Origin: Candidatus Peribacteraceae bacterium
Lineage (GTDB): Bacteria > Patescibacteriota > Gracilibacteria > Peribacterales > Peribacteraceae
NCBI GenBank assembly: GCA_028703445.1
Contig: JAQVMW010000012.1
Coordinates: forward strand, 1-40,594
DNA length: 40,594 bases
Reading direction: 5' to 3'
The translations under genes and the position numbers were made by a program. Below, piece by piece: positions 1 to 40,594 of this stretch; position 1 is the first letter of the stretch, and every line of letters begins with the position of its first letter. The notes under the pieces are model-generated. The model saw only the letters and a list, made by a program, of their open reading frames with translations. It made no database searches and was not told the origin of the DNA.

Positions 1-158
1 CGGGGAAACGGAAGGTCGAAAAAGAGTAAGCTCAGGAGATTAAGAATTCATTAAGATGCTGCTCAAATCTTCAAATAGCAATTGTATAGACATATATCAG
101 ATTTTGTCATATTTAAAATATATGTCAAATATTCTCTGCAAAATTTATTGGTTCTCCG
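1..158. other. AT-rich left flank, no supported gene
   Basis: Three short open frames enter from the left edge and stop at about 29, 43 and 54. One of them may be the C-terminus of a gene outside the window, but nothing decides which. From about 44 to 150 the sequence is markedly more AT-rich than the rest of the window. I see no convincing gene, terminator or tRNA here. Confidence 0.4.
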
Positions 159-398
159 TTACGCAACCTCCTGCACCTCACAACCTTGTGCATTCAAAAC
201 GTGTCGTACCCGCTCCACACTTTCTTGATTTGCCTTCTCCACGAGAACGCGTACCAGCAACTGACCCCGTTCATTCATCCTCGAAACATGCACCCGCATG
301 CCGCACGAAGACAATCTCCGCTCCAGTTTAACATGGCTCTCCCCGGTGCGAACCGGGATGACGCAAATCTCGCCTTTGTCCGAGTGCTCGACTTGCAT
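159..398 (-). CDS. small hypothetical protein, 79 aa
   Basis: I do not recognise this protein. The reading frame gives a soluble, charged protein of 79 residues with alternating beta-like stretches (EICVIPVRTG, LLVRVLVEKA) and a helix-like segment (NQESVERVRHVLNAQG), which could form a small alpha/beta fold. The ATG at 398 is preferred because a TAGAAT hexamer lies 8 nt upstream, as at other starts in this window. A GTG at 422 would add eight residues but would put that hexamer inside the gene. Two unrelated frames overlap on the other strand, so its status as a gene is only moderately supported. Confidence 0.45.
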   Translation of the reverse strand: MQVEHSDKGEICVIPVRTGESHVKLERRLSSCGMRVHVSRMNERGQLLVRVLVEKANQESVERVRHVLNAQGCEVQEVA

Positions 399-406
399 GC
401 ATCCCC

Positions 407-412
407 ATTCTA
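407..412 (-). promoter_or_regulatory. -10-like hexamer TAGAAT, near-leaderless
   Basis: TAGAAT on the minus strand ends 8 nt before the ATG at 398. Transcription would start within a couple of nucleotides of the start codon. I see no clear -35 box. Confidence 0.35.
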
Positions 413-473
413 GACCGAACACGAATGCAGCAAATTATTACTGAACATAAATTGTACTCACATAGTCGACTTT

Positions 474-1310
474 TTATTTTGCCGAAGAGGATTTTTTGAA
501 TTCCAAAAGTGCCGATTTCACAGCATCTTCAATGGGCCGCATTTGGATCCCCTCCCCCTTCAGTTTCCCTGTTGCGAGGATACAGTTGCTCCGCCCGACT
601 TTGGTTACCTGCGACTGAGCGGGAAGCGGCAAGTGTTCGAAGGAATGACTGGGATCCACAATCTCCTGATAGAGTTCCATGATGCGATAGGGCGAGATCG
701 TTCCTTCATTCACCATGTTGTAGATGCCCGTCGCACGCCGCTCGATGAGCTTTTTGGTCGCTTCGAGAAAATCCGTAAGGCAGGTGATGGAATTCTCCTC
801 ATCATTCACGCGTGCGTACTTCGCAAGTTTCGTGATGAGGTTTTTCGGATGTGAAGAGCCATCGAATGGCATCCGCAAGCGCAGAATGAGAATGCCCGGG
901 AATTCCCGAATAGCACGTTCGCACAGCGCTTTGCTTCGCGAATAGAAACTTCCTGTGAAGTTCGTTTCATCCGTCTCGGCAAATCCCCTCCCCCCGTTGT
1001 CCCCTTCGTAAATGCAGCCCGAGCTCAAGTGCACCCAGTAGATCCCGCGTTTGCCGCACTCCTCCGCAAGCACGATGGGACCGAGCACGTTTGCATGCAT
1101 CGTCTCGAGCTTGTGATCTTCGCACCAGTCCACGTTGGGTGTGCCCGTCTTCCCTGCAGCATTGATGACGACATCCGGCTTTTCGCGATCGAGCACCCCG
1201 GCTACGGCGGCGGGATCGGCGATATCCGCGGAAGGGACTACCGCATCGGGATAGATCTGTAAGAATTGCTGACCCATGAATCCCCGGCCGCCGAAGAGGA
1301 GGACTTTCAT
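474..1310 (-). CDS. NAD(P)-dependent nucleotide-sugar epimerase/reductase, RmlD/NRS-ER-like
   Basis: This is a 278-residue extended short-chain dehydrogenase. The N-terminus has the Rossmann glycine motif GGRGFMGQ (residues 7-14), and the catalytic Tyr/Lys pair is in YSRSK. The order and wording of blocks (NAAGKTGTPNVDWCE, SSGCIYE, NFTGSFYSRSK, LRLRMP, IYNMVNEGTIS) resemble, from memory, the eukaryotic bifunctional 3,5-epimerase/4-keto-reductase that makes dTDP- or UDP-rhamnose, more than typical bacterial RmlD. The likely role is a late step in deoxysugar synthesis for surface glycans, in the cytoplasm. An AGGA sits 7 nt before the ATG, so this gene has a plausible ribosome binding site, unlike many neighbours. 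No other sugar gene is adjacent. The family is secure; the exact substrate is inference. Confidence 0.85.
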   Translation of the reverse strand: MKVLLFGGRGFMGQQFLQIYPDAVVPSADIADPAAVAGVLDREKPDVVINAAGKTGTPNVDWCEDHKLETMHANVLGPIVLAEECGKRGIYWVHLSSGCIYEGDNGGRGFAETDETNFTGSFYSRSKALCERAIREFPGILILRLRMPFDGSSHPKNLITKLAKYARVNDEENSITCLTDFLEATKKLIERRATGIYNMVNEGTISPYRIMELYQEIVDPSHSFEHLPLPAQSQVTKVGRSNCILATGKLKGEGIQMRPIEDAVKSALLEFKKSSSAK

Positions 1311-1350
1311 GATGGCATCCTAGCGACTGACCTATCTTCATGCCAAAGAA

Positions 1351-1425
1351 AAGGGAGGGAGTAGTTGGGAGTTGGTAGCTCGGAAACAGATCCCAAGCTA
1401 CCAGCTACGAGCTACCAGCTACCTT
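1351..1425. repeat. palindromic short-unit repeat (AGCTACC type)
   Basis: The right arm is built of repeated AGCTACCAGCTAC-like units. The left arm (GGGAGTTGGTAGCT) is its approximate reverse complement, and about 9 nt separate them. It fills the intergenic space before ftsK. It shares the layout, but not the sequence, of the other palindromic loci in this window. Confidence 0.6.
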
Positions 1426-1461
1426 CTGTTGTTCCCTCTACAAAACCCGTCCCGACACGTC

Positions 1462-1467
1462 TACAAT
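1462..1467 (+). promoter_or_regulatory. -10 hexamer TACAAT for leaderless ftsK
   Basis: TACAAT is followed by exactly 6 nt (CCCAAC) and then the ATG of ftsK. The predicted transcription start therefore falls on the A of the start codon. There is no Shine-Dalgarno sequence. Confidence 0.5.
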
Positions 1468-1473
1468 CCCAAC

Positions 1474-3711
1474 ATGCCCAGACACCGTCGCACACTCAAG
1501 CGGCCCAGAAGCAGAAAACATGCGCCCGCGATCGAGATGAGTCCTGCAACGCGCAGACAGGTGAGCGGTGTCGTCCAATTCATGCTGGGCATGCTCATTC
1601 TGCTCTCGCTTCGCGAACAGGCCGGTTCCGCTGGCAGTGCCGTGCGCACCGTACTTACGTTCTTCTTCGGCAAGTGGAGCATCATCTTCCCCGTCGTCCT
1701 GATCGTCTCTGCACTCCTGCACTTCTTCACGAGTGAGGATCACTTCAAGACAAAACGGTCCGTGGGTCTGGTGCTCTGCCTCGTAACCTTTCTCGGACTC
1801 ATGCACATCGGCGCGCCCCTGCAGGATATTGCGAACAAAAAGGAGGAACTGGGCGGGGCCATCGGCTTCCTCGCCAGCGTGCCCTTCTTGCTCTTCTTCT
1901 CGCGGCCCGTGGGCTACACCGTCCTCGGAGCATTCTTCTTCATCGGCGTCGTTATCTCGTTCGAGCCCAATGTCGGGGCGATCTGGCAGTTCATCCGCGA
2001 CCTCACGGCCAAACGCGAAGAGCTGAAGCCACGCGCTCCCCGTGTCGTACGCACCGAGGAAGTGAAGAAGGAGAAAATCGAGGAAGAGGATCTCGTCGAA
2101 CAGGATCATGACGCACCTGAACTCAATATCGTCCGTCCGGCCTTCGCGCAAAAGGAGAACAAGAAAGCCCTCGCCAAGAAGATCGCCGCCGAGAAAAGCG
2201 AGAAGAACGTGAAAGCGAAGATCAAAGATATCCTGCAGATGAAAGATACGCGCTTCGAGGAGTGGACGTTTCCGGGATTGGAGCTCTTGGAAGACACGCA
2301 CAGCGAGCTCGCCATTGATGATGAAGAGCTGAAAATGCAGGCCAAGAAGATCGAAGAGAAGCTGGAGGAATTCGAAATCTCCGTGACCATGCGCGACGCC
2401 CACCCCGGTCCCACGGTCACGCAGTTCACGCTTTTGCCCGCCGAAGGCGTGAAGCTGAGCAAGATCGAGAGCCTTAAAGATGACCTTGCCCTCGCGCTCG
2501 CCGCGCCGAGCCTGCGCATTCAGGCACCCATCCCGGGCAAATCGCTCGTAGGCCTCGAGATGCCCAACAGCAAGCGCACCACCGTCCACCTGCGCGAGAT
2601 CCTCGAGAGCCCGGAATTCACCCAATCGACCTCGCAGCTCTCGCTCCCGCTCGGTCGCGATGTCGGCGGATTGGCCGTCGTGGCCGCCCTCAATGACATG
2701 CCGCACCTCCTGATCGCCGGTGCCACCGGTTCGGGCAAGTCCGTGTGCATGAATACGTTCCTGACGTCCCTCCTCTACCAGAATGCCCCGAACGAGCTCA
2801 AGTTCATCCTCATCGATCCCAAGCGCGTCGAGCTGACTCCCTACGACGGCATCCCGCACCTGCTGACGCCCGTGATCTCCGAATCCGAAAAGGCCCTGCA
2901 GGCGCTGCGCTGGGCCGTGGCAGAAATGGGCCGCCGTCTCCACCGCTTCTCCGACGCCGGCGCGCGCAATCTGGATGAGTACAACGAGAAACAGACGGAC
3001 GAGGCCTCTCTGCTGCCGCGCATCATCATCGTGGTGGACGAGCTGGCCGACCTCATGATGCGCCAGTACCGGCGCGATACCGAGACGATGATCGCCCGCA
3101 TCGCCCAGATGGCCCGCGCCGTGGGGATGCATCTCATCATCGCCACCCAACGTCCGAGCGTGGATGTCATCACCGGCCTCATCAAGGCCAATATTCCCAC
3201 GCGCATCGCCTTCCGCACGGTAAGCTCGGTGGATTCCCGCACTATTCTGGATGGTGTCGGTGCCGAGGATCTGCTGGGCAAAGGGGATATGCTCTACATG
3301 ACCGCCTCGACGCCGGATCCCGTGCGCATCCAGGGAATTTTCGTGGGGACGAAAGAGGTGGAGCGCGTAATCAACGCGGTCAAGATCGCCGGCGGCGGAC
3401 GCATCACCGAACAGATCGCCCTCGCCGAAGAAGACGAAGAGGGCGAGCAGGGAGAACAGAGCCTCTCGCAACCGTATGCGCAGATCGATCTCGATGCCGA
3501 TGACAACGGCGGCGATGACCTCTTCTTCGAGGCGGTGAAAGTGGTGCAGGAAACGGGCAAGGCCTCGGCCAGCCTGCTGCAGCGCCGTCTCTCGGTCGGG
3601 TATGCGCGCGCGGCCAAGCTCCTCGACATTATGGAACAGAAGGGCCTCATCGGCCCGGTGGAAGGCGCGAAGGCGCGGAGGGTCTACATCGAGAAAATGG
3701 CCACGCCCTAA
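1474..3711 (+). CDS. ftsK: DNA translocase FtsK/SpoIIIE
   Basis: FtsK pumps DNA through the division septum and helps resolve chromosome dimers. The 745-residue protein starts with a basic segment, then has about four hydrophobic membrane segments (roughly residues 30-190), a charged Lys/Glu linker, and the motor. The motor shows Walker A GATGSGKS, Walker B IIIVVDELADL, and the FtsK signature ATQRPSVDVITG. The C-terminus (ASLLQRRLSVGYARAAKLLD) is the winged-helix gamma domain that reads KOPS-like sites. An open frame continues upstream to 1372, but it would run through the repeat, whereas the ATG at 1474 sits 6 nt after a TACAAT. The stop codon overlaps the start of rdgB by one base, so translation is probably coupled. 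Confidence 0.96.
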   Translation: MPRHRRTLKRPRSRKHAPAIEMSPATRRQVSGVVQFMLGMLILLSLREQAGSAGSAVRTVLTFFFGKWSIIFPVVLIVSALLHFFTSEDHFKTKRSVGLVLCLVTFLGLMHIGAPLQDIANKKEELGGAIGFLASVPFLLFFSRPVGYTVLGAFFFIGVVISFEPNVGAIWQFIRDLTAKREELKPRAPRVVRTEEVKKEKIEEEDLVEQDHDAPELNIVRPAFAQKENKKALAKKIAAEKSEKNVKAKIKDILQMKDTRFEEWTFPGLELLEDTHSELAIDDEELKMQAKKIEEKLEEFEISVTMRDAHPGPTVTQFTLLPAEGVKLSKIESLKDDLALALAAPSLRIQAPIPGKSLVGLEMPNSKRTTVHLREILESPEFTQSTSQLSLPLGRDVGGLAVVAALNDMPHLLIAGATGSGKSVCMNTFLTSLLYQNAPNELKFILIDPKRVELTPYDGIPHLLTPVISESEKALQALRWAVAEMGRRLHRFSDAGARNLDEYNEKQTDEASLLPRIIIVVDELADLMMRQYRRDTETMIARIAQMARAVGMHLIIATQRPSVDVITGLIKANIPTRIAFRTVSSVDSRTILDGVGAEDLLGKGDMLYMTASTPDPVRIQGIFVGTKEVERVINAVKIAGGGRITEQIALAEEDEEGEQGEQSLSQPYAQIDLDADDNGGDDLFFEAVKVVQETGKASASLLQRRLSVGYARAAKLLDIMEQKGLIGPVEGAKARRVYIEKMATP

Positions 3712-4304
3712 TGGATCTTCTGATCGGTACCAACAACGCAGGCAAGATCATCGAGATTTCAGAAGTCCTGAAAGGGCTCCCGATCCAAATCGTGAGTCCA
3801 AAACATTTAAAGATGAACGAGACGCCCCCGGAAACAGGCAAGACCTTCGAGGCGAATGCCATTGAAAAGGCCCGCTTCTACTTTGAGAAAACACAGCTGC
3901 CAACGGTCGCCGATGACTCGGGCATCATCGTGGAAGCGCTGAAGGATGAATTGGGAATTCACACGCGCCGCTGGGGCGCCGGACCGCAGGCAACGGACAG
4001 TGAGTGGATCGCGCACTTTTTGGAACGAATGAAAGAGGAGGAGAACAAACGCGCCGCCTTCGTCTGCGTGCTCGCCTATGTGAATCCTCTGGGCGTCACC
4101 TATACCTTCGAAGGTCGCTGCGAAGGAATCATCACCCCCACGCTGGAGGCGGACTATCTGCCGGGTCTCCCGATCTCCGCCTGTTTCAGACCGGAAGGCC
4201 ATTCTCGCGTATTCTCAGCCCTGACTATTGAACAAAAAAATAGTACGAGCCATAGGGGGAGAGCGACGCACCTCCTCGCGGAACACTTGCGAACATCCTT
4301 CTAG
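3711..4304 (+). CDS. rdgB: non-canonical purine NTP pyrophosphatase, RdgB/HAM1 family
   Basis: This family hydrolyses ITP, XTP and dITP to the monophosphate and pyrophosphate, keeping deaminated purines out of nucleic acids. The 197-residue length is typical. Visible motifs are TNNAGKIIEI at the N-terminus (phosphate binding), FEANAIEKA, the metal-binding VADDSGIIVEAL near residue 66, and SHRGRA near the C-terminus. One oddity is that the usual GYDP-F segment is replaced by LPGLPISACF, so substrate recognition may be altered. The ATG lies inside the ftsK stop codon region (TAATG), giving a one-base overlap and likely translational coupling. The purifying function is well supported by family. 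Confidence 0.92.
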   Translation: MDLLIGTNNAGKIIEISEVLKGLPIQIVSPKHLKMNETPPETGKTFEANAIEKARFYFEKTQLPTVADDSGIIVEALKDELGIHTRRWGAGPQATDSEWIAHFLERMKEEENKRAAFVCVLAYVNPLGVTYTFEGRCEGIITPTLEADYLPGLPISACFRPEGHSRVFSALTIEQKNSTSHRGRATHLLAEHLRTSF

Positions 4305-4354
4305 TAATTCCAAGATTGCATCTTCATTGCGACCACAAAAGGAAAGCGGGATAC

Positions 4355-4383
4355 TTGACCAAAGAGAAAAAATAGTCTTAAAT
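4355..4383 (+). promoter_or_regulatory. sigma-70-like promoter TTGACC-N17-TTAAAT
   Basis: TTGACC (4355-4360) and TTAAAT (4378-4383) are spaced by 17 nt. Transcription would start near 4390, leaving a 5' leader of about 15 nt before the ATG at 4405. No Shine-Dalgarno sequence is seen. Confidence 0.45.
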
Positions 4384-4404
4384 TTCTTCTCACCCGCCCT
4401 TCCC

Positions 4405-4872
4405 ATGTCTCCCATCAATCCCGAGGCAAATTTTCCATCCCTGCCGGGGAACGAGCAGAAAAAACGGCGGAAGTCTGCCTCCAAACCAGTGATCCTACCG
4501 AGCCAGATCAGGAACACTATCGTCGAACGCATGAGAGCGAATGACTTGGGCAGCAAGGAGGAGGTGCGCCGCTATCTTGCTGAAAACCCCCAGCACGATC
4601 TCTCCATTGCCGATCTCGGAATCAACACCCGCACGACCAATGCACTGGGCAAGTATCTGGAGATCACACAGGTTTTGGAGTTGATTCATTGCACGAGAGA
4701 GGAGGTACGTGCAGTGCCCAACATCGGAGAGGCGGGCTTACGAGAACTTTTAGACGTTCTCGAAGCAAGAGGGTTCATTCCTTCTCAAGCCCACGCCGCT
4801 CCTTCCGGTGCGAAACCGTCGCGGAGAACGGCAACCGAGAGGACAGGAACCGGCAAATCTACAGCGGATTGA
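4405..4872 (+). CDS. stand-alone RNA polymerase alpha C-terminal-domain-like protein
   Basis: The 155-residue product has a basic, Ser/Pro/Lys-rich N-terminus. Its central region (about residues 65-130) closely follows the pattern of the RNA polymerase alpha C-terminal domain: SIADLGINTRTTNALGKYL, ITQVLELIHCTREEV, and VPNIGEAGLRELLDVLEARG. These correspond to the helix-hairpin-helix that contacts UP elements and activators. The C-terminal tail is disordered and basic. There is no alpha N-terminal dimerisation domain, so it is not RpoA. It could be a DNA-binding or regulator-docking protein, or simply a helix-hairpin-helix protein. The upstream ATG at 4228 overlaps rdgB and is rejected; the ATG at 4405 follows a good promoter. 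Confidence 0.75.
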   Translation: MSPINPEANFPSLPGNEQKKRRKSASKPVILPSQIRNTIVERMRANDLGSKEEVRRYLAENPQHDLSIADLGINTRTTNALGKYLEITQVLELIHCTREEVRAVPNIGEAGLRELLDVLEARGFIPSQAHAAPSGAKPSRRTATERTGTGKSTAD

Positions 4873-5022
4873 AATCCTGCACTATGGCGTTCTCCGCTCT
4901 TCTTCCTTACCCAACGCATTCTGGCACATGGGTGTCTGCACCGTTTCTTCAGTCTGCCCGCGCGCCCACCGAATGAGCGATAGGACAGTCGTCTTCAAGG
5001 GCTGACCTCGGGATGGGAGCAG

Positions 5023-5070
5023 GAAGACATCGATAGCCTCCAGCATTCTGGCTCCATGTCTTCTTTCTTT
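5023..5070 (+). terminator. possible terminator hairpin with T-rich tail
   Basis: GAAGACAT (5023-5030) pairs perfectly with ATGTCTTC (5056-5063), with an inner CCAG/CTGG stem and a following TTTCTTT stretch. It lies in the convergent gap between the alpha-CTD-like gene and the helicase gene, about 150 nt beyond the former's stop codon. The rest of the 4873-5112 gap shows no gene. Confidence 0.35.
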
Positions 5071-5112
5071 GAATGGCATATACAAGGAAGAAATGACGTC
5101 TCGATTGTAGGA

Positions 5113-8091
5113 TCACAACGCAGTGAAATCCAGCGCCGTGATCTTGGCCCAGACTTGTTTGATGAGCGCCTTCAGCTCGTTCACTTCCTGCTGCGTGATT
5201 TCAAAACTGATCTCCCGCCGCGCCTCATCCTCATTGCCGATGAAGTCTAAGGTAAAGCGCTTTGCCTCGTGGATGAACTTGGGATCCGCGTCACAGAGGA
5301 TCTTGTAGAACGCAAGCTGCCTGAAGAGATCTTCCTTCTTGCGAATGGCATCCTCCGTCTTCTTGGTCTGGCCGGTCTTGTAATCCAGAATGCGGCACTC
5401 CCTACCATTGGGCTCGAAGAGGTCGATGCGGTCGACCTTGCCCTTGATCGGCACGTCATCCACCACCGCATGGAATGTCCGTTCCGTCGAGAGCACGAGT
5501 GGAATGTCGGAGGAGGTCTGTTCGCCGTACCGACGCACGATATCCCCGCCAATCAACTGGTAATGCTCCAGTCTCTCGCGGGTGAGGATTTCTCTCTTCA
5601 GATGCTTCTGAAAGGCATCCACCAGCGCATCAACCGAAAATGCTTCCCCTTGTTGCCATGCGACGTTTCTTTCTTCCAGAGTCGCATGGACCGCGGTACC
5701 GAATGCCATGGCAGGTTTCTTCTCACTGGGCATCTGGAGCAGCTGCTCCCAGAGAAATTTCTGCGGACCGTCCTCTTTGTTCAAAAACACATTGAGGGCA
5801 GTGACGGAGAGCTCGTACTCCTGCAGTCGTTCCTCCAGGAATGCGCGAAAAGCCGTATCAATCACAAGCGTCGGCATGCGCAAGGTCTCGACGGGTAGCG
5901 GCAATTGGTCCTGGGACAGCGTGATTTCATCAACGTTCTCTCCCGCTTCCGCGACGAAGCTGCTCACCTGCGCATCGCGCATCTGAGCCCCGCTGCGGTA
6001 CGTCTCGGGAAAGGTAAGAGCCAGTGACCGTCTCGCACGCGTCATCGCCACGAAGAAAAGCCGGCGTTCGTCCTCCTGTCCGGATCGCTTCTCCACCTCT
6101 TTGTCGATGCCGATGATCAAGTGATCGGGAAGCGCGAGAGAATTGCCGCTGTTTCTGTTCCCCCAGTTGCGATACCGGACGTCTGCCATGATCACCAAAT
6201 CGAACTCGAGCCCTTTGGCTCCGTGTCCGGTCATCAGCTGCACGCCATCCTGCGAAAGATGCGGCAAGTCATACTCCAGTCTCAGTTTCTTCTCGTTCAT
6301 GTACTGATCGATATCAAACAGGAGTGATGCAAGCGACATAGCTTTCACTTCGTAGCATCGGCTCTTCACGTACTCGTAGAACGCGTGCAGTCCTGCAATG
6401 ATGCGTGGATCCGCCTGCTTGGCACCCATGGAGGGCAGAAGACCCGATTCCGTCATGATATCCGCAACGAGCGCCGTGAGCGTGACGTTTGGAATGCTTT
6501 GATTCTTGCTCATAATGAACTCGTGCGCCTTCTTGACAGTCGAAGGAAGCGATTGCTCCTTCAGTAGATATTCGTGAAGACTGACTCTCTCTTTCGTACG
6601 TTTGTACGTGCGGAAATCCATGAACAGTTTCCCTAATTCCGCCGGATGGCAACCGAAGCACGGGAGAGCGAGTGCGCCGGCAAGCGTGCTGGAGTTCTCC
6701 GGCTCATGAATGGCCCGCAGAAGCATAACCGCTTGCAGGACCTGCGGATGCTGGACCAGATCCTGCTTGGCAGCCACCACAGTGGGAATGCCGGCGGCCG
6801 TCAGCGTGTCTGCGATCTCCAACACTTCCTCATTCTTGCGGCAGATGACCGCCATCTCCTTCCAGGGAGTCCCCGCTTTCTTTCCATTCCGGAGGATGCC
6901 CACGATTCCCGCATACTCCGTACTCATATCGGGATAGCGGATGAACTGCGGTTTGGCGCCGTCCTTCTGTCTGCCAGCGACAAGATCTTTCTCAATACCC
7001 TTGATCACATGCACCAGACGTTCCTCATTGGCAGCAATCACCGCGGAGGCAGCATCCAGAATCGGCTGGGTGGAGCGGTAATTCGTCGCGAGCGTCATCA
7101 CCGCCGTCCGGGGGAACCTCTCGAGGAAAGACTTCATATTTCCGATATTCGCTCCCTGGAAGCGGAAAATCGCCTGATCATCGTCTCCGACGACGAAGAT
7201 ATTGGGATCCTGCTGAACGGACGCATATGTCGTCAGCAGATCGAGGAGACGGTTCTGCGCGCCGTTCAGGTCCTGAAACTCGTCAACCAGAATGTACTGG
7301 TAGCGCACCTGCAGCGACTCGAGCAGCCATTCGTGCTCCTTCAGCGCCTGAAGCGCGACGAGCACCATGTCATCAAAATCGTACCGGTGTGTTGCCGCCA
7401 GTTCCCCGATGTACGCCTGGTAGACCATGATGAATTCCCTGAACTGCTGTACCTTTTTCAGATCATCCTTGTACGCCTTGCTCGTGAGGTCCCTCTCCCT
7501 GCCCGTGGGCGTCTGCTTCGTTTCCTCGGCATAGACATCCACGTAAGGCATCAGGTCGTCGGGAGTGATCCCCTCTTTCTTCATCTGCGTGATGCGGTCC
7601 AGGACATCCGCGGCCCGATCGTGCTCCGCGACGGGCATGTAGAGCTCGGACCGCTGCCCAAGCTCTTTGATCGCTCTGCGGACGATCTGCAGTTGCTCGA
7701 TGTTACTCACCTGCTCCAGTGCACGAAAATTCACGAACACGTGCGGGTACTGCTGAATCAGGTCATTGCAAAAGCTGTGCACGGTGCTCACGGTGACCCC
7801 GTACGCATCGCTTCCGATAATCTGCCGCAGCCGCTCGCGCATTGCCTTCGCCCCGGAAGTGGAAAAGGTAAGGCAGAGAATGTTCGTCGGGCGCATCTGC
7901 GTGCGTCGCAGGATATTCGCCGTGCGCATGGCCAACACCTCCGTTTTCCCCGTCCCCGGTCCGGCCACCACCATCACCGGCCCCTCGATCGTCTCGACAA
8001 CACGCTTCTGCTCTTCGTTTAATTTGACGAAGCGCTCCTCAAACGCCTTGGATAATTGCGTGCGAACGGCCGCCTTCTGCTTCTTCGGCAT
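5113..8091 (-). CDS. UvrD/Rep-family helicase fused to PD-(D/E)XK nuclease
   Basis: This 992-residue protein has all superfamily 1A helicase motifs in order: Walker A AGPGTGKT (residues 43-50), LCLTFSTSGAKAMRERL, DEFQD (near residue 267), VVGDDDQAIFRFQGA, ATNYRS, MTGHGAKGLEFD, and VAMTRARRSL. The C-terminal part carries a RecB-like nuclease: FGTAVHATLEE (near 800) and RILDYKTGQ (near 902), the latter giving the catalytic Asp-x-Lys. The architecture matches AddA/AdnA/AdnB-type helicase-nucleases that process double-strand breaks. It acts on DNA in the cytoplasm. No AddB or RecC partner is in the window, so it may act alone or with a distant partner. The ATG at 8091 is chosen because TGC-TATGCT precedes it by 6 nt; a GTG at 8166 would add 25 residues through that box. 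Confidence 0.9.
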   Translation of the reverse strand: MPKKQKAAVRTQLSKAFEERFVKLNEEQKRVVETIEGPVMVVAGPGTGKTEVLAMRTANILRRTQMRPTNILCLTFSTSGAKAMRERLRQIIGSDAYGVTVSTVHSFCNDLIQQYPHVFVNFRALEQVSNIEQLQIVRRAIKELGQRSELYMPVAEHDRAADVLDRITQMKKEGITPDDLMPYVDVYAEETKQTPTGRERDLTSKAYKDDLKKVQQFREFIMVYQAYIGELAATHRYDFDDMVLVALQALKEHEWLLESLQVRYQYILVDEFQDLNGAQNRLLDLLTTYASVQQDPNIFVVGDDDQAIFRFQGANIGNMKSFLERFPRTAVMTLATNYRSTQPILDAASAVIAANEERLVHVIKGIEKDLVAGRQKDGAKPQFIRYPDMSTEYAGIVGILRNGKKAGTPWKEMAVICRKNEEVLEIADTLTAAGIPTVVAAKQDLVQHPQVLQAVMLLRAIHEPENSSTLAGALALPCFGCHPAELGKLFMDFRTYKRTKERVSLHEYLLKEQSLPSTVKKAHEFIMSKNQSIPNVTLTALVADIMTESGLLPSMGAKQADPRIIAGLHAFYEYVKSRCYEVKAMSLASLLFDIDQYMNEKKLRLEYDLPHLSQDGVQLMTGHGAKGLEFDLVIMADVRYRNWGNRNSGNSLALPDHLIIGIDKEVEKRSGQEDERRLFFVAMTRARRSLALTFPETYRSGAQMRDAQVSSFVAEAGENVDEITLSQDQLPLPVETLRMPTLVIDTAFRAFLEERLQEYELSVTALNVFLNKEDGPQKFLWEQLLQMPSEKKPAMAFGTAVHATLEERNVAWQQGEAFSVDALVDAFQKHLKREILTRERLEHYQLIGGDIVRRYGEQTSSDIPLVLSTERTFHAVVDDVPIKGKVDRIDLFEPNGRECRILDYKTGQTKKTEDAIRKKEDLFRQLAFYKILCDADPKFIHEAKRFTLDFIGNEDEARREISFEITQQEVNELKALIKQVWAKITALDFTAL

Positions 8092-8097
8092 GCGGAA

Positions 8098-8106
8098 AGC
8101 ATAGCA
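8098..8106 (-). promoter_or_regulatory. extended -10 TGC-TATGCT, leaderless
   Basis: On the minus strand TGC-TATGCT ends exactly 6 nt (TTCCGC) before the helicase ATG. The TGn extension supports a real promoter, with the start site on the initiator codon. Confidence 0.45.
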
Positions 8107-8257
8107 CCGCTCTCGGCAATCACGTCCATGCTTGTCTGCCCCGAAGCGTCTTCGTGCCGTGCGCAAATGCAGAACCCGACCTGTTCTGAACCGACTGTCG
8201 GCAGCCGCACCGCCTCTGTCCCACCGCGCAAGTCAGCTCTCCGACTTCATTCTCCTC

Positions 8258-8656
8258 TCAAAGACTGAGTATATGCGCTACGAGCGATCTGATCCCCGCA
8301 GCATACGGATGCCTGGCATCCTCATCCGGATGACGTATGGGACAGGCGAAAACACCCACTCCCTGTTGCTCTACGGGTAGAACGGTCTCCACACGCAAAA
8401 TGCCCGGATCTGCAACGATAGAATTCCCCCTCCACTGGCCGTCAATACGCCGCACCTGCAAAATGACCTCGCCCCCGACCAATTGAAAGAACTGCTGCGC
8501 ATGCGCAGCACTGAAATGGATTTCATGAGTGTGTCCATCTGCTGTTCGCAGAAAAAGGACGGATCCCTCCGAACGCACTGCCGTTCCTCGGATGATCAGG
8601 GATTTCTCCTTTTGATCGGGAGCATTCTCAGTACATTGACAACCTGTCTTTTCCAT
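8258..8656 (-). CDS. hypothetical protein, 132 aa, N-terminal Cys-x-Cys
   Basis: I do not recognise this family. The protein begins MEKTGCQCTENAPDQKEKS, then has a beta-rich core with a small-barrel appearance (LIIRGTAVRSEG, SVLFLRTADGHTHEIHF, GEVILQVRRIDGQW). The C-terminus ends in a helix-like IRSLVAHILSL. The HTHEIHF segment and Cys pair could bind metal, but this is speculation. A longer frame to 8824 would overlap the lysE-like gene, so the ATG at 8656 is preferred. The gene follows the rpoD-lysE pair on the same strand, after a 127-nt gap. Confidence 0.6.
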   Translation of the reverse strand: MEKTGCQCTENAPDQKEKSLIIRGTAVRSEGSVLFLRTADGHTHEIHFSAAHAQQFFQLVGGEVILQVRRIDGQWRGNSIVADPGILRVETVLPVEQQGVGVFACPIRHPDEDARHPYAAGIRSLVAHILSL

Positions 8657-8783
8657 CTTTAGATCTATGTTACCCTTCTCCTGCTCATTTTCAAGACTCG
8701 CCAACGGCCACGAAATGACAATCCGCGTATACTTCTTCACGGCGCGTTTGCCAACAATGTTTCGGTCGGGAGGCGCGCCTTGA

Positions 8784-9416
8784 TCACCGTGTCCGCTCCA
8801 TCGCAACGCGAATACCGAGAGCAATTAAGAGCCCGCCGAAGCAGCGCTCCACAATATGCTGGACCGAGAGGAAACGGGTACGGACCATGCGATGAGAGAA
8901 GACCGTCGCAACAAATGAAAACCACAGAAGCGTCATGAGCGACATCCCGATCCCATAGAGAACCTGAACCCACAGAGGCGTATCTGGCCGTATGACCTGC
9001 GTGAAAAGCCCCAGGAAAAGAAGAGTGACTTTGGGATTAAGAACGTTGGTGAGAAACCCAATCCTGAGCGCCGCAAGCGGCGGCAGATGCCGGTCGACGG
9101 GCGCATCATTGTCTTGACGCTGCATGACGCGACGTGCGTGGAGGGACTTCCATCCGATGTAGATCAGATATCCCGCGCCGAGATATTTAATGATCGAGAA
9201 CAGGAGGACGGACCGCGAAATGATGAAGCCAATGCCGACGAGCGAGTACGTGACGTGCACCAAAATCCCCAGGGCGAGTCCCAGCGCGGAATAGATGCCT
9301 GTCCGTCGCGAGTAGATCAGGCTTGAGCGGCTGATCATCGCGAAATCTGGTCCCGGACTCACGAGTGCAAGGAAGAAGATCACGGCAACGGCGAAGAATT
9401 GAGAGAAATGGAACAT
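8784..9416 (-). CDS. LysE/RhtB-family amino-acid exporter
   Basis: This is a 210-residue inner-membrane protein with about six hydrophobic segments. The family hallmark SPGPDF lies after the first membrane segment (residues 20-25), and NPKV occurs mid-protein as in RhtB/LysE exporters. The family exports amino acids or homoserine-lactone-like compounds by proton antiport; the substrate here cannot be told. The start is only 13 nt after the rpoD stop codon, so the two genes are probably co-transcribed, an unusual pairing. Confidence 0.9.
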   Translation of the reverse strand: MFHFSQFFAVAVIFFLALVSPGPDFAMISRSSLIYSRRTGIYSALGLALGILVHVTYSLVGIGFIISRSVLLFSIIKYLGAGYLIYIGWKSLHARRVMQRQDNDAPVDRHLPPLAALRIGFLTNVLNPKVTLLFLGLFTQVIRPDTPLWVQVLYGIGMSLMTLLWFSFVATVFSHRMVRTRFLSVQHIVERCFGGLLIALGIRVAMERTR

Positions 9417-9429
9417 CGCAGCGATCAGT

Positions 9430-10896
<1,467 letters not shown>

Positions 10897-10904
10897 GTGC
10901 GAGC

Positions 10905-10932
10905 AGTATAGGCAATTTCGCCTAGACGCCAA
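10905..10932 (-). promoter_or_regulatory. rpoD promoter TTGGCG-N16-TATACT
   Basis: On the minus strand TTGGCG (10932-10927), 16 nt, then TATACT (10910-10905), with 8 nt to the ATG. The mRNA would have a leader of about two bases or none. Confidence 0.55.
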
Positions 10933-11176
10933 GAGAAATCTTCACGGGATGGCCACCTACGGTGTCCCTCCCGTGAGCCCACCCTTCCCTTATTCGATGC
11001 GGCTCCAGCGCGGGAACCCGCGAGACCCGCGCTTCGCCGCGGTTATTTGTGCCCCGGACGAGTCGCCTGGAGCATGAAAACACTGTGCCGAAGGCAAGCT
11101 TTGCTTGCCTGGAGGCACACCGATGAAGGGAAAGGATAGTTCATGGAAGGAAAACCGCAAGGTTTGCCTTCCATGC
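10933..11176 (-). other. structured dnaG-rpoD intergenic region
   Basis: This gap holds no gene but several strong inverted repeats. They are CACGGG/CCCGTG near 10949-10977, GCTCCAG/CTGGAGC spanning about 11003-11072 with GC-rich inner stems, a perfect AGGCAAGC/GCTTGCCT hairpin at 11092-11110 flanked by GTGCC/GGCAC, and a 15-bp hairpin next to the dnaG stop. It could be a long 3' UTR, a processing region or a small RNA. Confidence 0.4.
11142..11175 (-). terminator. long hairpin immediately after dnaG stop
   Basis: The arms CATGGAAGG-A-AAACC and GGTTT-G-CCTTCCATG pair over 15 positions with one mismatch around a GCAA loop. The hairpin starts 1-2 nt after the dnaG stop codon. There is no U-tract, so it may stabilise or punctuate the mRNA rather than act as a standard intrinsic terminator. 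Confidence 0.5.
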
Positions 11177-12916
11177 CTATCCCGCCATCTTCGCAAGCTT
11201 CAACACCTGCTGGTACTGCGTCGAGAGCTGTGCCTCTTCGACGGCGTGCCCCTCGGCATGAGCCTCTTTGAGGCGCTGCGCGATCTGCAGTTGTTTGAGC
11301 CGCAGCGTGATGTGGTTCGCACGCTGACAGTTCTTTCGGATCTCGCGGGTCGCCAGAGAATCGGACCAGTCCTGAAACCCGTGCATCTCGCAGAAGAGCT
11401 GCAGAATAGCCGTGCGCTCGCGCTGTTCCGTCGTGAGGGTGAGCATGGCTACATCGATCTTTCCCTCGGGAGCAGATTTAAGAGCTTCGTAGAGCACACT
11501 GGCAAATCCCTCTTCCGGTGGGATCAATTCCGGCAGGAGAACGCGGTGCTGCGGGTAAACTAAGAAGAGTCCAAGCGCGATTTCGATCGGCGAGAACTGA
11601 TCCGACTTTTCACTGATACTACTCGCTGTCTCGGGCACGTGCGGACTGAGGCGCGGCAAACGCTTGAGATCATCACGAACCGCTGTCTCGGTGGAGCCCA
11701 GTGCAGCAGCAATGCGCCCCATGTAGTGCCCCTGCTCCACCGAAGACACCAGCGCATCGAGGAGCGGCAAGAGCCGCTGAAGTGCCGCGCGCTTGCCCTG
11801 CACCGAAGCAGTATCGCCCTTGGTGATCTGCTGTAGTACAAAATCGATGTACGGGACGCCGCCATCCAAAAGAATTTGACGCAGGGTATCGGGATGTGCG
11901 AGCGCGGCTTCATCGGGATCCTTTTCCTCAATCGTAACGGCCTGCACCTGAAACCCCTCGTGCGCGAGCAGCTGGAATGCCCGCTCCGACGCATCGCGTC
12001 CGGCCAGGTCCTGATCAAGGCACAACACCGCCGTATCCGCGGATCGCTTGAGGAGTTTCACATGTTGCTCCGTCAGAGCTGTGCCGCTCACTGCGACAGC
12101 GTTCGTGCACCCAACTTTGTGGCAGGCCAGAAGATCGAAGTATCCCTCCACGAGCACGACAGCCTTTCTCTCTCGGATCGTTTCGCGCGCCCAGTTGAGC
12201 CCGTAGAGCACGGCGGATTTGCTGTAGAGCGACCCCTCGGCGGAATTGACATACTTGGCGTCCTCTTCACCCATCGCCCGCCCGCCGAAGGCGACCAGAT
12301 TGCCCTGATGATCGAAGATCGGAAACATCAAGCGGTTACGGAACCGGTCGTAGATCCGTCCATCCTGGAGATCTTTCTGAACCCCGAGGCCGGCCGCCAC
12401 GATCTCGCTCCTGCTGAACCCCTGTTTCAGCAGATGTTCATAGGTAAGTGAGAAGGAATCGGGCGCGTAGCCGAGGCCGAAGAACTCGATCTGCTCAGAT
12501 GGAACTTTGCGCCTCTGGATGTACTCCTGCGCCCGCGGACTCTTCTTGAGTTGTTCGACGAAGAACGCTTGCGCGGCCTCGAGACAGGAACGCAAGCGCT
12601 CCTTTTCATCCTTGGGCAAACTCACACGCTGAGACCGTTCTTCCAACTTCACGCCGGTCTTCTCGGCCAGATCTTTGAGCGCCTGCTTGAAATCCACCTT
12701 CTCGATCTCCTCGTAGAATTTGAAGATGTCGCCGCCCTTGCGGCACGCGAAGCAGTAGGCGATGCCCTTGTCGGGGGAAACCTGCAAACTGGGATGCGAA
12801 TCGTTGTGGAACGGACAGAGAGCGACGAAGGTCCGCCCCTTCTTCTTGAGCTGGCAGTACTGAGCGACCAGTTGCTCGATCGGCAGGCGCGCTTTGATTT
12901 CGGAAACCTCGTCCAT
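11177..12916 (-). CDS. dnaG: DNA primase DnaG
   Basis: DnaG makes RNA primers for replication. The 579-residue length fits the family. The N-terminal CHC2 zinc finger has Cys34, His37, Cys55 and Cys58 (CPFHNDSHPSLQ...AYCFAC). The catalytic Toprim core shows VVLVEGYFDLLA and LCLDQDLAGRDASERAF, with the acidic metal ligands present. The C-terminal region is helical, as expected for the helicase-binding domain. The open frame extends to 13714, but residues before 12916 are not DnaG-like, and TATACT lies 9 nt before the ATG at 12916. rpoD follows on the same strand, as in the classic dnaG-rpoD order; rpsU is absent. Confidence 0.96.
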   Translation of the reverse strand: MDEVSEIKARLPIEQLVAQYCQLKKKGRTFVALCPFHNDSHPSLQVSPDKGIAYCFACRKGGDIFKFYEEIEKVDFKQALKDLAEKTGVKLEERSQRVSLPKDEKERLRSCLEAAQAFFVEQLKKSPRAQEYIQRRKVPSEQIEFFGLGYAPDSFSLTYEHLLKQGFSRSEIVAAGLGVQKDLQDGRIYDRFRNRLMFPIFDHQGNLVAFGGRAMGEEDAKYVNSAEGSLYSKSAVLYGLNWARETIRERKAVVLVEGYFDLLACHKVGCTNAVAVSGTALTEQHVKLLKRSADTAVLCLDQDLAGRDASERAFQLLAHEGFQVQAVTIEEKDPDEAALAHPDTLRQILLDGGVPYIDFVLQQITKGDTASVQGKRAALQRLLPLLDALVSSVEQGHYMGRIAAALGSTETAVRDDLKRLPRLSPHVPETASSISEKSDQFSPIEIALGLFLVYPQHRVLLPELIPPEEGFASVLYEALKSAPEGKIDVAMLTLTTEQRERTAILQLFCEMHGFQDWSDSLATREIRKNCQRANHITLRLKQLQIAQRLKEAHAEGHAVEEAQLSTQYQQVLKLAKMAG

Positions 12917-12925
12917 GGGGAGAAG

Positions 12926-12931
12926 AGTATA
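12926..12931 (-). promoter_or_regulatory. dnaG -10 hexamer TATACT, near-leaderless
   Basis: TATACT on the minus strand ends 9 nt before the dnaG ATG. The leader would be about 3 nt, with no Shine-Dalgarno sequence. Confidence 0.45.
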
Positions 12932-13156
12932 GCCTGAAAAAGGAATGGGCGAATCCGCTTGTTTTTCGGGACACTGGCAGGAGAATACCCCGCTGACCGC
13001 TCTTTCACAGCACCGTTCATTCCCCCATTGATCAGTTCTCTTGAAGACATGGATGTTCCATGCCACGTGTTCCGTTTCTTTGGTTCGTTCCCACGGATTG
13101 AATTTACAACATGGTTGAGAGCTGATGCCGTGGGGGAAAGGGAAAGGAGTGTTCCT

Positions 13157-13720
13157 ATGTCTACGCTCAGATCGTCCAGAGTGTTTTCTTTCGAAACGCA
13201 AGCCATTACCGACATCGTGCGACAATGGATTGCGGACGACCCGCGCCGAGAGAACGGGCCCGTCGAAACCTTCGTCGTACGTCGCGAAGAAGTGACGCAC
13301 GAAGAAGCGCAAGATGCCGCCCGTCTCTGGTGGGAGAACCACGGTGCCATTCCCAATCAAAGCGAAGAAGTTCAGAAGGAGGAATACTGCGCTGCGAGAA
13401 AACGGCTTCTGGAACAGCCGCTGGGCCTCGTGCAGATCATCATCGGCCGGAATTTCATCGGAATTCCGATGATCTGGGCCGCCTCTTGGGGAGACTCCGC
13501 ACTCCGGGAGCGGGTGATTTGCAACCTCCTCCAACAACCCATTGAGAGAATGCGCAGCATCAATTCCAGCAGCACGATCAGCAGCACGATTATCCGTGCC
13601 GTGGTGATGCCATGGTGCAACAAGGACGTTGCGACGGTAGTAAACTCCACCAAGGGATGGTGTTGCATCTCCATCCTGGAAGGGGGCAAGGTGTACTTTT
13701 TCCAACACGACCACGCCTGA
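13157..13720 (+). CDS. hypothetical protein, 187 aa
   Basis: I recognise no family. The N-terminal 100 residues are charged and helix-rich (THEEAQDAARLWWENHG). The C-terminal half is more hydrophobic with a Ser/Ile-rich stretch (SINSSSTISSTIIRAVV) and a WCCISI motif, and may be beta-rich. An unusually good Shine-Dalgarno (AAAGGAGT, core 13145-13149) sits 7 nt before the ATG, which fixes the start and contrasts with the leaderless pattern nearby. It stands alone between divergent dnaG and convergent rsmF, and ends before a clear terminator, so it looks like a single-gene transcript. The 240-nt gap before it shows no gene. Confidence 0.65.
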   Translation: MSTLRSSRVFSFETQAITDIVRQWIADDPRRENGPVETFVVRREEVTHEEAQDAARLWWENHGAIPNQSEEVQKEEYCAARKRLLEQPLGLVQIIIGRNFIGIPMIWAASWGDSALRERVICNLLQQPIERMRSINSSSTISSTIIRAVVMPWCNKDVATVVNSTKGWCCISILEGGKVYFFQHDHA

Positions 13721-13747
13721 AGCATGGTCATCCTCCTACGGCACCCC

Positions 13748-13785
13748 GGCCGCTTCGCTCATGGATGAGTGGAGCGGCCAGTTTT
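13748..13785 (+). terminator. rho-independent terminator
   Basis: GGCCGCT (from 13748) pairs with AGCGGCC (to 13779), with an inner CTCAT/ATGAG stem, followed by AGTTTT. It lies 27 nt after the 13157-13720 gene. On the other strand the same hairpin starts 4 nt after the rsmF stop codon and may serve both genes. Confidence 0.75.
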
Positions 13786-15394
13786 AAGTGCTTCCGAGTT
13801 TGACCACCCACCGCGGCAGGCGATTGAGGAGCGTCCCCTCCTTCGCCAGCCCGAGCCCGAGGGAAATCCCACGGAACCGGAGGATCGTATCTCCGCGAAG
13901 TGAAGCATCGACGGGAATATCTTTGCCGGAAAGCAGTGCATCGAGCTCAACCTGCGAAAGCTCCATCACGCCGAAAGTAGCCAGATGTCCTCGCAGCGAT
14001 GCAAGCTCGTTCGTGATGCGGAAACGCCCGTCGGGCAAAATCTTCGCGAAGGGAATACCCATGGCATACTCCGTGACCGGAAGTGGGAATCCGTATGCTT
14101 CCTCGCCCGCAAGAAGAAGCTGCTGTCCTTTCTCGATCAGGCATTCCCCGGGCAGGAGAAAATTCGCACCGAACTGTTCCATGAAGAGCTTGGAAACCGC
14201 CTCGGTCTTCTTGCGGCCGAAGGGCAGAGCGATCCGCTGATACATCTCGAGCGGTTCCACCTCCCGTGTGGATTTCACTTTCTTGAGGACCGCACAGAAG
14301 AACCCCTCGGTGTCGTAGGTTTGGGGCCAGAGACGAAGAAATGGAAAGTTGAAAGTTGAAAGTTGAAAGTGATTTGTATTCCGCAACCACTGTTGCACAC
14401 GCATAGAATCTTCGATTGCACTTTCCATTTTCCACCCTCCACTTTTCACTCCGTCGTCTCTCGGGTCGATGACCTGCAGACAATCACCAAACTTCTCCAG
14501 TATCGAGAGGACGACGGCTTCATTCTCCTCAGGCGTCAGGGTGCAGGTGGAATAGACGATGCGCCCTCCCACCTTCGCCGCATGGATGGCAGCCTCGAGA
14601 AGTTGATACTGCAGACGCGCCGCCTTCTCGATCGAATCCGTGGAACAGTACTGAAGTGCCGTGGGATCTTTGCGCGCTGTTCCCTGCGCGGTGCAGGGCG
14701 CATCACACACCACGCGATCGAAGCGTTCCGTGAGGTGCTTGCTGAACCACTGGCCGACCTTGCGCGTGATGACGACACTCGTCGCACCCGTGCGCTGGAG
14801 AGCGTCATTGAGAATACGGAGCCTTTTCTCCTGCATGTCGTTGGCGATGACGATGCCTTGCCTCACCCCCCAACCCCCTCTCCATCCCACCCACGATTCC
14901 CGCATGGAGAGGGGGCGCACTTTCTCCTGCTCATAGGCTTGTTCAGTCACAAAAGGAACTCCCCCCCTCCCGTTGGCATCTGGTACGGAGGGGAGAGGGA
15001 GGGGTGAGGCAGCAGCAGCGATTCGTGCTGCGATCTGCGTGGTCTTGCTCCCGGGCGCCGCGCACAGGTCCAGAATCGCCTCGCCGGATTTGGGATCAAG
15101 AAGTGCAACCGGCAGCATGCTGGCGGCCTCCTGCATGTAGAAGTGCCCAAGCAGGTGCCGGATATCGCGACCGAGGGCGACAGAGAGATCGGTGCGGTCG
15201 ATGAAGAATCCCTCCGCCCACCACGGAACCGGCGTCAGGGACCATCCTCTTTCCTTTGCCCACTCTTTGAAATCAGCAATGGAGCACTTGAGCGTGTTCA
15301 CGCGCACGGATTTGCGCAGCGGTCTCTCACTCGCGGCTTTGAGAGCGGCAAGATCGGTGAACGGCGCGTAGCGATCGAATGGATGAACGGACAT
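13784..15394 (-). CDS. RsmF/NOL1-NOP2-family rRNA (cytosine-5) methyltransferase with repeat insertions
   Basis: The 536-residue protein is an S-adenosylmethionine-dependent RNA m5C methyltransferase. The motifs are SVRVNTLK at the N-terminus, motif I LDLCAAPGSKTTQIA (residues 109-123), motif IV DAPCTAQGT, and the catalytic-Cys motif YSTCTLTPEEN. A C-terminal PUA-like region (about residues 400-536, with TEYAMGIPF and ELASLRGHLATFG) fits the RsmF (YebU) branch, which modifies 16S rRNA. Two foreign-looking segments are in frame. Residues about 129-178 are encoded by a 149-bp palindromic repeat, and about 316-352 by a GAAAGTT-type repeat. Both fall in expected surface loops, so activity may survive. 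TAGAAT lies exactly 6 nt before the ATG. Confidence 0.9.
   Translation of the reverse strand: MSVHPFDRYAPFTDLAALKAASERPLRKSVRVNTLKCSIADFKEWAKERGWSLTPVPWWAEGFFIDRTDLSVALGRDIRHLLGHFYMQEAASMLPVALLDPKSGEAILDLCAAPGSKTTQIAARIAAAASPLPLPSVPDANGRGGVPFVTEQAYEQEKVRPLSMRESWVGWRGGWGVRQGIVIANDMQEKRLRILNDALQRTGATSVVITRKVGQWFSKHLTERFDRVVCDAPCTAQGTARKDPTALQYCSTDSIEKAARLQYQLLEAAIHAAKVGGRIVYSTCTLTPEENEAVVLSILEKFGDCLQVIDPRDDGVKSGGWKMESAIEDSMRVQQWLRNTNHFQLSTFNFPFLRLWPQTYDTEGFFCAVLKKVKSTREVEPLEMYQRIALPFGRKKTEAVSKLFMEQFGANFLLPGECLIEKGQQLLLAGEEAYGFPLPVTEYAMGIPFAKILPDGRFRITNELASLRGHLATFGVMELSQVELDALLSGKDIPVDASLRGDTILRFRGISLGLGLAKEGTLLNRLPRWVVKLGST
14339..14444. repeat. palindromic heptamer repeat inside the rsmF-like gene
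   Basis: The left arm has three tandem GTTGAAA-type heptamers preceded by GAAATGGAAAGTT. The right arm has ACTTTCCATTTTC, its near-perfect reverse complement, about 65 nt away. Read on the minus strand it encodes the low-complexity FQLSTFNFPF and KMESAIED segments without breaking the frame. Confidence 0.65.
14861..15009. repeat. 149-bp dispersed palindromic element, copy A, inside the rsmF-like gene
   Basis: The ends CCTCACCCC and GGGGTGAGG are inverted repeats. Inner blocks CCCTCTCCATCCC, CATGGAGAGGGGG and GTTGGC occur in the same order as in copy B at 22027-22172, while the centre has diverged. Copy A keeps the methyltransferase frame open and adds about 50 residues just after motif I. 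Confidence 0.8.
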
Positions 15395-15400
15395 GGGCGG

Positions 15401-15406
15401 ATTCTA
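15401..15406 (-). promoter_or_regulatory. -10 hexamer TAGAAT, leaderless rsmF-like gene
   Basis: TAGAAT on the minus strand is followed by 6 nt (CCGCCC) and the ATG. The predicted transcription start is the start codon itself. Confidence 0.45.
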
Positions 15407-15473
15407 GAGGAAGCGCGGAATGAGCGATGAAAATTGACGTGGACTTCCGCTGCTCGACAGAATGACAGAAGAG

Positions 15474-15479
15474 TACAAT
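15474..15479 (+). promoter_or_regulatory. -10 hexamer TACAAT, leaderless orphan
   Basis: TACAAT is followed by 6 nt (GACCGC) and the ATG at 15486. The spacing is identical to ftsK. A TCGACA lies only 14 nt upstream, too close for a good -35 box. Confidence 0.45.
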
Positions 15480-15485
15480 GACCGC

Positions 15486-15869
15486 ATGGAAACCACCCAC
15501 CGCATTTCGATCCATTCTCCGGAAGAAGACGAACGCGAAAAAGCAACGGAATACGTGTTCCGCCGACTCGCCGCACTCCAGCAGTACGTCCGCAAAATCT
15601 GCTTCGGAAAGGATGCACCCGACGAACGCAATGCACTTATTCGCAAGCAGGCCAGTCTCGTAGACAATTGTCTGGGCAAGGCAGCCAGTGACTTCTGCGG
15701 GGACCTCAGTACGCCACCGGAAGAAATTGACTTGGCCTGCCTCAAAGATCCGGCAGTGTGCGAAGCCATGTTGACACTGGAAGAAATGGTCAGTGCCACA
15801 CGATGTCCTCACCTCGAGCGCGTGAAGTTCGCGTCTTTTGGTATTATCCGGAAACGGGAAGCTGCGTGA
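15486..15869 (+). CDS. hypothetical protein, 127 aa
   Basis: I do not recognise this family. The product is soluble, charged and probably all-helical, with four cysteines (VRKICFGK, VDNCLGKA, DLACLKD, ATRCPHL) and helix-like segments such as EREKATEYVFRRLAALQQY. An upstream in-frame ATG at 15462 is possible, but the TACAAT at 15474 lies between them and favours 15486. It diverges from the rsmF-like gene and ends 47 nt before the DUF5671 gene on the same strand. Confidence 0.6.
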   Translation: METTHRISIHSPEEDEREKATEYVFRRLAALQQYVRKICFGKDAPDERNALIRKQASLVDNCLGKAASDFCGDLSTPPEEIDLACLKDPAVCEAMLTLEEMVSATRCPHLERVKFASFGIIRKREAA

Positions 15870-15916
15870 TTGGCGTGTATACGTGTATAGTAGAAAGTGA
15901 TTTTTCCCCTCCTTCT

Positions 15917-16873
15917 ATGGCCGACTCTCACACCTACCCACGCGACTTCTTCCTCTATCTGCTCGCCACGGTGACGCTCTACGTGAGCGTGATCAGCGGG
16001 CTCATGCTCCTCTTCCAGTTCATCAACCTCGGTTTTCCCGATCCCCTCGACTACGCGGAGGGAGTCCGCGGCTCCATTCGCTGGGGGGCAGCCATGCTGA
16101 CGATCCTGTTTCCCGTGTTCGCCCTCACGACGCGCTTTCTGCACCGCGATCTGACGGCCCACGTCGAGAAAGCGGAGTATCGCATCCGCAAGTGGCTTTT
16201 GTACCTCACGGTCTTCGTGGCCGCGCTCGTGGTGATTGGCGACCTCATCACCCTGCTCTTCAACTTCCTCAACGGAGACATGACCGTGCGCTTCCTCTTA
16301 AAGATCCTCGCCGTCGGACTCGTCACCGGCCTCGTGTTCGGCTACGAGCTCTGGGATGTGCGCCGGACGGATTTCCGGACGACATCCGGCAATCGCACCA
16401 TGAGCTGGAGCCTCGTCGGAGTGGTTCTCGTGGTGATCGTCGCCGGATTCTATTTGAGCGGCTCCCCGTTCGAACAGCGCCGCATCCGCTTCGACCAGCA
16501 GAGACTCAGTGACCTGCAGCAAATACAGTACCAGGTGATCGACTACTGGATTGCCAAACAGGCGCTCCCGACAGTGCTCACCGATGTGCAGAACCCGCTG
16601 ATCGGTTTCGTTCTCCCCACGGATCCCAACACGCACGAAGCGTACGGATTCGAACGGCTGGGTGCCCTCAAGTTCTCGCTCTGTGCCACGTTCGACGCGA
16701 CATCGGAATCGGCAAGCAAGAACCGCGACACCTATCCGGTGAAGCAGGGCAGCATGGATTTCTGGGATCACGGAACAGGAAAAGTGTGCTTCGAGCGCAC
16801 AATCGATCCGGACCTCTACCGTGACAGGACGAGCAAATTCCAGCCCGCGCCAGTGGCTGCGCCTGTGCAGTGA
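15917..16873 (+). CDS. DUF5671-like membrane protein with pilin-like C-terminal domain
   Basis: The 318-residue protein begins HTYPRDFFLYLLATVTLYVS, which matches my recollection of the DUF5671 domain common in CPR genomes. Four membrane segments fill residues about 8-165, and a fifth (WSLVGVVLVVIVAGFYLSG) lies near residues 165-190. The remaining ~130 residues (RRIRFDQQRLSDLQQIQ, then a LPTDPNTHEAYGFE segment and FSLCATF) look like the globular part of a type IV pilin-like fold facing outside. The function is unknown. TATAGT at 15886-15891 could be its -10 box, giving a leader of about 19 nt without a Shine-Dalgarno sequence. Confidence 0.8.
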   Translation: MADSHTYPRDFFLYLLATVTLYVSVISGLMLLFQFINLGFPDPLDYAEGVRGSIRWGAAMLTILFPVFALTTRFLHRDLTAHVEKAEYRIRKWLLYLTVFVAALVVIGDLITLLFNFLNGDMTVRFLLKILAVGLVTGLVFGYELWDVRRTDFRTTSGNRTMSWSLVGVVLVVIVAGFYLSGSPFEQRRIRFDQQRLSDLQQIQYQVIDYWIAKQALPTVLTDVQNPLIGFVLPTDPNTHEAYGFERLGALKFSLCATFDATSESASKNRDTYPVKQGSMDFWDHGTGKVCFERTIDPDLYRDRTSKFQPAPVAAPVQ

Positions 16874-16905
16874 GAACGCCATTCATCCTCTCCTGCACAT
16901 CACCT

Positions 16906-16990
16906 CCATCCCCTGATCCTTTCCTCCACAAGAGGAAGGGGAAACATGAACATTCCCCCTCTCTCGTGGAGAGGGGGCTAGGGGGAGAGG
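16906..16990. repeat. C/G-rich palindromic repeat abutting leuS stop, copy C
   Basis: A perfect CCCCCTCTC/GAGAGGGGG hairpin (16955-16977) is preceded by a TTTCCTC/GAGGAA hairpin. The region ends about 8 nt from the leuS stop codon and lies between convergent genes. Its arms resemble copies A and B, but the full element is not present. It may work as a 3'-end hairpin for both genes. Confidence 0.6.
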
Positions 16991-16997
16991 TTTGTCT

Positions 16998-19406
16998 CTA
17001 CACCACCAGGCTCACGAGTTTCCCCGCCACATAGATTTCTTTCTTCACCTCTCCGGTGAGGAACTTCTGCACGTTCGGGTGCGCCTTGGCCTTGCTGAGG
17101 ACATCCTCCTTCGAGGCACCGGCATCCACTTCAATCTCGCCGCGTAGCTTTCCGTTCACCTGAATGGCAATGATGTGCGTCGATGCCTTCGTGAGCTTGG
17201 GATCGAACATCGGCCACCTCTGCTCGATGACGAATCCCTTCCCGCCGAGCGATTCCCAGAGTTCCTCCGCAAGATGCGGAGCAAGCGGAGCTAAGAGTAG
17301 CGTGAATGTCTTGGCGGTTTCGCTGCTCACTCCCCCTTCCTGCTCCAGCAGGTTCAGCAGTTCCATGAGCGCGGAGATCGCGGTATTGAACCGCAGCGCC
17401 TCGATATCCTCCGTCACCTTCTTGATCGTTCGATGAAGTGAAGCGAGCACCTGAGATTGATCAACTTTTTTGTTCACATTTGACGTAAACATGGCATGAA
17501 TCCGCTTCACGAAGCGATCTATTCCTTTTATCCCCGTGTCGCTCCAATCCCCTCCTTCGGTGAAGGGTCCCATGAACATCAGGTACATCCTGAAGGCATC
17601 GGAGCCATGCCGCTCGACGAGACTATCCGGACTCACTACGTTGCCCTTGCTCTTGCTCATCTTGGCTCCTTTGTTGGTGATCAGTCCTTGATGTACTAAT
17701 TTTTTGAACGGTTCTTCGTGCGATACGAAGCCAAAATCCTTGAGTGCCATCATCACAAATCGTGCGTAGATCAGATGCATGCACGCGTGCTCCGGCCCAC
17801 CGATGTACATGCTGACCGGCATCCACCTCTTTTCGATCGTGGGATCGACGAGGTGCTTCTCGTCGCCTTCCGCAAGGTAGCGCAGATAGTAGTAACTGCT
17901 ACAGACGAAGGTATCCATGGTGTCGAACTCGGGCGTCCAGCCTTTGCCAAAGAGTTTCTCGGTGCGCTCAATGAATTCTTTGCTCTCCGTGAGCGGGGAT
18001 TTGCCCGTCGGCTTGAAGGCGACATCCGTCGGGAGCAGCCACGGCAGGTGCTTCTCGGGTACTGGGTGCGGCTTGCCCTCGGGATCGTAGACAATCGGGA
18101 TCGGAGCGCCCCAGTAGCGCTGACGGGAAATGAGCCAATCGCGGAGGCGGAAGTGCACTCGGACCTGTCCGTATCCCTTGCCCTCAATGTAATCGATGAT
18201 CCTCTTCCGGGACTGCTCCCAGGTCATGCCAAGAGCAACTTCGGGAACTTGAATGATGCCATCCGGTTCCCGATAGAACACTTCAAAGTTCTTCACTTTT
18301 TCCGCTAATGCGGGATCCTGCGGCAGGAGCGCGATCTTCAGCGGAATGTCGTACTTCTTGGCGAACGCGAAATCTCTCTCGTCATGCGCGCTGCAGTTGA
18401 CGATTCCCGTTCCGTAATCCGCAAGGACGTACGAGCAAACCCAAATGGGCAGGTCTCCGGTTCCGAAGGGATTATCGACATACCGTCCCGTAAAAATGCC
18501 CTCCGACTCTTCTTCGATTTTGAATTTCGCCGCGAGCTTCTTCTTCCGAATTCTCTCCACAAACTCCATCACGGGCTTTTCGTACGACGTGCCGGAAACG
18601 AGCTTCGACACCAGAGGATGATCCGGAGCAATGACCGTGAACGTCTGTGCGAGGAATGTCTGCGGAATGGAATCATAGACTTCAAATTCAATATTGAGAT
18701 CTTTGACGCGCTCCTGGAAGTTGATCCCCTCGCTCCTGCCGATCCAGTTCTCCTGCATAATTTTGGTTTTCGCCGGCCAGGCGAGATCCTTAAGCCCGTC
18801 GAGCAGACGTTGCGCAAACTGCGAAATTTTCCAGAACCACTGGTTCAGGTTCTTCTGGATCACGGTGGTGCCGCAGCGGTCGCATGTGCCGTCCTGCGCC
18901 TGCTCATTGGCCAGCACCGTCTGGCAGCTGGGACAGAAGTTCACGGGAGCTTCTTTCTTATAGGCGATCTTATGCTCGTACATCTGCAAAAAGAGCCACT
19001 GCGTCCAGCGGTAGTACTCGGGAGTGGAGGTATTGACCATCTTGGACCAGTCGTACATGCATCCCATGCGCTTCAGCTGCTTCACCATCGTCTGCACGTT
19101 CGTGCGCGTGGAGGTGTCGGGATGGATGCCGCTCTTGATGGCGTAGTTCTCGGCCGGGAGCCCGAAGGCATCGAACCCCATGGGCGTCATCACATCCTTG
19201 CCCTTCATCCGCATAAACCGTGCCGCGCTGTCCGCAGGCGCAAAGTTGTACCAGTGTCCCACGTGCAGCTTGTCCCCGCTGGGATACGGAAACATCACGA
19301 GGGAGTAGAACGGATCTTTGGCCTTCTTGAGATCCGTTTCGAAGATCTTGGCCTCCTCCCACTTCTGCTGCCACTTGGCTTCGATGGCGGACGGGTCGAA
19401 TTCCAT
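16998..19406 (-). CDS. leuS: leucyl-tRNA synthetase
   Basis: LeuRS charges tRNA-Leu. The class I signatures are present: the HIGH-type HVGHW after PYPSGDKL, and KMSKSKGN with the following SPDSLVERHGSDAFRMY. A zinc-binding insert CPSCQTVLANEQAQDGTCDRC is intact. The CP1 editing domain is present in the middle, and the anticodon-binding and C-terminal domain (IQVNGKLRGEIEVDAGASKE) completes the protein. At 802 residues it is somewhat shorter than the ~860 of Escherichia coli. TAGAGT lies 7 nt before the ATG, again suggesting a leaderless mRNA. Confidence 0.97.
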   Translation of the reverse strand: MEFDPSAIEAKWQQKWEEAKIFETDLKKAKDPFYSLVMFPYPSGDKLHVGHWYNFAPADSAARFMRMKGKDVMTPMGFDAFGLPAENYAIKSGIHPDTSTRTNVQTMVKQLKRMGCMYDWSKMVNTSTPEYYRWTQWLFLQMYEHKIAYKKEAPVNFCPSCQTVLANEQAQDGTCDRCGTTVIQKNLNQWFWKISQFAQRLLDGLKDLAWPAKTKIMQENWIGRSEGINFQERVKDLNIEFEVYDSIPQTFLAQTFTVIAPDHPLVSKLVSGTSYEKPVMEFVERIRKKKLAAKFKIEEESEGIFTGRYVDNPFGTGDLPIWVCSYVLADYGTGIVNCSAHDERDFAFAKKYDIPLKIALLPQDPALAEKVKNFEVFYREPDGIIQVPEVALGMTWEQSRKRIIDYIEGKGYGQVRVHFRLRDWLISRQRYWGAPIPIVYDPEGKPHPVPEKHLPWLLPTDVAFKPTGKSPLTESKEFIERTEKLFGKGWTPEFDTMDTFVCSSYYYLRYLAEGDEKHLVDPTIEKRWMPVSMYIGGPEHACMHLIYARFVMMALKDFGFVSHEEPFKKLVHQGLITNKGAKMSKSKGNVVSPDSLVERHGSDAFRMYLMFMGPFTEGGDWSDTGIKGIDRFVKRIHAMFTSNVNKKVDQSQVLASLHRTIKKVTEDIEALRFNTAISALMELLNLLEQEGGVSSETAKTFTLLLAPLAPHLAEELWESLGGKGFVIEQRWPMFDPKLTKASTHIIAIQVNGKLRGEIEVDAGASKEDVLSKAKAHPNVQKFLTGEVKKEIYVAGKLVSLVV

Positions 19407-19413
19407 GCCCGAT

Positions 19414-19419
19414 ACTCTA
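19414..19419 (-). promoter_or_regulatory. possible -10 hexamer TAGAGT for leuS
   Basis: TAGAGT on the minus strand ends 7 nt before the leuS ATG. It matches TATAAT at four of six bases, so support is weak on its own and rests on the repeated spacing seen at other genes. Confidence 0.3.
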
Positions 19420-19506
19420 CGAGAGCTGTCCCTCCGTGAAAAGACCGAAAACCACTCTTGCGGAGCACTTCAACCGTCGTAGACTTCTGCACTTGAAACA
19501 GAAGAA

Positions 19507-20460
19507 ATGGAAATCTCTTCCACATTGTCTCCGGCAAGCGCATTACTACTCGAACGAGCGGCCAGCGATGCTGGGGACATCGAGAGAAGATGCACTTCGG
19601 TCATCGATCTGCAACCAAGCGAAATGGTTCTGATCGACGCACAGAAAACAAACATCGTTGAAGGGATCAGCGACTTGCGTCATCGCATGCATGAAGTGTT
19701 CTCCAGCAAAGAGATCCGGACGTGGATGCATAGAAGGGACCACGTTGTCCTTGAAGATACAGTGGAGGAATTTCCGAACCTAGTCAGGCAATTCGACAAA
19801 CCAGATGAACTCAGTAGCAAATACCCCAAGGTTTTCACCACAGCCCGGAACAATGCCAGGTTATGTGCCCTCCTTCTTCAGGCAACACGTTGGAGTGTGC
19901 GACACAGCCACAGTGCGCAATCACGCCCCATCGAACATCCTCTGCACATTGATGATCCGAGGAAGCGCGTTCACATACGCTGGATGATCAACGAAGATTT
20001 GCCCAGAGTCCTCGAGATAGACGAAGAGAGTTTCGAGGATCCATGGCTTGAGAAGGATTACAAGCAGAATCTCTGCACGCGCCATTGCATAGGCATGGTG
20101 GCAGAGGCGAATGACCAAGTGGTCGGGAGTATGGTGTACGAACTACATAAGCATGTGATTCCCATCCTGCGTCTCGTCGTCAAGCGAGAAGAACGACAGC
20201 AAGGAGTGGGGTCGCAGATGGTACATTTTTTGCGCAAGAAGCTCTCTGTATACGCAAGGCAACGCCTGCTCATTGAGCTCCCGGAGGAACGGGACCGCAG
20301 TGGTATGAATTTCGCTTCTCATCAAAGATTCCTTGCTGTTGCATTAATGCATGAGAGGATTGCCGGGATGCAGGACTCTCTCCTTTTCGAACATCCCTTC
20401 CTGCCTCTGAATCCTTCTGCTCAGTATCCAGAAAGTGGCATGGGCGCGCATGCGGCATGA
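19507..20460 (+). CDS. GNAT acetyltransferase with unknown N-terminal region
   Basis: The C-terminal half of this 317-residue protein (from about residue 154) is a GNAT fold like RimI: IRWMINEDLPRVLEIDEESF, then the acetyl-CoA loop REERQQGVGSQM, and a final FASHQRFLAVALM. RimI acetylates ribosomal protein bS18, but the substrate here is unknown. The N-terminal ~150 residues match nothing I know; they are polar and mostly helical. An AGAAGA-like purine stretch precedes the ATG. The gene diverges from leuS, and the 100-nt gap must hold both promoters. It lies about 180 nt before der on the same strand. Confidence 0.75.
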   Translation: MEISSTLSPASALLLERAASDAGDIERRCTSVIDLQPSEMVLIDAQKTNIVEGISDLRHRMHEVFSSKEIRTWMHRRDHVVLEDTVEEFPNLVRQFDKPDELSSKYPKVFTTARNNARLCALLLQATRWSVRHSHSAQSRPIEHPLHIDDPRKRVHIRWMINEDLPRVLEIDEESFEDPWLEKDYKQNLCTRHCIGMVAEANDQVVGSMVYELHKHVIPILRLVVKREERQQGVGSQMVHFLRKKLSVYARQRLLIELPEERDRSGMNFASHQRFLAVALMHERIAGMQDSLLFEHPFLPLNPSAQYPESGMGAHAA

Positions 20461-20523
20461 GTGATTCCATCAGAGACAAAAGACGGATTTAGGCCTCAAT
20501 AACGATGGGAATGCCGTATTGCA

Positions 20524-20532
20524 TGATACAAT
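20524..20532 (+). promoter_or_regulatory. extended -10 TGA-TACAAT upstream of der
   Basis: TGA-TACAAT would start transcription near 20539. The der leader would then be about 100 nt, unusually long for this window. It contains GACC-TTC-GGTC and other small hairpins and two CAACTCCCG copies. I see no Shine-Dalgarno sequence before the der ATG. Confidence 0.4.
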
Positions 20533-20640
20533 CGGATGCAATCCGTTGCCCTGAACGATGCCTCAACTCCCGACTGTTGCCATCATCCCTCGGCTACGCT
20601 CGGGACCTTCGGTCGGCCTTCCAACTCCCGCTTCCATCCT

Positions 20641-22008
20641 ATGACAAAGCTCCCCACTGTCGCGATCATTGGCCGCCCGAACACGGGCAAATCCACGCTC
20701 TTCAACCGGCTCGCCGGCGAGCGCAAGGCAATAGAAAGTGAGGTGGCAGGCACCACCCGCGACCACGTGGCTCACCGCATGGAAACGAAGACAGTGGATT
20801 TTCTGCTGCTCGACACCGGCGGGATGGGTGGAGGAACCCTTCGACGCGGCTCAGGGCAGGCTGACGACAAGGGCTTCGAGCAGGACGTGCACCGGCAATC
20901 GCTGCTCGCGCTTGAGAACGCCGACCTCATCCTCTTTACCATCAACAGCCGCGAGGAATTGACGAAGAGCGACTACACCATCATCGATTTACTGCGTAAA
21001 AACCGCCGCCGCCACGTCCCCGTCATCCTCGTGCCGACGAAATGCGACAATCCCGAAACGATCGAAGACAAACTGGTGGAATATCTGTCGATCGGGATTT
21101 CAGACATCGTCATTCCCGTCAGCGCACCGCACGCCATCGGCACGGAAGAGCTGCTCGACGCGATCACGAAGGAATTGAAAAAGCTCCACTTCAAGAAGCA
21201 GGAAAAGGCGAAAACATCGGACCCGCCCAAAGTCGCCGTCATCGGCAAGCCGAACGTGGGCAAGAGCTCGCTCATCAACGCCTTCATGTCCGATCCCCAA
21301 CGATCCGTCTCGCCCATGCTCGTCTCGGATATTCCCGGCACCACGCGGGACGCCGTCGATACGATCATCCGCTTCAATGAGCAGGAATTCCTCTTCATCG
21401 ACACGGCCGGCATCCGGCGCCGTACCCATGTGGAGGAAGGCATCGAACACTATGCGGTGCTGCGGAGCATTCAGGCTCTGGAACAGTGCGACGTGGCGCT
21501 GCTCGTACTCTCGGCTCTGGAGCCCGTGAGCCACCAGGACCAACGGCTGGCCGCACTGGCCATCGAAGCGGGTAAGGGCATGATTCTGCTCCTCAACAAA
21601 ATCGACACGCTCAAACCCGAGGCTCGCGCAGTGAGGATCGCCGAAGTGGAGCTCTCCCTCTCGTTCTGCCGGTTCGCCCCCCTGCTCCCCTGCTCCGCTG
21701 TTACCCGCGACGGGCTCTTGAAAGTTTTCCCCCTGATTGCGCAAGTACAGCAGAATCGTCTGCGCCGCATCCCGACGAAGGAACTCCACCGCTGGTTCAC
21801 GGATGCCGTCTTCGGTCAGCCCCTCAAAGTGCTCTCGAAAACCAAGCACTTAACGCAGGCCGACGACGTGCCGCCGACGTTCGTGCTCTTCGTCAAGCAT
21901 CCCCGGAATATCCGTCCGAGCGAACTTAAGTTCCTCGAAAACAGGCTCCGCTCGATGTTCGACTTCACGGGAACGCCCGTGCGGTGGATCACGAAGGGAG
22001 GCCAGTGA
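20641..22008 (+). CDS. der: ribosome-assembly GTPase Der (EngA)
   Basis: Der has two tandem GTPase domains and a KH-like tail, and is needed for 50S subunit maturation. Domain 1 shows GRPNTGKST, TTRD and DTGG. Its guanine-specificity motif reads TKCD rather than NKxD. Domain 2 shows GKPNVGKSS, TTRD, DTAG and NKID. The C-terminal KH-like domain ends with RWITKGGQ. After the first DTGG there is a foreign-looking stretch (GGGTLRRGSGQADDKG) of roughly nine extra residues, from a repeat-like DNA segment at 20836-20867. The start is fixed by the first conserved beta strand (TVAIIGRPN). Confidence 0.96.
   Translation: MTKLPTVAIIGRPNTGKSTLFNRLAGERKAIESEVAGTTRDHVAHRMETKTVDFLLLDTGGMGGGTLRRGSGQADDKGFEQDVHRQSLLALENADLILFTINSREELTKSDYTIIDLLRKNRRRHVPVILVPTKCDNPETIEDKLVEYLSIGISDIVIPVSAPHAIGTEELLDAITKELKKLHFKKQEKAKTSDPPKVAVIGKPNVGKSSLINAFMSDPQRSVSPMLVSDIPGTTRDAVDTIIRFNEQEFLFIDTAGIRRRTHVEEGIEHYAVLRSIQALEQCDVALLVLSALEPVSHQDQRLAALAIEAGKGMILLLNKIDTLKPEARAVRIAEVELSLSFCRFAPLLPCSAVTRDGLLKVFPLIAQVQQNRLRRIPTKELHRWFTDAVFGQPLKVLSKTKHLTQADDVPPTFVLFVKHPRNIRPSELKFLENRLRSMFDFTGTPVRWITKGGQ
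20836..20867 (+). repeat. in-frame repeat-like insert in der
   Basis: The DNA CCTTCGACGCGGCTCAGGGC and the following AGGCTGACG resemble a short dispersed repeat of the CTTCGAC-GGCTCAGG type that I recall from many uncultured bacterial genomes. It sits in the loop after the G3 motif of domain 1 and keeps the frame. No second copy is obvious in this window. Confidence 0.45.
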
Positions 22009-22026
22009 TGAACAGGCGCTTTCCTG

Positions 22027-22172
22027 CCTCACCCCCTATCCCCCTCTCCATCCCTGCGACGATCCTACATGGAGAGGGGGCATACTTTTTCATTGAAAAG
22101 AGTTCTGAAACAGAAAGAGTGCGCCCCTCTCCGGTTGGCGTTGGTCGGTGCGGAGAGGGGTTGGGGGTGAGG
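22027..22172. repeat. 146-bp dispersed palindromic element, copy B
   Basis: It starts CCTCACCCC and ends GGGGTGAGG, with internal CCCTCTCCATCCC, CATGGAGAGGGGG and GTTGGCGTTGGTCGG blocks matching copy A in order. It lies between convergent der and the LOG-like gene, 18 nt from each stop codon, so it may also form the 3' end of both mRNAs. Confidence 0.8.
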
Positions 22173-22190
22173 CCAATCACCGCCAATCCT

Positions 22191-22835
22191 TCACCCCGAC
22201 TTTCTCTCCTGCAGGTGAGGCGGGGCTTCGCGATTGCCCTCTGAATGGTCGATCACGCGACCGTCTTCGTGAATAGGCAGCGGAAACGCGCGGATGACGA
22301 CCTCCAACTTATCGAGCAGTTTGACCGGATCGTCGTCGAACACCATGTTTGGCGGAATCGTACGCAGGCACAGCTTCGTGATGATTTCCTGGATCGCATT
22401 GCTGATGCCGCCGGTATTGGTGAGCACACCCATGGGCCGACCCTCGTCGTAGGCAATCGTGAACTCATTCAAGGTGCCAATGCCACCACTAATGAAGACG
22501 ACACCATCGCTGGAACGGATATTCACGACATCACGCTCCATGAATCCTTGCCCTGTGAAGATCATCATGTCGTTTTCGAGCGGCGAGTGGTACTCGTTCA
22601 CGTGCTCGTACTCCGAGAACGCCGGAGAGATCCCGAGCGTGAATGCCCCAGCTTCCTTGGCCCCCAAGAGCGCGTCGTGCGGGAGTCCCGGACAGGCACC
22701 GTTGATGAAGATGTACCCGCGCCTGCCGATTTCCTGCCCGAGTTTCTTCGCCATCGCGCGCGCATGAGGATCCGAAATCTGCGGCCCACTGGCCGAGCCC
22801 ATCACGCCGATCTTGAGCTTGTGTGCGGGAGTCAT
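22191..22835 (-). CDS. LOG/SLOG-family Rossmann protein
   Basis: The 214-residue protein has the N-terminal nucleotide-binding strand IGVMGSASGP, the conserved PGLPHDALLGAKEAG, and the family loop SGGIGTLNEFTIAYDEGRP. Such proteins include cytokinin-type nucleoside-monophosphate phosphoribohydrolases and molybdenum-cofactor carriers. The arrangement here is closest to the latter, annotated elsewhere as TIGR00725-like. The substrate cannot be decided. A longer frame starts at 22898, but that would place the perfect TGG-TATAAT box inside the gene; the ATG at 22835 is preferred, with a leader of about 45 nt. Confidence 0.85.
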   Translation of the reverse strand: MTPAHKLKIGVMGSASGPQISDPHARAMAKKLGQEIGRRGYIFINGACPGLPHDALLGAKEAGAFTLGISPAFSEYEHVNEYHSPLENDMMIFTGQGFMERDVVNIRSSDGVVFISGGIGTLNEFTIAYDEGRPMGVLTNTGGISNAIQEIITKLCLRTIPPNMVFDDDPVKLLDKLEVVIRAFPLPIHEDGRVIDHSEGNREAPPHLQERKSG

Positions 22836-22886
22836 CGAAGAACGAAAGTATGATATCGGTGTTTCTGTAGAAGTGGTACGAAGAAT

Positions 22887-22895
22887 ATTATACCA
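22887..22895 (-). promoter_or_regulatory. consensus extended -10 TGG-TATAAT
   Basis: On the minus strand TGG-TATAAT is a perfect extended -10 element for the LOG-like gene. The identical 9-mer precedes the TraG-like gene at 29575-29583. Confidence 0.65.
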
Positions 22896-22905
22896 CATTA
22901 TTTAG

Positions 22906-23048
22906 AAAGACATAAGCTATAAGCTTTAGGCCATAAGCAGATGCTTACAGCTTACGTCTTACGTCTTATGTCTTACGTCTTACGTCTTATGTCTTACGTC
23001 TTACGTCTTATGTCTTACGTCTTATGTCTTACGTCTTATGTCTTACAG
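22906..23048. repeat. palindrome with 13-copy heptamer array CTTAYGT
   Basis: From 22951 to 23041 there are thirteen consecutive 7-bp units, CTTACGT or CTTATGT, with a fourteenth variant CTTACAG. The C/T base follows the order CCTCCTCCTCTCT... with slight end variation, so the array may have grown by copying blocks of two or three units. The left arm (ACATAAGCTATAAGC) is an approximate reverse complement. The array ends at the mltG stop codon. Confidence 0.85.
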
Positions 23049-24053
23049 CTATTGCAAATACCGCCTCCGGTTCTCATTGTGCTCTTCATTCGTCGTTGCA
23101 TAGTGAATGATGCCTTTGCCGTCATGCAGGTAATACCAGTAGGGAGACTCCTGCGATTTGAGGGCAGCGAGAATGCTCGAAATGCCCGGACTCGCGATAG
23201 GTCCCGGTGGCAACCCCTTCACCTTCCGCGTGTTGTAGGGACTCTTTGTCTCCAGATCCGACTGCGTGATCGGCTCGGTGGGCTTTTCGAGGATATACCG
23301 AACACTGGCATCCACACCGAGGGGCATGCCAGCCTCGAGTCGCTTCCAGAGGATACCTGCAACAACCGGCCTCTCCACATCCGTGCGCGTTTCCGCTTCG
23401 ACGAGCGAAGCCATGGTAATGATTTCGTGAAGAGAGTGACCCGAGGCGGCGATCTCGTCCTTGTGTTCCTGAACCACGCGCGCGCGGAAGGTTCCGAGCA
23501 GGCGCTCGAGGAAAAACTTGGGCACAAACTCCGCTTCATTCACGAAGTAAGTTTCGGGGAAGAGATATCCCTCTAAGCGTCCGCCTCTCAGGGCAAGCCC
23601 CTTGGATGCAGCGGAAGGAAGAAAGTCGAACGTCGAGAAGTCGCAGCGCCTGAGACAGTCCAGGACTGCACCGGAATCCGCAAGCCCCTTGGATGCAATC
23701 AGCGCGTCAATATCCGTCACCGTCCATCCCTCCGGGATCGTGAGTGATATCTCCTCCGACTTGCCCAAGCGAAGAACGTTCGCAATCTCTTCAACGCTCA
23801 TGTTCGGCCGGAAAATGAACGTCCCCGCCTGCACGCCTGCCTCCGCACCATTGAGCTTCATATACAACTTGAAAGCGGGAAGCGAGCGGATGAGTCCCTT
23901 CTCATGCAACAGCGCTCCCACCTGCCCAACACTCATCCCCTGCGAAACCTTCACGCGAATCGCTCCCGTTCCACCGAATGGAGAGAGCTCATGCAGATAC
24001 CACGCGTACACGACAATGCAAAGGCCGATGACGAGGAGAATGAGCTTCTTCAT
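23049..24053 (-). CDS. mltG: endolytic murein transglycosylase MltG
   Basis: MltG cuts nascent peptidoglycan in the periplasm or outer face of the membrane and sets strand length. The 334-residue protein has one N-terminal membrane anchor (residues about 3-20), a LysM-like region (GMSVGQVGALLHEKG), and the YceG core. Key motifs are RLEGYLFPETY, the catalytic-Glu segment ASLVEAET, SPYNTRKVKGLPPGPIASPG, and the terminal EEHNENRRRYL. An 18-bp exact direct repeat (GCAAGCCCCTTGGATGCA) at about 23593 and 23680 encodes two SKGLA segments. ybaB lies 9 nt upstream on the same strand, so the two form an operon. Confidence 0.95.
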   Translation of the reverse strand: MKKLILLVIGLCIVVYAWYLHELSPFGGTGAIRVKVSQGMSVGQVGALLHEKGLIRSLPAFKLYMKLNGAEAGVQAGTFIFRPNMSVEEIANVLRLGKSEEISLTIPEGWTVTDIDALIASKGLADSGAVLDCLRRCDFSTFDFLPSAASKGLALRGGRLEGYLFPETYFVNEAEFVPKFFLERLLGTFRARVVQEHKDEIAASGHSLHEIITMASLVEAETRTDVERPVVAGILWKRLEAGMPLGVDASVRYILEKPTEPITQSDLETKSPYNTRKVKGLPPGPIASPGISSILAALKSQESPYWYYLHDGKGIIHYATTNEEHNENRRRYLQ

Positions 24054-24062
24054 ATGGCAAGT

Positions 24063-24374
24063 TTACTGTCCGATACCCTTCATCCCCTGCTCCGTCGGGA
24101 ACCCCATCTCGCCCATCACGCCCTGCATCTTCTCGGCAGAGACGACTTGCGCCTTCTTGAGCGCACGATTCAGACAATCGGCGATTTCGCGGCCAAGTGT
24201 CTCGCGATTGGCATCAGGAGCGATCTCGATACTGACAACCTCCATGTCCGCCGAAACGACGACTTTCACTCCCCTCCCCTCCGCCTCTACGTGGATCTTC
24301 TTTAATTCCTTCTTCACCTTCTTCGCCTCGCGCTGCATGCGGAACATGTCCTTGATTTGAGAGAATGATGGCAT
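24063..24374 (-). CDS. YbaB/EbfC-family nucleoid-associated protein
   Basis: The 103-residue length and all-over pattern (helix, beta pair, helix) fit YbaB/EbfC: an N-terminal helix with MQREAKKVKKELKKIHVEA, the sheet GVKVVVSADMEVVSIEI, then EIADCLNRALKKAQ. Family members bind DNA as dimers and are often next to recR or dnaX; here the neighbour is mltG instead. An open frame runs upstream to 24500 but overlaps the DUF4349 gene, so the ATG at 24374 is chosen. Confidence 0.88.
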   Translation of the reverse strand: MPSFSQIKDMFRMQREAKKVKKELKKIHVEAEGRGVKVVVSADMEVVSIEIAPDANRETLGREIADCLNRALKKAQVVSAEKMQGVMGEMGFPTEQGMKGIGQ

Positions 24375-24423
24375 ACGAACAGGGTACAGGAGAGGGAGGC
24401 AATCGGAAAAAATTTTCCGGATC

Positions 24424-25347
24424 TTACGGAACACTGAGTCGTCTCCTCTTCCAGTAGCGCACGACGAGCCAAACCGTTCCCCAGATGGGCACGAACACAA
24501 TGGCCCAGATGACGACGTTCACGAGGAACTTGAGCATATCGAGGAGCGCCGCTGCAGCCGACTTCGCAACCACGAAGGGACGCCACTCGTCCCCGGAAAC
24601 AACGACGGGGAGCGACGCCTCGTCCGTCGCAATGGAAACGGTAACGGAGGAAAGTTTCGCGGATTCCTCCAGATACTTCTTGCGCGCCGTCAGTGATTCG
24701 ATGTCACCGCGTACGCGTTCAATCTCCCGCTGCACGGCAAGCACATCCTCCGTTTTGCGGGCATCTTTCATAATCGTGAGGAACTGCCGTTCGCTGGCCT
24801 CCAGGTTGGAGAGCCTGGCCTTGAGGTCGACGTACTCCTCGGTCACATCTTCACCGGAAACCGATTCGCTCGCCACACGAAGCGCCTGCTGCCGGATGAA
24901 GGCGAGGGCGGCATCGAGCTTCTCGGCAGGAATGCGAAGCGACACCGTGGCACTCGGGGCCATGCCCTCCTGCGTCTGCACCTCGGCACTCACCACAAAC
25001 CCGTTGTTCTCTTCGGTGTACGTCTTGAGTGCGGACACCGTCTTCTGCACATCCGATGCAACCAGAGACATCCTGGCAGAACGGAGGATGACGCGCTCCC
25101 CCTGCTGCACATTCGCCGATTCCTCGTGGACATTGCCTACTCCAGCCGAACCGGGCATTGCATCCCATTCGCGCGGCATGGGAGACTCTGGCGGAGCGTA
25201 AGCGCCGTCATATCCGTACTCCTGCGAAAGGGAGGTTTTCGTCACCGATGCAGGGAGGACATTGGCAACCACAAGAATCACAACGGCGATGAACGCGAGG
25301 ACGAGGACGAGCGCGATTCCGCCAATCCAGAGCAAAACTTTTTTCAT
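24424..25347 (-). CDS. DUF4349 membrane-anchored protein
   Basis: The 307-residue protein starts with a signal/anchor helix (residues 4-30). A DUF4349 core follows: SARMSLVASDVQKTVSALKT, NNGFVVSAEVQTQEG, SLRIPAEKLDAALAFI, and a long coiled coil (VDLKARLSNLEASERQ to ARKKYLEES). A C-terminal membrane helix (VVIWAIVFVPIWGTVWLVV) and a basic tail complete it. The core is expected outside the cytoplasm. The family has no settled function. It lies 49 nt upstream of ybaB on the same strand. Confidence 0.88.
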   Translation of the reverse strand: MKKVLLWIGGIALVLVLAFIAVVILVVANVLPASVTKTSLSQEYGYDGAYAPPESPMPREWDAMPGSAGVGNVHEESANVQQGERVILRSARMSLVASDVQKTVSALKTYTEENNGFVVSAEVQTQEGMAPSATVSLRIPAEKLDAALAFIRQQALRVASESVSGEDVTEEYVDLKARLSNLEASERQFLTIMKDARKTEDVLAVQREIERVRGDIESLTARKKYLEESAKLSSVTVSIATDEASLPVVVSGDEWRPFVVAKSAAAALLDMLKFLVNVVIWAIVFVPIWGTVWLVVRYWKRRRLSVP

Positions 25348-25374
25348 GGGCAGGGGGTGGAATGAATTGGGGCG

Positions 25375-25383
25375 ATTGTAGCA
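25375..25383 (-). promoter_or_regulatory. extended -10 TGC-TACAAT for the DUF4349 gene
   Basis: TGC-TACAAT on the minus strand gives a leader of about 21 nt before the ATG at 25347. The leader is C-rich and has no Shine-Dalgarno sequence. Confidence 0.45.
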
Positions 25384-25420
25384 CCGCAGTTCTTGACAAG
25401 ATATTAATAATCAGGGGACG

Positions 25421-25870
25421 ATGCACTCCATTTTTTCCCTCTTCGCCATAATCAACGAACCTCTCATCCACAAGCACTACACGGATATGCCGCTCCCGGA
25501 ACTGGAAAGCCGCTCCCTCCAATTGGATGCACAGCGGCAGCACATCGGCAAAGGACAAATGCCGCACGGCATGAGCGTGTACCGCCGCCGCCTCATGAAA
25601 GCGCTCGAGGTGAAACGGGCGGAACAGGCCGCGCAGCAGGAGCGCTACATGCGTTCCCAGGCACGTTCCGTCAATACCCGCCTGACGCCGCAGCAGCGCT
25701 ACGACAAGGGCAGCCGGCAGGGAAGAATGGATGCGTTGGATGGGCTCTCCAGCCGCAGTGCGAAGATTGATGATGCCGAGGAGCGCCGGGGCTACAGGGA
25801 CGGCTATCTCAGCGCGCAGGCCTCGCAACGATCCGTATCATCCGGTGGCCGAAGTGTGTACCGGTACTAG
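25421..25870 (+). CDS. hypothetical basic helical protein, 149 aa
   Basis: I do not recognise this protein. It is Arg/Gln-rich and predicted mostly helical, with a coiled-coil-like core (ALEVKRAEQAAQQERYMRSQ) and a C-terminal region repeating the pattern YDKGSRQGRMDALDG and RRGYRDGYLSAQ, a Gly/Asp-containing helical hairpin. An AGGGGA 2-3 nt before the ATG could be a Shine-Dalgarno, although the spacing is short. A start at the internal ATG (25487) is also possible. The gene diverges from DUF4349 and converges on the patatin gene. Confidence 0.55.
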   Translation: MHSIFSLFAIINEPLIHKHYTDMPLPELESRSLQLDAQRQHIGKGQMPHGMSVYRRRLMKALEVKRAEQAAQQERYMRSQARSVNTRLTPQQRYDKGSRQGRMDALDGLSSRSAKIDDAEERRGYRDGYLSAQASQRSVSSGGRSVYRY

Positions 25871-25879
25871 AGCATCATC

Positions 25880-25960
25880 GCATCATCCATTGGGTGTTGA
25901 GTATTACGAATGATGTATTACGTATTTTAGAAATCGAATACGTAACACCTGATGTGCCAT
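25880..25960. repeat. palindromic repeat (ATTACGTATT type)
   Basis: TGTATTACGTATT and AATACGTAACACC form an imperfect inverted repeat, and the left arm repeats the GTATTACGAATGAT motif. It fills the convergent gap and ends about 30 nt from the patatin stop codon. The layout matches the other palindromic loci. Confidence 0.5.
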
Positions 25961-25991
25961 ACAACTATCACCGCGCCATCCCAATTCGCCG

Positions 25992-26822
25992 TCAGCTGTA
26001 AATCAGTGCCTTCACGTGCGGAAGCGATTTTTCCGCTGCCTTTTTTCCCGCCTCCCAAAACGCTTCACCCTTGTCGAAGCGGAAGAGCACGTACGGCGGT
26101 ACCGGACTGATGAGCACATCGCACACCGCCTTGTCCTCTGCGATTGCCTGATCCCCCGCCTCGAGAAACTCGCGCCAGCCCGTCGGCAGAAACGTGCGCA
26201 GCGTGTCGTACGTCGGGTGCGTGTCGGTCGCAACGATCCGATCCGGATGGAAGCGATCCTTGAGCGCGCGTGCCGGAATGGGGCCGAAGTGACACAAATC
26301 GACGAAGGTCTGGCCCGCAATCTCGACTGGCGAAAATACCACCGGAATCGCACTGGTCGCCGCAAGGGCGTCCACCAGCCTCGTTTCGGGCGGAAAGACA
26401 TAGTGTGATACCGCATTTTCAAATTCCTGCCGGAACGTACGCCGCACGATGTGCGACCAGGCGATGCGCTTGTGCACTTTTCCGGCAACGCACACGAAGG
26501 GAATACGGCAATCGCCGATCGTGGCATCGCCGAAAAATGGCCGCATCAGCCGCTCGACCTCATGGCGAAAAATCCCACTATGCAGGCCATGCCTGAGCGG
26601 CAGGTCGCTGAACCGCGCGACGCTCACGATGGTGAGCTGCCTCACTGCCTCATGTATGTGGTCCAGCGAAATACCGAACGCGCATCCCGCAGCGATGATG
26701 GCCCCCATGCTGCTGCCTGCGATACAGTCGGGTTTCAGCCCCTCACGCTCCAGCACTTCGAGTACGCCGCCATTCGCGATGCCGAACGCCGCTCCGCCGG
26801 AGAGGACCAAACCCCAGGACAT
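25992..26822 (-). CDS. patatin-like phospholipase
   Basis: The 276-residue protein belongs to the patatin/RssA lipid acyl hydrolases. It has the oxyanion-hole glycines (LSGGAAFGIANGG) and the nucleophile elbow GSSMG with Ser38. The second catalytic residue should lie in a DG-G/A motif. Here the likely site is FVDLCHFGPIPA, where Asp is kept but the following residues are Leu-Cys, which is unusual. No signal peptide is seen, so it is probably cytoplasmic. The likely role is phospholipid or acyl-ester hydrolysis; the substrate is unknown. Confidence 0.88.
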   Translation of the reverse strand: MSWGLVLSGGAAFGIANGGVLEVLEREGLKPDCIAGSSMGAIIAAGCAFGISLDHIHEAVRQLTIVSVARFSDLPLRHGLHSGIFRHEVERLMRPFFGDATIGDCRIPFVCVAGKVHKRIAWSHIVRRTFRQEFENAVSHYVFPPETRLVDALAATSAIPVVFSPVEIAGQTFVDLCHFGPIPARALKDRFHPDRIVATDTHPTYDTLRTFLPTGWREFLEAGDQAIAEDKAVCDVLISPVPPYVLFRFDKGEAFWEAGKKAAEKSLPHVKALIYS

Positions 26823-26867
26823 GTGGGCATTTTCCTCAGGGAAGTACGAAGATGCAATCGTGAACCG

Positions 26868-26948
26868 TACATTGGCGGTTGACCATTGACGATTGGCGAT
26901 ATGCCGGAATACAAATCGCCAATGGAAAAATCGTCAATCGACAATTCT
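26868..26948. repeat. palindromic repeat (ATTGGCGAT / ATTGACGAT type)
   Basis: TTGACGATTGGCGAT on the left pairs with ATCGCCAAT and ATCGTCAATCG on the right, across a 12-nt centre. The arms are themselves degenerate tandem units (ATTGGCG, ATTGACG). It ends 1-2 nt from the TraG-like stop codon and may act as a 3'-end hairpin. Confidence 0.65.
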
Positions 26949-26949
26949 T

Positions 26950-29553
26950 TTACCGGACCATCCCGATCCGATCTCCGATTTCCTGATCGACGAACACCTT
27001 CTTCCTGCCGTACTTCATGCGGCTATACTCCTTGATGAGACCGGCCAGCTCCTCGTTTCTATCCGATTCGTCCCAGATCGTGGCCATAGAGAAGGGACGT
27101 GAAGGAACGTTATTGATCGAAAGCTTCATGTAACAGTTGAAGTTCGGAATGCCGATCACGTCCTGCTCCGAAAGATCGGGGGCGAATTCCTTGGCCATGT
27201 ACTCGGCATCCTCCGCGCCGATCTTGAAAGAACTGATGGAACCCACGTTGCCGAAAACGGCGTCGCGGAGCTTGGTGTTTGCCTGCCCGTACTCCTCCGT
27301 CTTACCCACGAGCTGACCGATGAACTGGTGCGCCATGATGAGCCCCAGCTCGTACTTGCGCGCCTCGGAGAGGATGGTAGCAAACGCTTCGGTGACGAAG
27401 TTCTGGAATTCGTCCACGTACAGGTAGAAACGGCGGCGCTGCTTGCGCTGGACATCGGCGCGGGAGAGCGCAGCCATGTTCACCTTGTTGACGAAGATGA
27501 GCCCCAGCAGCTGCGCGTTCACGTCGCCGATTCTTCCTTTGCTCAGGTTCACGAGGAGCACCTTGCCCTCATCCATGATCTGCCTGATCTGGAACGCGCT
27601 CTTGGGTTGCCCGATGATGTTACGCATCGTCGTGTTCGTGATGAAGGGACCGAACTTGGCCGAGAAGTACGGGATCATCTCCTCCTTCTCGCGCGCGCCC
27701 GTCTTTTGGATCTCGTGCTCCCAGAAGCTCCGGACAACGGGATTCTTGCACTTGGCGACTTTGTAGCGCTGGAACTCGTCATCCACGAAGAGCCTCGGCA
27801 CATCGATGAGCGTTGCCCCCTCCTCTTCATCATCCATGAGCGTCAGGCAGCCGTTGCGGAAGTAGTGCTGGATGCGCGGACCGAAGATCTCGTTGCCGAA
27901 AAGCTTGATGAAAATCTCCATCGCATCGAGCGCGGCGCGGTCTTTCTCTTCGGGCGTCTTGGCCTCGAGCAGGTTTAAGCCCATCGGCCGCTCGGTGTCG
28001 GCGGGATCGAAGAGGACGATATCCTTGGCGCGCTCCTTGGGGGTATGAGCAAGTGCATCCTCGATCAGATCGCCGTGCGGATCCACGATGCACACCCCCT
28101 CGCCGCGCTGGATATCCTGACGGCTCATCCACGAAAGCAGCGCGGATTTTCCCGTACCGGATTTTCCGATGATGTAGTGGTGGCGGGTACGGTCTTCGGG
28201 ATGGAAACGGATGGGCGTATCGACGGCACGGTGCTTGTTGATGCCGATGAGGATTCCCTCCGCGGGAATATTCGGGGGAGGCGGCAACACGCGATAGCTG
28301 ATCCACTCGATGATCGGGATCTTGTTGTAGCGGCTGTCGGGGAAGTGGAAGAGGCCGGCCAGCTCCTTCTCGACGAGCATGCACCGCTTGTGCCAGAACC
28401 CGTTGATGCGCCGCTTCCAGAGCTTGTAGAGAATCGGCGCGTTCCAGGCGAGCGGGAAGAAATTCGAGAACATGCGATGGTCATCCAGGTAGTTGCCGTA
28501 GATATCTTTGTACGCGTTGAAGGCGACCTGCAGATTGTTGGTGATCTCGATCGACCGCTGCCACGTCTTGGCCGCGGAGGCGATGCGGATGGAAGCGTAG
28601 TAGAAGCTCATGCCTGCCTTTTCGCCCATGCGCTTGTAGAGCTCCTCCTCCGGCTGAATCATGCGCACAAAGGCATCGCCGCGGCTGGCGCCCGGCGCCA
28701 TGGTGCTGTCGCTCCCCGTGGCCACACTGCCGAAAATATCGAAGAGGAGCCCCAGCAGCGGAATGCGGCTGAACCAGTTCTCCTTTTTCCCTTTGAACTT
28801 CGTGGAGGCGAACCGTTCGGTCAGCTTGCCAAATTTCTGTGAAGACGCCGGCATGAGCACGATCTGCACGCCGGCCGTCTCGTCATCCTGCATTTTACTG
28901 AGCACGTTCGCGATGCCGTTGAGCGGATCGTCCTGCATCTGCTCGTAATATCGCAGAGGGAAATTAAACGGCTTGTCGGTGATCATGTTGTATGCCGTGA
29001 GCTTCGTGCCCTTGGGCCACAGATTGGGCGTGGGACGGAGCGTGACTTCAGCATTGGGATAGAACGCCGTGATCTGCTTCTCGACAATGGATTGCAGCTC
29101 CGGCTGCGTCACGACGTAGAACATCAGGAGCCCCTTCTCCACGTACATCTCGAAACTGATCGTGATGTAGCGGAAGAACCAGTACCGGAGTTCCTGCCAG
29201 ACCGTAAGGCTCTGTACTTCCCAGAGCGCCCGATAGAGTTGTTCCATGATCGCAACTTTCTCTTTGAAATCCTTCTCGGTGCGCTTCTCTTGATCCACCT
29301 TTGTATCCGACCTGGGCAACGTGATCTTCATCATCACGAGTGTCCGTGATTTCCAGACGGCATAGAAATATCGGAAGTTCCACTTCGTAGTCCTCCACAA
29401 AACGTACGCGCCCACGATGAGACCGGAGTTCAGAAACGGATTTGAAATCCACCAGTTTCCGCATGCACTCCATGCACCGGGTACGACCGAGACAATCGCC
29501 AGGGTTGCGATCCAGAACACGGGCCAGAAGAAGCGTTCGAGGAAGGAAAACAC
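26950..29553 (-). CDS. TraG/VirD4/HerA-like membrane-anchored ATPase
   Basis: This is a ~867-residue protein with two N-terminal membrane segments (about residues 5-60), a long unknown middle part, and a FtsK/HerA-type motor. Walker A is IIGKSGTGKSALL, Walker B is YLYVDEFQNF, and ATPase sensor-like segments include GLIMAHQFIGQL. Conjugative coupling proteins of type IV secretion look like this, and CPR genomes carry many. The open frame reaches a TTG at 29571, but that codon is only 3 nt from a perfect TGG-TATAAT; the GTG at 29553 leaves a ~15-nt leader and is preferred. VirB2-like genes about 4 kb away on the other strand could belong to the same machine. Confidence 0.82.
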   Translation of the reverse strand: MFSFLERFFWPVFWIATLAIVSVVPGAWSACGNWWISNPFLNSGLIVGAYVLWRTTKWNFRYFYAVWKSRTLVMMKITLPRSDTKVDQEKRTEKDFKEKVAIMEQLYRALWEVQSLTVWQELRYWFFRYITISFEMYVEKGLLMFYVVTQPELQSIVEKQITAFYPNAEVTLRPTPNLWPKGTKLTAYNMITDKPFNFPLRYYEQMQDDPLNGIANVLSKMQDDETAGVQIVLMPASSQKFGKLTERFASTKFKGKKENWFSRIPLLGLLFDIFGSVATGSDSTMAPGASRGDAFVRMIQPEEELYKRMGEKAGMSFYYASIRIASAAKTWQRSIEITNNLQVAFNAYKDIYGNYLDDHRMFSNFFPLAWNAPILYKLWKRRINGFWHKRCMLVEKELAGLFHFPDSRYNKIPIIEWISYRVLPPPPNIPAEGILIGINKHRAVDTPIRFHPEDRTRHHYIIGKSGTGKSALLSWMSRQDIQRGEGVCIVDPHGDLIEDALAHTPKERAKDIVLFDPADTERPMGLNLLEAKTPEEKDRAALDAMEIFIKLFGNEIFGPRIQHYFRNGCLTLMDDEEEGATLIDVPRLFVDDEFQRYKVAKCKNPVVRSFWEHEIQKTGAREKEEMIPYFSAKFGPFITNTTMRNIIGQPKSAFQIRQIMDEGKVLLVNLSKGRIGDVNAQLLGLIFVNKVNMAALSRADVQRKQRRRFYLYVDEFQNFVTEAFATILSEARKYELGLIMAHQFIGQLVGKTEEYGQANTKLRDAVFGNVGSISSFKIGAEDAEYMAKEFAPDLSEQDVIGIPNFNCYMKLSINNVPSRPFSMATIWDESDRNEELAGLIKEYSRMKYGRKKVFVDQEIGDRIGMVR

Positions 29554-29574
29554 AGAGTATGAAATATTCAAGTT

Positions 29575-29583
29575 ATTATACCA
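29575..29583 (-). promoter_or_regulatory. consensus extended -10 TGG-TATAAT for the TraG-like gene
   Basis: TGG-TATAAT is a perfect extended -10 element and identical to the one before the LOG-like gene. It places the transcription start near 29568. Confidence 0.65.
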
Positions 29584-29612
29584 GATAGCGGCATTTTCCG
29601 CTTAGCCCGAGG

Positions 29613-29714
29613 AATTGTTACATTGATAAATTGTTACATTGTTATTTTGTGCTGATCTGGCTTTCTCTTGCCAACAATGTAGCAAAATAGCAATTTAACA
29701 TTATAACCATTCAA
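29613..29714. repeat. AT-rich palindromic repeat (ATTGTTACATTG type), copy 1
   Basis: The left arm repeats ATTGTTACATTG-like units. The right arm (AACAATGTAGCAAAATAGC) is its approximate reverse complement. It fills the gap between the TraG-like promoter and the RlpA-like stop codon, which it touches. A related copy lies at 32368-32495. Confidence 0.65.
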
Positions 29715-30760
29715 CCATGCGTTGCGCACTCCCAAACGTCCATCTGCATCTCACGCACCCTGCCATCGACCGTTCCGACGCGGAAGACGAATGGACCCAT
29801 TGTGGACGGTGTCAGCGAGAACACCTCACCGGGATTCACCCAGTCTTCGATGCGCTCGACGGAACCATCCGGATACAGGACGGAACGCACGACGAATGGA
29901 CGGATGGAAGTCAGGGTCACCGGCTCACCGACGGACGACATGTTCGGCACGCCCCGATCGAAGCGCACGTCCCGCGTGATGCGCTTTTGGTAGCGACGCA
30001 GAGTACCATCGCACGCGTCGACGAGTGCGCTGTCCCCCAGCCGCTGAAACTTTGCCCGCGCGACGCCCTGACTGCGGGGGGCGATCCGCGTGAAGGCCTC
30101 GAGGCTCAAATCCATGTCGCGCCCATCCACGTACGGCCCGCGGTCATTGATGCGCACGATCACGCTCTGATCGTTTTCGGTATTCGTCACCTTCACGAGT
30201 GTATTGCAGGGAAACGTGCGGTGCGCCGCCGTGAGCGCGTTCATGTCGAACGGTTCCCCGCACGCCGTTCCCTTGCCTTGAAACTTCTCGGAATACAGGC
30301 TGACTTCGTGTTCCTCGGAAGCGAGCAGGGTATCGAGTGAAGCGGCCATGGCCAGCAGTGTGTCAGAGGATGACACAGGTACCGACAGATCCTGCGATGT
30401 ATGGATGAACGGGTACTGCTCAAGAAGCTCTGGCACAGCCTCGGGCGTCATCGCATCAATGTCCGTCACGTTGCGCGTGCGAAAGAGCCAGAGCACGGCA
30501 TCAGAGAAGTTGAGCGGCTCGTCAGGGTGGAATAGTTCGCCGTCTTCGAGAATACCGCGTGCTTTGGCATACGTGATCTGCTCGCTTCCGCGCTCCCCTT
30601 CCGGCACATCGGCGAAGGGTTGTTCACTGGTAGGATCCGGATCGCGACGGATACCCTCCCAGATCATCAAAAACCCGTCGCGGCGCGTGATGCCGCCGCC
30701 TTCACCCAAGACGGAAAGTGGCAAAAGACACAGCACGACAAACAACGCGAACCGGCGCAT
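29711..30760 (-). CDS. RlpA-like double-psi beta-barrel protein with SLH-like N-terminus
   Basis: The 349-residue secreted protein has a signal peptide (MRRFALFVVLCLLPLSVLG). A region resembling a single S-layer homology repeat follows (RRDGFLMIWEGIRR to FSDAVLWLFR). The RlpA/DPBB domain spans about residues 155-250: SLYSEKFQGKGTACGEPFDM, TAAHRTFPCNTLVKVTN, VRINDRGPYVDGRDMDLS. RlpA proteins cut or bind naked glycan strands at the septum. The rest is an unknown C-terminal beta-rich domain. An ATG five residues upstream (30775) is possible, but a TATTTT box just before it favours 30760. Confidence 0.82.
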   Translation of the reverse strand: MRRFALFVVLCLLPLSVLGEGGGITRRDGFLMIWEGIRRDPDPTSEQPFADVPEGERGSEQITYAKARGILEDGELFHPDEPLNFSDAVLWLFRTRNVTDIDAMTPEAVPELLEQYPFIHTSQDLSVPVSSSDTLLAMAASLDTLLASEEHEVSLYSEKFQGKGTACGEPFDMNALTAAHRTFPCNTLVKVTNTENDQSVIVRINDRGPYVDGRDMDLSLEAFTRIAPRSQGVARAKFQRLGDSALVDACDGTLRRYQKRITRDVRFDRGVPNMSSVGEPVTLTSIRPFVVRSVLYPDGSVERIEDWVNPGEVFSLTPSTMGPFVFRVGTVDGRVREMQMDVWECATHG

Positions 30761-30807
30761 GGGGACATGTTGCATGAGAAAATAGAGAAGTGCAATTGAC
30801 GCTCACG

Positions 30808-30910
30808 GTTAGGGATAGGGTTAGGGTTAGGATTAGGGTTAGGGTTAGGAACAGGGTCAGGAACAGGGTCAGGAATCACAAATAATCCCTAACCCTAGCC
30901 CTAAACCCTA
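30808..30910. repeat. telomere-like TTAGGG array with inverted CCCTAA arm
   Basis: From 30808 the plus strand carries GGGTTAGGG-type units with variants (GGGATAGGG, AGGATTAGGG), then AACAGGGTCAGG twice, then from 30886 the inverted CCCTAACCCTAGCCC arm. Five GGG runs could form a G-quadruplex, and the arms could form a long hairpin. The right arm begins exactly at the stop codon of the 3D-domain gene. Confidence 0.85.
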
Positions 30911-32311
30911 TAGTGCCCTCCAGCCTTCGCTGCGCACAAGTAAATAGGCCTCCTGCTGCTCTTCCGCGCGCAGGCTCTTGAGTGTCTGAGGACCCACTGT
31001 TCCAGCACCGCTCCCGCCCTCTGCGGCCACGAGTTGCCGGTCGATCTGGTACTGAAGCACGGCTTCCCTGGTCTGAAGACCGAAGTACCCGTTCACTTTT
31101 TCGGACGGAAAGTATCCGCGGTCGGCAAGCAGGCGCTGCAGGAGCGTCACGGATTGACCGCTGTCGCCTTCACTGAGGAACTGATCGAGATTCTTGCCCT
31201 TTTGATCGAGGAGCACTTCCACACGATGCAGAATCATCAGACGGTCGGCCAGATCCGCAACGAGCTTCTGGTTCCACTGTGTCTTGAGTTTGCCACGCGT
31301 GAGCGGCCCGATACGTCCTGCCCCCGGATCTTCGGCCGTCCCCACCAGCTGCTCGCTCTGCTGGAACTTGAGGATCGCTGCGGCCAGCGTGTCACTGTAG
31401 ACACCGTTTGTTCTGCCCTTGTAGTAGCCCAGAAACCGCATGGTTCGCTGCGCCGTCCGAATGACCGATGCCTTCGCACTTCTGTCCACATTCTTCGCAA
31501 CGGGCGGCGTGACATCCGCCCGACGGACCGCGGCCGCAAGGGTCGCGGCGGATCGTTCACTGAGATGATCCGAAGGTTCGGTCAGTCCGTAGGCAGCATT
31601 GAAGCGCGTCAGAGCATCCTGCGTTGCCACACCAAAGAGTCCGGTGGGAGCCTGATCGAAAAATCCGGTTTTGCCCAGCGAGCGCTGCAATGTTTCGACG
31701 GAAAGTCCGCGATCCCCCGCCTTCACCGAAACGGCAAGCAAATCCTGACCGCGCACGAGAAAAGGTTCGAGCCGGTTGAGGACAGCCGGAAAGCTCTCGA
31801 GTGAAAAACTCACTTTTGGCTGAAAACCGCCGACTTCGTACACCGTCCCGCGTACGCGCCGAACCCCAAAAGCGAGTGCCCGCGCCAGTCCCTCCTCGCC
31901 ATGGCCCACCCAGATATCGAGGCGATGCGCGCCGCCCTCAAGTTCCGTTATCGCCCCGCCACGGTCATGCACCGCAAAGCGCCCGATGCCGGGCAAGGCA
32001 ACGACGGTGCCGAACGCATAACTCGCCGGTGCCGCGATCATGCCGGGATACACCTCAGTGCCGTCGGCGCCGTTGGTGCCCTCGCCATTCAGAACTTTGT
32101 CGGCACGGTACCCGCCTTTGACGTAGCAACACTGTCCGGGCAACGGCGAGTAGTAGGCCGTGAGGATGAAGTCCTGCTCACGCGGAAGATCCTTGCTCAC
32201 CCCCGCCGCCATGACGGGCGCCACGAAGGCCAGCGCCGCGATGAGCACCTTGAGGTGCTTCGGCAGTCGTGCGACGCGCGTTCGGTAGAGCGGTGTTTGT
32301 TTGATGTGCAT
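30908..32311 (-). CDS. secreted 3D-domain protein with three peptidoglycan-binding domains
   Basis: This 467-residue protein has an N-terminal signal/anchor (VLIAALAFVAPVMAAG). A 3D-type domain follows: LTAYYSPLPGQ, YPGMIAAPASYAFGT, and AVHDRGGAI with HRLDIWVG, which supply the conserved aspartates. Three PG_binding_1 repeats then occur (SVETLQRSLGKTGFFD, IRTAQRTMRFLGYYKG, VTLLQRLLADRGYFPS). The 3D domain occurs in lytic transglycosylases such as MltA and in Gram-positive resuscitation proteins, so a peptidoglycan-remodelling role outside the membrane is likely. A perfect TATAAT lies 8 nt before the ATG, and GAGAAGAA between them could act as a weak Shine-Dalgarno. Confidence 0.88.
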   Translation of the reverse strand: MHIKQTPLYRTRVARLPKHLKVLIAALAFVAPVMAAGVSKDLPREQDFILTAYYSPLPGQCCYVKGGYRADKVLNGEGTNGADGTEVYPGMIAAPASYAFGTVVALPGIGRFAVHDRGGAITELEGGAHRLDIWVGHGEEGLARALAFGVRRVRGTVYEVGGFQPKVSFSLESFPAVLNRLEPFLVRGQDLLAVSVKAGDRGLSVETLQRSLGKTGFFDQAPTGLFGVATQDALTRFNAAYGLTEPSDHLSERSAATLAAAVRRADVTPPVAKNVDRSAKASVIRTAQRTMRFLGYYKGRTNGVYSDTLAAAILKFQQSEQLVGTAEDPGAGRIGPLTRGKLKTQWNQKLVADLADRLMILHRVEVLLDQKGKNLDQFLSEGDSGQSVTLLQRLLADRGYFPSEKVNGYFGLQTREAVLQYQIDRQLVAAEGGSGAGTVGPQTLKSLRAEEQQEAYLLVRSEGWRAL

Positions 32312-32319
32312 TTCTTCTC

Positions 32320-32348
32320 ATTATAGCTTTGATCGATGTTTCTGTCCG
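32320..32348 (-). promoter_or_regulatory. promoter CGGACA-N17-TATAAT
   Basis: On the minus strand CGGACA (32348-32343), 17 nt, and TATAAT (32325-32320) lead to an ATG 8 nt further on. This is one of the strongest promoters in the window. Confidence 0.65.
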
Positions 32349-32367
32349 CTGATCGGAAGTGGCGAGA

Positions 32368-32495
32368 AATGGTTACATTGTTAAATTGTTAAATTGTTAT
32401 TTGCATTTAACATAACAAATTCCGCTTCACTAGAAGCAAAAACAATGAGCAATGTAGCCATGTAACAATTTAACCATTAAACAATTTGCCCATGG
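32368..32495. repeat. AT-rich palindromic repeat (AATTGTTA type), copy 2
   Basis: The left arm has three tandem AATTGTTA-like octamers after GGTTACATTG. The right arm (AACAATGAGCAATGTAGCC, then ATGTAACAATTTAACC) is the approximate reverse complement. It is related to the repeat at 29613-29714 and lies about 20 nt from the stop codon of the M24 peptidase gene. Confidence 0.65.
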
Positions 32496-32513
32496 ACATG
32501 GAGAAATGCCTTC

Positions 32514-33509
32514 TCACTCACCAACAATAATCTCATCTTCAAGACGTATGCCGAACTTCCCCGGAAAGTACACGCCCGGTTCGATCGTGACGATTTCGGA
32601 TGCCAGCAAAACTTCATCGGGGCGTTTTTGACTCAAGGTCACTCCCTCATGGATCTCCAACCCGACCCCATGACCGAGCGAGTGGCTGAATGCTTTCTCG
32701 ACTCCGTGTTTTCTGAGGATCGAACGCGCCAATCGGTCGAGCGCGTGCGTCGAGGCGCCCGCCCGCACCATGCGCTCCGCTTCCTGTTTTGCCTCCTGGA
32801 CCGCCGCGAGAGCATGCTCCTGCTCCTGCGTTTTCTTGTCGGTGAAGAAGACTGCGCTCTGGTCGGCACAGTACCCCTCGAAACGCGCGCCCACGTCGAT
32901 CTGCACGATGTCCCCCTTCTTGAGCGCATGCGTCGTGGGGTGGTGATGGGGACTGCTGGTGTGCGGCCCGAACGCCACGATCGGGTCGAAAGCGAGATGA
33001 TCCGCATTGAGTTCACTCGCCCACGCACGGAGCTTCCACGCGATTTCCCGCTCCGTGACTCTATCACGCAATGCAGAAGGAACGCGCTTCAGAAGCTCAC
33101 GAGTGATCTGCTGGGCACGGCGAAAGCGCTTACGTTCCTCATGATCCTTTGCACGACGGAAATGTCCGATGACCCCGTGCTTCGGGAAGAACCTCGTCGA
33201 ACGAAATTCCTTTCTCCACCTGTCTCCCTGAGCAAGCGTGACCGTCTCGGCCTCGCACCCGCACACCGCAACGCGCCGAAGCATCTTGGCCAGATCATCC
33301 ATCGGACGAACCAAACATCCGGTAGTGACACTGATCGCCACTTCGTGGTAACGAGAATCCACGAAAAGAAGCGTCTGACGCGGCGTGATCAGCACGGCAC
33401 CCGCACTCACCTCCGCCCCCGTGAGGTAGCGGATATTCGTAAGATTGGTCACGAGAAACGCAGGGGTTTTGGCGTACTGAAGAAGAATTCGTGGCGATGA
33501 AGGGCGCAT
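32514..33509 (-). CDS. M24-family metallopeptidase, Xaa-Pro aminopeptidase-like
   Basis: The 331-residue protein has an N-terminal creatinase-like domain and a C-terminal pita-bread fold. All five metal ligands are visible in order: QIDVGARFEGYCADQSA (two Asp), HSLGHGVGLEIHE (His), TIEPGVYF (Glu) and RLEDEIIV (Glu). Family members remove N-terminal residues before proline in the cytoplasm. The open frame extends to an ATG at 33548, but the ATG at 33509 leaves room for divergent promoters shared with the VirB2-like operon. Confidence 0.92.
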   Translation of the reverse strand: MRPSSPRILLQYAKTPAFLVTNLTNIRYLTGAEVSAGAVLITPRQTLLFVDSRYHEVAISVTTGCLVRPMDDLAKMLRRVAVCGCEAETVTLAQGDRWRKEFRSTRFFPKHGVIGHFRRAKDHEERKRFRRAQQITRELLKRVPSALRDRVTEREIAWKLRAWASELNADHLAFDPIVAFGPHTSSPHHHPTTHALKKGDIVQIDVGARFEGYCADQSAVFFTDKKTQEQEHALAAVQEAKQEAERMVRAGASTHALDRLARSILRKHGVEKAFSHSLGHGVGLEIHEGVTLSQKRPDEVLLASEIVTIEPGVYFPGKFGIRLEDEIIVGE

Positions 33510-33539
33510 GGAAGACGAATGGCAAAAAGACGAAAAGTA

Positions 33540-33548
33540 TGCTATCAT
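33540..33548 (+). promoter_or_regulatory. extended -10 TGC-TATCAT for the VirB2-like operon
   Basis: TGC-TATCAT would start transcription near 33555, giving a leader of about 28 nt. A second box, TATAAA at 33559-33564, is an alternative. No Shine-Dalgarno sequence is seen before the ATG at 33583. Confidence 0.4.
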
Positions 33549-33582
33549 AAAACGTGAATATAAAGATTCTCACCACCCATCT

Positions 33583-33963
33583 ATGAGAACCCGCCTCTGG
33601 CTCTGCGCCGCTCTCCTCGGATGTTCCCTCGCCTTACTCCCCGTGCTCCCGGAAAGTCCTGTCCTTGCGCAGGTCTACAACGGACCCGGTCTTGAGCAGG
33701 GGGCGGATAGCTTGGGCGTATCGGGGATTCATGGTGGAAGCCTGCGAGGAACGATTGCAAATATCGTCAACAAAATTCTCACGTATGTCGCACTCATCGC
33801 CGTCATCATGATCATCATTGCCGGCCTCTACCTGATCTTGAGTCTCGGCAATGATTCAGCGAAAGACACGGCCAAGAAAATCGTGCTGTACACCGCCATC
33901 GGTTTAATCCTCATCTTGATCGCGAAAGCACTCGTCATGTTCTTCGTCAGTCTTGCCGTCTGA
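33583..33963 (+). CDS. VirB2/TrbC-like small membrane protein, paralogue 1
   Basis: The 126-residue product has a signal peptide (LWLCAALLGCSLALLPVLP to VLAQ), a short Gly-rich external segment, and two hydrophobic helices (YVALIAVIMIIIAGLYLIL and KIVLYTAIGLILILIAKAL) joined by a charged loop GNDSAKDTAKK. This is the plan of VirB2/TrbC pilins of type IV secretion, although the sequence is too short to be sure. The next gene is a clear paralogue, with only 5 nt between them, so they form an operon with the PKD protein. The ATG is taken at the start of the signal peptide. Confidence 0.75.
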   Translation: MRTRLWLCAALLGCSLALLPVLPESPVLAQVYNGPGLEQGADSLGVSGIHGGSLRGTIANIVNKILTYVALIAVIMIIIAGLYLILSLGNDSAKDTAKKIVLYTAIGLILILIAKALVMFFVSLAV

Positions 33964-33968
33964 TCCCT

Positions 33969-34316
33969 ATGCTATCCCTCCGGTACTCCCTCACCTCCCT
34001 AGCTCTTCTTCTCCTCCTCCCGCGGGTCGCGACCGCTCAGGGAGGCGCGCTCGGCGATGCCAATGAAATCAGTGTGGGTGGAGGCGGAGAAAACCTGCAA
34101 GGAACCATAATCAATATTACCATGAAAGTTTTGAGTTTCGTCTCGCTCATTGCCGTCGTGGTCATCATCATTGCCGGTATCTGGCTCATCGTGGGTCTGG
34201 GGGATGACAGTGCCAAAGAAAAAGCAAAGAAGATCGTCATCTACACCATCGTGGGACTGCTCCTCATTCTCGCTGCCCGCGCGATTGTCATATTCGTCCT
34301 CGGCTTTGGATTATGA
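33969..34316 (+). CDS. VirB2/TrbC-like small membrane protein, paralogue 2
   Basis: The 115-residue protein has the same layout as the previous one: signal peptide ending ATAQ, a Gly-rich stretch (SVGGGGENLQGTI), and two membrane helices (SLIAVVVIIIAGIWLIV and KIVIYTIVGLLLILAARAI) around GDDSAKEKAKK. The shared DSAK-x-x-AKKIV loop shows recent duplication. It overlaps the PKD-protein gene by 4 bases (ATGA), so translation is coupled. It could be a pilin or a membrane-pore subunit. Confidence 0.75.
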   Translation: MLSLRYSLTSLALLLLLPRVATAQGGALGDANEISVGGGGENLQGTIINITMKVLSFVSLIAVVVIIIAGIWLIVGLGDDSAKEKAKKIVIYTIVGLLLILAARAIVIFVLGFGL

Positions 34317-36490
34317 ATATTGTCCCCATCTATCAGCGGCTCGGCATCGGAATTGTCCTCTCGCTCCTCTGTGGCGCCGCATCCGCACTGGCTATCGAAC
34401 AGGATCAGCCGTTCCTCATGGAATCGTGGACGCTCGCCCCGGGCAGCGTGTTTGAAATCCTCGCCGTCTCTGATGTTTCAGACCGCCAGGTCGCCTGGTC
34501 GCTCACCAAGGCGGACGGCTCGTTCGTGCAGGCAGATCGCGGGCCGCTCTTCCGCGAACGATTCGCGGAGGCAGGGGATTTTCTGCTCCGCGGAGAAGTG
34601 GCCGCAGCGGACCAAACGCCGATCACGCAGCGCACCTTTGCCATCCACATCGTCCCGGGAATGTTGCCACTCGCGACAGGAACCGGAGGGAGCTTCATTG
34701 CGGCAGATCCCCCATTCGATGCGAACGGCATCTCCGTCATCGGGATGAACCTGCAGACCATCCTCCTTCACGCCCAGCCGGGGACCGTGCAGCTCAGTAT
34801 CGATGTGCATAGCGGAGCGGATGGGAATGGCGACGGTGATTCCACGAATGACAATGACAGCCGCGGCACATTTTTCGAGTCAGACGGCTCCGCGCTGCGC
34901 CTGTGGTTCACGGACGGTGTGACGGAGCGTACGCTGACCGTTCGCGGGAATGGCACTGCCGGTCCCGCCACCCAGACCATCCGGCTGTATGCGGGCAGCG
35001 CTCCCGCTCCTGTGGAACCCACGGAAGAGAACCCCATCACTTCCCCGAGCGGACTTCAGAATGTGCTCATCGAAGATCGCGGCAACGGCGCCTATGGCTT
35101 CTCGATCGACTCTGCCGCGCTCTCCACGGAAGGCCGCGCGATCCTGCTCTACTGGGATTTCGGCGACGGGCAGCAGAGCATGCTTGATCGCCCCGTGCAC
35201 ACCTACGCACGGAACGGCCAGTACACGGTAAATTTGCAGGCACGCGATCTCGCAACCACGGAGGAAATACTCCGCATCACCGGTCTGCTGCCAGTGAATA
35301 CCATCCAGATACCGGAACAGACCTCGAGTATGCAGCAAAGTTCCGCAGTTTCTTCCAAAACCTCTTCGTCCACGACGTTGTTTTCCCGCTTCTCCCTCCG
35401 TTCAATCGCGACGATCGGCGGCGGTTTACTCCTCGCCATTCTCGTAGGATTCGCCATGGTGACGATTATCGGCAAGATCGTGCAACGGAAATTGGACAGG
35501 GAGCCTCCTCCTCCGGAAGGCAAACCTGCGAAGAAATCCCCGCCATTGTCCGGACTCCCCTCCCTCGATCAACCCCCGCCACTGTCGGTCGCGACCGACG
35601 TGGCTCCGCCCATGGCCATCCTGAATGTTTCGTCCATGCCAACACCCGAAGAGGAGCGCGAGACTCCTGACGAAGAACCTGTTGCGACACTGAAGGACAC
35701 AGTTGAAACAGGACCCTCCAAGTTGAGCGAACTTACGTTCAAGGAGGAAGAGGCACCGGGCTGGCTCAAGCAGGGTCATGAGGAGGCCGAGAAGCGCGGC
35801 CACACCGTTTCGACCGCTCTTCCGACGCCCGAACCCGAGCAGGATGAGAGTCGTCCGCTTCCTCCGTGGCTGGAACCGACTGTGGCTGCGCCCGCCGAAA
35901 TGACCCCGCCTCCCGCTCCGACGACTCAACCTGTCCCCGCAATTGAGCCGGTTGTCACAGAACCCGCGCCCACTTTGGCGCCCGCGGAACCACCTCCGCC
36001 TCCAATGACGCCACCCACACCGGTCACACCTGCTCCAGCTCGAAAACCAAGCATGCCGATACAACCGCCGATTCCCACCTCTCCGGCTCCCACGGTGGAA
36101 CCGGCCGCTGTCGCGACTTCTCCCACTCCGGCAGCAGAGAAAAGGGAGATTTCCGAAGCTGAACGGGAACGACGCCGCAAGAAGCGCGCACGCTACCGCC
36201 AGAACAAAAAAGTGCGCGAATCCACCTCTGCCGAGGCTACGGCGGACAGGGAGACAGCCGAACAGAGTGAAACTCCGCAGGAACCGTCCCCGGCAGTGGA
36301 ACCGCAGCCGGCAGAGTCCACTCCCGCGCCGCCGCCGGCAAAGAGCACACCGACGAAGAAACAAGAATCTCCCGCGCCACAGGCTCACGAACAGCTGCCT
36401 GCCAAGAAGGCTGAGGAAACGGATGCACCCATCGCGATCATCCGCGCGGACAACATTTCGCAGAACCAGCAGGGCGAAAAGAAATCCTGA
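34313..36490 (+). CDS. PKD-domain membrane protein with long Pro/Glu-rich tail
   Basis: The 725-residue protein has a signal peptide (GIVLSLLCGAASALA), beta-rich external domains, and a PKD domain (about residues 275-320: YWDFGDGQQSMLDRPVHTYA). One membrane helix follows (about 365-390: GGGLLLAILVGFAMVTIIG). The remaining 330 residues are Pro-, Glu- and Ala-rich and probably cytoplasmic, with a basic patch (EAERERRRKKRARYRQNKKV). Such tails can anchor or space partners. It is translationally coupled to the VirB2-like pair, so the three likely form one surface complex. A short segment STSAEATADRETAEQ looks like a translated dispersed repeat. No enzymatic domain is seen. Confidence 0.8.
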   Translation: MNIVPIYQRLGIGIVLSLLCGAASALAIEQDQPFLMESWTLAPGSVFEILAVSDVSDRQVAWSLTKADGSFVQADRGPLFRERFAEAGDFLLRGEVAAADQTPITQRTFAIHIVPGMLPLATGTGGSFIAADPPFDANGISVIGMNLQTILLHAQPGTVQLSIDVHSGADGNGDGDSTNDNDSRGTFFESDGSALRLWFTDGVTERTLTVRGNGTAGPATQTIRLYAGSAPAPVEPTEENPITSPSGLQNVLIEDRGNGAYGFSIDSAALSTEGRAILLYWDFGDGQQSMLDRPVHTYARNGQYTVNLQARDLATTEEILRITGLLPVNTIQIPEQTSSMQQSSAVSSKTSSSTTLFSRFSLRSIATIGGGLLLAILVGFAMVTIIGKIVQRKLDREPPPPEGKPAKKSPPLSGLPSLDQPPPLSVATDVAPPMAILNVSSMPTPEEERETPDEEPVATLKDTVETGPSKLSELTFKEEEAPGWLKQGHEEAEKRGHTVSTALPTPEPEQDESRPLPPWLEPTVAAPAEMTPPPAPTTQPVPAIEPVVTEPAPTLAPAEPPPPPMTPPTPVTPAPARKPSMPIQPPIPTSPAPTVEPAAVATSPTPAAEKREISEAERERRRKKRARYRQNKKVRESTSAEATADRETAEQSETPQEPSPAVEPQPAESTPAPPPAKSTPTKKQESPAPQAHEQLPAKKAEETDAPIAIIRADNISQNQQGEKKS

Positions 36491-36530
36491 AGAGGCTATA
36501 TAAGCTCAGCAATGTTTGGTACTATGCGTA

Positions 36531-36558
36531 TGCTGGCGGGTCGTCATACCCGCAAGCA
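36531..36558 (+). terminator. possible hairpin after the PKD-protein gene
   Basis: TGCT-G-GCGGGT and ACCCGC-A-AGCA pair around CGTCAT, 40 nt after the stop codon. No U-tract follows, so termination is uncertain. Confidence 0.35.
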
Positions 36559-36602
36559 GTGTTCACTGGTCTTTCGTTATTGGTCTGCGATCTGCCATTT
36601 CA

Positions 36603-36788
<186 letters not shown>

Positions 36789-36817
36789 TTAGTTATAAAT
36801 GAGCTGAAAGTGGAGTG

Positions 36818-36847
36818 TTGGATGAAAACGCCGTTTTGATGTATAAT
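36818..36847 (+). promoter_or_regulatory. promoter TTGGAT-N18-TATAAT
   Basis: TTGGAT (36818-36823) and TATAAT (36842-36847) are 18 nt apart, with a start site near 36854 and a leader of about 17 nt before the ATG at 36871. No Shine-Dalgarno sequence is seen. Confidence 0.55.
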
Positions 36848-36870
36848 AACTTCGTTATACCCACATTCAC

Positions 36871-39800
36871 ATGACGAAACATTCCTTCTGGTTTGGTACG
36901 CTTGCGCTGATCGTTTTCAGTGCGTTGGGCACTCTCTTCACTGTCAGGGGTCCGTTGACGGCCATGACGGCGACTCCGCCCGAATCGGACGGGAGTTATG
37001 TCATCGAAGCCGACAAACGCTTTGAGGGATTCATGACATCCGGCAACGGATGGACAGCGGTGAATACCGGTATCTATGGCTCCTCCATGCGGAACGCCGG
37101 AACGGATCCGAACGCCTATGCGCAGTGGACGTTCATCGATATCCCTGCAGGAAAGTACGACATCTATGCCACGTGGGTTGCCGGTGACAAAAATTCTATG
37201 AAGGTGAACTGGAAAGTGAGAGAGACAGTGAACGGGAAAGACGTCACACTTCTTCCGATTTTGACTGTCAATCAGATTCTCAGCCCCGCCGGTGTGACGA
37301 TGAACGGGGGAGACTGGCAACGCATCGCCACGGTCACCCTGCAACAGGGAAAGAAGGTGAAAGTGCACATCTGGAATACGGACAGCGGCAAGCCATTCTC
37401 CGCGGATACCGTCCGGCTGTTTCCCGAGGGAACTCTGCCGGTGGTGACTCCTCCTTCCACGCCTTTCCCCGCACCCACGCCTCCCACCCCAAGTTCCATT
37501 TCTGCGACTTCCACTGTGGATGGAATCGAACTGACACTGACGCGCGTGAACCCGTCTGCCGACAAAGTCATCCTCGGCGGAGAAAGAGCGGAGTACGAAG
37601 TACTGGTGGCGAATCGCCGCAGTTCTTCCGTACAAGTGGAGATGGGGATCAAGGCATTTGCCCCCCCTAATGGGACGCATTTTCCCACAATAGGTGTTCA
37701 TCAGTCAGAGAACGGCACTGTGAGCAAAAACGTACTTCTGCCTCCCGGCTGGGCGATGAGTTTGCGCGTTCCGTTTCAAATCCCAACAGGGATGCGATGT
37801 GGTCAGAATTTTATTGTCTCCGCAAGCGCGCGTGCCGTCGACATGCAGAACGAAGCGTTCACGCGACTCTTCCAGAAGGTTCTCTGTACGGTTCCAAGCG
37901 AGGTCCCTCTCCCGAAAGGAGCTTTCATCGTGGACGACGCGCAGACAGATCGCTTCTCCATTTCGAGAAACCTCGCTCCGTATGAGTTGGCCGTTGTCCA
38001 GGGGGATGCGTATGGCGGCAGTTTTCATTATGCAGAAGAGAGCCCCCATTATCAGGATATTATTAGCTTACAGTGGAATTTCGGAGACCTGCCCTCCAAT
38101 GCCTACGATGTGTACATCACTTGTCCGGAATGCTTTGAATCTTCTCCTTCCATCAATGACGTGACCGTGAGCGATAGTGTTTCCCCTCTGCCTGGTGGTG
38201 CGGGTTGGACAGTTACCGACTCCTCAGCTAAGACAGCACAGATTTACAGTGGAGGGATCTTCTGGCAAAGGCTCGGAAGGGTTACGCTAAAGAGCGGAAA
38301 GGAAACCGCCTTCATGATTCACGGAAAGCGAACAGTCAATGCTGATGCCGTAATGCTTGCTCCGGCAACGGATGTGCCTATGGGCCGTCTTGTGATCACA
38401 GCCAAACCTGTGCCACTGGCCCAGACGGAGACGGTGAAGATCGGGACACTCGAACGTCCCATTCTTTCCGTAACACTCAGATCGGAGAAGAGAGAGATCA
38501 GTGAAGATATCGAAGTGACACAATTGCGCTTTGGCACGGAATGGCAAGAAAGAGCATCGAGAAATATTGAAAGCCTGGAGGTCTATGATCAGAAGGGAAA
38601 GCTCCTCGCCGTTGCCCCCGGTCACCCGAAGAACAATACCGAAGGAGGAAACAATGCCTATGATATCGATCTCTATCGGGCAAAATTTGCACCGGGAAAA
38701 CTCGTCATACCGCGCGACAGTGCGGTAACGCTCACCGTTCGCCCGCGCATCTGGGCCAATACCATCGCGACTACCGTTCCGCTTCGCGTCGGCCTCTCGC
38801 AGGGGGCGCAATCGGATCAATACTACTTCGGAACCAGCGATGAAGATGCGAGTGAAACCCTGGCGCACGGACGCACGTCGAACATGGAACTCTCCGAGTA
38901 TGGGAGGATCATTATTCAGAATGGCAATGCGGCAGTCCCGCCTGATCCTTCACCCGTAACGCATGCGACGACAATGGAGATCAGGGGGATACCGCTCACC
39001 GTCGACGGCTCTCCCATTCCGCTTCCGCCTGCAAAATACGACTACAGCGAAAAGTGGAGAACAGTCGGCACCGGCTTGTACTTCGAACATGCCGTCCCTC
39101 TCGGACGTTTCCAGTTCATCGCTCCCACGCGGGGAAACGGAGCGTACAACGGAGAACAGTGGATCTCCGAACGCGGCCAGCATTTCGACTCGGTGGTCCT
39201 GCAGCATGTGAATTTCTCCATAACCGCGCACAACCTCGCTCTCCTGCCCAATGCGTTCGGCATTGCGGAGAATGGACAACCCGTGGGTCTCTGCGCCGTG
39301 GTATCCGGCGATGGAGCATCGGCAAATACCGTAGCGGATCTCCCGATTAATCGAGACTACATGGGTTGTATATTTGGCTGTCAGAGCGAATTCTCTTCCC
39401 TTCCGTGGGAATCGACGATGCCTCGCTGTAACGAAAGATGTATTCCTGTGTTGTACCAAACGATCACATCATCCGATGCTTCCCCCGTCATCGTCAACGG
39501 CGTTACGCGTATTCGATGCGACATTGCGCCGGGAAACATCTTCGTCAACGGCCAGGGTACTTCCACCCAGAGGGTTACCGGTCTGCAGATCCAGCGTGGC
39601 ACATCCCGAACATTCACGCTCTGGGGACAAGTGAAAAGCCCGCAGATCAGCTCGAACCTGCCATCATCGCTATCGTTCTCCGTTTCCGAAATCGGAGACA
39701 CTCTCTGGTATGACGGTGAAAATGATATCCGCTACATCTCCGGCGGCATCTTCGGCAATCCAAAACATAACTGGGGCAGCAAGGTGCCTCCTGTACGCTC

Positions 39801-40594
39801 AACACTGTTCGTGCAGAAGGAAACATCCTCTTCCTCCAGCTCCTCGATTGCCTCTCTTTCCGATACACCGCCGCAACCCGACAAGAGCTATGTCATCGAC
39901 GATGCCGATCCACAGGGGACGCAGGCGTTCAGCACGAGCGGCGGACAGTGGTTTCTCGCCGCCGGGGGATACCAATCCAGACAAAGGCTGAATGACGGAT
40001 TCAATGCCGCCGCAGTCGCCTACTGGTTCTTCCGCGGCATTCCCGCAGGATCGTACGACGTGTATGCCACATGGGCGGGCGAGGCCGGCCTGTCGCAGCA
40101 AACGCACTTCAAAGTGCGCGAGACCATCGCAGGCAAGGAAACCGTGCTCCTCCCGCAGGGAAGCACGCTGATCACCACCGATCAAACGCAGGAACCACAG
40201 GGAATTTCATGGAACAGCCGCCCCTGGCAGAAACTCGGTGCCATCACCGTACAGCAAGGGACAAAGGTGAAAGTTCACATCTGGAACACAGAAGCGGGCA
40301 AGGAATTCGTGGCCGATGCTATTCGGCTCGTACCGACGCAGGCCCAGAGCAGCAGCGCAAGTTCGTTGTCTTCCTCTTCCAGCTCATCCAGCTCCTCCTC
40401 TGTGGCAAGTTCCTCAAGTTCGGCAATCACCGATAACCCACTCCCGATTCTCCAGATCTCCAAAGTGCGCACCGTGCCCGGTGCGGGGATTCCGGTGGCT
40501 CGCGGTGACCAGATCCGCTACCTCGTGACCGTTAAGAATACAGGGAACGGCACAGCGAATGGTGTACAGGTGATCGATCCCATTCCCTCGTATC
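36871..40594 (+). CDS. giant surface protein with golvesin-like and DUF11-like domains (partial)
   Basis: The frame is open from the ATG at 36871 to the right edge (1,241 residues seen), so the gene is incomplete. A signal/anchor helix (FWFGTLALIVFSALGTLFTV) comes first. Three golvesin/xanthan-lyase-like beta modules occur at about residues 41-187, 351-498 and 1006-1155, each with a Y-V/I-E/D-A-D start, a GxYDVYATW centre and a DAxRLxP end; the second is the most diverged. A cysteine cluster (CIFGCQSEF, CNERCIPV) lies before the third module. Ser-rich linkers (about 1160-1185) lead to a DUF11-like domain (ISKVRTVPGAGIPVARGDQI). The likely role is adhesion or surface coat. Domain names are from memory. 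Confidence 0.85.
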   Translation, partial: MTKHSFWFGTLALIVFSALGTLFTVRGPLTAMTATPPESDGSYVIEADKRFEGFMTSGNGWTAVNTGIYGSSMRNAGTDPNAYAQWTFIDIPAGKYDIYATWVAGDKNSMKVNWKVRETVNGKDVTLLPILTVNQILSPAGVTMNGGDWQRIATVTLQQGKKVKVHIWNTDSGKPFSADTVRLFPEGTLPVVTPPSTPFPAPTPPTPSSISATSTVDGIELTLTRVNPSADKVILGGERAEYEVLVANRRSSSVQVEMGIKAFAPPNGTHFPTIGVHQSENGTVSKNVLLPPGWAMSLRVPFQIPTGMRCGQNFIVSASARAVDMQNEAFTRLFQKVLCTVPSEVPLPKGAFIVDDAQTDRFSISRNLAPYELAVVQGDAYGGSFHYAEESPHYQDIISLQWNFGDLPSNAYDVYITCPECFESSPSINDVTVSDSVSPLPGGAGWTVTDSSAKTAQIYSGGIFWQRLGRVTLKSGKETAFMIHGKRTVNADAVMLAPATDVPMGRLVITAKPVPLAQTETVKIGTLERPILSVTLRSEKREISEDIEVTQLRFGTEWQERASRNIESLEVYDQKGKLLAVAPGHPKNNTEGGNNAYDIDLYRAKFAPGKLVIPRDSAVTLTVRPRIWANTIATTVPLRVGLSQGAQSDQYYFGTSDEDASETLAHGRTSNMELSEYGRIIIQNGNAAVPPDPSPVTHATTMEIRGIPLTVDGSPIPLPPAKYDYSEKWRTVGTGLYFEHAVPLGRFQFIAPTRGNGAYNGEQWISERGQHFDSVVLQHVNFSITAHNLALLPNAFGIAENGQPVGLCAVVSGDGASANTVADLPINRDYMGCIFGCQSEFSSLPWESTMPRCNERCIPVLYQTITSSDASPVIVNGVTRIRCDIAPGNIFVNGQGTSTQRVTGLQIQRGTSRTFTLWGQVKSPQISSNLPSSLSFSVSEIGDTLWYDGENDIRYISGGIFGNPKHNWGSKVPPVRSTLFVQKETSSSSSSSIASLSDTPPQPDKSYVIDDADPQGTQAFSTSGGQWFLAAGGYQSRQRLNDGFNAAAVAYWFFRGIPAGSYDVYATWAGEAGLSQQTHFKVRETIAGKETVLLPQGSTLITTDQTQEPQGISWNSRPWQKLGAITVQQGTKVKVHIWNTEAGKEFVADAIRLVPTQAQSSSASSLSSSSSSSSSSSVASSSSSAITDNPLPILQISKVRTVPGAGIPVARGDQIRYLVTVKNTGNGTANGVQVIDPIPSY

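Follow-up and report, generated by a model that had tools for sequence, protein, structure and literature searches.

Most of the known palindromic elements lying in frame within genes come from Rickettsia and Wolbachia, and their mode of movement has been an open question. The Rickettsia and Wolbachia palindromic elements (RPEs and WPEs) are 100–150-bp palindromic repeats that occur in preexisting ORFs, keep the frame and fall in solvent-exposed parts of the protein, possibly at hotspots (PMC3767692). The CGTC repeats, which include the RPEs of R. conorii, have no known dedicated transposase (PMC3733652). In the REP/BIME systems with RAYT (REPtrons, GTAG family), short hairpins exist beside a longer form with the enzyme gene; some copies are intragenic, many of them in replication and repair genes (PMC3733652). 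The palindromic amphipathic repeat coding elements (PARCELs) are described as intragenic tandem repeats in diverse microbes (PMC2996958).

The element described here was found in a 40,594-nucleotide stretch of DNA from a Candidatus Peribacteraceae bacterium (contig JAQVMW010000012.1; hereafter the window). Like RPE/WPE, it is a multicopy palindromic repeat (146–154 bp) that sits in frame in preexisting genes, at tolerant loops. The initial annotation had drawn the parallel with RPEs, which holds for the behaviour and not for family membership: the host belongs to another bacterial group, and the copies end in TGCCTCAC/GTGAGGCA, with the CGTC tetranucleotide absent from the element end. Unlike the RPE/CGTC repeats, the element also exists in a nuclease-bearing long form. 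In having short hairpin units and a longer form with an enzyme gene between hairpins, it resembles the REPtrons, whereas the enzyme is a DUF559 protein (PD-(D/E)XK, Vsr-like) and not a HUH tyrosine transposase. As in MITEs and other transposon-derived elements, the termini are common to a longer enzyme-gene-bearing element, in this case DUF559 units of ~ 0.5 kb. PARCELs share with our element the palindromic, translated repeats, but the latter occurs as single dispersed copies and has the nuclease-bearing form. We place the element, as a non-autonomous palindrome that codes for protein in the manner of RPEs, in a family associated with DUF559.

Copies, ends and folding of the element

The initial annotation placed a 149-bp palindromic element at 14861–15009, in frame within an rRNA methyltransferase gene, and a second, intergenic copy with the same termini at 22027–22172 (copies A and B, respectively). 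Both are indeed bounded by CCTCACCCC and GGGGTGAGG, and they align over their full length with 74% identity. The terminal inverted repeats of copy A occupy 14861–14869 (CCTCACCCC, plus strand) and 15001–15009 (minus strand; GGGGTGAGG on the plus strand). Between them lie two plus-strand hairpins, assigned from the DNA fold and the sequence: a perfect one with a 12-bp stem (CCCCCTCTCCAT...ATGGAGAGGGGG, 14874–14915) and an imperfect one (14960–14999). Copy B, 146 nt long, has outer terminal inverted repeats and two internal hairpins as well. It lies, as proposed, between genes, with an EngA/Der-type GTPase on the left (20536–22008, plus strand) and a SLOG-family ORF on the right (22191–22898, minus strand). 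A short, intergenic single-hairpin relative (CCCCCTCTCTCGTGGAGAGGGGGCTAGGGGGAGAGG) was located at 16950–16990 by its inverted-repeat matches with both copies. Folded as single-stranded DNA, the two copies outperformed every shuffle (z of -3.1 for copy A and -6.2 for copy B). The 9-mer CCTCACCCC is present in four copies in the window against 0.35 expected, a number reached in 0/100 shuffles.

The location of copy A stood, whereas its extent needed a small correction. Since YTG...CAR flanks most genomic copies, TG[~149]CA describes the element best. Because TG/CA flanks most copies and removal of 153 nt restores the loop length of the relatives, we set the mobile unit of copy A at 14859–15011 (TG...CA, 153 nt, 51 codons). 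No target-site duplication was visible at the copies listed; if TG/CA is taken as part of the element, RsmF has gained 153 nt net.

A scan against named genomes puts the organism beside Candidatus Peribacter / Peribacteraceae. In its genome (1.37 Mb, 98.75% complete) there are at least 11 full copies besides several partial ones, most of them with 71–84% identity to copy A or copy B, and the element thus represents a genuine dispersed family. Its terminal inverted repeats are TGCCTCACCCC/GGGGTGAGGCA, and the internal hairpins usually number two. With a strict end pattern, we counted 23 elements in the genome, five of them intragenic. Close relatives of copy B were sought on plasmids with no match, and a search of the window against Rfam returned one tRNA and nothing else. 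A joined-flank search for empty intergenic sites in the genus showed that the element is absent in several relatives; the strong divergence of the spacers, which abound in other repeats, kept these junctions from being fixed to the base. The genomes compared are mostly metagenome-assembled, and assembly may break at repeats; the matches of the G002 UvrC gene fall on two contigs, which come together around the insert.

Other repeats are present in the window. A 7-mer array (CTTACGT/CTTATGT) at 22930–23055 adjoins and overlaps a predicted ORF start. Arrays of an 8-mer (GTTACATT/GTTAAATT) at 29609–29650 and 32364–32493, with inverted copies too, flank the ORFs at 29711–32311, and telomere-like GGTTAG/GGTCAG hexamers lie between two ORFs at 30807–30872.

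The RsmF insert and other in-frame copies

Copy A lies within an ORF of 536 aa (13784–15394, minus strand) that stays open across it. The profiles PF01189, PF17125, PF13636 and NCBIfam RsmF identify the product as an RsmF-type 16S rRNA m5C methyltransferase, and the AlphaFold model has its best match in 2FRX (E. coli YebU/RsmF, E 2.4e-41). The Pfam and NCBIfam matches are interrupted at residues ~ 126 and ~ 179; together with the open frame and the full genomic copies, this bears out the dispersed, in-frame element that had been proposed. Alignment to the relatives having RsmF covers residues ~ 3–126 and ~ 179–535, and the 52-residue stretch 127–178 is missing from them. Four RsmFs of the same genus (72–88% identity) are without the insert, which is missing even at 83–88% identity. 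They read TQIAARLQGRGVVIAND, and the gene minus TG[149]CA gives TQIAARIAAAGIVIAND, of equal length in our own reading of the alignment; the net gain is therefore 153 nt, or 51 codons. The absence from the genes of relatives, the other genomic copies, the restored loop length and the low pLDDT are our basis for assigning residues ~ 128–179 to copy A. Copy A is a recent insertion that entered RsmF after the genome had split from its sister species.

In the AlphaFold model, the insert is located between helix 116–127 and strand 181–185 (loop αA–β2). Residues 131–175 have pLDDT < 50, and the remainder is mostly > 90; the insert is predicted to be a disordered loop, with the rest of the RsmF fold intact. 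In a Rossmann-type sheet, the αA–β2 turn and the SAM pocket are on opposite edges.

The opposite history, in which the 50-residue loop is ancestral and was lost in the relatives, is hardly credible. The only point in its favour is that other lineages have enlarged loops too, and their sequences are unrelated. Against it, relatives from the same genus have a short loop (in G004, a different repeat is present there), as do other phyla, and the insert is one member of a repeat family in this genome. A ~ 50-residue loop shared with distant homologues, which the initial annotation had named as the observation that would speak against insertion, was not found: in gammaproteobacteria, Calditrichota and archaea, the RsmF loop is just as short, and the long one is thus not ancestral.

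The RsmF loop is an insertion hotspot that takes several unrelated elements. It is enlarged in 14 of the 52 Peribacteria RsmFs of our tree, and many of these inserts are palindromic, falling into two families or more (a CTCACCCC/CCCTCTCC type and a CATGACA type); inserts of the GCCTCCGC type are also palindromic-looking. Sister species carry unrelated inserts, and G004, from the same genus, has a 7-mer repeat in place of copy A. On a tree built with the insert masked, the loop-state label needs 11 changes, of which the well-supported branches force at least 9. The RsmF loops at L237, L228 and L260 contain in-frame inserts of the CATGACA type or of the likely palindromic GCCTCCGC type.

A second hypervariable loop of RsmF (14337–14450, residues ~ 315–352) is built from short repeats, namely TTTCAAC here, telomere-like CCCTAA (NPNPNP...) in same-genus species and TTATCAA in G010. 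Different repeat classes occupy one in-frame position in this loop.

The expected further in-gene copies were also found. MutY (G000:C23:~ 3097–3231) contains the long element in frame; since the length of this insert does not divide evenly by three, the frame must have been kept or restored through another indel. Shorter related hairpins lie in frame in UvrC (C14:33871), MurL (C8:94804) and a GT4 glycosyltransferase (C6:44667) of the same genome. G004 UvrC has the hairpin too, G006 UvrC has a different, palindromic-looking insert, and the insert is absent in G010 and G020. In relatives, too, the MutY and UvrC loops accommodate insertions of varying length.

We considered a frame-directed element whose length is always a multiple of three and rejected it, since the lengths of 146–154 span all residues modulo 3. 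Insertion is thus not directed to the frame, and the in-frame state is most simply explained by survivorship under selection.

DUF559 genes between terminal hairpins

The longer relatives of the element, which bear a DUF559 gene, were missed in the initial annotation. In the same bacterial family, DUF559 (PF04480) genes are often bracketed by the termini and hairpins of the element, in the layout CCTCACCCC..CCCCTCTCC-loop-GGAGAGGGG, DUF559 gene, CCCCTCTCC-loop-GGAGAGGGG..GGGGTGAGG. In G000, G003 and G016, the sequences flanking DUF559 genes match both ends of the 150-bp element (about 1–55 and 98–154). A match to CTCACCCCN{2,8}CCTCTCC lies at most 300 bp from 16/45 DUF559 genes, against 0.43 expected (P 4e-20). 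The pair CCTCTCC and GGAGAGG was present in both 200-bp flanks of 17/61 DUF559 genes, compared to 0/74 control genes (RsmF, MutY and Y1 transposase) and 0/300 random positions. Two-sided hairpins accompany only 27 of the 61 DUF559 genes of the family.

The resulting units of ~ 0.5 kb carry the gene of a DUF559 protein, a Vsr-like PD-(D/E)XK endonuclease, between terminal hairpins of the copy A type. Two loci of G023 hold a 524-bp unit, 90% identical between them, in unrelated flanks; the identity begins at CCTCACCCCC and stops at GGGGGTGAGGGGC, with its limits at the palindromes. The same genome has a third unit, ~ 77% identical, and two-copy units of 463–533 bp are present in G008, G016 and G034. 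The G023 copies at L311 and L340 share an internal TGA stop, which suggests, on sequence grounds, that a broken copy may have been multiplied in trans. The gene in the units was assigned to PF04480 (E 8e-32), and among solved structures the closest is that of an endonuclease-like protein, 3HRL. Seventy DUF559 copies share a conserved DF.C / iE.DG..H motif, whose pattern fits a PD-(D/E)XK nuclease. In family and in this nuclease-type motif, the protein agrees with the described DUF559/Vsr-like endonucleases (PF04480; 3HRL; Caulobacter VsrA). The ~ 0.5-kb unit is likely the parent element of the short palindromes.

Hairpins beside small genes are often terminators. The palindromes flanking DUF559 could then be ordinary transcription terminators and the RsmF insert an unrelated low-complexity expansion, but we consider this very improbable. 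Hairpins occur upstream of DUF559 genes as well, entire ~ 0.5-kb units recur at new loci and break off sharply at the palindromes, and the RsmF insert can be aligned from end to end with copies elsewhere in the genome.

A RAYT/Y1 (IS200/IS605-like) transposase might also be the mobiliser, in which case the elements would be REPs or TIRtrons. They are palindromic and short, with no target duplication visible, and the genome has five Y1_Tnp matches; GGGGWSAS terminal inverted repeats have been reported for some RAYT-like genes (PMC3733652). However, terminal motifs were found within ~ 1 kb in 0/20 Y1_Tnp regions of G000 and its relatives, and the CCTCTCC/GGAGAGG pair was in both flanks of 0/21 Y1 genes. 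The copies lack the GTAG end. By this feature, and by Y1 genes not being flanked by the palindromes, they do not belong to the REPtrons. We rejected RAYT/Y1 mobilisation as improbable, given that no Y1_Tnp gene in G000 or its relatives is flanked by the terminal motifs.

The association of DUF559 with hairpins is widespread, not universal. C-rich/G-rich hairpins tend to adjoin plasmid DUF559 genes from Deinococcus, Azospirillum, Shinella, Sphingomonas, Qipengyuania, Sinorhizobium and Synechocystis. Across nine loci on seven plasmid records, together with one more MAG, stems of at least 9 were present in 11/20 windows adjacent to DUF559 and 8/100 more distant windows (P 6e-6). Around the DUF559 genes in seven genomes from other families of the same class, hairpins were not found on both sides.

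According to PMC12907096, the Caulobacter DUF559 protein VsrA is needed for a DNA-damage response and was proposed to cause double-strand breaks, which makes a DNA-cutting role for DUF559 plausible. Caulobacter is both a listed CGTC host (PMC3733652) and an encoder of a DUF559 protein (PMC12907096). Searches of the open-access literature for DUF559 with palindromes, Peregrinibacteria palindromic repeats, REP with Vsr and PF04480 gave nothing relevant. Nor did open-access titles and abstracts yield an account of DUF559 or PF04480 in palindrome-bounded mobile units.

Proposed mobilisation and its implications

We propose that copy A is a non-autonomous palindromic mobile element, that the longer DUF559-bearing units are its relatives and that DUF559 would be the mobilising enzyme; we think this account is probably correct, with some reserve. 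The DUF559 nuclease may nick or cut at hairpins or cruciforms, or at a YTG|CAR-like target, and host repair would then copy the element into the break. For short hairpin-hairpin elements like copy A, movement would be in trans, as it is for MITEs or REPs. The in-frame copies may represent the survivors of selection, retained in tolerant loops of needed genes.

Vsr-type nucleases act in mismatch repair, so DUF559 could instead be a passenger. In such a scenario, the palindromes are moved otherwise, by an unknown transposase or by template-switching in host replication, and DUF559 genes were captured between two palindromes and then spread along with these. Many DUF559 genes are indeed without two flanking palindromes, and several unrelated repeat families share the same RsmF and UvrC loops, which suggests permissive sites over the target of one enzyme. 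Nevertheless, the frequency of DUF559 genes near termini (16/45, with 0.43 expected) argues against capture. Moreover, many independent DUF559 lineages, including those of Deinococcus, Azospirillum, Sphingomonas and Sinorhizobium plasmids, are hairpin-flanked, for which a single capture is no explanation. We regard the passenger scenario as unlikely, though deserving of serious attention.

Mobilisation by DUF559 may extend beyond this family. We suggest, tentatively and with more doubt than conviction, that DUF559 is the mobiliser of a widespread, unrecognised class of palindrome-bounded elements in several phyla, whose non-autonomous hairpins disperse through genomes and turn into new protein segments, and that its enzyme class is perhaps the missing partner of orphan palindromes, the CGTC REPs and RPEs among them.

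A bacterium of the candidate phyla, unrelated to Rickettsia and Wolbachia, now shows the behaviour known from them. Conserved genes are affected, time and again at the same loops, and a candidate enzyme is present in the longer form. What moves protein-coding palindromes can thereby be examined in a single small family of nucleases. The independent insertions into RsmF, MutY and UvrC also constitute a natural series for the tolerance of proteins to new segments.
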